DNA from: Pseudanabaena yagii GIHE-NHR1
GTDB lineage: Bacteria > Cyanobacteriota > Cyanobacteriia > Pseudanabaenales > Pseudanabaenaceae
NCBI RefSeq assembly: GCF_012863495.1
Contig: NZ_JAAVJL010000001.1
Coordinates: 1,302,001 to 1,366,000, forward strand
Direction: 5' to 3'
DNA: 64,000 bases
This document shows, one piece after another, positions 1-64,000 of this stretch. A program made the position numbers and the translations under genes. The notes under the pieces were generated by a model. The model had not been told where the DNA came from, did not search any database, and saw only the letters and a program-made list of their open reading frames with translations. Within the stretch, counting starts at the first letter, position 1, and each line of letters opens with the position of its first letter.

Positions 1-1474
1 TAAGAGAATCAGAAAAAGAGCAGGAAAAAGTGACCCAGAAAACGGAGAACTGAGAAAAAGCAAGAGAGAGAAAAAGAGAATATTGAAAGTTAGGAATTAA
101 GGTAGTCTTGATTGACCTTTTTCGAGCGAGAAGCTCGTTTTTTGACGACAGGAAAGCGAGAAAAAGGAGAACGCTTGCGTCCAGATTTCCAACCGAGAGA
201 CTTACCACGAGGTTGGGGAGAACAAGCAGGAGAGCCAATCCTGACCAAAAGTGCGGCAAAGCCCTGAGCGACTCGACCAAAATTAAGATTGGTTTGAGGT
301 TTCTGCCAAGGCAAAGGAGTATCAATAACCAGTTGACGAGCCAACCACAATTGCCAAGAGAGTAAAGGCATAAGGTCACTCCAACGCAAAGCTTGCTGAG
401 GAGTCAACAAATGGGGAAGAGTCCAATGTAATCTTTGTTTGGCAAAACGATACCAATGGTCGATGGCAAAACGACGTAAGTACAAGCGCCAAAGGGAGTC
501 TAAAGTCGGCATCTGTTCACCCACCCAAGCTAACCACAAACCAGAGCAATGAGAATGTGTAACTCGAATAACTTGAATATGTCGTTGGGCTGCTTGCCGA
601 AAGTGTAAGTTAGACCATTGCTGGATTTGCACCTGTCCAACCGTCTCATCTTCTAAGCTAAAAGTTGCCGATGGCTCTCCCCAACTATCAGCATTGGCAA
701 GTTGGAATTTATCCCCATGCTTACGAGGACGACCATAACCACTGTAGGGCGCAGGGGCTTTGTATAAGCATCGGTTAGGACGTAGACGTATTAGTAAATC
801 GGCAGGGATATCCTCAGTCAAATTCATAAAGACGGCACTGCCATATTCACTGTCGTAAGTAGCGATTGGTCTTACCGTTAAATCTCGACATACTTGACTC
901 AGTTGGAATGCGGCTCTTTGCCCTGCTGTCTCAAAACTACTGATCCGCTCGTGACATAACGGGATTGCCCAACTCCCTGTCATCTCTGGTATCCATGCCA
1001 AGGTGCTGTAGTCATGCCCTAACACGATCGGTTTGTTCCCTTCTACCAAATTCGGTTGATGCACAAAACTCCTGTCTTTTAGCGTTTTGGCATGGGGTCT
1101 TCCCCATCCTGTATGGTCTCCTGCTAGCAAAGGGCGGATGTCTTTGGGTATTTGTTCCACACATAACCGTCTTATCCTGCCTCGGTTGGGGCGACTGTCT
1201 TTTAATGATTCATACAGACTTGACCATTTTCTTCGATACACTGCGGATAACGATAATTCTACAAATGATTTCACTCTCGGACTGGTCAATACTGCATCCA
1301 TCAAGTCAAATATTGCATCCCGTCCGTTCCCTAAAAATCTATATACCTGTTGACGAAAGTCTTGTAGTTTATCAATAATCATGGCTGTAGATGTCTCTTT
1401 ACTTTTCATCTACTTTAGGCAGTTTGTATCTCTTTTACTCTGCCTTTTTTACCTTTTTTAGTCTAAACTCCAGT
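1..1474 (-). mobile_element. IS element A, copy 1 (left end cut by window edge)
   Basis: Insertion sequence with one transposase gene. Its inner terminal repeat (ACTGGAGTTTAGACT read on the minus strand) ends at 1474. The other end lies outside: compared with copy 2 (26719-30800), an estimated 23 bp are missing, giving a full length of about 1497 bp. That equals the length of copy 2 once its nested insertions are removed (109 + 1388 bp). The two copies encode identical protein over all shared residues, so the duplication is recent. The inner flank TAGCAA (1475-1480) is the reverse complement of the outer flank of copy 2. Confidence 0.9.
90..1409 (-). CDS. DDE transposase of IS element A (IS701/IS4-like)
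   Basis: A 439-residue transposase filling IS element A. Acidic residues fit an RNase H-like DDE core: Asp in 'AGDHTGWG' (about residue 97), Asp in 'TYDSEYGS' (about 185), and a C-terminal block 'YLRRFAIDHWYRFAK'. The last matches the IS4-superfamily Y-(2)-R-(3)-E-(6)-K signature except that Asp replaces Glu. The basic C-terminal tail, rich in Arg, Lys and Ser, may bind DNA. The start is the ATG at 1409; a second ATG lies nine codons later. Family placement near IS701 is from general resemblance. The frame is uninterrupted, so this copy could be active if the missing end is intact. Confidence 0.85.
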   Translation of the reverse strand: MKSKETSTAMIIDKLQDFRQQVYRFLGNGRDAIFDLMDAVLTSPRVKSFVELSLSAVYRRKWSSLYESLKDSRPNRGRIRRLCVEQIPKDIRPLLAGDHTGWGRPHAKTLKDRSFVHQPNLVEGNKPIVLGHDYSTLAWIPEMTGSWAIPLCHERISSFETAGQRAAFQLSQVCRDLTVRPIATYDSEYGSAVFMNLTEDIPADLLIRLRPNRCLYKAPAPYSGYGRPRKHGDKFQLANADSWGEPSATFSLEDETVGQVQIQQWSNLHFRQAAQRHIQVIRVTHSHCSGLWLAWVGEQMPTLDSLWRLYLRRFAIDHWYRFAKQRLHWTLPHLLTPQQALRWSDLMPLLSWQLWLARQLVIDTPLPWQKPQTNLNFGRVAQGFAALLVRIGSPACSPQPRGKSLGWKSGRKRSPFSRFPVVKKRASRSKKVNQDYLNS

Positions 1475-1480
1475 TAGCAA
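1475..1480 (+). repeat. Half of a separated target-site duplication (TAGCAA)
   Basis: Six bases touching the inner end of IS A copy 1. The reverse complement TTGCTA touches the outer (right) end of IS A copy 2 at 30801-30806. A simple insertion would place both copies around the same IS in direct orientation; finding them inverted on different IS copies indicates inversion of the DNA between them. Confidence 0.6.
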
Positions 1481-1575
1481 AAGTAGTTAGGTATAAGTAA
1501 ACCCCAAACCCAAATTGCTGTTTCGCATAGCGTGCGAAACAGCAATTTGGGTTTGGTTTATAACTATGCTGGGCT
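1481..1575. repeat. Cruciform repeat family, member 1
   Basis: Perfect 24-bp hairpin arms (1504-1527 and 1533-1556) lie inside weaker outer arms with a GTAG..TTAGG..TATAA type sequence that recur, with different cores, at 16970, 32726 and about 62210. It sits at the 3' end of the phosphatase gene and can act as its terminator on the minus strand. Confidence 0.7.
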
Positions 1576-4000
1576 ATTTACAAATTGACTGACTAGCCGT
1601 CAGTATATTCTTGCCACTGCGGTAGGCGTAATCTAAATGATCAGATAGCTCTTGGACTAAGAAAAAGCCAAAGCCACCGAGCGATCGCTGATCATCGTCA
1701 CGCTCTAAATCGGGTGTGGATAGCTCAGTGAGAGGGTTAAAAGGCTTGCCACTGTCGGCAAAAGTCATAGTTAGCTTTTGATCAGTTATTTCAATCCGCA
1801 AGTCAATTGAACCATCCCTACGATTGTCATAGCCATACTGAATAATATTGACCACAATTTCTTCAGCAATTAGCTGAGCATTTTCAATTAACTCAACTGG
1901 CAGCGCTGCCTCATGCAAAATTTGTCCAAGCTTTTGTTTTAATTCCTCTAGTTCCGTAATTTCACTATTCAGTGTTAAGTTCCATTCCATAACATTAGCT
2001 ACTTCCGCAAAAGGATTTGATGGGAGGTACTGCATCGCCAAGAGCGTAATATCATCGGATTGGGGAGCATTACCCACAAATTGCTGACAAAAATGCTGAA
2101 TGGTGCGAACCGCTTTGGTGGGGTTAGTGGGTGGATAGGAAGTAATCATTTCCAATAACCTTGTATCTGAAAATAGCTCCCCTTCAGAGTTCAATGCTTC
2201 CGTAATCCCATCAGTATAAAACAGAATTAAATCATTAGGTAGCAGCATAAATTCATGCTGGGTAAATTCTGAATCTTCATAGAGTCCCAAGGGGGGCATG
2301 GTTTCCAAATCAAGATACTGTACATGGCGATCGCTTACTAATATCGGTGCATCATGTCCACCGCTCGCATAGGTAAACCGACCAGATTGCAGTTCTAATA
2401 CACCACAAAACACTGTCACAAATAGGCAGTCTTCATTCTCTTTACATAGTTCGATATTCACAGTCCGTAGGATTTCTGTGGGTGTACTAAAAGCTTTACT
2501 GAGGGTGCGGATTAAGGTGATGGTACGCGCCATTTGTAAAGCTGATGGAAAACCTTTGTCAGCAACATCGCCAATAATTAAGCAGAGGCGATCGCTACCG
2601 AGCAAAAAGAAATCATAGAGATCGCCACCTACGATCCTTGCAGGCTTGAGGACTGCGGAAATATCATAGGGAGAATTGACACTATTAACAGTACTCGTTC
2701 GGGGTAGCATGGTGCGCTGGATTTCAGCTGCGATCGAGAGTTCACTCTCTAACTTCTGTTTGGCAGCAGTAGTCTCTTGCAAATCATGGATATAAAGCTG
2801 TAGAGAATCCCGCATTCGGCGAAATGATTGGGTTAATCTCCCCACTTCATCATTGGAAGTAACAGGGGGCAAATTAGTATCAAGATTGCCTTTTGCCATT
2901 TCCTCCGTACTTGCATTTAAGGCGCGGAGGGGACGAGTGGTCAATTGGGAGATCAAAGCAATTACCACACACATCAGCACCATATCTTTAGACATGGAGA
3001 AAATGACGATCCAAAGATGTTTCTGTCGTAATTTCTCTAACTTTTCCTCAGAAATCACAATGCCAACGATCCAATCCGTAGAATCGATAGTTTTAGCAAT
3101 AACCTTATTTTGGAAATTATTGATTGAAATTTGCGAGCTTTGGCGAAGAGCGTCATTAATATGATTAACCAATGCCTGTTGCGAAGATTGCAAAGATTTG
3201 AATAACTCTGAGTTGTTAGGTTTGACTAGCCATTGTTGATCTGGTGCTGCTAATGGCGCGATCGCAAAAGGTTCGCTAACCTCCAAATCGGATGTTTCAT
3301 AGGATGCTTGATCGGACTGTACGGAGGGTTGCTGGTTCAGCATTGCCTTGAGCCAATCCAAATCTATGGTGATCGCTAAGATTCTGGTCGTAGCAGGATT
3401 GGTCGCTTGGGTTAGCACGATGCAATAGGTAGTGCTGAATTGCGCTGAACCATTATTGAGAGAATGTGGTTTTGTCCAAAAAACCTGCTGCTTAACCTGA
3501 GAATTTATTTGATCATTTGTATGGCGATCGCTTTGACATCGAGCTAACCAATTGGTAGCTAGATTTTGATCGAGATTGCGAAATTGCTCTTGCCGACTAT
3601 ATTGCCAACCCTTGTTGGCAGTATCTGTAATACTTTGAGGAATATCAACTAAGGCGATCGCCTGTACCTGTGGTTGCGCGAATAGTTGATCTAGGGCAAT
3701 TTGGAGTTGTGGCTCTAAATTATTTTGAGAATTAGGATTGAAATTTGCAGTTGGAGCTTGAAGCGATCGTGTGAGATTAAGCGCTTGTTTTTCGATCGCT
3801 AATAATTTGCTATCAAGTTCATGGGCAATCTCATTAACCCGTGATTGAGCAAACCCCAGCACCCAATTGTCTAACGTACTTTTCAGCAATTGACGGGCGT
3901 GCCAATAGGAAATTCCATAAATAGCGATCGCTGACACCACACAGCTAAAGATCAAGCGATGGGTAATACTTTTAAACTGAAATTTCAACAGCTTAGACAT
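1574..4000 (-). CDS. Membrane HAMP-SpoIIE phosphatase fused to an RsbW-like ATPase domain
   Basis: An 808-residue signalling protein, probably of a partner-switching system. One membrane helix lies near residues 16-34, a sensor region at about 35-330, a second helix at about 332-353, then HAMP (about 353-405). A PP2C/SpoIIE phosphatase domain follows (about 420-665) with metal-binding motifs 'GGDLYDFF', 'GDVADKG', 'YTDGITEA' and 'SDDITLL'. The C-terminal HATPase domain (about 680-800) has 'AEEIVVNIIQYGYD', 'FADSGKPF' and 'GGFGFFLVQ', as in anti-sigma kinases. By family knowledge the phosphatase would dephosphorylate a STAS antagonist that the ATPase domain phosphorylates. A STAS gene lies at 30882; the adjoining IS copies suggest the two were neighbours before an inversion. 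Confidence 0.88.
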   Translation of the reverse strand: MSKLLKFQFKSITHRLIFSCVVSAIAIYGISYWHARQLLKSTLDNWVLGFAQSRVNEIAHELDSKLLAIEKQALNLTRSLQAPTANFNPNSQNNLEPQLQIALDQLFAQPQVQAIALVDIPQSITDTANKGWQYSRQEQFRNLDQNLATNWLARCQSDRHTNDQINSQVKQQVFWTKPHSLNNGSAQFSTTYCIVLTQATNPATTRILAITIDLDWLKAMLNQQPSVQSDQASYETSDLEVSEPFAIAPLAAPDQQWLVKPNNSELFKSLQSSQQALVNHINDALRQSSQISINNFQNKVIAKTIDSTDWIVGIVISEEKLEKLRQKHLWIVIFSMSKDMVLMCVVIALISQLTTRPLRALNASTEEMAKGNLDTNLPPVTSNDEVGRLTQSFRRMRDSLQLYIHDLQETTAAKQKLESELSIAAEIQRTMLPRTSTVNSVNSPYDISAVLKPARIVGGDLYDFFLLGSDRLCLIIGDVADKGFPSALQMARTITLIRTLSKAFSTPTEILRTVNIELCKENEDCLFVTVFCGVLELQSGRFTYASGGHDAPILVSDRHVQYLDLETMPPLGLYEDSEFTQHEFMLLPNDLILFYTDGITEALNSEGELFSDTRLLEMITSYPPTNPTKAVRTIQHFCQQFVGNAPQSDDITLLAMQYLPSNPFAEVANVMEWNLTLNSEITELEELKQKLGQILHEAALPVELIENAQLIAEEIVVNIIQYGYDNRRDGSIDLRIEITDQKLTMTFADSGKPFNPLTELSTPDLERDDDQRSLGGFGFFLVQELSDHLDYAYRSGKNILTASQSICK

Positions 4001-4037
4001 GGCGCAAGTACGCAGATCAACAAATTTACCGTTAGAA

Positions 4038-4070
4038 ACAAAGAAGGTTCGCTAAGCGAACCTTCTTTGT
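4038..4070. terminator. Hairpin terminator after ndhD
   Basis: Perfect 15-bp arms with a TAA loop, flanked by A- and T-rich tracts, two bases beyond the ndhD stop. It lies on the minus-strand path between ndhD and the phosphatase gene and should uncouple them. Confidence 0.75.
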
Positions 4071-4072
4071 TG

Positions 4073-5665
4073 TTATTTAGTCAAGCTCGGTGCAGGTTGC
4101 GCTTGTATTGCTGCTAAACGTTTGTTGTCACGTTTATTAGCTAATACTGGCACTGCATCACGGAGGACACCAGCTAACTGAGTTGTGGTTGAATCGTACA
4201 TTTGGGTAACGATTTTGGGATAGAAACCGATACCAATGATGGGAATCAAAAGACAAGCGATGATAAACACTTCGCGAGGTTCCGCATCTACAAGTTCTTG
4301 ATGAGATGTGAGCTGAGTATTTTCTTTGCCATAGAAAATTTCACGCAACATCGACAGCAGATAGACAGGCGTTAAGATGACACCCACTGCCATGAGCAAG
4401 ATAGCAATTACTTTAAAAGTGCCGCTATAGGCATCACTAGTGGCAAAGCCCACAAATACCATGACCTCAGCAACAAATCCGCTCATCCCAGGGAGCGCAA
4501 GGGATGCAAGGGAGCAAGTGGTAAACATAGCAAAGATTTTCGGCATCTGCTGACCGACTCCGCCCATCTCATCGAGGATCAGGGTATGCGTGCGATCGTA
4601 GGTTGCTCCCACAAGGAAGAATAAGCTTGCGCCGATGAGTCCGTGGGAAATCATTTGCAACATTGCCCCACTTGTTCCGAGATCGGTAAATGAAGCTAAA
4701 CCGATCAGCACAAAGCCCATGTGGGAAATTGATGAATAGGCAATTTTGCGTTTGAGGCTGCGCTGGGCAAAGGAGGTAAGAGCAGCGTAGATAATATTCA
4801 CGATCCCCAAAATTACGAGGATGGGGGCAAAGTACGCATGGGCTTCAGGCAACATCCCTGCATTCATCCGCATCAGGGCATAACCACCCATTTTCAAAAG
4901 AATACCTGCAAGGAGCATGTGGACGGGGGCTGTCGCTTCACCATGCGCGTCAGGTAGCCACGTATGCAGAGGGAAAATTGGCAACTTGACCCCGTAGGAA
5001 ATCAAGAATGCACCATAGGCAAGTAGCTGGAAGGTGAGGGGATAGTTTTTGTTAGCAAGGGTTTGCATATCAAAGGAGATCGTATCGCCATAGAATGCCA
5101 TGGCAAGCCCTGCAACAAGGATAAACAGAGAGCCGATCGCTGTGTAGAGAATAAACTTGGTAGCGGCGTAGAGACGCTTATAGCCCCCCCAAATCGATAG
5201 CAAGAGGTAAACGGGGATTAGCTCTAATTCCCATGTCAGGAAAAACAGCAGCATATCCTGTACGGCAAAGACGGCAATCTGTGCGCCATACATTGATAGA
5301 AGTAAGAAATAGAATAATCGTGGCTTCAGTGTGACGGGCCAGGATGCCAAGATTGCTAATGTGGTGATAAATCCAGTCAGCATGACCAAGGGCATCGAGA
5401 GTCCATCAACGCCGACTGACCAATTTAGCCCCAGATCGGGAACCCATGCGTATTTCTCGACGAGTTGTAGATTGGGGTTGCTGTAGTCATACTTCGTGCA
5501 GAAGGCATAGGCGATCGCCGCGAAGTCAATCAGTCCCACAACTAGCGAAAACCAGCGAATGGTTTTGCCGTCCCCTTTGTCTGGCACAAAGGCAACTAAG
5601 AGGGACATAAGTATGGGGAAGGCGATGATAAACGTGAGCCAAGGGAAGTTTTCGAGACTTAACAT
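4073..5665 (-). CDS. ndhD: NDH-1 subunit 4 (NdhD, probably NdhD1)
   Basis: A 530-residue polytopic thylakoid membrane protein, the NuoM/NdhD proton-pumping subunit of the NDH-1 complex (ferredoxin:plastoquinone oxidoreductase, respiration and cyclic electron flow). Family stretches include '[16 protein letters not shown]' with its conserved Glu, '[17 protein letters not shown]' and '[15 protein letters not shown]'. A longer reading begins at TTG 5671; the ATG at 5665 matches the usual N-terminus. Sequence looks like the D1 form of the respiratory NDH-1L complex, but D1 versus D2 is a judgement. The ndhF subunit gene is at 32852. A hairpin ends the transcript directly after the stop. Confidence 0.93.
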
Positions 5666-5992
5666 AATCAAAAGTAACCGTTGTAATTACCCACCCATTT
5701 TCTAGACAGTCATTGTACCTACGGTCACTTAGAGAGTTTGCAGTTATTTATAGTTACTTAAACCTAGCCAATTGCAGGAAATCTGATAATTCAGACTGGG
5801 ATCATTACAGCATCAGGTATTTAGCTGATTTGAGTAGCTTTGAGTCTATTTGAAGATTTGTAAAGAGAAGTTAACAAATAGAGATAATTGTTTACATATC
5901 ATCGATTTGGAGAACCTGTGGCTAGGGGTTTGCAATTTTCTGCTAATCTCGAAAGTGAATAAATTATTTTTTTTAATAGAGAGATTTTAGGC
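5666..5992. other. Divergent intergenic region ndhD/psbU
   Basis: 327 bp between divergent ndhD and psbU; it must hold both promoters. It is AT-rich, with T-rich sequence just before psbU. I see no convincing -35/-10 pair, ORF or RNA gene. Confidence 0.5.
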
Positions 5993-6376
5993 ATGAAAGC
6001 ACTGATACGCTTTTCTGTTTTATTAGTGGCGATCGCGTCAATTTGGACAACTGGCTTTTTAGGTTCTTTTGGTAGTAACGCTGCATTTGCCGACGAATTA
6101 CCTCCAACTAATTTTTATACGCAAGACCTTAGCAAAATTGACTTAAATAATGCGAATATCAACACTTTCCGTCAAGTGCGTGGTATGTATCCCACTTTGG
6201 GACGCATCATCATTGATAACGCTCCCTACCAATCCTTTGATGAGGTTTTAAACATTGCAGGATTGAGCGATACCCAAAAAGAAATTCTCAAGTCTAACGC
6301 TGACAAATTCACCCTCAAGAGACCCGATGAGTCGATGGTTCGTGAGCGCATTAACAATGCTAACTACAGACTGTAG
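5993..6376 (+). CDS. psbU: Photosystem II 12 kDa extrinsic protein PsbU
   Basis: A 127-residue lumenal protein that stabilises the oxygen-evolving manganese cluster of cyanobacterial photosystem II. The N-terminus is a signal peptide: basic 'MKALIR', a hydrophobic core, and a likely cleavage site near 'NAAFADE' (about residues 31-36). The mature part shows the helix-hairpin-helix pattern of PsbU ('IDLNNANINTFRQVRGMYP', 'LNIAGLS', 'KEILK'). Its length fits the family after cleavage (about 95 residues). It is a single gene closed by a strong hairpin at 6449-6489. The start is the ATG at 5993. Confidence 0.95.
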   Translation: MKALIRFSVLLVAIASIWTTGFLGSFGSNAAFADELPPTNFYTQDLSKIDLNNANINTFRQVRGMYPTLGRIIIDNAPYQSFDEVLNIAGLSDTQKEILKSNADKFTLKRPDESMVRERINNANYRL

Positions 6377-6448
6377 TTCTGTAGGCTGTATTTCTGTTTC
6401 AAGACAATAAGAGTCAGGTCTAAGTGCTGATTCAGCATTCAATTAGGA

Positions 6449-6489
6449 AAAAATTTAAAAGCCTTGCTTAGCAAGGCTTTTAAATTTTT
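6449..6489. terminator. Hairpin terminator after psbU
   Basis: Perfect 19-bp arms with a TTA loop; the inner part AAAAGCCTTGC/GCAAGGCTTTT also occurs at 14643-14695 and 26677-26711. A and T tracts on both sides would allow termination in both directions. Confidence 0.8.
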
Positions 6490-6548
6490 GTAATCTAGGG
6501 ATTTGCAAAAAGCTATATAGTAGCGATCGCAATGAAGGGCGATCAAGC

Positions 6549-8198
6549 GTGGAATTTAGAAAATTTGATGCAATTGTAATTGGTGGCGGTGCAGCAGGTT
6601 TATATACTGCCCTGTCTTTGTCTGACTCGTTGGGAGAGCATCCTACGACTCAAGAACAGGATTGGAAAATTGCGCTGATTACCAAGGACAACTTGACCAT
6701 TTCCGCGAGTGACTGGGCTCAGGGTGGAATTGCCGCAGTAATTGATCGCAATGACTCAATTAATCTTCATATCGAAGATACCTTACGCGCAGGTGCAGGA
6801 TTATGTGAGCGCGAAGCTGTTGAAGTTTTAGTTAGCAAAGCTAAGCCTCAAATCCATAAACTTTTAGAATTTGGGGTTGATTTCGATCGCTTACAGGATA
6901 AGTCGCTTGCCCTAACGCTAGAGGCGGCGCATTCACGGCGAAGGGTTCTCCATGCTGCCGATGCCACAGGACGGGAACTGGTGAGCACCTTGGCAAGAAG
7001 AGTGGTTGATCGTCCTAATATTCAGGTTTTAGAAGGGGTTTTAGTTCTGGATTTATTGTTAGAGAAGTCTCCAGAAGGCGATCGCTGTGTCGGTGTATCC
7101 TGCGTTGAGTTGAAACAAGATCCTGACAAATTAATCGGTTTATTAGCTCCTGTAACCGTTCTGGCAACAGGTGGTGGCGCACAGGTCTTTTCACAAAATA
7201 CTAATCCTCCTGCCAGTACTGGTGATGGTGTTGCGATCGCATGGCGAGCAGGCGCGAAGGTACGGGATCTCGAATTTGTGCAATTTCATCCCACGGCTCT
7301 AGCCATTGAAGGCGCACCGAGATTTTTAATTAGTGAGGCAGTGCGCGGCGAGGGAGCACATTTAATAGACCACAATGGCGATCGCTTTGCCTTTGAATAT
7401 CACCCACAGGGAGAACTTGCACCTCGCGATGTTGTCAGCCGAGCCATCTTTCAACATTTACAAAAGACTGGCGAACCGACTGTATTTTTAGACTTGTCAC
7501 CCATTGATCGCGATCACATTGCCTATCGTTTTCCCAACATCATCAAAATTTGTCAAAAATGGCATATTGATCTTTTCTCGCAACCGATCCCCGTCACACC
7601 TGCTGCTCACTACTGCATGGGTGGGATCGTGACTGACACATGGGGAGCAAGTTCCATTACAGGTTTATATGCAGTTGGTGAAAGCTCTAGCACAGGTGTT
7701 CATGGCGCAAATCGTCTAGCAAGTAATTCCCTTTTAGAATGTTTTGTCTTTGGGGTACGTCTCGCCGAAAAAGTAGCTCAGGATTTGATTCAACGAAAGA
7801 GCGAGCAAATCAGTGATCCTCAGATTGACTTCACCATTGATGCCTTGAAGTTTCCAGACATTAATACTAATGCGGCATCCCAAGAGCGAATCGCTACTAT
7901 TCGCCAAGAATTACGGGAGTTAACATGGCGATCGGCAGGGATTTGTCGTAATGCTGAGGCGATGGAAACTGCGATCGACCAAATCCAAAACCTACAACAA
8001 GAAATTTCCACCTTGCGGAGCAAAACGCGCCTCTGGGCAGAAACCCATAACCTAATTGACTTTGCCTACTTACTAGTCAAATCTGCCCTATTTCGTACTG
8101 AAAGTCGAGGCGCACATTTCCGCCTCGATTATCCCGATACAGAATCCACTTGGCAATTACATACTGTGATTCACGGTCAAGAAATCTTTACTCAATAG
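6549..8198 (+). CDS. nadB: L-aspartate oxidase (NAD biosynthesis)
   Basis: A 549-residue FAD enzyme that oxidises L-aspartate to iminoaspartate, the first step of de novo NAD synthesis (NadA follows; not in this window). The N-terminal dinucleotide-binding motif 'AIVIGGGAAGLYTAL' (about residues 8-22) is clear. 'SDWAQGGIAA', 'TGDGVAIAWRAGA', 'FVQFHPTAL' and 'HGANRLASNSLLECFVFG' are typical of the succinate dehydrogenase/fumarate reductase flavoprotein fold. The C-terminal helical domain is present, so the gene is full length. It begins at GTG 6549; no better ATG lies before the FAD motif. It is transcribed alone after the psbU terminator. Confidence 0.92.
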   Translation: MEFRKFDAIVIGGGAAGLYTALSLSDSLGEHPTTQEQDWKIALITKDNLTISASDWAQGGIAAVIDRNDSINLHIEDTLRAGAGLCEREAVEVLVSKAKPQIHKLLEFGVDFDRLQDKSLALTLEAAHSRRRVLHAADATGRELVSTLARRVVDRPNIQVLEGVLVLDLLLEKSPEGDRCVGVSCVELKQDPDKLIGLLAPVTVLATGGGAQVFSQNTNPPASTGDGVAIAWRAGAKVRDLEFVQFHPTALAIEGAPRFLISEAVRGEGAHLIDHNGDRFAFEYHPQGELAPRDVVSRAIFQHLQKTGEPTVFLDLSPIDRDHIAYRFPNIIKICQKWHIDLFSQPIPVTPAAHYCMGGIVTDTWGASSITGLYAVGESSSTGVHGANRLASNSLLECFVFGVRLAEKVAQDLIQRKSEQISDPQIDFTIDALKFPDINTNAASQERIATIRQELRELTWRSAGICRNAEAMETAIDQIQNLQQEISTLRSKTRLWAETHNLIDFAYLLVKSALFRTESRGAHFRLDYPDTESTWQLHTVIHGQEIFTQ

Positions 8199-8219
8199 GT
8201 TGTATTTTTAATTCTGCCT

Positions 8220-8692
8220 ATGCTCATTTACTTCGCTGCTCCCCTATTTTCACAAGCCGAATGCTCTTTTAATCAGTCATTAACTACAAAGTTAGAGCAA
8301 ATTGGCTATCAAGTTTTCTTGCCTCAGCGCGATGGTGTTAAGGGAGATCAACCACCCTATAAACAAATGTCAAAAGAGGAACGTAGGCTAACTATGTTTC
8401 AGCTTGACACTACAAAAATCAGGCAATCAGTCAGACATATTCCTGTTCGTACTCGATGGTCGTGTTCCAGATGAAGGGGCTTGTGTTGAACTTGGTATTG
8501 CCTATACCTAATAAAACAACTCAACATCCGACTAAATTACTGATTGGTTTACATACTGACGTACGAGCTGCATTTATCGGCTCAAAGCTCAATCCGATGA
8601 TTTTTGTCCCTTTAGAACGTATTGCCACTAATGAGGATGAATTATTGCAATGGTTAAAGCATTACTGGAATTTTCAAACTCTAATCAATTAG
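8220..8692 (+). pseudogene. Frameshifted nucleoside 2-deoxyribosyltransferase-like gene
   Basis: Three consecutive frames together read as one Nuc_deoxyrib_tr-like protein. Frame 1 starts at ATG 8220 ('MLIYFAAPLFSQAE', 'GYQVFLPQRDG'). A direct repeat TCAGTCAG near 8427 looks like a 4-bp duplication; after it the family core 'DIFLFVLDGRVPDEGACVE' is read in the second frame. Near 8509 one extra T moves the reading to the third frame ('NKTTQHPTKLLIGLHTDVR', 'LNPMIFVPLE') up to the stop at 8692. The two changes sum to +5, which equals the observed frame offset. The product would have been a soluble nucleoside-salvage enzyme. Sequencing error is the alternative explanation. Confidence 0.75.
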
Positions 8693-8721
8693 AAATTTCA
8701 TTACAGCCTGTTGAAGCTTAA

Positions 8722-8766
8722 AGTAAGTTTTGAAAGCGCAGCTTCGCTGCGCTTTCAAAACTTACT
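8722..8766. terminator. Hairpin after the pseudogene
   Basis: Perfect 21-bp arms with a TTC loop. The neighbouring GTTTTAATTCAGCGCAACGC (from about 8771) recurs inverted near 19000 beside another hairpin, so this may be part of a mobile intergenic repeat. Confidence 0.65.
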
Positions 8767-8821
8767 CTAGGTTTTAATTCAGCGCAACGCGCTGTAGCGT
8801 CAGTTCAAGCTTGTGAAGTTT

Positions 8822-8871
8822 AAACAAAAAAACAAGTAGCGGTGATCGCGCCGCTACTTGTTTTTTTGTTT
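8822..8871. terminator. Hairpin with T-rich arms, 8822-8871
   Basis: Perfect 21-bp arms around an 8-base loop containing GATCGC; A-rich on the left and T-rich on the right. No gene start lies close enough to show which transcript it ends; it separates the 8220 pseudogene from the gene at 9056. Confidence 0.6.
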
Positions 8872-9055
8872 TTGATTTGTTTATCTCTTTCATTGCTATA
8901 GAAATTCCTAGAAAAATCTAGTAGTTGTCTAAAGTTCTGGGTTTTCGTGCTTTATTTGTCAATTTATTTATTTTTATAGATTTATATTGCTAAAATGTTA
9001 CATACCGCAATATAAATACAAATTCCCCATAACTTTAGGCAAAAGGAACAAATAT

Positions 9056-9409
9056 ATGGCACTTTTCGGATTATTTGGCAAAAAAGATCAAAGCAATGAC
9101 TCTGAGAAATCAGGAGATTCATACTTCTTAGACGCAGATTCTGCTAAAACCTTTGGTGATATTGACTACATGCGTACACCCAAGGCTGTTAAAAAAACAT
9201 TCCCAACCGTTAATGGTGTTCAGGGAGCAAAAGTTGTAGAAATCGTTTCTGCTACCGAAAAGACTGAAGGTTCTGAACTAGAAGTTACGAGCAGCAAAAC
9301 TTCTGAATCGGCTCCCACCCCTAAATTTGAACCAAAACTAAGCAACACTCGCGTGGATTCCAGCATGGATATCTTCCTGAATATGGCAAAAGATATCAAA
9401 AAGCGTTAG
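9056..9409 (+). CDS. Conserved small protein of unknown function
   Basis: A 117-residue soluble protein I do not recognise functionally. The ATG at 9056 is preferred over ATG 8994 (in frame, 8987 being the open start) because AAAAGGAAC lies 8-14 bases before it and the protein then starts 'MALFGLFGKKDQ'. The N-terminal half has a conserved-looking block, 'SYFLDADSAKTFGDIDYMR' and 'KKTFP'. The middle is low complexity (Thr, Ser, Glu), and the C-terminus is a short helix 'MDIFLNMAKDIKKR'. There is no signal peptide or membrane segment. It faces chlL convergently, with a shared terminator between them. Confidence 0.65.
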   Translation: MALFGLFGKKDQSNDSEKSGDSYFLDADSAKTFGDIDYMRTPKAVKKTFPTVNGVQGAKVVEIVSATEKTEGSELEVTSSKTSESAPTPKFEPKLSNTRVDSSMDIFLNMAKDIKKR

Positions 9410-9434
9410 ACAACAATCAAATCTCTGCTAAAAC

Positions 9435-9463
9435 AAAAAGCCCTCGCTCAGCGAGGGCTTTTT
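9435..9463. terminator. Bidirectional terminator between 9056 gene and chlL
   Basis: Perfect 13-bp arms with a TCA loop and A/T tracts on both sides, between two convergent genes (stops at 9409 and 9470). Confidence 0.85.
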
Positions 9464-9469
9464 TGATGA

Positions 9470-10381
<912 letters not shown>

Positions 10382-10433
10382 CTAATGTAAAAATAATTTT
10401 TTATTTATTGAGGCGCATAGCGCCTCAATAAAG

Positions 10434-12116
10434 TTACTTACCGATCGCTGCTTTTGCTTCGTAGAGAGTTTCGAGAGTGATCGTGCTAATGCCATGATCG
10501 CTCGCAAACTTCTCGGTATTGCGCTTGATTTTGCCGCGTACAAAGAAGGGAATCTTCTTCAACTCAGCTTCACCATCCACACTCCAAGTAATGCCATCAA
10601 CTGTTTGGGCAACTGCTTGAGCAACAGGTGTGAGTACAGCTTGGTTAGAGCTACCTGTCGCAGCGATCGCCTGTTCTGTTACTAATGATTCGCGTCGTGA
10701 ATCCTGAGATGGAGCAGTATGCAGATGGCTCATATGACCTTCCGCAAACTCAAAGTCTTCACGGAACATCCCAATCAAATGTTCTTCTAGACCCATCATC
10801 AAAGGATGTACCCAGCTATCAAAAATCACATTTGCACCTTCCCAACCCATTTGCGGTGAGTAACGGGCAGGTACATCTTGAACATGGATTGGTGCAGAAA
10901 TTACCGCGCAAGGGATACCCAAGCGTTTGGCAATGTGGCGCTCCATCTGAGTGCCAAGCACTAGTTCTGGAGCGGCTTCAGCAACTTTGGCTTCTACAGC
11001 AAGATAGTCATCACTAATCACGGCTTCGAGTCCGTGCTTTTTAGCAACTTCGCGCACTTCGCGCGCAAATTCACGGCTATACGTGCCAATGCCTACGAGT
11101 GTAAATCCTAATTCCTCGGTGGCAATTCTGGCGGCGGCGAGGGCATGGGTCGCATCACCAAAGATGAATACCCGCTTACCCGTCAGATAAGTAGAATCCA
11201 CCGATCGCGAGTACCAAGGCAACCGTGAAGCATTAGGATTATTTGCTGAAGATAGGCGCGAAACATCCCAGTTCCCCAAAGTGTCAGATTGCGATCTCTT
11301 TAGCGCTTCACTGACATCAATCTCCACAACCTTACCAATTTCGGCAATAAAGTCACGGGTTGCGCCAACCCCAATCGGTACAGTCTTAATAGTTGGCTGT
11401 CCGAAACTGCGCTGGAGCCAATTGCAAGTGGTCAGAGCAATTTCAGGATAGAGACAAATATTAAAATCAGCATCGGGAATCCGTAACAAGTCATCGGGGG
11501 TTGCGCCCATCGGTGCGACTACATTTACATCGACACCTATTTCTGCCAATAACTTAATTACTTCCCGAATATCATCACGACACCGAAAACCTAAGGCTGT
11601 AGGTCCAATGATATTTGCTTTCGGACGAATATGCGCTTCGCGTTTAGGTTTGTGCGTATTTGGGGGCGGTACAAGGGGTAAAAGTAAAGTGCGAACTAGG
11701 TGATAGAGAGTTTCACTCGCACCCCAATTTTCCTTTTTGGAATAGGCTGGCAACTCCAAGCTGACAATGGGGATCGGTAATTTCATTCCCTTCGCTAATG
11801 AGCCTGGTTGATCCTGAATCAATTCGGCTGTGCAACTTTCGCCAACTAGCATGACCTGAGGCTTAAAGCGTTCGTAAGCATCGCGCACTGAGGTCTTTAC
11901 CATCTCGGCAGTATCACCACCAAGATCGCGAGCTTGGAAAGTTGTATAGGTGACAGGAGGACGGCGATCGCGTCGTTCGATCATCGTAAATAACAAATCA
12001 GCGTAAGTATCGCCCTGCGGCGCATGAAGTACATAATGTACTCCTTCCATGCCTGTAGCGATTCGCATTGCTCCCACATGGGGAGGACCTTCATAAGTCC
12101 AGAGGGTTAGTTCCAT
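10434..12116 (-). CDS. chlB: DPOR subunit B, BchB/ChlB, purple-bacterial type
   Basis: A 560-residue subunit of the nitrogenase-like catalytic heterotetramer. The N-terminus '[18 protein letters not shown]' matches purple-bacterial BchB; cyanobacterial ChlB begins with a 'MYAGPAHIG' type sequence. Asp36 ('[10 protein letters not shown]'), the unusual Asp ligand of the 4Fe-4S cluster in BchB, is present. '[18 protein letters not shown]' and 'PARYSPQMG' are family blocks. After a Ser/Ala/Gln-rich linker (about 465-505), the C-terminal domain '[15 protein letters not shown]' (PCP_red) follows. The protein is longer than the usual 510-540 residues because of an insert near '[14 protein letters not shown]' and the linker. 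It lies 54 bp after chlN, same strand, presumably cotranscribed. Confidence 0.93.
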
Positions 12117-12170
12117 AGTTTATCTCAATAAAAAACATACAAAGTATTAGAGCGCAAAGTACTCTAATAC

Positions 12171-13837
<1,667 letters not shown>

Positions 13838-14581
13838 ATGCTAGATTTTTGGACAAAGACCAGTGGTACTTGGATTAATATCTTTGCGATCGCCTGTGGC
13901 ACAAGTTTAGGCCTGATCTTGCGTGGGCGCTTTCTTTCCCAAGTGTTACCCATTCTCAAACAAGCGATCGGCTTAATCACCATGTTTGTCAGTATCAACA
14001 TGGCAAACAGTTTACTCAAGGTCAAAGCAGGGGCTTTAGATGGTGTGATCCTATCGCTGATTGCCTTAATCATTGGGGGGATAATTGGTGAACTCAGTCA
14101 GATTGAGAAGCATTTAGAAAATATTGGCGATTGGTTAAAAGCAAAATTTAAGGGAAAGGGGAAATTTACCGAAGGATTTGTTGCGGCGAGTTTATTGTTT
14201 TGTATTGGACCAATGGCAATTATTGGTAGTCTCAATAATGGACTGACTGGTGATAACAACCTGCTAGCCTTGAAATCAGCCCTTGATGGGTTTATCTCAA
14301 TCGTATTTGCAAGCACCTATGGAATCGGTGTGGGTTTCTCCGCCTTACCTGTTGGGTTTTATCAAGGGCTTATGTCAGTCCTTGCAGGAAACTTAGCCCA
14401 AAGCCTACCCGATCCTGCCAATGCTCAACCAGTACTGATCATTACTGGAGTCGGTGGATTGATGCTATTGGGACTCGGTTTAAATTTATTAGAGTTAGCC
14501 AAAGTCCGAGTTGCTTCTTTTTTACCTGCTTTAGCGATCGCCCCTCTAGTCTATTGGTTAGCCGACAATATTATTAAGTAA
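13838..14581 (+). CDS. DUF554 family membrane protein
   Basis: A 247-residue inner-membrane protein with about seven hydrophobic segments. Family blocks are 'GTWINIFAIACGTSLGLIL', 'IGGIIGELSQIE', 'EGFVAASLLFCIGPMAIIGSL', 'LALKSALDGFISIVFASTYGIGVGFSA' and 'GVGGLMLLGLGLNLL'. These are characteristic of DUF554/YdfK proteins, whose substrate is not established; a transporter is only a guess. It has its own promoter region facing chlN and is closed by the hairpin at 14643. The start at ATG 13838 gives a normal family N-terminus. Confidence 0.85.
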   Translation: MLDFWTKTSGTWINIFAIACGTSLGLILRGRFLSQVLPILKQAIGLITMFVSINMANSLLKVKAGALDGVILSLIALIIGGIIGELSQIEKHLENIGDWLKAKFKGKGKFTEGFVAASLLFCIGPMAIIGSLNNGLTGDNNLLALKSALDGFISIVFASTYGIGVGFSALPVGFYQGLMSVLAGNLAQSLPDPANAQPVLIITGVGGLMLLGLGLNLLELAKVRVASFLPALAIAPLVYWLADNIIK

Positions 14582-14642
14582 CGCAAGTTCGGGATAATTT
14601 GAAATGGGTTTTGAGAGAGGGTTTGCTATGCAAGCTCTCTCT

Positions 14643-14695
14643 CAAAGTCCAAAAGTAAAAGCCTTGCTAAGCAAGGCTTTTACTTTTGGACTTTG
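14643..14695. terminator. Hairpin terminator / interspersed repeat after DUF554 gene
   Basis: Perfect 25-bp arms with a TAA loop. The hairpin plus flank (to about 14730) recurs in inverted orientation at 26640-26718, where IS element A copy 2 cuts it off. The same core is found after psbU. Confidence 0.8.
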
Positions 14696-14763
14696 AAAAT
14701 TTGCTAGCTTAATCCGAAATGACATTAATAAGTAGAGGAGGCTATCGTCATCTCTACTTAATG

Positions 14764-14769
14764 TATACT
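14764..14769 (+). promoter_or_regulatory. -10 element of the probable 6S RNA gene
   Basis: TATACT lies 8 bases before the first paired base of the RNA (14778), the spacing expected for a sigma-70-type -10 box. An AAGTAGAG/CTCTACTT inverted repeat (about 14732-14759) lies just upstream. No good -35 is evident. Confidence 0.5.
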
Positions 14770-14777
14770 TTTAATAA

Positions 14778-14964
14778 GCTCCTCTGTGGCGTGCGTGACT
14801 ACCGATAATGTGTCTTGATCGATAATCGTTTTTAAGGAGTCTTCGCAGTCTTCGCCGCAGTAAACCAGACTTGCATCTGGGCACTTTAAGTTAGGCGCAG
14901 CGCTTCGGCTCCACCTGGTTTTACCGGGTCAAACAACTGAGGTAAGACGGCGTTGCGGAGGGGC
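14778..14964 (+). ncRNA. ssaA: Probable 6S RNA
   Basis: A non-coding 187-nt stretch whose two ends pair: positions 14778-14791 with 14951-14964 form a 14-bp helix with several G-U pairs and no mismatch. Length, closing stem, interior sequence of the 'TGTGTCTTGATC' and 'GAGGTAAGACGGCGTTGCGG' type, and a TATACT -10 box at the right distance all fit cyanobacterial 6S RNA, the RNA that imitates an open promoter and holds RNA polymerase. It lies 80 bp before the initiator tRNA gene. Identification is from structure and partial memory of the family; another structured RNA is possible. Confidence 0.62.
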
Positions 14965-15044
14965 ATTTCCCACCACATTCAAATAAATCCCAAAAAGTGC
15001 TTGCATTTAACTAGAATTATGTTATATTAGCTAAGCGCAAACGA

Positions 15045-15118
<74 letters not shown>

Positions 15119-15125
15119 TTACTAC

Positions 15126-15168
15126 AAAATAAAAGCTCTAGTTATGTAATAACTAGAGCTTTTATTTT
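15126..15168. terminator. Terminator of tRNA-fMet
   Basis: Perfect 20-bp arms with a GTA loop, ending in TTTTATTTT, 7 bases after the tRNA. It also serves the convergent gene ending at 15180. Confidence 0.85.
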
Positions 15169-15179
15169 ATGAATTTCTT

Positions 15180-15422
15180 TTATGAGTACGTGATGCTTCT
15201 AAATAAGTAGCCAATTACTGTGCCAATCAAAAGTGCCCAAATCTGACCAGATTTCACAAAACCATCCCAACCTTTACTAATGTCACCCATGACATCTTGC
15301 TTAAATTGTTGGGCAATCAAATCCATATTTATGTATGAATGTAGATCCATAACATTTATTGAAGAGGGCGTAATCACTGATAGGTCAGTGTTAGTCACTA
15401 GATGTTGAGCTAAATCAAGCAT
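15180..15422 (-). CDS. Small membrane-anchored protein of unknown function
   Basis: An 80-residue protein I do not recognise. The N-terminal 50 residues are soluble ('MDLIAQQFKQDVMGDISKGWDGFVKSG'), and the C-terminus is a single hydrophobic segment 'IWALLIGTVIGYLF'. It starts 17 bp after the stop of the phosphatase at 15440, on the same strand, so the two are probably cotranscribed and it may be a partner of that phosphatase; this is inference from position only. Confidence 0.55.
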   Translation of the reverse strand: MLDLAQHLVTNTDLSVITPSSINVMDLHSYINMDLIAQQFKQDVMGDISKGWDGFVKSGQIWALLIGTVIGYLFRSITYS

Positions 15423-15439
15423 AATATTTTGGGATTGGG

Positions 15440-16828
15440 TTAATTTACAGTAGCTTTGTCATTGATATGCAAAACTACTAGGGTCATATCATCTGTATGA
15501 GTATGACCTTCTCCGATAAAGTTTTGCACTTCTTGGAAGATGTAGTCAAGAATCATCTGAGGACGTGTGACATCGTCAGAAAGAGGGAAGCAATTCTGAC
15601 AAGCCCAGTCTAGCGCCTTGCGGAGATTTTCTTCGTCAAAGCGATCGCCTTCAGGACTTGCGGCTTCGGTGAAGCCATCGGTGTAATAAATGACGACATC
15701 ACCAACATTGAGATGGGTACTACGCTCTTCATACTTAGAACCTGCTTCTAGACCAATTAAAGCGCCCATCGTATCAAGGGCGTGCACACTACGAGTTTTA
15801 GAGCGCCAATGTAATGCGGGTGTATGAGCAGCATTACTAAAGGAAAGCATCTGCGTTGCAGGATCGTACTCTGAGTAGAACATGGTCACGAAGCGATGGG
15901 ATTTTTCGAGATCCTCATACATCACTTCATTGAGATGTTCCAAAATTTTGCTAGGAGAATGATTATTTAATACTTCCGCTCTGAGCATCCCCCTTGTCAT
16001 GGTCATGATCAGCCCTGCGGGGACACCCTTGCCCATGACATCACCGACCACAAAACTCCAGCGATCGCCCTTTTGCATCGGGATAAAGTCGTAATAGTCG
16101 CCCCCAACACGGCTAGCAGTCGAACATCGTGCAGCGATCTCAATGCCTTGGATTTTTGGGCAATTGCGTGGCAGAAGTTGTCGTTGAATCTCTGCGCCAA
16201 TCTCCATTTCCCGATCTTGACGCTCTTTTTTTATTAATTCGGTTGTGAGTTCATGATTTTCGAGTCCCACTGAGGTTTGATCGGCAACAAGACGCATCAA
16301 AGTCCGCTTGTTATCTGTCCAGACATAATCAGGCTTGCGACTAAATATATAAAGACGACCACGCACCGAATTTTTGACTAATACCGATGTACCAAATAAA
16401 TGTACATCTGCCCCCAAATAGCGACTGACCATTTCATCAAGGGCTGTGGGACTACCTGTTAAAACCTGTTGAATTGCTCGCTCGATCGCGGTTCGTACCT
16501 GTTGTGCTTTCATCCCCCCTTGATTGCGCTCTGGACAATGCAGCGACTCTAGACGCATTTGCCCGCTTGCCTTAAATAAAATCAGCGCACCACCATCGGA
16601 GTCAGTTACACGACTGGCGATGAGGGGAATTAATTCAAGAAATTGATTGAGATTACTAAAGCTGCGGAGAGCGTAACCCAAGAAGCTAAGCAGCTCATGG
16701 ATTTTATTTTGATCCTGACTCATGCGTCTGAGCAGGTCTTTGAGATCTTTCATCACCATCACAGACGCATTATCTAAATCTGGCTGTGGTGGGAGTGATC
16801 TATTTCTAGGTGGCAATGATAGAGACAT
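15440..16828 (-). CDS. GAF-SpoIIE serine phosphatase (RsbU-like)
   Basis: A 462-residue soluble PP2C-type phosphatase. A GAF-like domain occupies about residues 60-200. After a short coiled linker ('LTTELIKKERQDREMEIGAEIQRQLLPR'), the SpoIIE domain follows (about 235-455). Metal-binding and active-site motifs are 'GGDYYDFIPM', 'GDVMGKGVPAG', 'YTDGFTEA' and 'DDMTLVVLHI'. By family it would dephosphorylate a STAS-domain anti-sigma antagonist in response to a GAF signal. It lacks the membrane, HAMP and ATPase parts of the paralogue at 1574. No STAS or anti-sigma gene is adjacent. A small gene follows in the same direction. Confidence 0.88.
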   Translation of the reverse strand: MSLSLPPRNRSLPPQPDLDNASVMVMKDLKDLLRRMSQDQNKIHELLSFLGYALRSFSNLNQFLELIPLIASRVTDSDGGALILFKASGQMRLESLHCPERNQGGMKAQQVRTAIERAIQQVLTGSPTALDEMVSRYLGADVHLFGTSVLVKNSVRGRLYIFSRKPDYVWTDNKRTLMRLVADQTSVGLENHELTTELIKKERQDREMEIGAEIQRQLLPRNCPKIQGIEIAARCSTASRVGGDYYDFIPMQKGDRWSFVVGDVMGKGVPAGLIMTMTRGMLRAEVLNNHSPSKILEHLNEVMYEDLEKSHRFVTMFYSEYDPATQMLSFSNAAHTPALHWRSKTRSVHALDTMGALIGLEAGSKYEERSTHLNVGDVVIYYTDGFTEAASPEGDRFDEENLRKALDWACQNCFPLSDDVTRPQMILDYIFQEVQNFIGEGHTHTDDMTLVVLHINDKATVN

Positions 16829-16969
16829 ACCAATGCTGCAACGCTAGGTGGTTTATAGGGAAGCTAATTACGAAAGCTAATTTAGTCAAACAGTTTAGCC
16901 TTAGTTGAGCAAAAAATACGATTAATTTTAAAAATTGAGCTGCGCTTGGCATCTCTCACTTTTTAAAAT

Positions 16970-17083
16970 TAGTTAAGTAGGTGGGTGCAATTAAATATAA
17001 AACCTCAAAACCTGTGGCGCACGCACAGCGTGCGCCACAGGTTTTGGCTCTGGGTTTTAATTATGCCCAGCTACTTAATTACT
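16970..17083. repeat. Cruciform repeat family, member 2
   Basis: The clearest member: a core hairpin of 19-bp perfect arms with an ACA loop (17006-17046) inside outer arms whose reverse complements match (TTAAGTAG-TGGG--AATTAAA). The core is identical to the one at 32756-32796, the outer arms nearly so. It overlaps the ftsY stop codon and forms its terminator. Confidence 0.8.
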
Positions 17084-18811
17084 TAGTAAAGCCTCCACAA
17101 ATTCGTAACTTGAAAATGGGCGCAAATCCTCAATCCCTTCACCTGCACCGATAAAGCGAATTGGTAAGCCGAGTTGTTGGACTACGGCGATCGCCACACC
17201 ACCCTTGGCTGTGCCATCAAGTTTTGTGAGAATTACCCCAGTGATCCCTGCGGATTGAGCAAAGACTTCGGCTTGTTTAAGTCCATTTTGCCCAAGTGTA
17301 GAGTCGAGGACTAACAAAGATTCAATTTTGGCATCAGCAGATTTTTTATCGACAATACGGCGAATTTTGCTGAGTTCTTCCATTAGATTTTTTTTGTTTT
17401 GCAAGCGTCCTGCCGTATCGACGAGTAATAATTCCGTGCCTCTGGCTTGGGCGGCGCTAATTGCATCGAAGACAACGGCGGCAGGATCAGCATTTTGGGC
17501 AGGGTTAGAAATTACGTCAACATTCGATCGCTGTCCCCAACTCTTGACTTGCTCGACGGCAGCAGCGCGGAAAGTATCGGCGGCGGCGATTAGGGTTTTG
17601 TAGCCAGACTTGACACTGAGGTGCGACAGCTTGCCAATGGTTGTAGTTTTACCTGCACCATTTACGCCCGTAATCAACCAAATATTTAATTGATTCTTTT
17701 CGGGGATCAACATCGGGATTGGTTCGCCTTTGTTGGATGCACCAGTCTGAGCCGTGACATCGAGCATATCGCGCAAAATTTGTTTGAGATAGGCGATCGC
17801 TTCTTCGGGGGGCAATACTTCCTTACGCAGTTTGTCTTGCAGCTTCGAGATAATCTGATCGGTTGCCTTTACCCCTACATCTGCTTGCAAGAGTAATGCC
17901 TCGATGTCATCAACGGAGTCTGCACTGAGGGGGCCTTGTCCGACGATCGCTTTTAGTTGATTGACTAGTGATAAACGAGTTTTATCTAAACCTTGGCGCA
18001 GACGATTCAGCCATGTAATTTCTTCGACGGAGATTTCTTCGGGGCGGCGACCTTGGGAGGCGAGGACCTCGGCTGACCAGATGAAATTCTCGTCAAATTC
18101 GATGGTGGGTTTACGTCTGACCTTGACTTCAGGTTTAACCTCTGGCTCTGGCTCAATGATTGCCGTGGCTTCGAGGGCAGCGATCCGCGCAAGGCGATCG
18201 CTTTCGGACTGCATCCAAAAAGGTACAGATTCAGCTTCTGGGGTGATTTCTTCATCGATAGTGGAATCGGCTGGGACAGGAGTAAGAGCTTCAGGTGTTG
18301 ATTCTACTTCGGGTGCTATTTCTAAAGATGGCTCAGGTGTGGAAGTAACTAGCTCAGGGCTTTCTGATGTAGTTTCGACAATTTCAGGCTCTTCAATCTT
18401 TGCTTCAGGCGCAAGAACTTCAGACTCAGGACTTTCTGGCTCAACTGCTTCAGCGACTTCAGGTTGAGTAATTTCTGGATCAGCAGACTGCTCTTCGGAC
18501 TTAGCTTCTGGTGCAATATTTTCTGGTATAGCTTCAGCAATCTCTGGTTCCTTAGCCTGTGCCTCTGGCTCAGCAATTTCTGGTTCGCTAGCTTCAGGTG
18601 CTTTATTCTCAGTAACTTCTGCCTGTTGCTGCACATTGGCATAGGCGGCCTTTGCCCAATTGAGTAAATCTTGGGATGCGGGGGAAGGAGCAGGGCTAGA
18701 TTCTACGGTTGCAGCTTCTGGCGCTTTTTCTTCTGTTTGGGCTGGCTCTACAGGTTGATTTTGTGCATCTTTGTCATCATCAAACTTTCGCCGAAACCAG
18801 TTAAACACCAT
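17075..18811 (-). CDS. ftsY: Signal recognition particle receptor FtsY
   Basis: A 578-residue SRP receptor GTPase that docks ribosome-SRP complexes at the membrane. The first 16 residues 'MVFNWFRRKFDDDKD' are amphipathic. Residues about 20-235 form a long acidic A domain rich in Glu, Pro, Ala and Ser with repeated 'PEI/PEV' units. The NG domain (about 260-578) has 'GVNGAGKTTTIGKL' (P-loop), 'DTFRAAAVEQVKSW', 'LLVDTAGRLQNK' and 'LTKLDGTAKGG'. A reading from TTG 18829 is open, but ATG 18811 follows GAGGG and gives the expected N-terminus. The A domain is longer than in E. coli. Transcribed alone. Confidence 0.93.
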   Translation of the reverse strand: MVFNWFRRKFDDDKDAQNQPVEPAQTEEKAPEAATVESSPAPSPASQDLLNWAKAAYANVQQQAEVTENKAPEASEPEIAEPEAQAKEPEIAEAIPENIAPEAKSEEQSADPEITQPEVAEAVEPESPESEVLAPEAKIEEPEIVETTSESPELVTSTPEPSLEIAPEVESTPEALTPVPADSTIDEEITPEAESVPFWMQSESDRLARIAALEATAIIEPEPEVKPEVKVRRKPTIEFDENFIWSAEVLASQGRRPEEISVEEITWLNRLRQGLDKTRLSLVNQLKAIVGQGPLSADSVDDIEALLLQADVGVKATDQIISKLQDKLRKEVLPPEEAIAYLKQILRDMLDVTAQTGASNKGEPIPMLIPEKNQLNIWLITGVNGAGKTTTIGKLSHLSVKSGYKTLIAAADTFRAAAVEQVKSWGQRSNVDVISNPAQNADPAAVVFDAISAAQARGTELLLVDTAGRLQNKKNLMEELSKIRRIVDKKSADAKIESLLVLDSTLGQNGLKQAEVFAQSAGITGVILTKLDGTAKGGVAIAVVQQLGLPIRFIGAGEGIEDLRPFSSYEFVEALLSN

Positions 18812-19030
18812 ACTAATACCCTCGCGCAATGCCTCAATCTACACCAGATTTCAATATGTTCAACCAAGACAAACTTGATCGGCAATATCAATACTGTCAG
18901 TTTACTAGGATAGTTTAAGGTGTATGCGTTATGTAGTCATGGGTGAAATCTAGACGGTTTCCCGAAATCTTAGATTTTAGGCGATCGCTTTTCAATTACA
19001 GCGCAACACGCTGAATTAAAAACCATACAA

Positions 19031-19067
19031 ATATTTGAAAGCGAGACAAAGTCTCGCTTTCAAATAT
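19031..19067. repeat. Intergenic hairpin 19031-19067
   Basis: Perfect 17-bp arms with an AAA loop; together with the flanking CAGCGCAAC motif it is an inverted relative of the block at 8722-8800. Confidence 0.6.
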
Positions 19068-19093
19068 AGTTGTTTTAAATAATTTGCAGAGGG

Positions 19094-19144
19094 GCTTCGA
19101 CTCCGCTCAGCCATCGGTGTAAGCTAGCTGAGCGAAGTCGAAGC
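19094..19144. repeat. Intergenic repeat GCTTCGACTCCGCTCAGC
   Basis: 18-bp inverted repeats with one mismatch around a 15-base loop. The arm sequence is a common cyanobacterial interspersed repeat and may end the 19179 gene transcript. Confidence 0.6.
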
Positions 19145-19178
19145 TGTAGTTCTTATTTGAATTATCTATATTTGTATG

Positions 19179-19664
19179 CTAGTCACATTCTAGAGATTCT
19201 CTAGTGCTAACCCCTGTTTTAGAATTGATACCCTTTGCTTTAGTGCATAACCACTTGCGCTGTCCACCATCCATAATTGCATCGGTGAAGTCTGCTCCGT
19301 CAATATTCACAAAATCAAAGGTGCTGCGTAATAAAATTGTCTCAACTAGCACCGCATTACTAAGATCAGCTTTAGCAAAATCAGCTTGATCTAGTAGTCC
19401 CCCTGAAAAATCTGCCCCTTGTAACTTAGCGTTGCGTAAAATTGAGGCACTAAAAACAGATCCGCGTAAATCAGCATTTTCAAAATTTGCCCCCTCCATA
19501 TTGGCATTGGCAAAGCCTGAACCCGCTAATACTCTACCTGAGAAATCCCTGCCTTTTAACTGAGCGTGGCTGAAGGAGAGGGTTTCCGCTTGAGCATTCA
19601 TCGGAGAAACCAGTAAACAGGCGATCGCGAAAATAGCCGTAATTGCCAAGCGTAGGTATGACAT
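19179..19664 (-). CDS. Exported pentapeptide-repeat protein
   Basis: A 161-residue protein with an N-terminal signal peptide (hydrophobic 'LAITAIFAIACLLVSPMNAQA', cleavage predicted after Ala about 26). About 13-15 pentapeptide repeats of the A(D/N)LXX type follow, for example 'ANMEGANFENADLRGSVF' and 'AKLQGADFSGGLLDQADF'. They fold as a right-handed quadrilateral beta-helix. The C-terminus has two Cys ('WLCTKAKG' and 'ESLECD') that could form a disulfide in the thylakoid lumen or periplasm. It resembles small lumenal pentapeptide proteins of cyanobacteria and chloroplasts, whose job is unknown. Single gene. Confidence 0.85.
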   Translation of the reverse strand: MSYLRLAITAIFAIACLLVSPMNAQAETLSFSHAQLKGRDFSGRVLAGSGFANANMEGANFENADLRGSVFSASILRNAKLQGADFSGGLLDQADFAKADLSNAVLVETILLRSTFDFVNIDGADFTDAIMDGGQRKWLCTKAKGINSKTGVSTRESLECD

Positions 19665-19734
19665 AGATGTAAAAAATATTGCAGCGCAGGAGGGATGTCC
19701 CTATCTTAAGGGTTCTGCGATTTAATAAAGAAGC

Positions 19735-19771
19735 AAAATTGGTGGCTCGGCAAAGCCGAGCCACCAATTTT
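19735..19771. terminator. Hairpin 19735-19771
   Basis: Perfect 17-bp arms with an AAA loop, upstream of the pentapeptide gene and downstream of psaI on the minus strand; can end the psaLI transcript. Confidence 0.7.
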
Positions 19772-19781
19772 GAGGTATTAA

Positions 19782-19820
19782 CCAAAAGAGAGCTAGTACT
19801 TAGTACTAGCTCTCTTTTGG
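19782..19820. terminator. Terminator downstream of psaI
   Basis: Perfect 18-bp arms with a TTA loop, the first hairpin met after psaI on the minus strand. Confidence 0.75.
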
Positions 19821-19897
19821 CTGTAAGGCGATCACCTTAGCAAAAATGAAAAAATAAATTACAAAGGACAGGTTAGAAAAATGGCACTAAAGATGCG

Positions 19898-20008
19898 TTA
19901 GTTTTCAACGTAGTTGAAGAGTAAGCCCATAGCAGCGATCGGGAGAATTACACCAAAGAGGGGTACGAAGATGTAAGAAACGTAGTAGTGAGCGTAGTAT
20001 CCAGTCAT
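19898..20008 (-). CDS. psaI: Photosystem I subunit VIII PsaI
   Basis: A 36-residue single-helix photosystem I subunit. The protein starts 'MTGYYAHYYVSYIFVPLFG' and ends 'AAMGLLFNYVEN'. The pattern of a hydrophobic helix with Pro, then 'MGLLF-Y-E', is that of PsaI, which helps PsaL bind at the trimer interface. The ATG at 20008 follows GAACCTCATAACC; the stop is at 19898-19900. It lies 95 bp after psaL on the same strand, supporting both the identity and joint expression. Confidence 0.93.
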   Translation of the reverse strand: MTGYYAHYYVSYIFVPLFGVILPIAAMGLLFNYVEN

Positions 20009-20103
20009 GGTTATGAGGTTCCTTGAGTAAATATGAATTATTTCAGAATTTAATTTGGGATGAAATTAATCTCGGTGATGCAGTTAACAACACCTCAGAT
20101 TAC

Positions 20104-20577
20104 TTAAGACCAAATTAAAGGAATAAACTTTTGGAATGGCTCTAGGTAGTTGAGGAAGTAAGCAAATGCAACACTACCAGCACCACCAACCAAGAAGCTG
20201 CTAGCAAATTCGCTCCAACCAGCAGGTGTACCCAAGTCAGCGGGTGCATCAACAGCAGAGCTAGACTGAAGTGTGGTTACACTTTGACCATGCAAGGACA
20301 AGCCAACGCTCAAGATCAAAACTAGGGTTGCTGCTGCAAACAAACCAGCAAGACCACCTAACTCAGTGTCTCTAAGAGGACCAAAATAGGCAAAAGGTCC
20401 ATAGATGAAATAACCATGAGCTAAGCCAACTTCTAAACCACGACGGCTAGCAGACAAGCCTGTACGATAAGCAGGAAGGTTACCGATAAAAGCTCTAACA
20501 ACTGCCGAATCGCTGATAGGAGTAGACAAATTCCCTAGTTGGGGATCATTTTTGAAAGGTTTTACAAAATCTGTCAT
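20104..20577 (-). CDS. psaL: Photosystem I reaction centre subunit XI PsaL
   Basis: A 157-residue thylakoid membrane subunit needed for photosystem I trimer formation. 'TPISDSAVVRAFIGNLPAYR', 'LSASRRGLEVGLAHGYFIYGPF' (chlorophyll-binding Glu and His region) and 'LRDTELGGLAGLFAAATLVLIL' are family blocks, followed by a second helix near the C-terminus ('ASSFLVGGAGSVAFAYFL'). Full length. Upstream gene of the psaL-psaI pair. No high-light box or clear promoter could be picked out by eye. Confidence 0.96.
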   Translation of the reverse strand: MTDFVKPFKNDPQLGNLSTPISDSAVVRAFIGNLPAYRTGLSASRRGLEVGLAHGYFIYGPFAYFGPLRDTELGGLAGLFAAATLVLILSVGLSLHGQSVTTLQSSSAVDAPADLGTPAGWSEFASSFLVGGAGSVAFAYFLNYLEPFQKFIPLIWS

Positions 20578-20735
20578 AAGTCTTTATTAAGTAAAGATTG
20601 CAGGTAGAATTTTGTCTTCATTTTAGGGAATAAGCGCTGATGTCACAGCATAAAGAGTGAGTATCTTTAGAAAACTTCACAACCACTGACCTAAGAAAGT
20701 ACCTTTGTCACTTTACTTAACGTGAGTTCGATATC

Positions 20736-20770
20736 GCCATTTGCGCCGCGCTTCGCGCGGCGCAAATGGC
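20736..20770. terminator. Hairpin after nth
   Basis: Perfect 16-bp arms (GCCATTTGCGCCGCGC) with a TTC loop, touching the nth stop; terminator of lpxA-nth on the minus strand. Preceded by TTAACGTGAGTTCG, similar to 14580 and 26632. Confidence 0.75.
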
Positions 20771-20771
20771 T

Positions 20772-21428
20772 TTAGTTCACGGATGCCGATGGACATAAAT
20801 CCGCTAATTCGCAGTGATCGCAGGCGGGTTTACGAGCATTACAGACCGCACGACCATGGTAAATAATCCTGATCGACCAGTTTTCCCAATCCCGTTGGGG
20901 CAATAGTGCCATGAGATCCCGCTCGACCTTGAGAGGTTCATCAAATTTGGTTAGCCCCAATTTTTTCGTTAAGCGCTTAACATGGGTATCAACGGTTACA
21001 CCTGCATTGATTCCATAGGCATGGGCTAAGACCACATTGGCAGTTTTGCGGGCAACTCCTGGTAGTTTTAACAGCTTTTCCATTGTATTGGGGACTTGCC
21101 CATCAAAGTCTCGCATGATCATTTCGCAAGCCCCACGAATATTTTTGGCTTTGTTGCGATAAAAACCTGTGGAATGTACTAATGCCATGAGTTCGTCAAG
21201 ATCGGCATTTGCCAAGGCGATCGCATCGGGAAATCGTGCAAATAATTTAGGCGTCACCATATTTACGCGCTCATCAGTACATTGAGCCGACAATATTACC
21301 GCCACCAAAAGCTGCACAGGGGTTTCGTAATCCAGTGAACAGGTTGCGTCGGGATATAGCCGTTTCAGGCGAATGAGAATTTCATTAGCCCGAACTTTTT
21401 TCGATGAACGTTTAGTAATAATTCCCAT
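20772..21428 (-). CDS. nth: Endonuclease III (DNA glycosylase/AP lyase)
   Basis: A 218-residue base-excision repair enzyme that removes oxidised pyrimidines. The helix-hairpin-helix 'LLKLPGVARKTANVVLAHA' carries the catalytic Lys, and the catalytic Asp is in 'VTVDTHVKRL'. The C-terminal 4Fe-4S loop is complete: C-X6-C-X2-C-X5-C in 'CNARKPACDHCELADLC'. 'LVAVILSAQCTDERVN' is also typical. Start is the ATG at 21428. It lies 41 bp after lpxA on the same strand, probably cotranscribed without functional link. Confidence 0.95.
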   Translation of the reverse strand: MGIITKRSSKKVRANEILIRLKRLYPDATCSLDYETPVQLLVAVILSAQCTDERVNMVTPKLFARFPDAIALANADLDELMALVHSTGFYRNKAKNIRGACEMIMRDFDGQVPNTMEKLLKLPGVARKTANVVLAHAYGINAGVTVDTHVKRLTKKLGLTKFDEPLKVERDLMALLPQRDWENWSIRIIYHGRAVCNARKPACDHCELADLCPSASVN

Positions 21429-21469
21429 GATTAGCAGCGCAGTATGACAGGTCTGAAACGCTCAAAGTT

Positions 21470-22294
21470 TTACTCGTCTTCGACGCGACTTGCGCCACGC
21501 TCATAATGTTTACAGATACCGCGACGACTGGATTTGATAAACTCACAAAATAATTGAATGTCAGGATTATTTTTAAATTCTGGATCGCTATTAAGGAACT
21601 CGATCGCTTGGCTACGATTGCGGTTGGAAAGGTAGAGTACCTTATAGGCATTGAGGATTGCGCGGCGACGTTCAGGACTAAACCCATTACGGCGTAGACC
21701 AAGTCGATTGAGTCCCAACACCATATTGGTATCAACTGCCATACAGTAGGGCGGTACATCCACACCGAGGCGAGTTTGACCACGTACCATTGCATAGGCT
21801 CCGATGCGGGCAAACTGATGTACTACCGAGTCTCCACCCATAAAGGCATTATTTGCCACCTCGACATAGCCCGCCAGCAAGACGTTATTTACTAAAACTA
21901 CGCGATCGCTAATTTGACAGTTATGGGCAACATGAGCGCCTGTCAGCAGCAAATTATCATTACCAATGGTTGTTGCGGAGCCTTCCTTAGTACCACGATT
22001 GACGGTGACATATTCCCGCAATGTATTGCGATCGCCAATCTCTACAAAACTTACTGCTCCCTTATAGGAAGTATCCTGCGGTTCCGAACCAATAATTGCC
22101 CCATAACCAATTTGGTTGTCATTACCAATCTTGGTATGTCCTGTAATGATTGCTCTAGCCCTAATCTCGCAGCGATCGCCGATCTCCACAAACTCGTCAA
22201 CAATAGCATCGGCTCCAATGGATGTACCTTCGCCAATTTTGGCATGAGGATGGACGATGGCGCGGGGATGAATCGTAATATTAGTATTTGGCAT
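21470..22294 (-). CDS. lpxA: UDP-N-acetylglucosamine O-acyltransferase LpxA
   Basis: A 274-residue cytosolic trimeric enzyme that transfers a 3-hydroxyacyl chain from acyl-carrier protein to UDP-GlcNAc, the first step of lipid A synthesis. The left-handed beta-helix hexapeptide repeats are plain ('HPRAIVHPHAKIGEGTSIGADAIVDEFVEIGDRC'), with the catalytic His in 'THVAHNCQ' type sequence ('GAHVAHNCQISD'). The C-terminal helical domain 'NRLGLRRNGFSPERRRAILNAYK' is present. In many cyanobacteria lpxA is next to lpxC and fabZ; here it is alone, with nth downstream. Confidence 0.94.
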   Translation of the reverse strand: MPNTNITIHPRAIVHPHAKIGEGTSIGADAIVDEFVEIGDRCEIRARAIITGHTKIGNDNQIGYGAIIGSEPQDTSYKGAVSFVEIGDRNTLREYVTVNRGTKEGSATTIGNDNLLLTGAHVAHNCQISDRVVLVNNVLLAGYVEVANNAFMGGDSVVHQFARIGAYAMVRGQTRLGVDVPPYCMAVDTNMVLGLNRLGLRRNGFSPERRRAILNAYKVLYLSNRNRSQAIEFLNSDPEFKNNPDIQLFCEFIKSSRRGICKHYERGASRVEDE

Positions 22295-22413
22295 TGAAAT
22301 TTCGGTCTAGAGTCTGGGGCGCAAAAATAATCAAACAAAATAAACAAAGTAAGCATTAGTCTATTGCAATAGTGTAGCAATCATTCATTGCAAGTAGCCC
22401 CAAAACAATATCG

Positions 22414-22567
22414 ACTGATGTTGCGTGGAAGTCTTCTAAAGCCCTCACCCCTAGCCCCTCTCCAGCAGGAGAGGGGAACAAGAAAATAATTTAGGTTTTG
22501 CTCCCCTTCTCCTGCGGGAGAAGGGGTTGGGTGATGAGGGGCGATCCTACTTCCACGTAACATCAGT
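22414..22567. mobile_element. MITE-like element, 154 bp
   Basis: 19-bp terminal inverted repeats ACTGATGTTGCGTGGAAGT (22414-22432) and its complement at 22549-22567, one mismatch. The inside contains the widely spread cyanobacterial block CCCTCACCCCTAGCCCCTCT and an internal GC-rich inverted repeat (CTCCAGCAGGAGAGGGG / CTCCCCTTCTCCTGCGGGAG). It encodes nothing convincing. It lies between lpxA and the hybrid kinase. No clear target duplication. Confidence 0.65.
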
Positions 22568-22628
22568 ATTGACAAGATCGGAACAAATAAGTTTTTTGAA
22601 AGTGTTGCCAAGTAAAGCTTTCAAGAAT

Positions 22629-25559
22629 TCATCTATCTTTCAAGATGCCAAACTTATAAAGTCGTTGCACAATTTCTTCTAGAAGCTGTATATAGCTAAA
22701 ATTAGTCTTTTGCAGGATTTTTTGGACTGAACCACTCAAACGCACATAATCATCATCCGTTAAATCCTTCGCAGTGATAATAATGATAGGAATTGATTGA
22801 ATATCTTGCCGCAATCTTAAGAGATGGATAAATTCAAATCCATCAATATTCGGCATCATTAAATCAAGCAAAATCAGATCAGGAACGTGATCGGATAGCA
22901 AATTTAGAGCCTCATAACCATCCTGAGCTTCCCAAACAATGCAATTTTCCTTTTCTAACATCCGCCGCAGCATTGATTGGACATTGATATTATCTTCAGC
23001 GATCAAGACTGATAACGGTGAATCTGAGCCATGACGATATTTCTCAATTGTCGAGACTAAGCGATCGCGATCGATTGGTTTAAACAGATAGTCATTAGCT
23101 CCAATCTCATAGCTCTCATGGTAATCAGGTGTAATTGTTAGCAGAATAATAGGAATCCCTGAAGTCAAAGGTTGCGACTTTAACTCTTTGAGAACTTCCC
23201 AACCATTCATTGAAGGCATTTGCACATCTAAAATAATGGCATTCGGTAAAATTCGATGTGCTAACTCTAGTCCATCTTCGCCATTAAAAGCGGAATAAAC
23301 AAATAAGCCGAGATGACTCAAACCTGATTTAGTATATTGATGGATAGTTGGATCGTCATCAATTACTAAAATCGATGGATAGCTTGGCTTTTCATTCTCT
23401 GCATTGAGTTGAGACTTTGTTGATTCTGAAGGAAGCTTAGATAAATTCAGCCTACTATTTTTATGGATTGATGATTTAGCTAGTTCACTATCGACTGGCA
23501 AGTAGATTGTGAAAGTTGATCCTTTCCCTAACTCACTCTGAACCGTAATACTTCCTCCCATCATATTACAGAGCCGATGACTAATCGCTAGCCCCAACCC
23601 CGTTCCTCCATACTGACGAGTTGTGGAGCTATCTGCTTGATTAAAAGGCTGAAAGAGTTTTTGGATGTTTTCAGGACTAATTCCAATTCCTGTATCGCTA
23701 ATAGTAAAACAGAAATATTCGCCCTGCTCAGAGATTTGGCGATCAACCGTGACTTGAATTTCACCTGATTTTGTAAATTTACAAGCGTTACTTAAAACAT
23801 TTAACAGAACTTGCCTGAGACGGGTCATGTCCGTGTGAATAATCCCAAGTTGTTGATCGCAGTTGACAACTAGGTGGTTATTGCTTTTGAGAAGCAAGGG
23901 TTGAATGGATGTAGTTGTGTTCTGTACTAGAGTGGGAACGTCAAAGTCATCATAATGAATTTCTAATTTACCTGCCTCAATTTTCGTCATATCGAGAATG
24001 TCGTTAATTAAGTCCAGTAAATGCTTGCCCGATTGATAAATTTTCTGAAGATCCTGCACAAAATCTTCTAAGCCTAATGCTTCGGCATCTTCTTGTAAGA
24101 TTTCGCTATAGCCGATAATCGCATTGAGAGGAGTGCGTAACTCATGGCTCATATTGGCAACAAAGGTACTTTTTGTCCGATTTGCTTCGAGGGCGCGATC
24201 GCGGGCTAAGGAAAGTTCCTCATTCATCAAACGGAGGGCTTCCTCATCCCGTTTCCGCAACATCAATGTCCCTAGTTGCATAGCGATCGCGCCGATTAAC
24301 CCCACCAATTGCTGATCGCCATCATTGGGAAATCGGGTAAAGAAAGCCATGATCGCCACAACTTTAGTATCTGCGCTCACAGGGATTGCTAAACCAGATC
24401 TCAAACCACATTCCATCGCAGGATATTTACGCAGGAAGTGTGATTCTGATTCGAGAGAAATATCCCAAATCCATTCTGGGCGTTGATGTCCCCACACCCT
24501 ACCCGGAAATCCGATCCCCGAAGTAAAAGAAATCTTTTCGCTATATTTACGAAACGACTCTAGCCCATCAATACTGCTATACCACGCAGGGCTACATATC
24601 AAAACCTGTTCGTCTCCTGATGGTATCCAAGCCTCACCATAATCCCATCCTGTAAATTGACAAATCTTACTGAGGGTAATTGCCAAAGCTGATTGAAAAT
24701 CATTGACGGCACTAATATCTAACGTTAAGCGCTGCAATAGTTGAGATTCTTCTTCCGCTCGCTTGCGCTGCGTAATGTCTTGAACCGTACCTTCAAAGCC
24801 AATTAGAGTCCCATTTAGCTCCCTTACTGCCCTCACATTTTCAGAAATCCAGATTTTTGAACCATCTCGCCGATAGACCTGCGATTCAAAATTGGAAACT
24901 GTGTCATGGGAACGCAAAATATCGATAAATTCTTGACGACGGGATGGGTTGACATAGAGCTGATTAGCAATATTCGTGACATTATTAATCAAAGATTCTG
25001 CGGAAGGGTAGCCATAGATTCTTGCCAACATGGGATTTGCAATTAAATAGCGTCCGTCAATCGTCGTCTGAAAAATCCCCTCGATCGCATTCTCAAAAAT
25101 ACTTTTATATTTAGCTTCCGCACTTTCAAGGTCGTTACGCAACTTAGAAGTTCTTGCCTTGAGCAATTTATGGATTTCCGTCGCTTGCTGCACCACCTGC
25201 ATCAACTCTTCAACGCGATAGGGCTTAGTGATGTATTTAAAAACCTTGGACTGATTAATTGCTTCCACCAAATCGCCGACATCCGTATGGGCAGTCAGTA
25301 GAATTCGCAAAGTATCAGGATATAGATCAGCAACTTGGCTTAAAAGCTCAGTTCCCGACATCATCGGCATCCGTTGATCGGAAACAATAACTCCAATATC
25401 TGGCTCACTTCCCAAAATTGCCAAGGCTTCAAACCCATCTTTGGCTTGGATAATGTGATAACTACGATGAAAAATCCGATTTAGCAGATCCAAGTTATCT
25501 ACTTCATCATCAACAATGAGTAATTTATCTAGTGATTTATTTGTTTGTGAGCTAGCCAT
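22629..25559 (-). CDS. Hybrid histidine kinase REC-PAS-GAF-HisKA-HATPase-REC-REC
   Basis: A 976-residue soluble multidomain sensor kinase. REC1 (about 12-130, 'LLIVDDEVDN', phospho-Asp in 'VSDQRMP', 'KYITKPY') is followed by a PAS/PAC domain (about 150-270), a GAF domain (about 280-440) and HisKA with His in 'MSHELRTPLNAIIGYSEIL' (about 468). The HATPase (about 570-690) has 'NVLSNACKFT', 'DTGIGIS' and 'GGTGLGLAIS'. REC2 (about 730-845, 'LDVQMPSMNG') and REC3 (about 850-965, 'LDLMMPNIDG') follow. No membrane helix. A single gene with no adjacent output regulator, so it probably feeds a phosphorelay; the lone HPt at 36417 and REC at 45201 are possible partners, by domain type only. Confidence 0.92.
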   Translation of the reverse strand: MASSQTNKSLDKLLIVDDEVDNLDLLNRIFHRSYHIIQAKDGFEALAILGSEPDIGVIVSDQRMPMMSGTELLSQVADLYPDTLRILLTAHTDVGDLVEAINQSKVFKYITKPYRVEELMQVVQQATEIHKLLKARTSKLRNDLESAEAKYKSIFENAIEGIFQTTIDGRYLIANPMLARIYGYPSAESLINNVTNIANQLYVNPSRRQEFIDILRSHDTVSNFESQVYRRDGSKIWISENVRAVRELNGTLIGFEGTVQDITQRKRAEEESQLLQRLTLDISAVNDFQSALAITLSKICQFTGWDYGEAWIPSGDEQVLICSPAWYSSIDGLESFRKYSEKISFTSGIGFPGRVWGHQRPEWIWDISLESESHFLRKYPAMECGLRSGLAIPVSADTKVVAIMAFFTRFPNDGDQQLVGLIGAIAMQLGTLMLRKRDEEALRLMNEELSLARDRALEANRTKSTFVANMSHELRTPLNAIIGYSEILQEDAEALGLEDFVQDLQKIYQSGKHLLDLINDILDMTKIEAGKLEIHYDDFDVPTLVQNTTTSIQPLLLKSNNHLVVNCDQQLGIIHTDMTRLRQVLLNVLSNACKFTKSGEIQVTVDRQISEQGEYFCFTISDTGIGISPENIQKLFQPFNQADSSTTRQYGGTGLGLAISHRLCNMMGGSITVQSELGKGSTFTIYLPVDSELAKSSIHKNSRLNLSKLPSESTKSQLNAENEKPSYPSILVIDDDPTIHQYTKSGLSHLGLFVYSAFNGEDGLELAHRILPNAIILDVQMPSMNGWEVLKELKSQPLTSGIPIILLTITPDYHESYEIGANDYLFKPIDRDRLVSTIEKYRHGSDSPLSVLIAEDNINVQSMLRRMLEKENCIVWEAQDGYEALNLLSDHVPDLILLDLMMPNIDGFEFIHLLRLRQDIQSIPIIIITAKDLTDDDYVRLSGSVQKILQKTNFSYIQLLEEIVQRLYKFGILKDR

Positions 25560-25704
25560 GAGTATATTTGCTGCAAGCAGGTTTTCGCTTATGCTGTTGG
25601 AAAGTAGTCCAAAGTAACACTTTCAAAACATTTATTATGGTTTGTTTGATAGCAAAGTTCTGCAATTAAAACCTTAACAACATTCATTTAAGCAAAAACA
25701 GATT

Positions 25705-26625
25705 ATGAAAATTGTAGTAACGGGTGCTACGGGATTTGTCGGCACTAAATTAGTTGAACGTTTACAAGCTTTAGGCGATCGCATTGTCGTTTTGGCTCGT
25801 GATGCCCAAAAAGCAACCAATCAATTTCCCCAAGCATCTTTTCCCAATGTGGAAGTAGTTGGCTACAATCCTTTTGAGTTGGGAGATTGGGCAAAGGTTA
25901 TTTCTGGCAGTGATGCGGTGGTTAACCTTGCGGGTGAACCTCTCGCGGGTGTGCGCTGGACGGATAAACGGAAGCAGGAAATTCGCGATAGTCGGGTTTT
26001 AACTACTAAGGTTTTAGTGGAGGCGATCGCGCAAGCCGAAGTCAAACCTCAAGTTTTGATCAGTGGTTCAGCGATCGGTTACTACGGGACAAGTCCTAAT
26101 AAAACCTTTGATGAATATAGCGATGCAGGTAATGACTTTTTGGCAAATATTTGCAAATACTGGGAAGATACTGCTGAGTCTGTCAAGGGTTTGGGCGTAC
26201 GCCTAGTCAAGCTGAGAACAGGAATCGTCTTGGGAATGGGTGGGGCGATCGCTAAAATGTTACCGATTTTCCAAGTTGGTGGCGGTGGCAAATTAGGCAG
26301 TGGTAAGCAATGGTTTTCATGGATTCATCTCGATGATCTCGTTGCCCTGATTATCTATGCGATCAAGAATCCTGACGTTACAGGGGCAATTAATGCGACT
26401 GCGCCCAATCCTGTAACTAATGCCGAGTTCACTGTTTCCCTTGCTAAAGCAATTAAACGCCCTGCCTTTGTACCAGTACCTGCGGCGGCGCTAATTTTGC
26501 TATTTGGAGAAGCCGCAACAGTGTTATTAGATGGTCAGCGTGTTGTGCCCCATAAAGCTCAAATCAATAAATTTACATTTCAATATCCCGATATTGACTC
26601 AGCCTTAACGCAAATTTTCTCCTAA
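25705..26625 (+). CDS. SDR39U1-type NAD(P)-dependent epimerase family protein (TIGR01777)
   Basis: A 306-residue extended short-chain dehydrogenase/epimerase fold. The N-terminal Rossmann motif 'VVTGATGFVGTKLVERL' is clear, then 'VNLAGEPLAGVRWTDKRKQEIRDSRV', 'SGSAIGYYG', 'RLVKLRTGIVLGMGGAIAKMLPIF', 'WIHLDDLV' and 'NATAPNPVTNAEF', all hallmarks of the YfcH/SDR39U1 family. Plants use a relative in chloroplast division; bacterial substrates are unknown. It is the last gene before the nested IS complex; its terminator repeat (26677) is cut by the IS. Confidence 0.88.
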   Translation: MKIVVTGATGFVGTKLVERLQALGDRIVVLARDAQKATNQFPQASFPNVEVVGYNPFELGDWAKVISGSDAVVNLAGEPLAGVRWTDKRKQEIRDSRVLTTKVLVEAIAQAEVKPQVLISGSAIGYYGTSPNKTFDEYSDAGNDFLANICKYWEDTAESVKGLGVRLVKLRTGIVLGMGGAIAKMLPIFQVGGGGKLGSGKQWFSWIHLDDLVALIIYAIKNPDVTGAINATAPNPVTNAEFTVSLAKAIKRPAFVPVPAAALILLFGEAATVLLDGQRVVPHKAQINKFTFQYPDIDSALTQIFS

Positions 26626-26676
26626 GTTGCCAATCTCACGTCATTTCGGGTTAAGCTGGCAAATTTTAAAAATCCA

Positions 26677-26711
26677 AAAGTAAAAGCCTTGCTTAGCAAG
26701 GCTTTTACTTT
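26677..26711. terminator. Hairpin terminator / repeat truncated by IS A copy 2
   Basis: Perfect 16-bp arms with a TTA loop. With its left flank (from 26640) it matches the inverse of 14643-14730, but the match stops a few bases before the IS end at 26719, where the remainder of the repeat is expected. Confidence 0.75.
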
Positions 26712-26906
26712 GATAGAGACTGGAGTTTAGACTAAAAAAGGTAAAAAAGGCAGAGTAAAAGAGATACAAACTGCCTAAAGTAGATGAAAAGTAAAGAGAC
26801 ATCTACAGCCATGATTATTGATAAACTCTTAGTACAGGACAAAAAGTTGCAAAAGTAGGCAGGGAGGGGTTTTATAAAAGATAACCACATCGTAAATAAA
26901 ACCCCT

Positions 26907-27977
26907 ATGAAAGAGATTAACCTATTCCGAGAAAAGTTGCAGCAACATCTGCAATGGAATAGAGCAAGACTAGCCTTTGTGTCCATGTTCTTGATCGCGC
27001 TAATGCGAGTAAAGACAGTAAACCTAGCTGAAATTGCCACAGGATTTAGTGGTTATGCCAAAGTCGAATCACACTATAAGAGGTTACAGAGATTTTTTCG
27101 AGACTTTGAAGTGGACTATGAAAAGATCGCACTCATGGTCGTCAAAGTCATGCAAATCCCCGAACCTTGGGTAATTTCTATCGACCGCACCGATTGGGAA
27201 TTCGGTAAAACCGTGTTTAATGTGCTGACATTGGGAATAGTGCATTACGGTATTGCATTCCCGTTGGTATGGATGATGCTGGACAAAAAAGGTAACTCAA
27301 ACACCCGTGAGCGCTGTGAATTGTGTAATCGATTTCTGGAAATATTTGGAGACCGCAAAATCGACTTTTTGAGTGCAGACCGAGAGTTTGTCGGTGAGGA
27401 TTGGTTAGATTACTTGTTGTGTGAACCATGTAACCGTTTTCGTATCCGCCGTAAAAATACTTTGCTCAATGACGGGCAGAAAAAACTGCGTGCCGACATT
27501 TGTTTTCAAGACCTCCAAGTTGGTCAGTCCAAAGTATTGTCCAAGCCCAGAAAGGTTTGGAACCATTGGCTTCGTATAGCCGCTATGCGTCTTGATGATG
27601 GCGATTTATTAATTGTCGCGACGACTCATGACCCTGATACGGCTATTGCTGACTATGCTAAGCGTTGGGCTATTGAGACTTTATTCGGGTGCTTTAAAAC
27701 CCGTGGCTTTTGTTTGGAGTCCACTCATCTTCAAGATCCTGAACGTCTTTCCAAACTAATTGCTTTGCTTACTCTGGCTTTATGTTGGGCTTTATGTTGG
27801 GCTTTTTCTTCTGGGCTTTGGTTGGCTCAACTAAATCCCCTCAAGCCTAAAAAACACGGTCGTCTTCCTAAAAGCATTTTTCGCCTTGGTTTTGATTTCC
27901 TTCGTCACATCATCTTTGACTTACATCTCAATTCTCAAGCCTTCTTTACAGCAATTCTCATTATGAACGAAGGCTAG
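26907..27977 (+). CDS. IS4-family transposase of IS B, C-terminus replaced by IS C
   Basis: A 356-residue transposase with complete DDE core: Asp in 'VISIDRTDWEF' (about residue 95), Asp in 'FLSADREF' (about 151), and the exact IS4 signature Y-(2)-R-(3)-E-(6)-K in 'YAKRWAIETLFGCFK'. IS C entered after 'LNSQAFF'; the last nine residues ('TAILIMNEG') are read from the end of IS C. The original ending can be recovered at 29366 on: 'FFNSIKFLSCTY', with its stop just inside the IS A target. The swapped tail may or may not abolish function. Confidence 0.9.
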   Translation: MKEINLFREKLQQHLQWNRARLAFVSMFLIALMRVKTVNLAEIATGFSGYAKVESHYKRLQRFFRDFEVDYEKIALMVVKVMQIPEPWVISIDRTDWEFGKTVFNVLTLGIVHYGIAFPLVWMMLDKKGNSNTRERCELCNRFLEIFGDRKIDFLSADREFVGEDWLDYLLCEPCNRFRIRRKNTLLNDGQKKLRADICFQDLQVGQSKVLSKPRKVWNHWLRIAAMRLDDGDLLIVATTHDPDTAIADYAKRWAIETLFGCFKTRGFCLESTHLQDPERLSKLIALLTLALCWALCWAFSSGLWLAQLNPLKPKKHGRLPKSIFRLGFDFLRHIIFDLHLNSQAFFTAILIMNEG

Positions 27978-29365
27978 TCAAACCGTTGATATAGGGATAT
28001 TGTAAATAACATGATGATTGATTTAGGGGAAGAGCTTTGAAAGCACAAGGCTCATTCGACAGAATTGTAGAAATTTTCCGACAACAACTAGAATCATTGC
28101 CAGACAAGCGGACAGGCAAAAATAGTCGCTATGGCATGGAAGATGCAGCCATGAGTGCATTCAGTGTATTTTTCACTCAAAGTCCATCATTCTTGTCTTA
28201 CCAGCGGACAATGGAGCAGACAAAAGGGCGAAGCAACGCCCAAAGTTTATTTGGGGTGCATAAAATACCAACGGATAACCATATCCGAGACTTGCTAGAC
28301 CCAGTGCAACCTAAAGAAATGTTTCCAGTGTTCGAGACAATCTTGGAGACGATAGAGCAAAAGGGGAAACTGCAAGGATTTCGAGGATTCGCCAACAATC
28401 TATTAATGGCGCTAGATGGGACAGAGTACTTTAGTTCAAAACAAATACACTGTCACCATTGTTCGAGTAGGAAAATGAAATCAGGAGAAATTCATATTTT
28501 CATAGCGTAGTTACGCCAGTTATCGTCAGTCCACATCAATCGCAAGTGATTCCCCTAGTACCAGAATTTATTGTGCCGCAGGATGGAAATGACAAGCAAG
28601 ACTGTGAGAATACAGCCGCCAAAAGATGGTTGTTACAACATGGCAGTAAGTACAGTGCATTCAAGGTAACTGTTTTGGGTGATGACCTTTATTCTCGCCA
28701 ACCCCTCTGCCAAATGCTATTAGAGCAACAGTTCAACTTCATCTTAGTCTGCCGCCCCGAATCTCACCCCACTATCTATGAGCATATAGAAGGGATTGCT
28801 TTGCCAACGGTGGTTGTCAATAAGTGGACAGGGAAAGTTCAAGAGACCTATACCTACCAATATGTCAATGGGCTACCTATCAAAGATGGTGACGATGCTT
28901 TGCTGGTTAACTGGTGTGAACTAACTGTGACTAGACCTGATGGCAAGGTAGTTTACAAAAACTCTTTTGCCACCAATCACCTGATTACTGAGCAAACAGT
29001 GGTGGAAATCGTGCTGGCTGGTCGTACTCGTTGGAAAGTGGAAAATGAGAATAACAATACTCTCAAAACTAAGGGCTACAACCTAGAACACAACTTTGGA
29101 CATGGCAAGGAGCATCTTGCTTCATTCCTAGCCACCCTCAATATTTTGTCCCTACTATTTCACACGTTATTGGAATTGGTCGATGACAAGTACCAGTTAT
29201 TGCGCTCTCATTTGCCAACCCGCAAAACCTTTTTTAACGATTTACGCGCCTTGACTCGATATCTTGTTTTTGATAGTTGGGATCATCTTTTGACTTTTAT
29301 GATTCAAGGTTTGGAGTTAGATCTCCCTCCCAACAGTAGTTAATTTTTCATAATGAGAATTGCTG
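27949..29365 (+). mobile_element. IS element C, inserted in the transposase gene of IS B
   Basis: A 1417-bp element with 19-bp perfect inverted ends CAGCAATTCTCATTATGAA (27949-27967 and complement 29347-29365). A 9-bp target duplication CCTTCTTTA lies at 27940-27948 and 29366-29374. Removing it restores an uninterrupted reading frame to the end of IS B. It is the innermost and therefore latest of the three insertions. Confidence 0.93.
28037..29343 (+). pseudogene. Transposase of IS C, disrupted by a single-base deletion
   Basis: Two adjoining frames form one DDE transposase of about 435 residues, resembling ISNCY-type transposases. Frame 1 (TTG start 28037, after AGGGGAAGAG) carries 'LMALDGTEYF' (first Asp). 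At 28494/28495 one base is missing: codon sense passes from '..SGEIH' to 'YFHSVVTPVIVSP' in the -1 frame. Frame 2 continues to 29343 with 'VTVLGDDLYSRQ' (second Asp) and 'RWKVENENNNTLKTKGY' (Glu). No slippery heptamer is found at the junction, so I read it as mutation rather than programmed frameshifting. Confidence 0.82.
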
Positions 29366-30800
29366 CCTTCTTTAACTCCATTAAATTTTTGTCCTGTACT
29401 TATTGATAAACTACAAGACTTTCGTCAACAGGTATATAGATTTTTAGGGAACGGACGGGATGCAATATTTGACTTGATGGATGCAGTATTGACCAGTCCG
29501 AGAGTGAAATCATTTGTAGAATTATCGTTATCCGCAGTGTATCGAAGAAAATGGTCAAGTCTGTATGAATCATTAAAAGACAGTCGCCCCAACCGAGGCA
29601 GGATAAGACGGTTATGTGTGGAACAAATACCCAAAGACATCCGCCCTTTGCTAGCAGGAGACCATACAGGATGGGGAAGACCCCATGCCAAAACGCTAAA
29701 AGACAGGAGTTTTGTGCATCAACCGAATTTGGTAGAAGGGAACAAACCGATCGTGTTAGGGCATGACTACAGCACCTTGGCATGGATACCAGAGATGACA
29801 GGGAGTTGGGCAATCCCGTTATGTCACGAGCGGATCAGTAGTTTTGAGACAGCAGGGCAAAGAGCCGCATTCCAACTGAGTCAAGTATGTCGAGATTTAA
29901 CGGTAAGACCAATCGCTACTTACGACAGTGAATATGGCAGTGCCGTCTTTATGAATTTGACTGAGGATATCCCTGCCGATTTACTAATACGTCTACGTCC
30001 TAACCGATGCTTATACAAAGCCCCTGCGCCCTACAGTGGTTATGGTCGTCCTCGTAAGCATGGGGATAAATTCCAACTTGCCAATGCTGATAGTTGGGGA
30101 GAGCCATCGGCAACTTTTAGCTTAGAAGATGAGACGGTTGGACAGGTGCAAATCCAGCAATGGTCTAACTTACACTTTCGGCAAGCAGCCCAACGACATA
30201 TTCAAGTTATTCGAGTTACACATTCTCATTGCTCTGGTTTGTGGTTAGCTTGGGTGGGTGAACAGATGCCGACTTTAGACTCCCTTTGGCGCTTGTACTT
30301 ACGTCGTTTTGCCATCGACCATTGGTATCGTTTTGCCAAACAAAGATTACATTGGACTCTTCCCCATTTGTTGACTCCTCAGCAAGCTTTGCGTTGGAGT
30401 GACCTTATGCCTTTACTCTCTTGGCAATTGTGGTTGGCTCGTCAACTGGTTATTGATACTCCTTTGCCTTGGCAGAAACCTCAAACCAATCTTAATTTTG
30501 GTCGAGTCGCTCAGGGCTTTGCCGCACTTTTGGTCAGGATTGGCTCTCCTGCTTGTTCTCCCCAACCTCGTGGTAAGTCTCTCGGTTGGAAATCTGGACG
30601 CAAGCGTTCTCCTTTTTCTCGCTTTCCTGTCGTCAAAAAACGAGCTTCTCGCTCGAAAAAGGTCAATCAAGACTACCTTAATTCCTAACTTTCAATATTC
30701 TCTTTTTCTCTCTCTTGCTTTTTCTCAGTTCTCCGTTTTCTGGGTCACTTTTTCCTGCTCTTTTTCTGATTCTCTTAATCAACTTAGTCTAAATTCCAGT

Positions 30801-30806
30801 TTGCTA
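30801..30806 (+). repeat. Other half of the separated target-site duplication (TTGCTA)
   Basis: Directly abuts the right end of IS A copy 2 and is the reverse complement of 1475-1480 at the inner end of IS A copy 1. Confidence 0.6.
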
Positions 30807-30881
30807 AGTTTGAGCAACAAAAATCTTGCTAAGGCATTCTCAAGTTAAACTACAAATTATTTTGCTCTCAAGATAAAATCT

Positions 30882-31256
30882 ATGGCTTTGCAAATCCTGA
30901 TTGACAATACTAGCACCAACACATTATCCGTAGCATTGGACGGACAACTTGATACCTTGACCGCTAATGATTTAGAAACATCTATTCAAACTAATCTGCA
31001 ACAGGATACTCAGACTTTAATTTTTGATCTTCAGAATTTGAGTTTTGTTTCCAGTGCGGGGCTGAGAGTATTTGCCAAAGCAAGAAAAACTCTAAAACTA
31101 AGAAACGGTAAGGTATTTTTTACAAACCCTACACCTCAAGTCAAAAAAGTATTTGATATTGTCAAGGCTGTCCCTATTTCTGAAGTATTTGCCAGCACTG
31201 AAGAGCTAGATGCCTACTTAACTGTGATGCAGACTGAAGTGGAAGATAATCAGTAA
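30882..31256 (+). CDS. STAS-domain anti-sigma factor antagonist
   Basis: A 124-residue single-domain protein of the SpoIIAA/RsbV type. The core 'TLIFDLQNLSFVSSAGLRVFAKARKTLK' contains the conserved Ser-Ser-Ala-Gly-Leu motif with the Ser that anti-sigma kinases phosphorylate (about residues 56-58). 'GKVFFTNPTPQVKKVFDIV' completes the fold. In partner switching it binds the anti-sigma factor when dephosphorylated by a SpoIIE phosphatase. It now follows the IS complex, 81 bp after IS A copy 2, which probably removed its original upstream context. The reconstructed upstream neighbour is the phosphatase at 1574-4000. Confidence 0.92.
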   Translation: MALQILIDNTSTNTLSVALDGQLDTLTANDLETSIQTNLQQDTQTLIFDLQNLSFVSSAGLRVFAKARKTLKLRNGKVFFTNPTPQVKKVFDIVKAVPISEVFASTEELDAYLTVMQTEVEDNQ

Positions 31257-31267
31257 GCAGAGATGTT

Positions 31268-32179
31268 TTAGGCTTCATTTGGGGAGATATCTTTATTCCG
31301 TTGAGCAATACACATTAGTGATAGAGCAGCTTCGGAGGAATAGGGATTTATTCCCGATAAGAACTGACCTAGTCGATATCTCCAATGAGGTGGTTTCCCA
31401 ATATTTCCAGAGAGTACATCAGCACCTACAGTATGGTTATGAGGGTAAAGCTTAACTTCAAAACCCATAGGTTCAAGGATGCTGCGAAATAAATTGGGTG
31501 TAACACCATCCCCAGGCTTGTGATGTGTTTCAGTTGATAAAGCACAAAGCCTCTCTTCTTTAGGAATGTGAAGATTATTCAAAAACATTTTATAAATTGA
31601 GAGTCTCACTTTATAAAACAGCATCGCAATACCCTTAAAGTCCCAAGCAGTTAGTTGCGGATCATGATCAATTACTAAAAGCCCGCCAAGACGGACAAGT
31701 CGAGCTGCTTCTGACAGAGCTTTGGACATATCATCACAATGATGTAGAGTTGCATTAACTGCAACAATGTCGGCAAATTTAGAAACAAATGGAAGGTTTT
31801 GGGCATCTGCTAATAGTGGAGTATAGCCAATTTCTCTAGCCATTTCTAAGGCTCCTCGACTAACATCAACACCTATTAAAATCTTGGGCATTCCACCCAG
31901 TGTGGCATATAAATTTCCTGGACCACAGCCAATGTCAATGACTATTTTATTATCCCAACCTCCTGTAGCAGCAATCCACCGTTCTTTAAAGTTTGCATGA
32001 CGATGACAGGCAACAAAATAGGTTTTCGCCCATTCTGGATGTCCGAAATAATAACTATTAGCTAAAAGCCAAGAACTAGGCTCAGGGATTAGACATTCTG
32101 GAATAGAGTTCTCATTAAAGATAACAGCCTTATCAGATGACAGATATTCTTGCAAAATTTGAGCTTTTTCTTGTGACAT
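31268..32179 (-). CDS. SAM-dependent class I methyltransferase
   Basis: A 303-residue protein with a Methyltransf_11-type domain at about 65-190. Motif I 'VIDIGCGPGNLYATLGG' binds SAM, followed by 'LIGVDVSRGALEMAREIG', 'DAQNLPF', 'FADIVAVNATLHHCDDMSKAL' and 'LVRLGGLLVIDHD'. The N-terminal 60 residues and the C-terminal 100 ('HHKPGDGVTPNLFRSILEP', 'HNHTVGADVLSGN') do not point to a known substrate. It faces the STAS gene convergently, with stops only 11 bp apart and no hairpin between them. It lacks the Cys pattern of ArsM, so it is not a clear partner of arsS at 36877. Confidence 0.8.
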   Translation of the reverse strand: MSQEKAQILQEYLSSDKAVIFNENSIPECLIPEPSSWLLANSYYFGHPEWAKTYFVACHRHANFKERWIAATGGWDNKIVIDIGCGPGNLYATLGGMPKILIGVDVSRGALEMAREIGYTPLLADAQNLPFVSKFADIVAVNATLHHCDDMSKALSEAARLVRLGGLLVIDHDPQLTAWDFKGIAMLFYKVRLSIYKMFLNNLHIPKEERLCALSTETHHKPGDGVTPNLFRSILEPMGFEVKLYPHNHTVGADVLSGNIGKPPHWRYRLGQFLSGINPYSSEAALSLMCIAQRNKDISPNEA

Positions 32180-32600
32180 AAAGTTTATTTGATAAACGTT
32201 CTAAGAACTCCAAATTAAGATTTGAAAGTAGGAGAATATCCATACAGAATTCTCTCCATCAAATTATTTGGAATTTACACATGAATAAATGTTATCAAAA
32301 AATATAAAGAAATAAATATAATACCGCGATATAACAAAGACTTTATGGCAATTTTTGGTTTAAATCCAGGAATATAAATTCCTAGAATGTTTACTATGAT
32401 TAACTTTTAAGTCTTTTTAACTGGCATATTTTTTACAAAAAATATGTTTATAAAATATATATACTCATTTTTCGGTTGATAGCTTTGTATTTTTAAGCAA
32501 AAACAACACAAATAGTTTCGTTTTTCTTGCATAAATTCATTATTTGCTCGCTATTTACTTCTAAGTCTCTAAACTATTCCCTGAGTCCTAAATTTGGCAA

Positions 32601-32647
32601 AAACCATGAAAAAAGAGAGCGCTTTGCACTCTCTTTTTTCATGGTTT
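32601..32647. terminator. Hairpin 32601-32647
   Basis: 19-bp perfect arms with AAAAAAGAGAG/CTCTCTTTTTT and a 9-base loop CGCTTTGCA; a second possible terminator beyond ndhF on the minus strand. Confidence 0.65.
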
Positions 32648-32725
32648 TTACTTGGATGAGTTGGGTTAGAGACTAATTAAGATTTATTAAGAAGCTTGCT
32701 AGTCTCAATAATTGTAATTTTGATA

Positions 32726-32830
32726 AATAGCTGGGTCCAATTAAATATAAAACCCCAAAACCTGTGGCGCACGCACAGCGTGCGCCACAGGTTTTGGTTC
32801 TGTTTTTTTAACTACGCTTAGCTACTTATT
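32726..32830. repeat. Cruciform repeat family, member 3
   Basis: The core hairpin (32756-32796) is identical to that of member 2 at 17006-17046, and the outer arms AATAGCTGGGTCCAATTAAA and AGCTACTTATT match closely. It lies at the 3' end of ndhF. Confidence 0.8.
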
Positions 32831-32851
32831 TCCAAAATCATCGATGGTTGA

Positions 32852-34864
32852 TTAAATCGAAGTCACGATGACGAAACCGAGAACACCGATGAAAATGACG
32901 AGAGCATAGAACTGCGCCTTGCCATTTTCAAAGTACTTCAAGCCTTCACCAGTAACGACAGTCACGAAACCTGCAAGGTTAACCACACCATCGACGATTT
33001 TGGCATCGACTTCTAGCACTTGACGGGCTAGACGGCGGGAACCGATTACGAATACAGCTTCGTAAATTTCGTCAATGTACCATTTGTTCTTGGAGAGCTT
33101 GTATAGAGGTGCGATGGATTTGGCGATCGCACTGGGATCGATTTTCTTTTGCAAATACATCAAGATAGCTAGAGAAATTCCAATCAAACCAATACCAACA
33201 GAACTTCCACCCATTAATAAGAATTCGGGAGTGAAGCCTTCAACAGGTACTTCTGTGATTTTTTCTGATGGCGCATGGATAAAGTACTCGAAGTAATTAC
33301 CCAAGGGTGTACCGACTAAACCAATCAGCATCGAAGGAATTGCCAAGACCATGAGAGGAAAGGTCATCGTAATTGGCGATTCATGGGGCTTGCTAGCATG
33401 GTGATGTCCGTGACCATCATCAGCTTGAACTTCCTTACCTACGGAGTTTTCAGCTTTGACTGCGGCAACGAGTTTCTTGTCAGTGCCGCGAAAATCACCT
33501 TCAAAGGTGGTGAAATACATACGGAACATATAGAAGGCAGTGATCCCTGCGGTCAGGAAGCCAATTCCCCATAGAACAGGATTTGCCTTGAAGGTAGAAG
33601 CAAGAATCTCGTCCTTTGACCAGAAACCAGCAAAGGGGGGAATCCCACTAATGGCGAGAGTACCGATAAAGAAGGTGATGGCTGTGATTGGCATGTACTT
33701 GCGTAAACCACCCATCACGCGCATATCTTGGGCGACATCGGGATCATGTCCGACGACTTCTTCCATGCCATGAATGACGGAACCTGAACCTAGGAACATC
33801 ATCGCTTTGAAGTAAGCATGGGTCATCAGGTGAAATAGACCTGCGCCGTACGCACCCACGCCCATACCCATGACCATGTAACCCAATTGGGAAACAGTGG
33901 AATAGGCTAAACCTTTTTTGATGTCATTTTGCGTAATGGCGATACTCGCACCAAGGAACGCTGTAAATGCCCCCGTCCAAGCGATCGTATTCATCACCGC
34001 AGGAATTTCCTCAAATACGGGGAACATACGAGCGATTAAAAATACACCAGCCGCAACCATCGTCGCGGCGTGGATTAATGCGGAAATTGGTGTAGGACCT
34101 TCCATTGCATCTGGTAGCCACACATGGAGTGGGAATTGTGCCGATTTAGCAGCAGGTCCCATAAATACGAGGATCGCAAATAGGGTAGCAAGTCCCACAC
34201 TCAATCCACCCGACTCAACTAGTTGAGTCAGCTTTTCTCCCATTTCTGTGAATTCAAACGTACCTGTTGCCCAATACAAACCAAGTAAGCCTAGTAATAG
34301 CCCGAAGTCACCGACGCGGTTGGTGACAAATGCTTTTTGGCAAGCATCGGCTGCTCCTTTGCGATCGAACCAAAAGCCAATCAGCAAGTAGGAACACATT
34401 CCCACTAGTTCCCAGAAAATATAAATCTGTACCAAGTTGGGGCTAACAACTAAGCCCAACATGGAGGAGGTGAATAAACTCAGGTAAGCATAGAATCTGA
34501 CATAGCTGGGATCATGAGCCATGTAACCATCGGTGTAGATTTGCACCAAAAAGGCAACGGTGGTAACGATGACGAGCATGAGTGAGGTGAGGTGATCGAT
34601 CACAAATCCCATGTTCAGATGAAATAAGCCTGCTTGAGCCCACTCAAAGGTGTAGGTATAAGGAGCATGTCCTTGGATCTGACTCCAGAGTAGGTTAAAG
34701 GCGATGACGGCTGCGCCGCCTGTGGCGGATACGCTGAGGACAGACCAAAGCGATCGCAGTTTGTTGGTTGATTCGTTAAAGGTGATCAGTCCTGTGCCGA
34801 TAATCAGTGCTGCGGCAAGTGGCAGCAGGGGAATCAGCCATGCGTATTGATATGCAAAGTCCAT
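32852..34864 (-). CDS. ndhF: NDH-1 subunit 5 (NdhF, probably NdhF1)
   Basis: A 670-residue polytopic membrane subunit of NDH-1, the NuoL homologue that carries the long lateral helix linking the proton channels. Family blocks include 'YIFWELVGMCSYLLIGFWF', 'AKSAQFPLHVWLPDAMEGPTPISALIHAATMVAAG', 'IKKGLAYSTVSQLGYM' and 'HLMTHAYFKAMMFLGSGSVIH'. A His-rich loop 'DDGHGHHHASKPHE' lies near residue 485. The C-terminal part 'LYKLSKNKWYIDEIYEAVF' is typical of NdhF1. Full length. Together with NdhD (4073) it forms the distal membrane arm of NDH-1L. Single gene, divergent from the aminotransferase. Confidence 0.95.
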   Translation of the reverse strand: MDFAYQYAWLIPLLPLAAALIIGTGLITFNESTNKLRSLWSVLSVSATGGAAVIAFNLLWSQIQGHAPYTYTFEWAQAGLFHLNMGFVIDHLTSLMLVIVTTVAFLVQIYTDGYMAHDPSYVRFYAYLSLFTSSMLGLVVSPNLVQIYIFWELVGMCSYLLIGFWFDRKGAADACQKAFVTNRVGDFGLLLGLLGLYWATGTFEFTEMGEKLTQLVESGGLSVGLATLFAILVFMGPAAKSAQFPLHVWLPDAMEGPTPISALIHAATMVAAGVFLIARMFPVFEEIPAVMNTIAWTGAFTAFLGASIAITQNDIKKGLAYSTVSQLGYMVMGMGVGAYGAGLFHLMTHAYFKAMMFLGSGSVIHGMEEVVGHDPDVAQDMRVMGGLRKYMPITAITFFIGTLAISGIPPFAGFWSKDEILASTFKANPVLWGIGFLTAGITAFYMFRMYFTTFEGDFRGTDKKLVAAVKAENSVGKEVQADDGHGHHHASKPHESPITMTFPLMVLAIPSMLIGLVGTPLGNYFEYFIHAPSEKITEVPVEGFTPEFLLMGGSSVGIGLIGISLAILMYLQKKIDPSAIAKSIAPLYKLSKNKWYIDEIYEAVFVIGSRRLARQVLEVDAKIVDGVVNLAGFVTVVTGEGLKYFENGKAQFYALVIFIGVLGFVIVTSI

Positions 34865-35032
34865 AGGTCGCGTTGAAACGCAAAGTTTACTGTAGAGACG
34901 CTTTTAAATGATTAGTGTACTATAGGGCGATCGGGCGCGATGTGTTAACTATGAGCATTGTTACTTATGAAGCTAAAATTTTAGAAAAAGTTAATGCTTG
35001 ACCTCCTATTGCGATCGCAATTAGGATTGAGT

Positions 35033-35057
35033 AAAGGCGGCGCGTTGCGCCGCTTTT
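35033..35057. promoter_or_regulatory. Terminator-like hairpin in front of the aminotransferase gene
   Basis: GGCGGCGC-GTT-GCGCCGC followed by TTTTATTTTTT, only 30 bases before the TTG start at 35088 and with no + strand gene upstream. It reads as an intrinsic terminator in the 5' leader on the + strand, so it could attenuate the gene, or it may just be a stray intergenic hairpin. Confidence 0.45.
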
Positions 35058-35087
35058 ATTTTTTGTAATCAATCTAGAGATACGACC

Positions 35088-36245
35088 TTGACTACATTTC
35101 CGCTATCACAACGCGCCCTGCAAACCAAAGAATCCCAAATTCGTGAAGCCTCCCGTTACTGCGAAAAATTTGGTGCAATTAATCTCGCCCAAGGTTTGCC
35201 TGACTTCCCTGCACCAGAAGCACTTAAGGAATCCGCCAGAGCTGCGATCGCTTCAGACTTTAATCAATATGCTGATAGCTGGGGCTGGGAAAAATTGCGC
35301 GTAGCGATCGCCGAAAAAATGCAACGGGATAATCAGATTACCGTTGATCCTGATACTGAAGTTACTGTATGTTGTGGCGCAACTGAAGGCTTAAATATTG
35401 CCCTGATGTCGCTGATCGATCAAGGTGATCGCGTTTTAATTTTTGAGCCATTTTACGAAAACTACATTCCCAATTTAACAACGGTAGGAGGCATCCCTGA
35501 ATTCATTACCTTACAACCACCACAATGGGAAATCACCCAAGAAATCCTTGAACCTGCTTTTAAAAAAGGAATTAAGGCTGTAATCATCAATAGTCCTGCG
35601 AATCCTACAGGGAAGGTCTGGACAAGGACAGAATTGGAATTAATTGCAAAGTTCTGCCAGCAGTACGATGTCTATGCCATTACCGATGAGATTTACGAAT
35701 ACATCATCTATGAACAAGAGCATATTAGCTTGATGAGCATTGAAGGAATGCGCGATCGCACAATTGTAGTGAATGGCTTCTCGAAAACCTTTTGTATCAC
35801 TGGTTGGCGCTTGGGCTATACAGTTGCAAATCCTGTCCTAACTGCTGCCATGCGACGCATCCATGACTTCATTACGATCTGTGCGCCTGCCCCTCTACAA
35901 CATGCAGCCCTTACGGCAATGCAGTTTGGACGCGAGTACTTTACCAATATGGCACTCGATTACAAGCGCAAGCGCGATCTGCTTTATCCAGCCTTAGTCG
36001 AACTCGGCTTATCGCCAGTACTTCCTAAAGGTGCGTACTATATTTGGACTGATAGCTCAGCGATCGCCAAGGATGCTGAAAGCGCTGCTTTTCGTCTTGC
36101 CAAGGAAGCCTTAGTAGCGGCTGTCCCCGGAACTTGCTTTAGTCATCCTGAACGAGACAAAGTAAATGGATTAAGATTCTGTTTTGCAAAGAAAGATAGC
36201 ACGATTGCATTAGCAGTTGATAATTTGCGTAAACTAAAATTATAG
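35088..36245 (+). CDS. Class I/II pyridoxal-phosphate aminotransferase
   Basis: A 385-residue fold-type I aminotransferase. 'INLAQGLPDFPAPEALKESA', 'QYADSWGWEKLRVAIAEKM', 'CCGATEGLNIALMSLI' (PLP phosphate), 'NSPANPTGKVW' and 'ITDEIYEYIIYE' are family landmarks. The PLP-binding Lys lies in 'NGFSKTFCITGWRLGY' (about residue 231). 'GLRFCFAKK' holds the substrate-carboxylate Arg. It resembles the KAT/MetC-like branch (aspartate, methionine or kynurenine aminotransferases); the substrate cannot be fixed from sequence. The start is TTG 35088, giving the normal family N-terminus; the first in-frame ATG is far inside. Confidence 0.85.
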   Translation: MTTFPLSQRALQTKESQIREASRYCEKFGAINLAQGLPDFPAPEALKESARAAIASDFNQYADSWGWEKLRVAIAEKMQRDNQITVDPDTEVTVCCGATEGLNIALMSLIDQGDRVLIFEPFYENYIPNLTTVGGIPEFITLQPPQWEITQEILEPAFKKGIKAVIINSPANPTGKVWTRTELELIAKFCQQYDVYAITDEIYEYIIYEQEHISLMSIEGMRDRTIVVNGFSKTFCITGWRLGYTVANPVLTAAMRRIHDFITICAPAPLQHAALTAMQFGREYFTNMALDYKRKRDLLYPALVELGLSPVLPKGAYYIWTDSSAIAKDAESAAFRLAKEALVAAVPGTCFSHPERDKVNGLRFCFAKKDSTIALAVDNLRKLKL

Positions 36246-36257
36246 GCAATTATCGTA

Positions 36258-36289
36258 ATTTTCAAATGAGTATGCACTCATTTGAAAAT
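36258..36289. terminator. Terminator of the aminotransferase gene
   Basis: Perfect 14-bp AT-rich arms with an ATGC loop, 13 bases after the stop. Confidence 0.7.
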
Positions 36290-36356
36290 CCACAATCAAT
36301 CCTAGTAAAAAACCAAGTTTTAATTTTGCTTTCAGTAAAATTAAAAACGCTATAAG

Positions 36357-36381
36357 AAAAGACTAAGGTTATTAGTCTTTT
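36357..36381 (+). terminator. Second hairpin before the HPt gene
   Basis: AAAAGACTAA/TTAGTCTTTT with a 5-base loop followed by TT; 36 bases before the HPt start. A leader attenuator is possible. Confidence 0.5.
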
Positions 36382-36416
36382 TTGCAATTTACATCGCTAT
36401 GGTTAGGAGCAAGACT

Positions 36417-36848
36417 ATGGTTGAGAATATAGAAACCAAGGCGATTATAGATATATCGACAATAGTGCAAAACTATCCAGAATTTGCTGATTTGCCGACT
36501 TTAAACGTTGATACATTTCAGGGTTTACGCCAATCAATCGATGATGATCTAGCATTTTCTGACCTAGTTACGATTTATCTAAATTCTGCGGAAAATTTGC
36601 TAGAAGAAATTCAAATAGCCTTTGCTAATCAAGATCCCAACCAGTTTAGCTTGTCATCCCATTCTCTCAAATCAACCAGTGCTAGTATTGGCGCGGTCAG
36701 ACTGTCGCAGATATGTAAATATTTAGAACAGGTTGGTAAAACTGGAAAGATCAGTGTCTCATCAGATATTTTGTATTTACTAACTAATGAATATGAACAA
36801 GTGATTCAGGCTATCCAAGTCCGTGTGATTGAGTTTATGGGAGAATGA
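36417..36848 (+). CDS. Stand-alone HPt phosphotransfer protein
   Basis: A 143-residue protein with a single Hpt domain (about 45-135): 'FSDLVTIYLNSAENLLEEIQIAF' and 'LSSHSLKSTSASIGAVRLSQICKYLEQ', in which the His of 'HSLKSTSAS' is the phosphoacceptor. The start is taken as ATG 36417 because TAGGAG lies 6-8 bases before it; ATG 36399 is also open but has no such site. It would relay phosphate between hybrid kinases, such as the one at 22629, and a response regulator. It precedes arsS by 28 bp, probably by chance. Confidence 0.85.
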   Translation: MVENIETKAIIDISTIVQNYPEFADLPTLNVDTFQGLRQSIDDDLAFSDLVTIYLNSAENLLEEIQIAFANQDPNQFSLSSHSLKSTSASIGAVRLSQICKYLEQVGKTGKISVSSDILYLLTNEYEQVIQAIQVRVIEFMGE

Positions 36849-36876
36849 GTGAGAAATTGACTTGGATTGTCTATAT

Positions 36877-37869
36877 ATGCAAGTTCCTGCGATCGCGATT
36901 ACACCTTTTTCCCAGAAGCTCTCAGCCCCACTTTTAAAACATGATATTTCGGTGTTACAGATCAATTTGGGCAAGATTTGCAATCTCGCTTGTAGCCATT
37001 GTCATGTAGAGGCAAGCCCCAATCGCACCGAAGAATTATCTCCAGAAATTTGTCAACAACTAATTGAAATCATTCAACGCTTTCCTCAAATCCAGACAGT
37101 GGATCTCACAGGGGGCGCTCCAGAAATGCTGTACGGATTTCGTGAATTAGTGAAAGCAGCAAGAGCATCGGGCAAAGAAGCGATCACCCGTTCTAATTTG
37201 ACAATTTATTTTGAGAAGGGCTATGAGGATATTCCAGAATTCTTTGCTCAGCATCAGGTGCGCGTTGTGGCTTCATTGCCCTGTTATCTTGAGGATAATG
37301 TGGACAAAATGCGTGGGAAAGGTGTATTTGACAAGTCAATTCAAGCTTTGCAATGGCTCAATCGCTTAGGCTATGGCAGCGATCCTCAGCTAATCTTGGA
37401 TCTGGTATACAATCCCCAACTTCCCACTGCTAATAAATTTTCCCTTGCTCCCAATCAACAGAATTTACAAGCCGCTTACAAAAACCATCTTCAAGAGCAT
37501 TTCGGCATTGTTTTTAATAATCTATTTACAATCACCAATCTTCCCATTGGTAGAAGTAAGTTCCATTTACAGCATCGCAAATTAGAAGAGGAATATACAT
37601 CTTTCTTAGAAACCAATTTTAACCCGACGACACTCGGTCATGTCATGTGTCGCAATCAGCTTTCAGTGGATTATCAAGGGAATATCTATGATTGCGATTT
37701 TAATCAGATGGAAAACCTACCAGCGCGATCGCCTCATGGAGAAATCCTCACTATTGCCAAAATTCTAGAGCAGGGAACTTTGGATATCATCCAAGAAATT
37801 CAAACGGCTGACTACTGCTATGGCTGCACCGCAGGCAGTGGCTCTAGCTGCGGTGGTGCATTATTGTGA
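36877..37869 (+). CDS. arsS: Arsenosugar biosynthesis radical SAM protein ArsS
   Basis: A 330-residue radical SAM enzyme. The cluster motif C-X3-C-X2-C is in 'GKICNLACSHCHVEASP' (about residues 33-43), and 'VDLTGGAPEML' is the SAM-binding GGE-like strand. The C-terminal DUF3641 portion has Cys in 'GHVMCRNQLSVDYQGNIYDCDFNQM' and 'YCYGCTAGSGSSCGG'. By family, ArsS makes 5'-deoxyadenosyl dimethylarsinic acid, acting after the methyltransferase ArsM in arsenosugar synthesis. ArsM often sits beside it; here it does not. Start ATG 36877 ('MQVPAIAITPF') is preferred over TTG 36862. Confidence 0.92.
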   Translation: MQVPAIAITPFSQKLSAPLLKHDISVLQINLGKICNLACSHCHVEASPNRTEELSPEICQQLIEIIQRFPQIQTVDLTGGAPEMLYGFRELVKAARASGKEAITRSNLTIYFEKGYEDIPEFFAQHQVRVVASLPCYLEDNVDKMRGKGVFDKSIQALQWLNRLGYGSDPQLILDLVYNPQLPTANKFSLAPNQQNLQAAYKNHLQEHFGIVFNNLFTITNLPIGRSKFHLQHRKLEEEYTSFLETNFNPTTLGHVMCRNQLSVDYQGNIYDCDFNQMENLPARSPHGEILTIAKILEQGTLDIIQEIQTADYCYGCTAGSGSSCGGALL

Positions 37870-37876
37870 CGCAATA

Positions 37877-37919
37877 AAACCCAGAAGAGAGTTCCGATGG
37901 AACTCTCTTCTAGGTTTTA
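37877..37919. terminator. Terminator of arsS
   Basis: 20-bp arms with one mismatch and a GAT loop, 8 bases after the stop. Confidence 0.75.
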
Positions 37920-37991
37920 TTGACATAGAACATAAACGTAACTACAGTAATTACATGGTATGGCATATTAATTATTGCATGTATTTCAGTC

Positions 37992-38264
37992 ATGACAAAA
38001 CCGTCGCGAATTCATAGCATCAAGCTCATTTCAATTGGTAACTCTAAAGGTGTCAGATTACCCAAAGTTATACTGCAAAAGTATGGATTTTCAGACACAT
38101 TACTTTTAGAAGAGACAGAGCAGGGTATTTTGTTGCGCCAAATGGATAATGCAAAACTATCTTGGGAGGAAACTTATCAAGAAATGGCTCAGGAACAAGA
38201 GGATTGGGAAGATTTTGACAATACGCTGCTAGATGGATTGGAGATGAATGAAGTCGGCTCCTAA
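37992..38264 (+). CDS. mazE: MazE/AbrB-type antitoxin
   Basis: A 90-residue antitoxin. The N-terminal SpoVT-AbrB DNA-binding swapped hairpin is visible ('IKLISIGNSKGVRLPKVILQKYGF', 'LLEETEQGILLRQ'). The C-terminal half is acidic ('EMAQEQEDWEDFDNTLLDG') and would wrap the toxin. It overlaps the toxin gene by 17 bp, the usual coupled arrangement. By family the pair represses its own promoter; an operator has not been identified. Confidence 0.9.
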   Translation: MTKPSRIHSIKLISIGNSKGVRLPKVILQKYGFSDTLLLEETEQGILLRQMDNAKLSWEETYQEMAQEQEDWEDFDNTLLDGLEMNEVGS

Positions 38265-38580
38265 AAGATATGAAATATATTTTGCGGATCTCAATCCTAC
38301 ATTAGGCAGTGAAATCAGCAAAGTTCGTCCTGTAGTTGTAATCAGTCAGGATGCGATGAACACATTGTTAGACACAGTAGTTATTTGTCCATTAACTTCT
38401 AAACTTCATCCAAAATGGCGCAGTCGTCTTCAGATTATTTGCGCTGGTAGCGAGGCGGAGATTGCTGTTGACCAAATTCGTACTATTAGCAAAATTCGAC
38501 TAAAAAACAAGATTGACATTCTATCTGAAGATCAGGCTGCTCAATTAAGAAGGATAGTTACAGAAATGTATGGAGAATAG
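38248..38580 (+). CDS. mazF: MazF/PemK-type endoribonuclease toxin
   Basis: A 110-residue toxin of the PemK/MazF family that cleaves single-stranded RNA. 'RYEIYFADLNPTLGSEISKVRPVVVISQD' holds the conserved beta-strand and Arg of the active site ('KVRPVVV'). 'TVVICPLTSKLHP' and 'VDQIRTISKIRL' carry the second conserved Thr/Ser region. The full-length frame suggests a working toxin-antitoxin pair. Start at ATG 38248 inside mazE. Confidence 0.92.
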   Translation: MKSAPKRYEIYFADLNPTLGSEISKVRPVVVISQDAMNTLLDTVVICPLTSKLHPKWRSRLQIICAGSEAEIAVDQIRTISKIRLKNKIDILSEDQAAQLRRIVTEMYGE

Positions 38581-38590
38581 CCAAGCAAAG

Positions 38591-38627
38591 ATTTATGGTA
38601 GTGTGGCAAAGCCACGCTACCATAAAT
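38591..38627. terminator. Bidirectional terminator mazF/moxR
   Basis: 17-bp arms (one G-T pair) with an AAA loop between convergent genes ending at 38580 and 38637. Confidence 0.75.
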
Positions 38628-38636
38628 CGCAGAACT

Positions 38637-39575
38637 CTAAGGAACAGTAACAACATCTAGTAAGCGCTGAATAATATTCTTAGGCGATCGCCTACCTGCG
38701 GCAATAATACGATGTCCTAACACGTAGGGTGCGAGAAACTTGACATCATCAGGTAGCACATAATTAGATTGGCGACTAGGATCGAGCGCTTGCTGGATTA
38801 AGGCATAGCTCTGAGCCGATCGCAATAATGCAGAAGTACCTCTAGGACTCACACCGAGAGTAATTTCTTCGTCATTGCGTGTTGCCCGCACCACATTAAC
38901 AATGTATTCGCTAGTTGCATCACTGACTGGCACTTGGGTAGCAAGATTACGAATCTCTAGAACTTCTTCAGGGGTAATACATGGTTCCAAGTTCGCTGAG
39001 CCAATTTGCCCCGATTGCAATCTTTTGAGCATTTCCAATTCTTCAACTTCGCTGGGATAGCCAATGCTAAAAGATAACGCAAAGCGATCAAGTTGCGCCT
39101 CTGGTAATGGAAAAGTACCTTGATATTCAATTGGGTTTTGAGTGGCGATCGCAAAAAATGGTGAAGGAACCTTACGTGAGATGCCATCAACTGTTACTTG
39201 TGTTTCTTCCATTACCTCAAGTAATGCTGATTGAGTACGTGGAGTAGCGCGATTGATCTCATCAGCTAATAAGACGTTCGCAAAGATTGGTCCTGGCAAA
39301 AACTGAAATTCCCCCTTTTGAGGATTCCAAATGTTTGTACCTGTAATATCTGTAGGTAATAGATCAGGCGTACATTGCACCCGTTGAAATTTCCCAGAAA
39401 TAGAAGCTGCCAGAGATTTTGCTAGTAAAGTTTTACCTACCCCCGGGACATCTTCGAGCAAGGCGTGCCCCCCCGCAAATAGCGCCACTAAGACTAGTTG
39501 AATGGCTTCATCTTTACCAACGATCGCCTTTGCGAGATTGTCAACTAACTGTTGTATTTTGAGTTGCTTTTCCAT
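38637..39575 (-). CDS. MoxR-family AAA+ ATPase
   Basis: A 312-residue AAA_3 chaperone-like ATPase. Walker A 'LLEDVPGVGKTLLAKSLA' (about 38-52), Walker B 'NVLLADEINRATPRTQSALLE' and sensor 1 'FFAIATQNPIEYQGTFPLPEAQLDRF' are complete, with the lid 'SPRGTSALLRSAQSYAL' near residue 245. MoxR proteins help mature or activate partner proteins, often with von Willebrand-domain or DUF58 proteins encoded next to them; no such gene is adjacent here. Confidence 0.92.
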   Translation of the reverse strand: MEKQLKIQQLVDNLAKAIVGKDEAIQLVLVALFAGGHALLEDVPGVGKTLLAKSLAASISGKFQRVQCTPDLLPTDITGTNIWNPQKGEFQFLPGPIFANVLLADEINRATPRTQSALLEVMEETQVTVDGISRKVPSPFFAIATQNPIEYQGTFPLPEAQLDRFALSFSIGYPSEVEELEMLKRLQSGQIGSANLEPCITPEEVLEIRNLATQVPVSDATSEYIVNVVRATRNDEEITLGVSPRGTSALLRSAQSYALIQQALDPSRQSNYVLPDDVKFLAPYVLGHRIIAAGRRSPKNIIQRLLDVVTVP

Positions 39576-39937
39576 ATTTTGCTCGTAAAAACCTATGCCG
39601 ATCTATAACCCGCGCAAGCTGGACTAAATTTACTGATTATGGCTTGCTTTAGCGTAACACCATCATGATTATGACTGAGGGTTCCGCGATTTAATATAGT
39701 TATTGTCGCTTGTGTTAAGACAAAATCAAAACCCAAGAAGAGAATAGCGGCGCTTTGCGCCGCTATTCTCTTCTTAATACATTTGACTACAGCTATAAAA
39801 AAGCCAGTTTTTTGTGATGAGGCTTCGCCCTTATCAATTTTTAAAGATAGACAATGAAATAGGTTTCTATGATTGGGGCATTCGCAGTCTCTCTTGTTTG
39901 TCTGCTAAAATCAACAGCGTGAGGACTTAGGAGTTAC
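39576..39937. other. Intergenic region moxR/DUF3084 with one strong hairpin
   Basis: 362 bp with divergent promoters. It contains a hairpin at 39735-39775 (19-bp perfect arms, TTT loop) that is not at a gene end. No ORF or RNA gene recognised. Confidence 0.45.
39735..39775. repeat. Intergenic hairpin 39735-39775
   Basis: AAGAAGAGAATAGCGGCGC and its exact complement with a TTT loop; unlike most hairpins here it lies between two divergent genes, so it is not an ordinary terminator. Confidence 0.6.
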
Positions 39938-41302
39938 ATGGCTGGATATACGCTGATTTTAGCGATTTTGATCTTAGGTGGGATCATTGCGACCTTAGGC
40001 GATCGCATTGGCACTAAGGTTGGTAGGGCGCGACTTAGTATGTTCAACCTGAGACCGCGAGATACTGCGACCTTAGTCACGATCGCTACAGGTGGGATGA
40101 TTTCTGCTTCAACCCTAGGTATTTTATTGTTACTAAGTGGACAGCTAAGGGATGGATTATTTCGCTTAGAGAGTATTCGTTCGGAGTTAGCAAGTAGTCA
40201 GGAGCAAAAACAAAAAGTTGAATCTGAGCTAAATGCTGCCAAGAATGAACAGGAAAAGGCTCAACAGCGCTTAGAACAAATTAATAAGTCCTTAGTCCAA
40301 GCTGTACGTAAACAATCAGAAACTCAAGCTTTGTTGCAAACGGTCGAAAATAAATTTCAAAAGGCAGATGAAGAACTAAAAAAGGCTTCTCAGCAAGAGG
40401 CAGATTTGCTCTCTCGCATTCAGAATTTAACTAAAGAGCAAGAAAATCTTCAAAATGAGAGTAGTCAATTACGACAGGAGAAAGAACGGATTTCTGGTGA
40501 GTTAGCCAGTATTTCCCGCGATCGCGAAACCCTCAAGCAAAAAGTAGATGAATCTGAACAACGTTTAATTGCGATCGAAAAGCAGAGATCGGAACTTACT
40601 TCCGAAATCGCCTCACTCGAAACTGCTCGTGAACAGTTGATTGTTAGCCTTGAGGCTTTACGCAAAGGTAACGTGGCAATTTTTGCTGATCAGATTTTAT
40701 CAATAGGAGTCGTGCGTCCAAACCTCAGTAGTGCCGATTTACGTCAGGCAAGTATTCAACTCATTCAACAAGCGGAACGCAATGCCCGTGAACTGCTTGA
40801 CTTCTTGCCTGATCAAGCTCCTAAGGAACCAGTTATCAAAATTACGGAGGCACAAATCGAAGGGCTATTAAATCGTATTAAGGATGGACAGAGCTATGTG
40901 ATTCGGATTCTCTCCGCAGGTAATTTCTTGAAACGAGAAACTAAGATTGCTATTTCTGCAGATGTTACCCTAAACCGTCAAATATTTGCGCGAGGCGATG
41001 AAATTGCCACTTTACAATTCACTCCTAATCTTGCACCACAGGCTTTAGCCTCAAGACTCGAACAACTATTCCTACTAGTGAGTTTTCGGGCAAGACGTGA
41101 AGGGGTGTTAGCCAATCCGCTGACAGGTCAAGTTGGCAATTTCCCCCCCGATGCTTTGACAGAACTTTTTAAGATTGCTAGTGAGTTGAAATCGCCCTAC
41201 GAAATTCGAGCTGTTGCCAAAGAAGCAATTTTTCCTGCGAGTTCGCTTACTCTAGAGTTAGTTATCCGTCAAAATGGTATTGAAATCGCTCGCTTTAGTT
41301 AA
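39938..41302 (+). CDS. DUF3084 membrane protein with long coiled coil
   Basis: A 454-residue conserved cyanobacterial protein. Two N-terminal membrane helices (about 3-20 and 48-68) flank the loop 'RIGTKVGRARLSMFNLRPRDTATLVTIATGG', the most conserved part. Residues about 80-235 are a continuous Gln/Glu/Lys-rich coiled coil. The C-terminal 200 residues form a soluble domain ('VIRILSAGNFLKRET', 'ARGDEIATLQFTP'). Function is unknown; topology suggests a membrane-anchored scaffold or tether. AGGAG precedes the ATG at 39938. The next gene starts 2 bp after its stop. Confidence 0.85.
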   Translation: MAGYTLILAILILGGIIATLGDRIGTKVGRARLSMFNLRPRDTATLVTIATGGMISASTLGILLLLSGQLRDGLFRLESIRSELASSQEQKQKVESELNAAKNEQEKAQQRLEQINKSLVQAVRKQSETQALLQTVENKFQKADEELKKASQQEADLLSRIQNLTKEQENLQNESSQLRQEKERISGELASISRDRETLKQKVDESEQRLIAIEKQRSELTSEIASLETAREQLIVSLEALRKGNVAIFADQILSIGVVRPNLSSADLRQASIQLIQQAERNARELLDFLPDQAPKEPVIKITEAQIEGLLNRIKDGQSYVIRILSAGNFLKRETKIAISADVTLNRQIFARGDEIATLQFTPNLAPQALASRLEQLFLLVSFRARREGVLANPLTGQVGNFPPDALTELFKIASELKSPYEIRAVAKEAIFPASSLTLELVIRQNGIEIARFS

Positions 41303-41304
41303 CT

Positions 41305-41595
41305 ATGGCAAAAATATCTCTATGCGATCGCTGTGACTTTTACTCGCACACTAGCTTCTTAGTTTGTGCCTTACATCCCTATGGTCCCAAATGGGGTGTT
41401 TGCTCAGATTTTGTCTCAGCAGATTTATGGGAACCCGATGATCCCAATAACTATGATCCCGCCATGGAATCAGAATGCGGTTGGCATCCGATCTTTACAG
41501 GTAAATGTCCTGAATGCCGCACATCATTTTCACGGATGCGGCTACCACCAGAGCAATGGCGTTGTAAATGCTGTGGATGGGAAGATGATTTGTAA
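41305..41595 (+). CDS. Small Cys-rich zinc-ribbon-like protein
   Basis: A 96-residue protein I cannot name. The N-terminal half has 'CDRCDFYSH', 'FLVCALHPYGP' and 'GVCSDF'; the C-terminal half has 'CGWHPIF', 'KCPECRTSF' and 'WRCKCCGWEDD', giving two likely zinc-binding sets. It starts 2 bp after the DUF3084 stop, so the two are translationally coupled and may work together. Confidence 0.75.
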   Translation: MAKISLCDRCDFYSHTSFLVCALHPYGPKWGVCSDFVSADLWEPDDPNNYDPAMESECGWHPIFTGKCPECRTSFSRMRLPPEQWRCKCCGWEDDL

Positions 41596-41620
41596 TCAAA
41601 ATTTGCTGGACAAATTTTGA

Positions 41621-42259
41621 TTACTCTTTGCGATCGCTCCAGATATCACGCCCTTTAATATTTTCAATTGTATTTAGTACGGCTGCCGAAGCTGCCATAA
41701 TATCGCGCTCTTCACCACCAAGGTATAAACGCCCGAAACTGCCCACCGCAACAATTTCCAAAATATTTATTGAAGCAGCTTTTTCGGCTTCATTTGCCGC
41801 AAGGGCAGCATAGGCAGCAGGCTCAACCTCCATGATGTATAGAGTTTGTCCCGACAAAAGCATTTGCCCACGTCGGAAGCGATTAATTAATTGGGTTTGA
41901 TGGGCATCAACATTACGAATAATTTGACTGGACAACAATCTTGGCTTAATCCGATCTTCTTCAGTTGCGCCTAGCATTTGTAGGATTGCTCTACCTGCGG
42001 CTTGGGCTTCCCCTTGACTAGCGGAGTGGATTTCTAGCAGTCCGTACAAGCGCTCAACAATTTGAACACCAGGTCTGACCGAAGTGGATTTGAGTGCCAC
42101 ATCAGTAATACGATTAATTTCAATACCGGGAGAAATCTCGATCCAGATGGAGGTATCACCTGGTAAGGGTAAAAAGCCTTGTGCAACTGTTCCTAAATAA
42201 GCAGCATGTTGTCTCTGTAAATTGTCTAAGTAGACATAGCTGCGTAAATCAATACCCAA
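41621..42259 (-). CDS. BMC-like domain protein of unknown role
   Basis: A 212-residue soluble protein. The C-terminal part ('[40 protein letters not shown]', about 165-205) resembles a bacterial microcompartment shell fold, and the stretch at about 75-150 may be a first, more diverged copy. The N-terminus '[53 protein letters not shown]' is conserved-looking but not a named domain. Carboxysome genes (ccm) are not nearby. I am moderately sure of the fold and unsure of function. Confidence 0.55.
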
Positions 42260-42368
42260 AAAATTCTTCTCCCACTAGGCTTTTACTCGAGTTGACTGAC
42301 TTCGCTAAATCAATAGCTTGATAGATCACCCAAGATGTAATTTTATAGCAATAGGTAGCACAGCACAG

Positions 42369-43508
42369 TTATAAACCAGCTTGTGCTTTGGCTACTACCT
42401 GACCATCTTTAAATTCAATGATGGCATTACTGCCCTGTGGGTTTTTCCAAGAGTAAACCTTACCCACACTATTATTCGCTGTATTTTCAGCTATTACTTT
42501 GCCCGATACACCAAAGATTTTTTCTACCTGCTCAACGGTCATGCCTTTCTGCACACGATTAAATTTATCTAAGGTAATTGGATTTTCCTCTTCCTGTGAA
42601 CCATTATTTGATGGACTTGTTTTTACAGGAGCAATTTCTGAAGCTGTAGAGTTTGCGGTGGTAGCTATATCAGGTAAATTTGCGCGGGGCGTTTTTGGGG
42701 AAGATGAGGATATTGCAACTGGAGCACTACTTTGACCTGCGAGGTTTTGCGAAGTTGTAGTCTTGGGGCTTGATGGCTTGTCATTGGATGAACTAACGGA
42801 AGAGATTGCGGTAATTGGCTCAGTAACTCTCTTCGTCGTCATTGCTCTAACAAATGCGCCAATACCTAGCCCTAGGAGCATAATCGATAATCCTACGAGT
42901 ACCAATTGCCAGTAATCATTGATAGGTGAGCGCTTTTTTTCTACCTGTTTCTGAACTTTAGCTAATGCACCATTTCTATTAGCAGATGTAGATGCTTCTA
43001 AATGATCGATTAGGTGAGCATTAACCTGTATAGGCGTTTCTTCTGTTGAATGTTTTTTAGAAAGGTTACTAATTGCCTTTTTTAATACAGAATCCTTAGA
43101 AAGCAGCGTTTCAGGGGCACGAACTTTAGGAGCATCTATTTTGGGAACTTCGATCTGCTCTGACTCCATCTCTAAGGTTTGAGATAAAGATGATTGTAGT
43201 GGCTCTAGCATAACTTGCTCCGTCCACAATAGACGCTGCTCATGTATTTCATCATCATTACGCCAACATTGCACCTTGAACTTCGCCACTGATTCTATAT
43301 GCAAATTTTGGAGGTTACTAGAGATTAATGTCAGTAGTTTTTCCTTATCAATAGCAGAATCTGTCCTTATTTGTAGTTCTAAATTGCTATCAACAATAGT
43401 GACCTCAACATTAAGATGTTGATAGTTAAGGGGTTGTAATTCCTTACGGATAATTTCGGCGATCGCCTGTGGATCTCGTTGATGGGCAAGTTCGGCAATC
43501 GAAAGCAT
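42369..43508 (-). CDS. Membrane protein with C-terminal SmpA/DUF3862-like domain
   Basis: A 379-residue protein. Residues 1-80 form a small folded domain ('MLSIAELAHQRDPQAIAEIIRKEL'). A linker follows, then one membrane helix at about 203-222 ('LVLVGLSIMLLGLGIGAFV'). A Ser/Thr/Pro-rich low-complexity stretch (about 230-310) leads to a C-terminal domain 'DKFNRVQKGMTVEQVEKIFGVSGKV' with 'YSWKNPQGSNAIIEFKDGQVV', like the SmpA/OmlA or DUF3862 fold outside the membrane. I do not know its role. It stands alone between two hairpin-rich gaps. Confidence 0.65.
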   Translation of the reverse strand: MLSIAELAHQRDPQAIAEIIRKELQPLNYQHLNVEVTIVDSNLELQIRTDSAIDKEKLLTLISSNLQNLHIESVAKFKVQCWRNDDEIHEQRLLWTEQVMLEPLQSSLSQTLEMESEQIEVPKIDAPKVRAPETLLSKDSVLKKAISNLSKKHSTEETPIQVNAHLIDHLEASTSANRNGALAKVQKQVEKKRSPINDYWQLVLVGLSIMLLGLGIGAFVRAMTTKRVTEPITAISSVSSSNDKPSSPKTTTSQNLAGQSSAPVAISSSSPKTPRANLPDIATTANSTASEIAPVKTSPSNNGSQEEENPITLDKFNRVQKGMTVEQVEKIFGVSGKVIAENTANNSVGKVYSWKNPQGSNAIIEFKDGQVVAKAQAGL

Positions 43509-45063
<1,555 letters not shown>

Positions 45064-45069
45064 AACGCG

Positions 45070-45106
45070 AAAATGAGAAGCGATACAAAGCACCACTTCT
45101 CATTTT
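45070..45106. terminator. Terminator of sqdB
   Basis: AAAATGAGAAG/CTTCTCATTTT with a 15-base loop, followed by T-rich sequence, 7 bases after the stop. Confidence 0.7.
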
Positions 45107-45200
45107 TATTAGTCCCTGCGATAGAAGCTTTCAGAACAAAAAAGAGGTATCTTAGGTTACATAACAGAGTTATTGTCAAGACCTTCTTACCGTACCTATC

Positions 45201-45578
45201 ATGACATCTTCTACAAAAACTTTGCGCGTTTTGGTGGTGGATGACCACGAACTCACCCGATGTACTTTACAACTAGCACTTTCTTTACAAGCCTGTATAG
45301 GTTCAGTAGAGGTTGCCATTAACGGTAAAGAGGCGATCGCTAAAGTCCAAAAGCTTGAGCCTGATGTTGTGGTCATGGACTTACATATGCCCGTGATGGA
45401 TGGCTGGACAGCTTCCAGTGAAATCAAAAATAAATACCCTCATGTCAAGATTGTGGCTTATTCAGCAGCCGATGGTGGCAAGGCACAGGCAATCTCGAAT
45501 GGGGCAAATATCGATGCTTTTTGTGATAAGGGAGCCTGTACCCGCAGTTTACTAGAAGCTATTAAAAGTGTTTCTTAA
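45201..45578 (+). CDS. Single-domain response regulator (receiver only)
   Basis: A 125-residue CheY-like receiver. The acidic pair is in 'VLVVDDHELTR', the phospho-Asp in 'VVVMDLHMPVMDG' (about residue 59), and the conserved Thr/Ser position in 'IVAYSAADG'. The usual C-terminal Lys is found as 'CDKGA'. No output domain is attached. It could accept phosphate from the hybrid kinases here through the HPt protein at 36417; that is conjecture. Confidence 0.9.
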   Translation: MTSSTKTLRVLVVDDHELTRCTLQLALSLQACIGSVEVAINGKEAIAKVQKLEPDVVVMDLHMPVMDGWTASSEIKNKYPHVKIVAYSAADGGKAQAISNGANIDAFCDKGACTRSLLEAIKSVS

Positions 45579-45597
45579 AACTAGTGTTTCTTAAAAT

Positions 45598-45632
45598 AAA
45601 AAAGAAGCGGTGCTTTGCACCGCTTCTTTTTT
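45598..45632. terminator. Bidirectional terminator after the receiver gene
   Basis: Perfect 16-bp arms with a TTT loop and A/T tracts; it overlaps the end of the convergent rhomboid-like gene (stop 45631). Confidence 0.85.
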
Positions 45633-46242
45633 ATGGTTTAGATGCTAAGAATTTTGCAGCAATAATCCCCCCAATAAATCCAAATAAAAAGCTTTCCCAA
45701 GAAATATTAGATTGTTTCGGTAATATACCAAAAAATAGAAGCGCACAAAGGATTATAGCAATAGCAATCGAAGTATAAAATATCGCAAATTTACGTTCTA
45801 AGTAAATTTGAAATAGACAATAACCATAGAATCCAAAAACTACACCACCTGCACCAATATGTAGTGTATTAGGTTTGCCAATTAGCCAAGTTCCGAAGCC
45901 ACTCGAAATAACTGATGAACAAAACACAAAATAAAAATCTTTGATGCTTCTGTTAATTACCAACCAACCCAAAATAATAAATGGGACTGTATTTTCGGCA
46001 ACCGAATAAAAGTTTGCATGGATAAAAGGAGCTATGAATATACCGCGAAAGCCAACGATACTTTGAGGCATAATCCCAAATGAGATCAAGCTCCTATTAA
46101 ATAAAAATTCATTTATAGCTACTACAATCCAAAAAACTGATGCTAAGAGAAATAGAATAAAAATCTTTTTCTGTTGTTCTTTATTCAATGGGTTTATTTT
46201 CTGACTCATATTTTTATCTCCATATCTCAAAGAGTTACACAA
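45631..46242 (-). CDS. Rhomboid-like protein lacking both catalytic residues
   Basis: A 203-residue polytopic protein, clearly a paralogue of the next gene (46388): 'FLLASVFWIVVAINEFLF', 'IVGFRGIFIAPFIHANFYSVAENTVPFIILGWLV', 'HIGAGGVVFGFYGYCLFQIYLER' and 'SWESFLFGFIGGIIAAKFL'. The nucleophile motif G-x-S-x is GAGG here (Ser replaced by Gly), and the catalytic His of the last helix is Phe ('SWESFLFG' against 'SWEGHLFG'). It should bind like a rhomboid but not cleave. The frame is intact, so it is under some constraint or very recently inactivated. Confidence 0.85.
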   Translation of the reverse strand: MCNSLRYGDKNMSQKINPLNKEQQKKIFILFLLASVFWIVVAINEFLFNRSLISFGIMPQSIVGFRGIFIAPFIHANFYSVAENTVPFIILGWLVINRSIKDFYFVFCSSVISSGFGTWLIGKPNTLHIGAGGVVFGFYGYCLFQIYLERKFAIFYTSIAIAIILCALLFFGILPKQSNISWESFLFGFIGGIIAAKFLASKP

Positions 46243-46289
46243 AGATTTTTTAATTAATCGTATCGTCAGCTTCAGTGAAAAATTATTTT

Positions 46290-46341
46290 GATATTTATCT
46301 TGATAAATTTACTGATAAATAAATTTATCAAGATAAATATC
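46290..46341. repeat. AT-only perfect inverted repeat between the rhomboid genes
   Basis: 22-bp perfect arms (GATATTTATCTTGATAAATTTA and complement) with an 8-base loop. Unlike the other hairpins it has almost no G or C. It lies 47 bases before the active paralogue's stop and upstream of the inactive one, so it may end or attenuate the transcript. Confidence 0.65.
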
Positions 46342-46387
46342 TCAGGCTTTAGGAGACAATATGAGCAGAGCTTTCAAGCATCTATAA

Positions 46388-46975
46388 CTAAAGTCTATTA
46401 TTCTTACTCTCAGATAGCATCTTAGCGGCAATAATTCCACCAATAAACCCAAACAAATGTCCTTCCCAAGAAATGTAGGCTCGTGTTGGTAATACCCCCC
46501 AAACTAATCCGCCATAGATCATAGCGACTATCACGGAAATTGCGATCGCCACAAAACTTCGCTCAAAGTAACCCCGAAATAGCAAATATCCAAAATATCC
46601 AAAAATTACGCCACTCGCACCAATGTGTACAGAATCAGGTCTACCTACTAGCCATGTTCCTAGACCACCGATTAACGCTGATATAAAAGATACGAAATAA
46701 AAATCATTGATGTTTCGTAACATCACAAACCACCCTAAAACAATAAAGGGCAGTGTATTAGCGGCAACATGATAAAACCCTCCATGCAAAAAGGGAGCAA
46801 ACAGAATACCGCGCAAACCTATCAAGTGATGAGGCAGAATCCCTAAAGCATTAAGCCTGCCACCAAACAATAATTCATTAACAATAACTACAGCCCAAAA
46901 GACTATGACGCAACTTCCTAAAATCTTAAATTGAGTTTTTAGTTCTCCACTAATTGCTTGTAGCTTTTGCTTCAC
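46388..46975 (-). CDS. Rhomboid family intramembrane serine protease
   Basis: A 195-residue membrane protease with about six helices. Catalytic Ser is in 'HIGASGVIFGYFGYLLF' (GASG motif) and catalytic His in 'ISWEGHLFGFIGGIIAAKML'. The first-loop 'LRGILFAPFLHGGFYHVAANTLPFIVLGWFV' carries the conserved 'H..F.H...N' region. Substrate unknown. It lies 145 bp upstream of its inactive paralogue on the same strand, indicating tandem duplication. Confidence 0.92.
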   Translation of the reverse strand: MKQKLQAISGELKTQFKILGSCVIVFWAVVIVNELLFGGRLNALGILPHHLIGLRGILFAPFLHGGFYHVAANTLPFIVLGWFVMLRNINDFYFVSFISALIGGLGTWLVGRPDSVHIGASGVIFGYFGYLLFRGYFERSFVAIAISVIVAMIYGGLVWGVLPTRAYISWEGHLFGFIGGIIAAKMLSESKNNRL

Positions 46976-47227
46976 GATTTTTACTCCAGACTTAAAGCAA
47001 GTTTTGACAGCGATCTTGATGTACAGATAGCGCTTTGCTTTACCTGTACTAATCCTAAAAGTTAATTGAAAGCGATCGCCTTTCTAACTTAACTATCATA
47101 AACAATCTCGCCAAAGACAATGCTCAAAAAGTCTCAAGATTAGGGATGCTGAATTTTCTCAGATATAGTCTGGAAGTGCCCCCAAAGGGAGAACTTCCAC
47201 AAACCATTTAGAGTTGCTATATCCCAA

Positions 47228-47392
47228 TTAGTTTTTAGGCTGTTCAATAATGCGAATATTCACATATTGATCGTTTTTCAGCTTTTCCTTAATTTTTTTC
47301 TCCATCTCTTGTTCTTTCTTCTTATCAGAATCATTCATCTGTTGGGAAAGCCATAGACATCCAGTAACTAACAAAGCCCCAATAATTTCCAT
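47228..47392 (-). CDS. Possible small membrane-anchored protein
   Basis: A 54-codon frame from ATG 47392 to TAA at 47228. The product has a hydrophobic start 'MEIIGALLVTGCLWLSQQM' (could be a membrane anchor) followed by a Lys/Glu-rich helix and 'DQYVNIRIIEQPKN'. No strong ribosome binding site precedes it. The amphipathic, charged composition is protein-like, but I know no relative. Confidence 0.4.
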   Translation of the reverse strand: MEIIGALLVTGCLWLSQQMNDSDKKKEQEMEKKIKEKLKNDQYVNIRIIEQPKN

Positions 47393-47502
47393 ATAAATTT
47401 TTATGCAAATTCGTGATGGCGAATATTAAGCCTTTCAAATTTTATTAGTCAAGTAAATTACATATAAAATCTATAAAATTGTCAGAACTTAACATAATTG
47501 CT

Positions 47503-47549
47503 AAATAGGTAGGGATGGCAGCGCTTCGCGCTGCCATCCCTACCTATTT
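47503..47549. repeat. Intergenic hairpin 47503-47549
   Basis: Perfect 22-bp arms with a TTC loop (GGCAGCGC-TTC-GCGCTGCC core), upstream of ftsH and also upstream of the small minus-strand ORF; not at a gene end. Confidence 0.65.
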
Positions 47550-47727
47550 TAATGTCCTACAAAGCAAGACTCAAATGAAGAAAAACAGGCGCAAGTAACG
47601 CCTTTGCTATGGATATGGAGCGCTTTCCTTTGGATAGATATTTGCGATCGCACGATTACATTACTTGAGGATCGTGGTAAGTTAAGTTTAGTTAAGAAAT
47701 TATTTTGAACATCAGGCTCTTTGCTAT

Positions 47728-49614
47728 ATGAAATCCTCTTGGAGAACTGCACTGCTGTGGTTGCTGCCCATAGCGATAATTGGCTTTTTTGGCTGGCAGA
47801 CATTAGTTGCTCGTCCTGCCCCTAGTCGTCCAACGGTGAATGCAGCAAATACCCGCATCGCCTACGGAAGATTTCTTGAGTATCTTGATGAACATCGAGT
47901 ACGCAAGGTCGATATTTTTGATGGTGGTCGCACGGCGGTAATCGTAGCAAGCGATCCCCAAATTGAGGGCAAAGAGCAACGCGCTAGAGTTGACTTGCCA
48001 CTATATGCCCCAGAGTTGATGGACAAACTCAATGAAGGTGGTGTGGACTTAGCAATTTATCCACCTAGCAACAATGGCGCGATCTGGAGTGTTCTTAGCA
48101 ATTTAGTTTTCCCCGTTGCTTTAATCGCAGGTTTATTTTTCCTATTCCGTCGTTCCAATCAAATGGGCGGTCCCGGACAAGCTATGGACTTTGGTAAGTC
48201 TAAGGCGCGTTTTGCGATGGATGCCAAGACAGGTGTAATGTTTGATGATGTCGCTGGTATCGAAGAAGCTAAGGAAGAACTACAAGAAGTTGTCACTTTC
48301 TTGAAAAAGCCTGAACGCTTTACCGCCGTTGGCGCAAAGATTCCTAAGGGTGTTTTGTTAATTGGACCTCCCGGAACTGGTAAGACCTTGCTTGCCAAGG
48401 CGATCGCTGGTGAAGCTGGCGTACCTTTCTTCTCCGTGTCTGGTTCTGAGTTCGTGGAAATGTTCGTCGGTGTTGGCGCATCCCGTGTCCGTGACTTGTT
48501 CAAGAAGGCGAAAGAAAACGCACCTTGCATCATCTTTATCGATGAAATTGATGCGGTAGGTCGTCAACGTGGCGCTGGTATCGGTGGCGGTAATGACGAA
48601 CGCGAACAAACCCTCAACCAAATCCTCACGGAAATGGATGGTTTTGAAGGTAACTCTGGTGTGATCGTTATTGCCGCAACTAACCGTGCTGATGTCCTTG
48701 ACTCCGCCCTGTTGCGTCCCGGTCGTTTTGATCGCCAAATCAATGTCGATCCACCTGATATCAAGGGTCGTTTGCAAGTATTGAATGTTCATGCTCGCGA
48801 CAAAAAAATTAGCCCTGAAGTTTCCCTAGAAGCGATCGCCCGTCGTACCCCCGGGTTTGCGGGTGCTGACCTTGCGAACTTACTTAATGAAGCCGCAATT
48901 CTCACCGCTCGTCGTCGTAAGGATGCGATGACGATGGCAGAAATTGATGACGCTGTAGATCGCATCATTGCGGGTCTAGAAGGCAAAGCCCTCGTTGATA
49001 GCCGTAATAAGCGTTTGATTGCTTATCACGAAGTTGGTCACGCGATCGTCGGTACTTTGATGAAGGAGCATGATCCTGTGCAGAAAGTGACTCTCATTCC
49101 TAGAGGACAGGCGGCTGGTTTGACATGGTTTACTCCCGATGAAGAACAAACCCTGATCTCTCGTGGTCAAATCCTTGCTCGCATCACGGCTGCCCTCGGT
49201 GGACGTGCTGCGGAAGAAGCTGTATTTGGTTCTGCGGAAGTGACTACTGGCGCAGGTGGTGACTTACAACAGGTCAGTGGCATGGCGCGTCAGATGGTGA
49301 CTCGCTTTGGTATGTCCAATATCGGTCAACTTGCCCTCGAAGGTCAAAGCTCTGAAGTATTCCTCGGACGTAGCATGGGTGGCGGATCCCAATATTCTGA
49401 AGATATTTCAGCAAAGATCGATCAACAAGTTCGTGAAATCGTGCAGAAATGCTATCAAACAGCGCTGCAAATTGTGTATGAAAACCGCACAGCGATCGAT
49501 CGCGTTGTCGATCTTCTCATTGAAGCAGAAACGCTAGATGGCGATGAGTTTCGTCGCATCATCTCTGAGTACACTACCGTTCCTGTAAAAGAACGTTTTG
49601 TTCCTCAGATCTAA
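47728..49614 (+). CDS. ftsH: ATP-dependent zinc metalloprotease FtsH
   Basis: A 628-residue membrane AAA+ protease. Helix 1 (about 6-25, '[19 protein letters not shown]') and helix 2 (about 118-138, '[15 protein letters not shown]') flank a lumenal domain. Walker A '[21 protein letters not shown]', Walker B '[15 protein letters not shown]' and the second region of homology '[21 protein letters not shown]' follow. The zinc site is '[14 protein letters not shown]', with the third ligand near '[14 protein letters not shown]'. It degrades damaged membrane proteins; cyanobacterial FtsH hetero-oligomers turn over photosystem II D1. Which of the several cyanobacterial paralogues it is cannot be decided by eye. 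Confidence 0.96.
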
Positions 49615-49663
49615 AATCTAAAGAAACAGCTTAGGTTTAATTGATAAATCAACCCTAAAAATC

Positions 49664-49702
49664 AAAAAAACTGGGAGGTGCAAAGCACCTCCCAGTTTTT
49701 TT
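49664..49702. terminator. Terminator of ftsH
   Basis: Perfect 18-bp arms with an AAA loop and runs of A and T on the two sides, 49 bases after the stop. Confidence 0.85.
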
Positions 49703-49709
49703 GTGCAGA

Positions 49710-49742
49710 AGAGAGTTGCGGCGCTTTGCGCCGCAACTCTCT
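49710..49742. repeat. Second hairpin after ftsH
   Basis: 15-bp perfect arms with a TTT loop (GCGGCGC-TTT-GCGCCGC), 8 bases after the ftsH terminator and 31 before the first fluC gene. Confidence 0.6.
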
Positions 49743-49773
49743 TGACTAGGATAGAAAACGCTATAATGCCAAT

Positions 49774-50157
49774 ATGTCTGACATTATGAATGTTCTTATG
49801 ATTGCATTAGGGGCAGTTGCTGGAGCACTGTCGCGTTTTTACATTACAGAATGGACAAAAGCCAAATTTGGTACGAAATTTCCCTATGCTACCTTCGCCA
49901 TTAACTTAACTGGATGCTTAGCTATAGGATTCTTTTTCACCATTTCTAAAGGAATTACTGGTTATCCTGCGGAATTAGATTTATTAATTAGAATTGGATT
50001 TTTAGGTTCCTATACTACCTTCTCAACCTATGGTTTTGATACACTCACTTTATTGCGGAGTAAACAAATCGTGGCAACAGTTTTCTATTGGTTAGGAAGC
50101 GTGATATTCGGTTTAGGGGCAGTGGTTTTAGGGGCAGCGATCGCTAAGTTTATATAA
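49774..50157 (+). CDS. crcB: Fluoride channel FluC/CrcB, first of a pair
   Basis: A 127-residue four-helix inner-membrane protein of the FluC fluoride exporter family. 'GALSRFYITEW', 'NLTGCLAIGFFF' (conserved Asn and Gly) and 'GFLGSYTTFSTYGFDTLTLL' (the TTFS.. polar track and central Na+ site) are diagnostic. It lies 22 bp before a second fluC and 444 bp before a bestrophin gene, apparently one transcript. Paired fluC genes in other bacteria make antiparallel heterodimers. No fluoride riboswitch was seen upstream. Confidence 0.92.
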   Translation: MSDIMNVLMIALGAVAGALSRFYITEWTKAKFGTKFPYATFAINLTGCLAIGFFFTISKGITGYPAELDLLIRIGFLGSYTTFSTYGFDTLTLLRSKQIVATVFYWLGSVIFGLGAVVLGAAIAKFI

Positions 50158-50179
50158 AATAAATTGAGGTACAAGGTTA

Positions 50180-50587
50180 ATGGATTGGTTGAAGGGACGT
50201 TATGCCATAGCGATCGCGATCGGTGCAGTATTTGGAGCCTTGAGTCGTTTTTATGGAACGGAATTGGCTAAGGTAATATGGGGTAAGGATTTTGGATTTT
50301 ACGGGACTTTCTTGATCAATGTAACGGGTTGTTTGCTCATTGCCTATATTCTGACATTAGCAACTGAGCATATTCGCAACATCTCACCAGAATTACGCCT
50401 CATGACAACCACTGGCTTCTGTGGCGCATATACTACTTTCTCATCCTATGGATTAGAAGCTAGAGGTTTTCTCGAACAGAGGAATATCACAATGTTATTA
50501 ATTTATTTAGGTGGTAGTGCGATCGTTAGTATGATTGCTATCCAAGCTGGTGTTTTATTAGCAAGGGCAAGTGCCAAAAACTTTTAG
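50180..50587 (+). CDS. crcB: Fluoride channel FluC/CrcB, second of a pair
   Basis: A 135-residue paralogue of the preceding gene: 'GALSRFYGTELAKVIWG', 'NVTGCLLIAYIL' and 'GFCGAYTTFSSYGLEARGFL'. Four membrane helices are visible. The two copies have diverged considerably but retain the same functional residues, as expected of subunits with opposite membrane orientation. Follows by 22 bp and precedes the bestrophin gene by 14 bp. Confidence 0.92.
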   Translation: MDWLKGRYAIAIAIGAVFGALSRFYGTELAKVIWGKDFGFYGTFLINVTGCLLIAYILTLATEHIRNISPELRLMTTTGFCGAYTTFSSYGLEARGFLEQRNITMLLIYLGGSAIVSMIAIQAGVLLARASAKNF

Positions 50588-50601
50588 AGATATGGAAGTG
50601 C

Positions 50602-51492
50602 ATGAAAAAAGATAGTTGGTTTCACATTGCACTACGATGGAGAGGCTCAGTTGTTCCAGAAGTATTGCCCCGCTCTCTATTATGTGGATTGTTTGGCGGT
50701 CTAATTTACATTCTCCATCTATTTAAGATTCAAGTTTCCCTTCCGATTTTAGGTAGCATCATTCCGAATATTGTGTTGGGCTTATTGTTAGTATTCCGTA
50801 CTAATACAGCCTATGAAAGATTTTGGGAAGGTCGTAAAGCATGGGGACTGTTGGTAAATACGGTACGGAATCTAACCCGACAAATATTAGTCGCAATTTC
50901 AGAACAGGAACCTCACGATCGCCAAGCCAAAATCACCGCAGTTAAGCTATTGCCAGCCTTTGCGATCGCCTTAAAACTACATTTGCGATCGGAGGCAATT
51001 AATGCAGAGCTAGCAGCTAATCTCTCTGCTGCCCAATTTGATCGTCTAAAAACGATGAATCATCCACCACTCGAAATTGCCTTTTGGATTAGTAGCTATT
51101 TGCAAGAACAAACTCATCAGGGCAAACTCGATCGCTATCAGCTAGGCGATATGATTAACCTATTGCATCAAATGACTGATGTTGTGGGCATTTGTGAGCG
51201 CATTCTCAGAACCCCAATGCCCCTAGCCTATTCTATCCACCTTAAGCAGTTACTCATGATTTATTGTCTGTCACTACCATTTCAAATGGTTAATCAACTG
51301 GAATGGATGACAGCCCCAATTGTTGCTTTGATTAGTTTTACGCTCTTAGGTATTGAAGAGATTGGCATTCAAATAGAAGATCCCTTTGGACATGATGCTA
51401 ATGATTTGCCCTTGGACAATATCTGCAATACGATGATCCGTAATATCGAAGATTTGATCCTTGTTAGTGATACTCAGGCAAATAAGAATTAA
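50602..51492 (+). CDS. Bestrophin-like anion channel
   Basis: A 296-residue membrane protein of the bestrophin/UPF0187 family. 'SIIPNIVLGLLLVFRTNTAYERFWEGRKAWGLLVN' is the signature stretch, and 'HPPLEIAFWISSYLQ' and 'PLAYSIHLKQLLMIYCLSLPF' follow it. The acidic end 'EEIGIQIEDPFGHDANDLPLDNICNTM' is highly typical. Bacterial and chloroplast bestrophins conduct anions such as chloride or bicarbonate. Its place directly after two fluoride channels (14 bp) suggests a small anion-homeostasis operon. A 27-bp-arm terminator overlaps its end. Confidence 0.9.
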   Translation: MKKDSWFHIALRWRGSVVPEVLPRSLLCGLFGGLIYILHLFKIQVSLPILGSIIPNIVLGLLLVFRTNTAYERFWEGRKAWGLLVNTVRNLTRQILVAISEQEPHDRQAKITAVKLLPAFAIALKLHLRSEAINAELAANLSAAQFDRLKTMNHPPLEIAFWISSYLQEQTHQGKLDRYQLGDMINLLHQMTDVVGICERILRTPMPLAYSIHLKQLLMIYCLSLPFQMVNQLEWMTAPIVALISFTLLGIEEIGIQIEDPFGHDANDLPLDNICNTMIRNIEDLILVSDTQANKN

Positions 51493-51534
51493 AAAAGGAT
51501 TCACTCAGTGAATCCTTTTTTAATTCTTATTTGC
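51478..51534. terminator. Bidirectional terminator bestrophin/crtB
   Basis: Perfect 27-bp arms with a TCA loop between convergent genes; it includes the last codons of the bestrophin gene and abuts the crtB stop (51535). Confidence 0.85.
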
Positions 51535-52422
51535 TTAAGATGTCTGAGCTTTGAGCCATGCCCAAGGTAAAGCCAACACTTTGCCAGAGTTTGGGACAAA
51601 AGCACGCTGCTTAAAGACTTCGTAGTGATTTTTTTCGATCGCTTTTAAAATATTGCGATACAAAATTAAGGACGACCATACTGGCCATCGAGCATCGCGA
51701 CAGAGTGCCGAAATACCATCCTCAGCATGTTGATAAAATTCACGCGCTCTTTGGATTTGGAAACGCATTAACTCGACCCACCGATCATCGACGACACCAT
51801 TTAATAAATCTTTTTCGGTATAGTCGAAATAGTGCAAATCCTCAAGGGGTAAATAAATGCGTCCTCTCTGAGCATCTTCACCAATATCTCGCAAAATATT
51901 AGTTAACTGCATGGCAATACCTAAAGCGATCGCCGCCTCAGTCGCCGTCGCAATTACCGAGGGATCTTTGGTCTCAAAGCCCATGATTGCAGCAGACATC
52001 AAGCCCACTGTACCTGCGACACGATAGCAGTACAAATGCAGATCGTCGAAGGTTTGGTAGCGATCATATTTCAGATCCATCCGCATTCCAGAGATCATGT
52101 CTTTGAAGGGCTGGATGGGCATGGGGTACTGCTTGACAGTGTCCGCTAAAGCGATATCCGATGCATGGATCGGATCACCACGAAATGTCGCCTCCAACTG
52201 TTTCTCCCAGTTAAAGAGCGTTTCCGCATCGGTGGTTTCTGCTTGCATACCATCTACAAGCTCGTCGGTACGGCGACACCAAGCATATATAGCCCAAACT
52301 GCTCGCCGTTTTGCTTCGGACATCAGCATTGTGCCAAGATAAAAGGTCTTGGCGTACTTTGCCGTGATGCAACGACAAATCTCGTAGGCTTCCTCCAGAC
52401 TGACTGGCTGACGCATTCCCAT
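51535..52422 (-). CDS. crtB: Phytoene synthase
   Basis: A 295-residue prenyltransferase that joins two geranylgeranyl diphosphates to phytoene, the entry to carotenoids. The two Asp-rich Mg sites are 'RRTDELVDG' and 'LRDIGEDAQRGR', with 'AKTFYLGTMLMSEAKRRAVWAIYAWCRRTDE' around the first. An open frame extends to 52479, overlapping crtP by 53 bp, but the ATG at 52422, 5 bp after the crtP stop, gives the normal N-terminus ('MGMRQPVSLEEAYEI'). Its placement directly after crtP matches the classic cyanobacterial crtP-crtB operon. Confidence 0.95.
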   Translation of the reverse strand: MGMRQPVSLEEAYEICRCITAKYAKTFYLGTMLMSEAKRRAVWAIYAWCRRTDELVDGMQAETTDAETLFNWEKQLEATFRGDPIHASDIALADTVKQYPMPIQPFKDMISGMRMDLKYDRYQTFDDLHLYCYRVAGTVGLMSAAIMGFETKDPSVIATATEAAIALGIAMQLTNILRDIGEDAQRGRIYLPLEDLHYFDYTEKDLLNGVVDDRWVELMRFQIQRAREFYQHAEDGISALCRDARWPVWSSLILYRNILKAIEKNHYEVFKQRAFVPNSGKVLALPWAWLKAQTS

Positions 52423-52426
52423 CGGC

Positions 52427-53890
52427 TTAGGCACTGACGACAGATGGATTTGACTGGTTTTGGTTAGAGGTTCGACCAAGGACTTTACTTCCAGAAGATT
52501 GACTTGCTTTTTGATTTGAGCTTTGACTTGCTTTATGGATTTCCTGTGCTGTTAGCTTACCAGAAAGTACCGCCCCTTCCATACTCCCAAAAAAGGGCTG
52601 TGCTGTATAGCTACCTGACAAAAAGAAATTAGCGATCGGTGTGGCTTGACTAGGACGGAATTGCTCGCGTCCGGGGGTTGCTGTATAAATCGATCGCGGA
52701 GTCTTGACAACATGGGACTTTAAGACTTTGGCGGGACTGGGGAGATGCTGCGGAAATAGTTTGGCAAGCTCGTTTAGGGTTGCTTCGACGATTTCACTAT
52801 TGGGGCGATCAATCCAATCGGCAGCAGGGGCAAATACTAGCTCTAGCATCGATTTGTCAGGGTCGGCATATTCCTTGCAGGAGTTACTCATGTCGGAGTA
52901 AACACTTAGCAGGGGCGATCGCGAAAATAGGGTGTGATCAATATCGGTAAGCTTGCGATCGAACCAGATCTGCACGCTGATTACGGGTACGCCTTCAAGA
53001 TTGTCTAGCTGTTTAAAATAGGGCAAGCCTTGCCAAGGATCAGGAATATAGTTCTTAAATGCGTCTACTGACATTGCGGAAACGTAAGCATCGGCAAGGA
53101 TTTCGCGACTGGGTGAACCATCTGTGCCTTGGACGATTAATTTTTCTACATTACCTTCGGCATCAGTGACGATTTCCTTGAGAGCTACGCCTGTATGAAC
53201 TTCGCCGCCTTTTGCCACGACATAATCAACGATGGGCTGGCAGAGACGTTCAGGGGGTGCGCCATCGAGATAGGCAATTTTCGAGCCGTCCTTTTGTTGC
53301 AAAAACTTGTTGAGAGCGCGGAGGGGAATCGTTGCCGAAATCACATCGGGATCGATAAATTTGAGGGATTTGCAAACGGCAATAAAAATATCAGTAGTAA
53401 TGTCCTTACCGATGCCGCGCATTTCTAGCCATTCCTCAAAGGTATATTTGTCCATCGAGACAACGTAGTCATCGCCACGAATAATTGCAGGAATTAGCCC
53501 GATCGCAAACCTTATTTTCTGCTCCCAAGTGAGCATATCGTTGTTGCGAAGAATCGAGACAATGATATTAAAGGGTGAGGGGATGTCGGGTACATCAAAC
53601 CATGACAGTACCCCCGGCTTTTCAGGTTGATTAAAAATTAAAGCATGGCGTTTCCATTGCAGGCGATCGAGGATATTTAGCTCACCCATCAGTTGCAACA
53701 TATTGGGATAAGCCCCAAAAAAGTTATGTAGCCCCGTTTCGATCCAGTCGCCATCGGCATCCTTCCATGCTGCTACTAAGCCGCCAAGAACGTTACTGCG
53801 CTCTAGCAAAATCGGCTGATGTCCTAAATCCACCAAATACTTGGCACAGGATAATCCTGCTAACCCTCCTCCAGCGATCGCCACGCGCAT
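52427..53890 (-). CDS. crtP: 15-cis-phytoene desaturase
   Basis: A 487-residue plant/cyanobacterial-type flavoprotein (PDS) that converts phytoene to zeta-carotene using plastoquinone. The FAD motif '[19 protein letters not shown]' is at the N-terminus. '[27 protein letters not shown]' and '[38 protein letters not shown]' are diagnostic. After the catalytic domain there is an unusual Ser/Gln/Asn-rich tail of about 30 residues ('[16 protein letters not shown]' onwards) not seen in typical PDS. First gene of the crtP-crtB operon; the stop lies 5 bp before crtB. Confidence 0.96.
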
Positions 53891-53996
53891 ATTGCTCTAG
53901 TACCTGTACGTTTAATTTTTTTGATTACTTAAATCCATCTTACTTTGCAAAGCTTAATAATTTACTAATTTTTTGTCTAAACTGGGGCAAATCTAA

Positions 53997-54035
53997 AGAG
54001 AGGAATAGTAGTGCTTCGCACTACTATTCCTCTCT
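53997..54035. repeat. Intergenic hairpin 53997-54035
   Basis: Perfect 18-bp arms with a TTC loop, between the divergent crtP and Uma2 genes, so not a normal terminator. A weaker inverted repeat, CCGTTGTGCCGCAACGG, follows at about 54064. Confidence 0.6.
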
Positions 54036-54138
54036 AAGCAAAACTTTTATAGCTACTCCCTTCCCGTTGTGCCGCAACGGCTAATCCTTCACTGGCAAGG
54101 GAGTATGATGTTTAGTAATCTCATGTGGAGATACAACT

Positions 54139-54894
54139 ATGGTCATTATTTCTGGTCAGCGTTTGCCAACTGCCGAAGAACTGCCTCACAGTGACGATAC
54201 CCCCGTGGATAACGAGCTTCAAAATCATATTCCCAATCTTTTATTAAATATTCTGCTCAGTATTTGGGGCGATCGCCAAGATTGGTTCTTCGGTGTGGAT
54301 ATGGCGGTGTATTACGACCCCAATAAACCGCAGATTGTCCCTGACGGCTTTTTGGCAATGGGTGTACCTCGAAATACAGGCGATCGCGGTCGTCTGAGTT
54401 ATTTAGTATGGCAAGAACAATATGTCTTACCAAAATTGGTACTAGAAGTTGTCTCTGAAAAATACAATGGCGAATATGAGAAAAAGCTAGAGGACTATCA
54501 AAGTATTGGGGTGCTTTACTATGTGATTTACAATCCCTTAGCGGGAAAGCAATCAAGATATAAGCAACGCCAACCTTTAGAGGTTTATCAACTGGTCAAT
54601 CAAAAATATCAGCTATTAACAGGTAATCCTGTATGGCTGCCTGAGATTGGTTTGGCGATCGGTTATGAACACGCTGATCATGCCAACTGGGAACGGGAAT
54701 GGTTATTTTGGTATGACGAAACAGGACAAAGATATTTAACTGATCGCGAGAAGATCGCGGCAGCGGAATCAACAATTTTGGCAATGTGGGAAGCAAATGA
54801 GCAGGAACGCCAAGCTAATGAGCAAGAGCGTCAAGCTAAGGAAAAGTTAGAAAATTATCTCAGGTCAATGGGGATTAACCCTGACGACATCTGA
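54139..54894 (+). CDS. Uma2 family (DUF820) restriction-endonuclease-like protein
   Basis: A 251-residue member of a large cyanobacterial family with a PD-(D/E)XK nuclease-like fold. 'GVDMAVYYDPNKPQIVPDGFLAMG' supplies the Asp, and 'LPKLVLEVVSEKYNGEYEKKLEDYQSIGVLYYVIYNP' contains the E-V-V-S..K-x-x-x-Y pattern typical of Uma2. The C-terminus is a Glu/Gln-rich coil with a short tandem repeat 'NEQERQA' twice. Despite the fold, the biological role of the family is unknown. GGAG precedes the ATG. Confidence 0.85.
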   Translation: MVIISGQRLPTAEELPHSDDTPVDNELQNHIPNLLLNILLSIWGDRQDWFFGVDMAVYYDPNKPQIVPDGFLAMGVPRNTGDRGRLSYLVWQEQYVLPKLVLEVVSEKYNGEYEKKLEDYQSIGVLYYVIYNPLAGKQSRYKQRQPLEVYQLVNQKYQLLTGNPVWLPEIGLAIGYEHADHANWEREWLFWYDETGQRYLTDREKIAAAESTILAMWEANEQERQANEQERQAKEKLENYLRSMGINPDDI

Positions 54895-54924
54895 TGATAG
54901 AGCTGCTTCGCACCTCTATCATCA
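54892..54924. terminator. Terminator of the Uma2 gene
   Basis: 11-bp perfect arms TGATGATAGAG with an 11-base loop that itself can pair (TGC-TTC-GCA); overlaps the stop codon. Confidence 0.65.
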
Positions 54925-55003
54925 ACGGCATATATATTGAGGGTGCAAACCACTGTAAACTACAGAAATTAGATTTACAGTCTTTTAGTCATTTTTAGCC
55001 ATT

Positions 55004-55918
55004 ATGGTAAAAAGTCTCGTTGATTCCCCTGAGCTATCTCCCAAGACATCTCGCAAGCTATGGATGGCGGCGATTAAATTACCAATGTATAGCGTAGCGA
55101 TCGTGCCGATCGCCACGGGTACAGCGATCGCCTATCGCGATACTGGGGCAATTAACTGGAGTATTTTTTTGACCTTTTTGGTTTCCGCCATTTTGATTTT
55201 GGTCTGGGAAAATCTCTGTAATGACGTATTTGACGCGGAGACGGGGATTGATGTCAATAAGGCGCATTCGGTGGTCAATCTCACGGGCAAGAAAAATGTA
55301 ATTTTTGCGATCGCCAATATTTGCTTACTTGCGGGAATTAGTGGCGTATTGGCGATTTCATGGCTACAGCAGGATTTATTTGTGGTCAGCGCGATCGCCA
55401 TTTGTTGTTTTCTGGGCTATATCTACCAAGGCCCCCCCTTTCGCTTGGGCTACCAAGGCTTAGGCGAAATTTTATGCTTTTTTGCCTTTGGGCCTTTGGG
55501 TGTTTCGGCAGCCTATTACAGTCAAGCTAAGTCTTGGTCAGTTGGTTCCCTTGCTGCTGCGATCATTGTCGGGATTATCACCAGTTTGATTTTGTTCTGC
55601 TCCCATTTCAATCAAGTTGCCGATGATCTAGCGGCAGGCAAAAAATCTCCTGTGGTAAGACTAGGAACGAAGCGATCGGCTCAGCTTTTACCTTGGCTCT
55701 GTGGGGTGATTTATGCAATTACGATCGCGGCGATCATTTGCAACTTTTTCCCCATCTGGACAGCGATCGTGTTAGTCAGCTTACCGATCGCTTGGAATTT
55801 ATGTACCTTCATTGGCGAGAATCATGATCAAGCCGATCTATTACTAAATTGTCGATTTATCGCAGTGGCTTTACATTTTGTCGTTGGCTCAGGGCTGAGT
55901 ATTAGCTTAATTTTTTAG
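55004..55918 (+). CDS. menA: 2-carboxy-1,4-naphthoquinone phytyltransferase
   Basis: A 304-residue UbiA-family membrane prenyltransferase with about eight helices that attaches the phytyl chain in phylloquinone (photosystem I quinone) synthesis. The first Asp motif is 'WENLCNDVFDAETGID' (N-D-x-x-D), the second 'FNQVADDLAAGKKSPVVRLG'. 'CCFLGYIYQGPPFRLGYQGLGEILCFFAFGPLGV' is the MenA hallmark. The plant/cyanobacterial form uses phytyl diphosphate. Single gene with a shared terminator against the P-type ATPase. Confidence 0.94.
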   Translation: MVKSLVDSPELSPKTSRKLWMAAIKLPMYSVAIVPIATGTAIAYRDTGAINWSIFLTFLVSAILILVWENLCNDVFDAETGIDVNKAHSVVNLTGKKNVIFAIANICLLAGISGVLAISWLQQDLFVVSAIAICCFLGYIYQGPPFRLGYQGLGEILCFFAFGPLGVSAAYYSQAKSWSVGSLAAAIIVGIITSLILFCSHFNQVADDLAAGKKSPVVRLGTKRSAQLLPWLCGVIYAITIAAIICNFFPIWTAIVLVSLPIAWNLCTFIGENHDQADLLLNCRFIAVALHFVVGSGLSISLIF

Positions 55919-55951
55919 CAAAAGCGGTACGTTGTAACGCACTAGAAAATT

Positions 55952-55984
55952 AAAGATAGGCGGCGCGAAGCGTCGCCTATCTTT
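55952..55984. terminator. Bidirectional terminator menA/P-type ATPase
   Basis: 15-bp arms (one G-T pair) with a GAA loop between convergent stops at 55918 and 55987. Confidence 0.8.
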
Positions 55985-55986
55985 GT

Positions 55987-58605
55987 TTATGAGTTTCTCC
56001 ATTTGAGGAACTCAAACCAAATGACGCTGGCGATACCTGATAGGAGGGCGATCGCTAAATCTTCAAATTGCAGATAGGAAAACTGGAAGAGTTGCCTTAA
56101 AAAAGGAACGTATAGGATTAATCCCAGAAATACGATCGCGCCACTAATAATCCACCAGATTGAAGCATTAGGAACTTTCATCGTACTGAGAATCGTTCTT
56201 GTCCATGAGCGATTGGTGAGAATCATCGCAAGGTTAGACACAATCAAGGTGGTAAAGACCAAGCCTCTTGCACCACAGGCTCCTGCACTACATAAGACAA
56301 CATCAGGGGCAAATTTGCCGTGATAATTGGCGATCGCATAGACAATTACCAACACTACTAAGACGCTCAATCCTTGAAATAGAGATAACCATAATGTGCG
56401 CCGATCAAAGAGTGGTTCCTTCGGATTGCGGGGTGGACGCTGCATCACATTGGCTTCGGCTGCTTCGGCTTCAAAGGCGATCGTGCAGGCGGGATCGATG
56501 ATTAGATGCAGGAAGGCAATATGAATCGGCAAAAGTACTAACGACCATTGCATAAAAATAGGAACTAAGGATATCCCTGCGATCGGCACATGAACCGCGA
56601 GGGTATAAGCCATACCTTTTTTAAGATTATCGAAAATGCGGCGACCTAACTTGACTGATTCCACAATCGAGGTGAAGTCATCATTCAGTAAAACTAAATC
56701 TGCGGATTCTCTCGCCACATCTGTACCTCTACCGCCCATCGCAATCCCAATGTGAGCCGCCTTAAGGGCAGGGGCATCATTGACACCATCGCCTGTCATC
56801 GCGACGATTTCACCGCTTTGCTTCAGGGCATTCACAATTAAGAGCTTTTGTTCAGGCACAACACGAGCAAAAATATTCGTACTCCGAATCCGCGATCGCA
56901 GTTGTTCTGCAGTCATTTGTTCGAGTTCTGCGCCCGTGATCACTTCCCCACTGGTTAGCCCAATTTGTTTAGCGATATTTTGCGCCGTTGAGGGGTAGTC
57001 ACCCGTAATCATCACGACGCGAATTCCTGCCTGATAACATTCAGCGATCGCAGGGGCAACCGTAGGACGAACGGGATCGGTTAAGCCAACTAAACCAATA
57101 AATTCAAAATCAAAATCATGTTGGCGCAAAGGTAGGGAACCATCCGTAGGTGGTCGATGCCTTGGACTATTAGGAGAAAGGTAGCCCTTGGCAACACCAA
57201 GTACCCGTAACCCAGCCGCCGCCATGATATTTGCCTGTAGCTCCAAATCCGTGAGCATCTCAGGACTAAAATGGCAAAGATCAGCGATCGCTTCTGGTGC
57301 ACCTTTCGCGGCGATTTCCTTTGCACCACCTGCGATGGGTTCCCAAACACAGGACATGGCACGTAACTCTCCTGACAAGGGATATTCACGTAAAGTATTC
57401 CAATCATCATGGAGATGTTCTGTACCTACTAGTAGCTGAGAACCAACCAATTTCAGAGCCTTTTCCATCGGGTCAAAAGGATCTTTACGACTGGCGAGAA
57501 TGCCATATTCAATTAAGCGATGGAAATCCTCTGGCAAGGCTTCACGCTCATGCAAAGTGAGATCGTAAAAAGCAGGATTTTGCGAACCTTCTTGATAAAC
57601 AAATAATTGCTGCACTGTCATTTGATTGAGGGTGAGCGTCCCTGTTTTGTCCACACAAAGCACCGTAGCCGAGCCAAGGGTTTCTACAACAGGAATGCGC
57701 CTTGTTAATACATTTTGCAACGAAAATCGCCATGCACCTAATGCTAAAAAGATGGCAAGAACTACAGGAATTTCATTGGGCAAAATCGCCATCCCCAGCG
57801 CTAAGCCAGCTAATACGCCATGCAACCAATCGCCGCGAGTAATTCCATAAATCACTACGGCAATGATACAAATAGCGATCGCAATAATCGTCAGTTGTTT
57901 AACAATCCGCCGCGTTTCCTGTTGCAGTTTAGAATCTTCCTGTTCAATCGTTTGTAGAGCCTTACCGATTTTGCCCATTTCCGTTTTTGAGCCAGTGGCT
58001 TGGACTTCAACGATCGCCTGTCCCTGCACAGCCAGAGTTCCCGAATAGACATAGGGCAAATCGTCACCACCAGACCGATTGACTGGTAGCGGCAAACTGT
58101 CATCCATTGCAACTTTTCGCACAGGCAGAGATTCCCCTGTTAAGAGCGATTCATCGACGGTGAGGTGCGTTGACCATAGCAATACACCATCCGCAGGAAT
58201 GCGATCGCCTTCCGCAAGAACGATCAAATCTCCACGCACCACTTCTCGACCTGCGATCCGCTTGCGCTCGCCATCGCGAATGACAAGGGCGCGAGGACTA
58301 GATAGGTCTCGTAAAGCTTCAAGGGATTTCTCTGTTTTTTGTTCTTGATAGAGATTAATTCCCACAATAAAGAAGACAAAACCTAGCAATATCAATGCTT
58401 CCTGAGCATCACCGAGAAATAGATAAATCCCGCCACAACCAAGTAATAGTAAGAAAATTGGTTCGCTAGCGATTTCCCAAATGATTCCCCAAATATTGCG
58501 GCGATCACTAGCTGGCAATTCATTATATCCCTCAACTTGAAGGCGTTGGCAAACTTCCTGTTCTGAGAGTCCTGTTAACTCTTGTGGATTAATTACAGTG
58601 CTCAT
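55987..58605 (-). CDS. P2-type cation-transporting ATPase (PacL/Ca-ATPase-like)
   Basis: An 872-residue P-type ATPase. Cation_ATPase_N 'TGLSEQEVCQRLQVEGYNELP' is followed by an actuator domain with 'LLTGESLPVRK', the phosphorylation site 'CVDKTGTLTLNQM' (about residue 318) and the hinge 'MITGDYPSTA' and 'AMTGDGVNDAPALKAAHIGIAMG'. The C-terminal helices are present. The M4 motif, usually PEGLP or PEEFP, reads 'LPNEIPVVLAI': Asn stands where Ca2+ pumps have Glu. The transported ion is thus uncertain; Ca2+ or another divalent cation is only a family guess. No regulator nearby. Confidence 0.88.
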   Translation of the reverse strand: MSTVINPQELTGLSEQEVCQRLQVEGYNELPASDRRNIWGIIWEIASEPIFLLLLGCGGIYLFLGDAQEALILLGFVFFIVGINLYQEQKTEKSLEALRDLSSPRALVIRDGERKRIAGREVVRGDLIVLAEGDRIPADGVLLWSTHLTVDESLLTGESLPVRKVAMDDSLPLPVNRSGGDDLPYVYSGTLAVQGQAIVEVQATGSKTEMGKIGKALQTIEQEDSKLQQETRRIVKQLTIIAIAICIIAVVIYGITRGDWLHGVLAGLALGMAILPNEIPVVLAIFLALGAWRFSLQNVLTRRIPVVETLGSATVLCVDKTGTLTLNQMTVQQLFVYQEGSQNPAFYDLTLHEREALPEDFHRLIEYGILASRKDPFDPMEKALKLVGSQLLVGTEHLHDDWNTLREYPLSGELRAMSCVWEPIAGGAKEIAAKGAPEAIADLCHFSPEMLTDLELQANIMAAAGLRVLGVAKGYLSPNSPRHRPPTDGSLPLRQHDFDFEFIGLVGLTDPVRPTVAPAIAECYQAGIRVVMITGDYPSTAQNIAKQIGLTSGEVITGAELEQMTAEQLRSRIRSTNIFARVVPEQKLLIVNALKQSGEIVAMTGDGVNDAPALKAAHIGIAMGGRGTDVARESADLVLLNDDFTSIVESVKLGRRIFDNLKKGMAYTLAVHVPIAGISLVPIFMQWSLVLLPIHIAFLHLIIDPACTIAFEAEAAEANVMQRPPRNPKEPLFDRRTLWLSLFQGLSVLVVLVIVYAIANYHGKFAPDVVLCSAGACGARGLVFTTLIVSNLAMILTNRSWTRTILSTMKVPNASIWWIISGAIVFLGLILYVPFLRQLFQFSYLQFEDLAIALLSGIASVIWFEFLKWRNS

Positions 58606-59065
58606 AGGTCTATCACCAACATTTTGTAAGAAGGAGCATAATCAACATTCGCGATCGCGAAGTATTTGATTATGCATCTGTTTCGATCTTATGCCAGTTC
58701 TATAAACGTTGCATCATGCTTGTTGTCACACAGCACTATTAATGAGAAGTATCGTCTATAGGAATCAGGAAAAGATAGAAATAGTAGCTAATATGGAAGT
58801 CTAATCGCTTTATATTGCAAGGCTTTCGCCTATAAAACTCGTCATATATAATCGCTTGTAATTTTCATACAGTAATTTGCTAAGTTTAGTAACTTTTTTT
58901 GTTTGTAGAGGCAATTAGTAAATTCATAGCAAAAGATGAAAATCTGAATGCATAAAATTTTTGGTTAAGTTTTTTGCAACGGCTATTTGTTTTTGGAGAG
59001 GTAGCTTTAAGCTTTGTGGTAAATAATTGCAAATTGCAAATTTTGATGTCAGTTTGAGGCTTTTA
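58606..59065. other. Divergent intergenic region ATPase/TPR-CHAT
   Basis: 460 bp, AT-rich, holding both promoters. I see no hairpin, ORF or RNA gene in it, which sets it apart from most gaps in the window. Confidence 0.5.
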
Positions 59066-62000
59066 ATGATGAATCGTTTAGCTGGTTTTGGGATGATCGC
59101 GGCTCTGTTGGCGGGTGTGCCGTCTATAATCATCGCCGAAGGCGTAAAGGCGCAAACGGTTCAAAATCGCAAAGCAGAAGCAGAGAGGCTTTTAGAGCAA
59201 GGAGTTAAGTTATATCAAGCTAGTCGTTATCAAGAAGCAATTCAAGTATTGGATTCGGCTCTAGGAATCTATCGCGAGATTAAACATCACACGGGTGAAG
59301 CAATTGCGCTGCTTGGTTTAGGTCTTGTTAACAAGAGTCTTGGGCAGTACCAGAAGGCAATTGATTACCACCAGCAATCCTTAGCAATCCAAAAGCAAAT
59401 TGGTGATCGCGATGGTGAAGCAACGTCACTCAACAATCTGGGGGGTGCATACGATAGTCTCGGACAGTACCAGAAAGCGATTGATTTCTATCAGCAATCC
59501 TTAGCGATCCAAAAGCAAATTGGCGATCGCAAAGGTGAAGTTGATTTGCTCTTTAGCTTGGGTGATGCCTACAAAAATTTAGAACAGTATCAGAAAGCAA
59601 TCGACTACTATCAGCAGTCCTTGGTAATCTATAAGCAAATCGGCGATCGCAAGAGCGAAGCAGCATCTTTAAGCCGTCTTGGTCTTGCATATAAAAACTT
59701 TGGACAGTATCAGAAAGCAATTGAATATTATCAACAGTCTCTCGCTATCCAAAGACAAATCGGTGATCGCAAAGGTGAAATAAAGTTACTTCTGAGTTTG
59801 GGTGATACATATGAAAATTTAGAACAGTATCAGAAGGTAATTGAGCATTATCAGCAATCTCTTATCCTTCAAAAAGAAATTGGCGATCGCAAGGGTGAAG
59901 CGGAGTCACTTTTGAGTTTAGGTGATGCATACAACAGCTTGGCACAATACCAGAAAGGAATTGATTTTTATCAGCAATCTTTAAAAATTAGACAGGAAAT
60001 TGGCGATCGCAAGGGTGAAGCACTTTTAATCAACAATCTAGGATTCAGTTATTATAGTTTTTCGCAATATCAAAAAGCGATTGATCTTTTTCAGCAATCT
60101 TTAAAAATCAGACGGGAACTCGGCAATCGCAAGGGTGAAGCACAATCTTTAAATAATTTGGGTGCTGTATATAGAGATCTTGGGCAGATTCAGATAGCGA
60201 TCAACTACTATCAACAAGCATTAGCGATCACACAACAAATTGGCGATCTTGATGGTGAAGTATCACCTCTCAGTAATTTGGGGGTTGCATACTATAATCT
60301 AGGACAGTATCAAAAAGCAATTGAATACTATCAACAATCCCTTAACATTTCTAGGAAACTTAATAAGCGCAATGGTGAAGCTACTTCGCTAAGCAATCTA
60401 GGCGTTGCATATAGCAATCTCGGACAGTACCAAAAAGCGATTGAATACTATCAGCAAACCTTAGTAATCTTTAAGCAAATCGGTGATCGCCAAGGTGAAG
60501 CAACGTCACTGAATAATCTAGGTAACGCATACGACAATCTCGGACAGTATCAGAAAGCTATTGATTTCTTGCAGCAATCCTTAGCGATCAAAAAACAAAT
60601 CGGCGATCGCAATGGTGAAGCAACATCACTGAATAATCTAGGTAACGCATACGACAGTCTCGGACAGTATCAGAAAGCTATTGATTTCTTGCAGCAATCC
60701 TTAGCGATCTTTAAGCAAATCGGCGATCGCAATGGTGAAGCATGGTCTCTCAATAATCTGGGTGCAGCCCTTAATCAACTCAACCAAACCGATATTTCCA
60801 TCGTTTTTTACAAACAGGCTATCAACACCTTTGAAGCCATTCGCAAAGACATCAAAGGATTGAAAAAAGAAGAACAGCAATCCTTTATTACTAGCATTGC
60901 ATTCAGCTATCGTGACCTCGCTGATATCCTGATTAAACAAGATCGCGTCATGGAAGCCCTACAAATCCTCGATCTGCTCAAAGTCCAAGAACTTGAGGAC
61001 TATCTCAAAAATATTAAAGGGAGTGACAGATCAGCGCAGGGAGTCAGACTATTAGCACCAGAAAAAGCTCTTAGCGATAAGCTCTTAAACATTAGCTCTG
61101 ACAATAGCAAAGACATCAATAACCAACTTGCCAACCAAATCCAACAACTTCCCAAATCCGAAATTAACAAAGTCCCCGACTATCTCAACCAAATCCCGCA
61201 GGGAAATGTGCTGATCTATCCCTTAATCCTCAACGACAGACTAGAAATCATTCTCTTTGCTCCCAACACCTTACCCATTCATCGCACTGTCAATATCAAA
61301 AAAGATGATCTAGAAAAATTAATCACCGAATTTCGAGCAGGTTTACAGGATAGCGGCTTTGAAGACTTTCGAGAACCTTCGCAGCAACTCTATAGGCTCC
61401 TGATTAAACCCATCGAAACCGAACTAATCAATGCCAAAACTACTACGATTCTCTATGCTCCTGATGGTATCCTGCGTTATGTTCCTCTTGCTGCGCTCAA
61501 TGATGGCAAACAATGGCTAGCCGAGAAATATCGCATTAGTAATCTCATTGCCTATAGCCTCAGTGATTTTAGTCCTCAGCCGAAAACAGAACCAAGCATC
61601 CTCGCAGGAGCCTTTGGTGGTAAAGCAGGAGAGCGTAAATTTGGACAAATTGCCCTACCTGCTAGCATTACCGAAGTTAAGGGAATATCGAATTTATTCC
61701 CAAATTCTTTTGCTCTATTTGAAAATGACTTTAGCCGCGCCACCACCGAAGCCAAATTTAAAAACTATAATATTCTCCATTTTGCTACCCATGCTGAATT
61801 TAATACAGGTGCGCCTGATAACTCCTTCATCATCTTTGGTAATGGGGACAAGATCCGATTGAGCGAACTTACTGACTGGCAAATTCCCAATGTGAATTTA
61901 ATCGTACTTAGTGCTTGTCAAACTGGTTTAAGTACTCTTGGCTCTGGGGTAGAAATCTTAGGCTTTGGTTATCAAGTGCAGAAAGTCGGCGCAAAACAGG

Positions 62001-62194
62001 CGATCGCTTCTCTCTGGTCTGTCAGTGATGAGGGGACTCAGGCTTTGATGACGGCTTTTTATCGGGAACTGCAAAAAGGTGATGTTACACCGATTGAGGC
62101 TTTGCATAGGGCGCAAGTTGCTCTGATTAAATCAGAAAAGTTTAGTCATCCGAGTTACTGGTCTGCTTTCTTTGCGATCGGTAATGGATTGTAG
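59066..62194 (+). CDS. Exported TPR-CHAT protein (caspase-like HetF-associated domain)
   Basis: A 1042-residue protein. The start is ATG 59066 (GAGG 8 bases upstream), which gives a signal peptide 'MMNRLAGFGMIAALLAGVPSIIIAEGVKAQT'; the open frame from 59027 would spoil it. About 14 tetratricopeptide repeats follow. Twelve of them (59341-60780) are exactly 40 codons each without any indel, of the type 'LGQYQKAIDFYQQSLAIQKQIGDRKGEA'. The C-terminal CHAT domain (about 790-1042) has the caspase-like dyad: His in 'ILHFATHAEF' and Cys in 'IVLSACQTGLSTLGSG', then 'GAKQAIASLWSVSDEGTQALM'. A Cys protease exported to periplasm or lumen is the inference; substrates unknown. Confidence 0.9.
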   Translation: MMNRLAGFGMIAALLAGVPSIIIAEGVKAQTVQNRKAEAERLLEQGVKLYQASRYQEAIQVLDSALGIYREIKHHTGEAIALLGLGLVNKSLGQYQKAIDYHQQSLAIQKQIGDRDGEATSLNNLGGAYDSLGQYQKAIDFYQQSLAIQKQIGDRKGEVDLLFSLGDAYKNLEQYQKAIDYYQQSLVIYKQIGDRKSEAASLSRLGLAYKNFGQYQKAIEYYQQSLAIQRQIGDRKGEIKLLLSLGDTYENLEQYQKVIEHYQQSLILQKEIGDRKGEAESLLSLGDAYNSLAQYQKGIDFYQQSLKIRQEIGDRKGEALLINNLGFSYYSFSQYQKAIDLFQQSLKIRRELGNRKGEAQSLNNLGAVYRDLGQIQIAINYYQQALAITQQIGDLDGEVSPLSNLGVAYYNLGQYQKAIEYYQQSLNISRKLNKRNGEATSLSNLGVAYSNLGQYQKAIEYYQQTLVIFKQIGDRQGEATSLNNLGNAYDNLGQYQKAIDFLQQSLAIKKQIGDRNGEATSLNNLGNAYDSLGQYQKAIDFLQQSLAIFKQIGDRNGEAWSLNNLGAALNQLNQTDISIVFYKQAINTFEAIRKDIKGLKKEEQQSFITSIAFSYRDLADILIKQDRVMEALQILDLLKVQELEDYLKNIKGSDRSAQGVRLLAPEKALSDKLLNISSDNSKDINNQLANQIQQLPKSEINKVPDYLNQIPQGNVLIYPLILNDRLEIILFAPNTLPIHRTVNIKKDDLEKLITEFRAGLQDSGFEDFREPSQQLYRLLIKPIETELINAKTTTILYAPDGILRYVPLAALNDGKQWLAEKYRISNLIAYSLSDFSPQPKTEPSILAGAFGGKAGERKFGQIALPASITEVKGISNLFPNSFALFENDFSRATTEAKFKNYNILHFATHAEFNTGAPDNSFIIFGNGDKIRLSELTDWQIPNVNLIVLSACQTGLSTLGSGVEILGFGYQVQKVGAKQAIASLWSVSDEGTQALMTAFYRELQKGDVTPIEALHRAQVALIKSEKFSHPSYWSAFFAIGNGL

Positions 62195-62209
62195 TTCTGC
62201 CGAACTGGT

Positions 62210-62310
62210 GCAAGATCTCAGTAAACTAAAAATCGAGAAGTTTGTTCCGCCCGCTAGGCGGACGAAGCAAACTCTAGTTTTGGGTTTTAATTAAGTTGAG
62301 CTACTTAAAT
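62210..62310. repeat. Cruciform repeat family, member 4 (diverged)
   Basis: The right arm GGGTTTTAATTAAGTTGAGC(TACTTAAA) matches members 2 and 3; the core is a different imperfect hairpin around CCGCCCGCTAGGCGG. It lies between the convergent CHAT and kinase genes and overlaps the kinase 3' end. Confidence 0.6.
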
Positions 62311-64000
62311 GCTGGCAAGGTAAATCAATATAAAAACAACTGCCAACTCCTACCTCACTAGTAACCCCAACTTCGCCGCCATGTAATTCCACAATTTGTT
62401 TCACCAGTGCCAATCCTAGCCCCGTTCCTTCATACTTCCGATTTAAAGCACTATCAATCTGGATAAAATGCTGAAATAACTGCGAGATCGATTCAGGAGG
62501 TATACCAATTCCTGTATCTCGTACTGCTAATCTGAGATAAGTACTATCTAAGTTAGCTGTAGGCGCAGGATAAATTACCTCTAGGGTCACTTGCCCACCT
62601 TCGAGGGTAAACTTAACGGCATTATTGAGGAGATTGATTAGGGCTTGCCTAATGCGGCGTTCATCCAAGTGGATCTGCGGCAGTTGCAGCGATAGAATAG
62701 TGTGGATTTGAATATTTTTTTTGAGCGCTTGCTGACGCACAAAGCCAAGACTTGCTTCACAAAGAGAAGGAATAGAAATAGCAGTTAGATCCAATTTCAT
62801 TTGTCCTGCTTCTATTTTAGCAACATCCAGAATGTCGTTAATTAATTCGAGTAAATGCATACTACTACGTTCAACGGTTTGGAGTGCTTTCGTCTGTCGC
62901 TCATTGATTGAACCATAGATCTCCTCTTGAAGACTTTCAGTCATCCCAAGAATGGCATTAAGAGGGGTGCGGAGTTCATGACTCATGGATGCCAAAAACT
63001 CATCCTTGAGGCGAGTTGCCTGAAGCAGCTTTTCATAGATTTGTTGAAGTTTCTCTTCAGCTTTTTTGCGATCGCCAATATCGGTAAAGAAACCAACAAT
63101 TTCTAAGGGATTACCTTGAGCATCGCGCACTATCCGCATTTCATTCCTGAGCCAGCGATAATCGCCATCTCGATGCAAAGAACGATATTCACTAATGTGG
63201 TATCCCCGTTCAAATAGTTTGCAGATTCCATCTATTGCGTGAGCAATATCTTCAGGATGGAGATGCTCAGACCAAAAGTTGGGATTTGTGAGAATCTCGG
63301 CAGCACTATAACCCATCACAGCTTGGACATTATCACTAATGAAAGTGACCGTATTTTTGCTATCAGCAGTACAGGTAAAAATGACCGCAGGATTGGAGGA
63401 TAGAATAAATTCTAACCGCTCCTTGAGTCGTTGATTTTCTTGCTCAGCCAGTTTGCGTTCAGTAATATCTTGAGCTGAGCCAATGTTGTATTTAACGTTT
63501 CCTGCGGCATCTCGACTAAATACGGAATGACGACTATGCAGCCAACGCCATTCACCTTGGACATTCCTCATGCGGTATTCGTAATCATAGATTTCGCCAT
63601 CTACTGCCTTTCGTAAGCGCTCATACTCCGCAGGAATATTTTGCAGATCATCGGGATGCATTAACGTAGCAAAGAATGCTGAACCCATTGCCTGAACTTC
63701 GGCTGAGGTATAGCCCAAAATCGTTTCAATCTCTCGGTTTACATAAATATTACGCTGCTCTTGGATGTCGTAAATATAGATAATGTGCGGTGAAGCATCA
63801 ATAACTTTTTGGAGAAAGTCTTGGCTTTCTTGCAAAGCGAATTCTGTTTTTTTGCGATCGCTAATATCTTGAAGCAACACTACAAAAAAATCTACAAGCC
63901 CATCAGATTTACGATGGACTTGAACAGAAAGACTGGTATAAATGATTTGTCCGTTTTTATGAATAAAGCGTTTATCAATTTCATAGCCTTCACTTTCACC
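62291..64000 (-). CDS. Multi-PAS sensor histidine kinase (5' end outside the window)
   Basis: At least 569 residues. The frame is open through the window edge at 64000 and reads PAS-like sequence ('EIDKRFIHKNGQIIYTSLSVQVHRKSDG') before the apparent start at 63880, so the true start is outside. Then come PAS/PAC ('DFLQKVIDASPHIIYIYD..GYTSAEV', 'WRWLHSRHSVF..DITERK') and a second PAS/PAC ('LEFILSSNPAVIFTCT', 'YRWLRNEMRIV..FFTDIGDRK'). HisKA follows with His in 'MSHELRTPLNAILGMTESL', and HATPase with 'LLNNAVKFT', 'DTGIGIPPESI' and 'GTGLGLALVKQIVELHGG'. It ends without a receiver domain. Soluble in the visible part. Confidence 0.9.
   Translation of the reverse strand, partial: GESEGYEIDKRFIHKNGQIIYTSLSVQVHRKSDGLVDFFVVLLQDISDRKKTEFALQESQDFLQKVIDASPHIIYIYDIQEQRNIYVNREIETILGYTSAEVQAMGSAFFATLMHPDDLQNIPAEYERLRKAVDGEIYDYEYRMRNVQGEWRWLHSRHSVFSRDAAGNVKYNIGSAQDITERKLAEQENQRLKERLEFILSSNPAVIFTCTADSKNTVTFISDNVQAVMGYSAAEILTNPNFWSEHLHPEDIAHAIDGICKLFERGYHISEYRSLHRDGDYRWLRNEMRIVRDAQGNPLEIVGFFTDIGDRKKAEEKLQQIYEKLLQATRLKDEFLASMSHELRTPLNAILGMTESLQEEIYGSINERQTKALQTVERSSMHLLELINDILDVAKIEAGQMKLDLTAISIPSLCEASLGFVRQQALKKNIQIHTILSLQLPQIHLDERRIRQALINLLNNAVKFTLEGGQVTLEVIYPAPTANLDSTYLRLAVRDTGIGIPPESISQLFQHFIQIDSALNRKYEGTGLGLALVKQIVELHGGEVGVTSEVGVGSCFYIDLPCQHLSSST

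Follow-up and report, generated by a model that had tools for sequence, protein, structure and literature searches.

Why should a cyanobacterial genome keep, directly downstream of a rhomboid protease gene, a second rhomboid gene in which the catalytic residues are gone? The question is raised by a locus of Pseudanabaena yagii GIHE-NHR1 (contig NZ_JAAVJL010000001.1), for which all positions are given in the numbering of the window, i.e. the whole 64,000-nt stretch of DNA that was analysed. The two rhomboid genes lie head-to-tail on the minus strand, the predicted active gene upstream and the dead one downstream, within the following set of features:

45201–45578, plus strand: single-domain response regulator, convergent to the pair
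45596–45634, minus strand: intrinsic terminator-like hairpin directly 3' of the dead gene (−25.9 kcal/mol, z −10)
45631–46209, minus strand: catalytically dead paralogue, 192 aa, ATG start, Pfam Rhomboid 60 bits
46210–46387, minus strand: spacer from the stop of the active gene to the ATG of the dead gene, 178 nt, with the Shine-Dalgarno sequence GGAG
46290–46341, minus strand: perfect inverted repeat in the spacer, 22-bp arms with 8 nt between them
46388–46975, minus strand: predicted active rhomboid-family intramembrane protease gene, 195 aa, GTG start, Pfam Rhomboid 83 bits
47728–49614, plus strand: FtsH AAA metalloprotease, divergent neighbour, 0.75 kb off

An earlier note on this DNA had described a tandem rhomboid pair with similarity over the whole length, and this description holds, with both products scoring above the curated cut-off of Pfam Rhomboid PF01694 (22.6 bits) and aligning with each other from end to end in BLASTP with a single gap (95/191 residues identical, 50%, E 2e-67). 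The upstream copy carries HGGFYHVAANT in TM2, GASG in TM4 and SWEGHLFG in TM6; with the Ser-His dyad and the TM2 HxxxxHxxxN motif all present (signature HHNSH), it is predicted to be an active protease. The downstream copy reads HANFYSVAENT, GAGG and SWESFLFG, the last two exactly as the note had reported. Both of the catalytic losses proposed there, TM4 Ser to Gly and TM6 His to Phe, are therefore real, but the count was too low, as the second TM2 His is also replaced, by Ser (signature HSNGF). The dead copy consequently has neither the Ser of the TM4 GxSx motif nor the TM6 His of an active protease; of the TM2 motif, the first His and the Asn remain. At the nucleotide level, the replacement of Ser by Gly takes one change (AGT/GGT), that of the TM6 His by Phe two, and that of the TM2 His by Ser three. 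The frame is intact, as had been claimed, but the 203 codons reckoned from a TTG at 46242 reach too far upstream; translation probably begins at the ATG at 46209, which gives 192 aa, has GGAG 8 nt in front of it and is identical in a second genome (G030). GGAG also precedes the GTG start of the active gene.

The divergence of the dead copy extends beyond the active site. Among 49 near-invariant positions defined from 69 active proteins, it keeps 39 and loses 10, including the active site (L54, L63, H69, S121, L131, G135, F137, Y154, G155 and H174), compared with a mean of 0.4 and a maximum of 3 losses when the active proteins were themselves scored by leave-one-out. GC content of the dead gene is 0.32 vs 0.39. 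A third rhomboid in the same genome has all its motifs intact (HGNIFHLVGN, GASG, AHVSG). Against the rhombosortase model (TIGR03902, NCBIfam cut-off 84 bits) the active copy scored 29 bits and the dead copy gave no match.

AlphaFold2 predicted a rhomboid fold for both the active (pLDDT 90.3, pTM 0.88) and the dead protein (pLDDT 86.4, pTM 0.83), with the first helix of the latter starting at residue 7. While a profile search of the PDB with the dead protein by sequence alone returned no match, fold comparison of its model with Foldseek did, with GlpG (2xow) as best match (E 1e-4, TM-score 0.70/0.74) and a weaker match to iRhom2 (chain 8snl_B, E 3.5e-3). Profile match and fold together place the dead copy in the rhomboid superfamily, and the fold combined with the loss of catalytic residues makes it a rhomboid pseudoprotease in the general sense. 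Its TM4–TM5 region seems to be the most diverged part, judging from the lower model confidence at residues 131–150 (about 78 in the dead vs 94 in the active copy).

The pair is narrowly distributed. A family search recovered a relative in 34 of 38 genomes, with two copies only in the P. yagii genome and in G030, and the other 24 genomes examined in the genus all have a single copy whose active site is complete. The dead proteins of the window and G030 are 96% identical and have the same three losses and the common signature HSNGF, which excludes sequencing error; the occurrence of the pair in a related cyanobacterium, which the earlier note had proposed looking for, is thereby established. That note had also named a relative with an active Ser/His second copy as evidence against its reading, and none was found in this slot. 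Family and phylum searches together gave 76 distinct relatives, comprising 73 with HHNSH, the two dead proteins and one with HHNSA, the latter from a frameshifted assembly. A search of GTDB r220 contigs with an alignment as query gave 80 relatives, all HHNSH (several genomes are common to both sets), and no second copy was present beside these 80 within the fetched flanks; a GTDB contig scan with the dead protein as single query found nothing. Plasmid records yielded distant rhomboids only (about 34% identity or less among the matches listed), and literature searches, whose coverage mostly excluded subscription journals, returned no report of the pair or of cyanobacterial dead rhomboids. Among other loci encountered, three cyanobacterial-type rhomboids (L140, L143 and L183) lie on contigs labelled as Spirochaetes or Myxococcales MAGs, indicating contamination or transfer, and three loci in other cyanobacteria (L233, L236 and L241) are active/active tandem pairs of the canonical rhomboid subfamily.

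Comparison of gene order shows the slot in which the dead gene sits. The response regulator is the usual direct downstream neighbour of the active rhomboid across the genus, and in both carrier genomes the dead gene fills the slot between the two. G022 and G014 do not have the dead gene; there the same terminator-like hairpin comes after the active gene. On the other side, FtsH also adjoins in G014 and G013, but a GGDEF gene takes that place in G030 and G022, and the FtsH adjacency was therefore rejected as a conserved link. A short palindromic sequence 3' of ftsH (49706–49743) recurs many times in Pseudanabaena genomes.

Co-transcription of the active and dead genes is plausible. The Shine-Dalgarno sequence and most of the spacer are conserved in G030. 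The spacer repeat folds to a 24-bp AU-rich hairpin (−26.4 kcal/mol, z −7.2) with no T tract, and is possibly an attenuating element; searched for as a repeat family, the palindrome gave no further members and is unique within its own genome. The G030 spacer has a shorter, 22-nt palindrome. It also differs in containing (L033, about 7410–7476) a palindromic dispersed repeat that occurs at many sites in G030. A promoter scan gave counts no higher than in shuffled sequence.

The head-to-tail layout, the location between active gene and response regulator, and a terminator common to single-copy relatives would all suit a simple, recent tandem duplication of the active gene next door, with ordinary subfunctionalisation under way, and the protein AU test leaves placement of the dead copy as sister to the local active genes unrejected (p 0.25–0.62). 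The codon model, however, puts this placement (sister to the P. yagii and G030 active genes) 24 log units below the best tree (SH 0.041, KH 0.011). In the best of six placements tried the dead copy branches before the split of G018, and its dS to the local active gene (about 1.0) is similar to that between the active gene and G018, leaving a recent duplication improbable. The tree nests the dead copy in the genus with support of 100/99, its long stem measuring 0.99 changes per site. Its exact position there is tentative, but it is probably older than the local clade of its present active neighbour; a split of this age implies losses elsewhere or transfer. Nested as it is within a cyanobacterial genus, its catalytic loss is, on these comparisons, independent of that in iRhoms. 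The flanks of G030 are closer to G022 (92–95%) than to the window (86–90%), whereas the active genes of P. yagii and G030 group together with G022 outside (100/94), and the window and G030 differ by a dS of 0.08–0.11 in the pair, against 0.20 in the response regulator and 0.49 in the sulfoquinovose synthase. We infer from this conflict and from the lower dS that the pair was probably exchanged between species by recombination.

The dead copy could also be a relict without function: an old paralogue, by now inactive, that is drifting and has yet to break. The substitution pattern bears directly on this reading. Between the window and G030 the dead gene shows 8 nonsynonymous and 10 synonymous differences (active gene: 6 and 14), and neutral simulation gave a probability of 0.004–0.03 for 8 or fewer nonsynonymous differences over the mutation settings tried. 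In codon maximum likelihood on 18 sequences and 190 codons, with a custom-written model rather than a standard package, background omega was 0.09 and that of the dead crown 0.23, the latter based on 18 differences in one species pair. An omega of 1 was rejected for the crown (2ΔlnL 8.9, p about 0.003), in line with the dN/dS below 1 proposed as a check in the earlier note, and equality with the background was not (3.45, p about 0.06). Four placements gave a stem omega of 0.14–0.26; it was 0.11 when the dead pair was basal and 0.04 when G009 was its sister, a placement with a saturated stem; a stem omega of 1 was rejected on the two trees tested (2ΔlnL 18.7 and 45.9), and a stop-free frame after 150–250 neutral changes would be rare (under 1%), but the stem constraint may predate the loss of catalysis. 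For a relict speak the presence of the gene in two genomes only and its absence from the other 24 of the genus, its lower GC, its ten lost near-invariant residues and the low dS of the dead pair (about 0.1), which left a short time for decay. Amino-acid changes were polarised by eye with the active genes as reference; most of those with a clear direction fell on the lineage of the window, those at conserved residues being V>A, L>F, L>F and G>S, which are possibly early erosion or some relaxation. The rejection of neutrality weighs against drift, as does the sharing of the losses, the intact frame and the Shine-Dalgarno sequence by both species, with the structural core kept. On this one species pair the dead copy looks to be maintained by selection, and we consider a relict unlikely, although it is the most serious rival. 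Far less probable still is residual hydrolysis by a relocated nucleophile, such as the Ser now found in place of the second TM2 His; this Ser was gained beside a retained first TM2 His and Asn, but no TM6 His is left as base, and we know of no precedent for a relocated rhomboid nucleophile.

The reading we favour, with moderate confidence, is that the dead copy is a rhomboid pseudoprotease kept for a non-proteolytic job, likely as a client binder or as a modulator of its active neighbour. The lost residues, the intact frame, the predicted fold, the sharing of the losses by a second species and the constraint are observed, whereas expression, partner and mechanism of the dead protein are what we infer. 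With its predicted six-helix rhomboid fold it cannot cut, lacking the Ser-His dyad and the supporting TM2 His, and its most likely job would be to bind transmembrane clients via the retained rhomboid core. It could then modulate the active paralogue encoded upstream, by forming a hetero-oligomer with it or by acting as substrate decoy, or it could pass clients on to FtsH or another processive protease, in a manner similar to YqgP. The FtsH adjacency is weak evidence for such an adaptor role, as the gene lies 0.75 kb away here but is absent next to the pair in G030. More tentatively, and with some doubt, the pair may form a natural two-gene unit in which the pseudoprotease regulates the adjacent intramembrane protease or brings the clients of that protease to FtsH. 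Such a unit would be an independent bacterial counterpart of iRhom/Derlin function and would move between species as a whole.

Rhomboid pseudoproteases have been studied mostly in eukaryotes. Like the eukaryotic iRhoms, the dead copy is a catalytically dead member of the superfamily that coexists with active relatives in one organism, and it has the iRhom2 Foldseek match, but the suggested analogy does not extend to architecture, as 192 aa are too few to include either the iRhom homology domain, which sits between TM1 and TM2, or a long cytosolic N-terminus. Compared with GlpG-type active rhomboids (PF01694) it shares the fold, the first TM2 His, the Asn and the membrane core, and differs in the missing dyad and second TM2 His and in altered TM4–TM5 residues. 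Bacillus subtilis YqgP is a closer bacterial parallel than iRhoms, being a bacterial rhomboid with a functional non-proteolytic form, with FtsH encoded beside the pair in the P. yagii genome: the S288A mutant of YqgP retains the FtsH adaptor function and presents MgtE to FtsH (PMC7231995). In the literature covered, the bacterial pseudoprotease function is that of an enzyme with proteolytic activity of its own, and YqgP needs its N-terminal domain for the adaptor role (PMC7231995), whereas the dead copy has no such extra domain and its FtsH adjacency is not conserved.

A rhomboid survey of 59 genomes of the phylum revealed a second dead rhomboid family, with GANG in place of GASG. Matches to this family at E ≤ 1e-50 that were better than those to canonical rhomboids occurred in 41 of 386 phylum genomes. 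In an alignment of 33 members (one being the query itself again), Asn replaces the Ser in 33/33, Gln the second TM2 His in 32/33 and Gln the TM6 His in 30/33, and the gene adjoins a protein-kinase-like gene in seven of the eight genomes looked at. The GANG loci (L247–L253 and L255–L284, in other cyanobacterial genomes) are possibly more interesting than the pair in the window. The family has changed at the three positions that are lost in the dead copy (the Ser, and in almost every member the TM6 His and the second TM2 His) and likewise kept the first TM2 His and Asn, but it belongs to another rhomboid subfamily, uses Asn/Gln/Gln, is widespread and has a kinase-like neighbour instead of an active rhomboid. 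Given this family, catalytic loss among bacterial rhomboids is, as far as sequences indicate, not unique to the window, whose case is independent, narrow and lineage-restricted. The P. yagii pair would offer a natural small dead rhomboid beside a live relative, a test bed for the origin and role of rhomboids that do not cut, and the GANG family suggests that bacterial rhomboid pseudoproteases may be commoner than the literature covered indicates.
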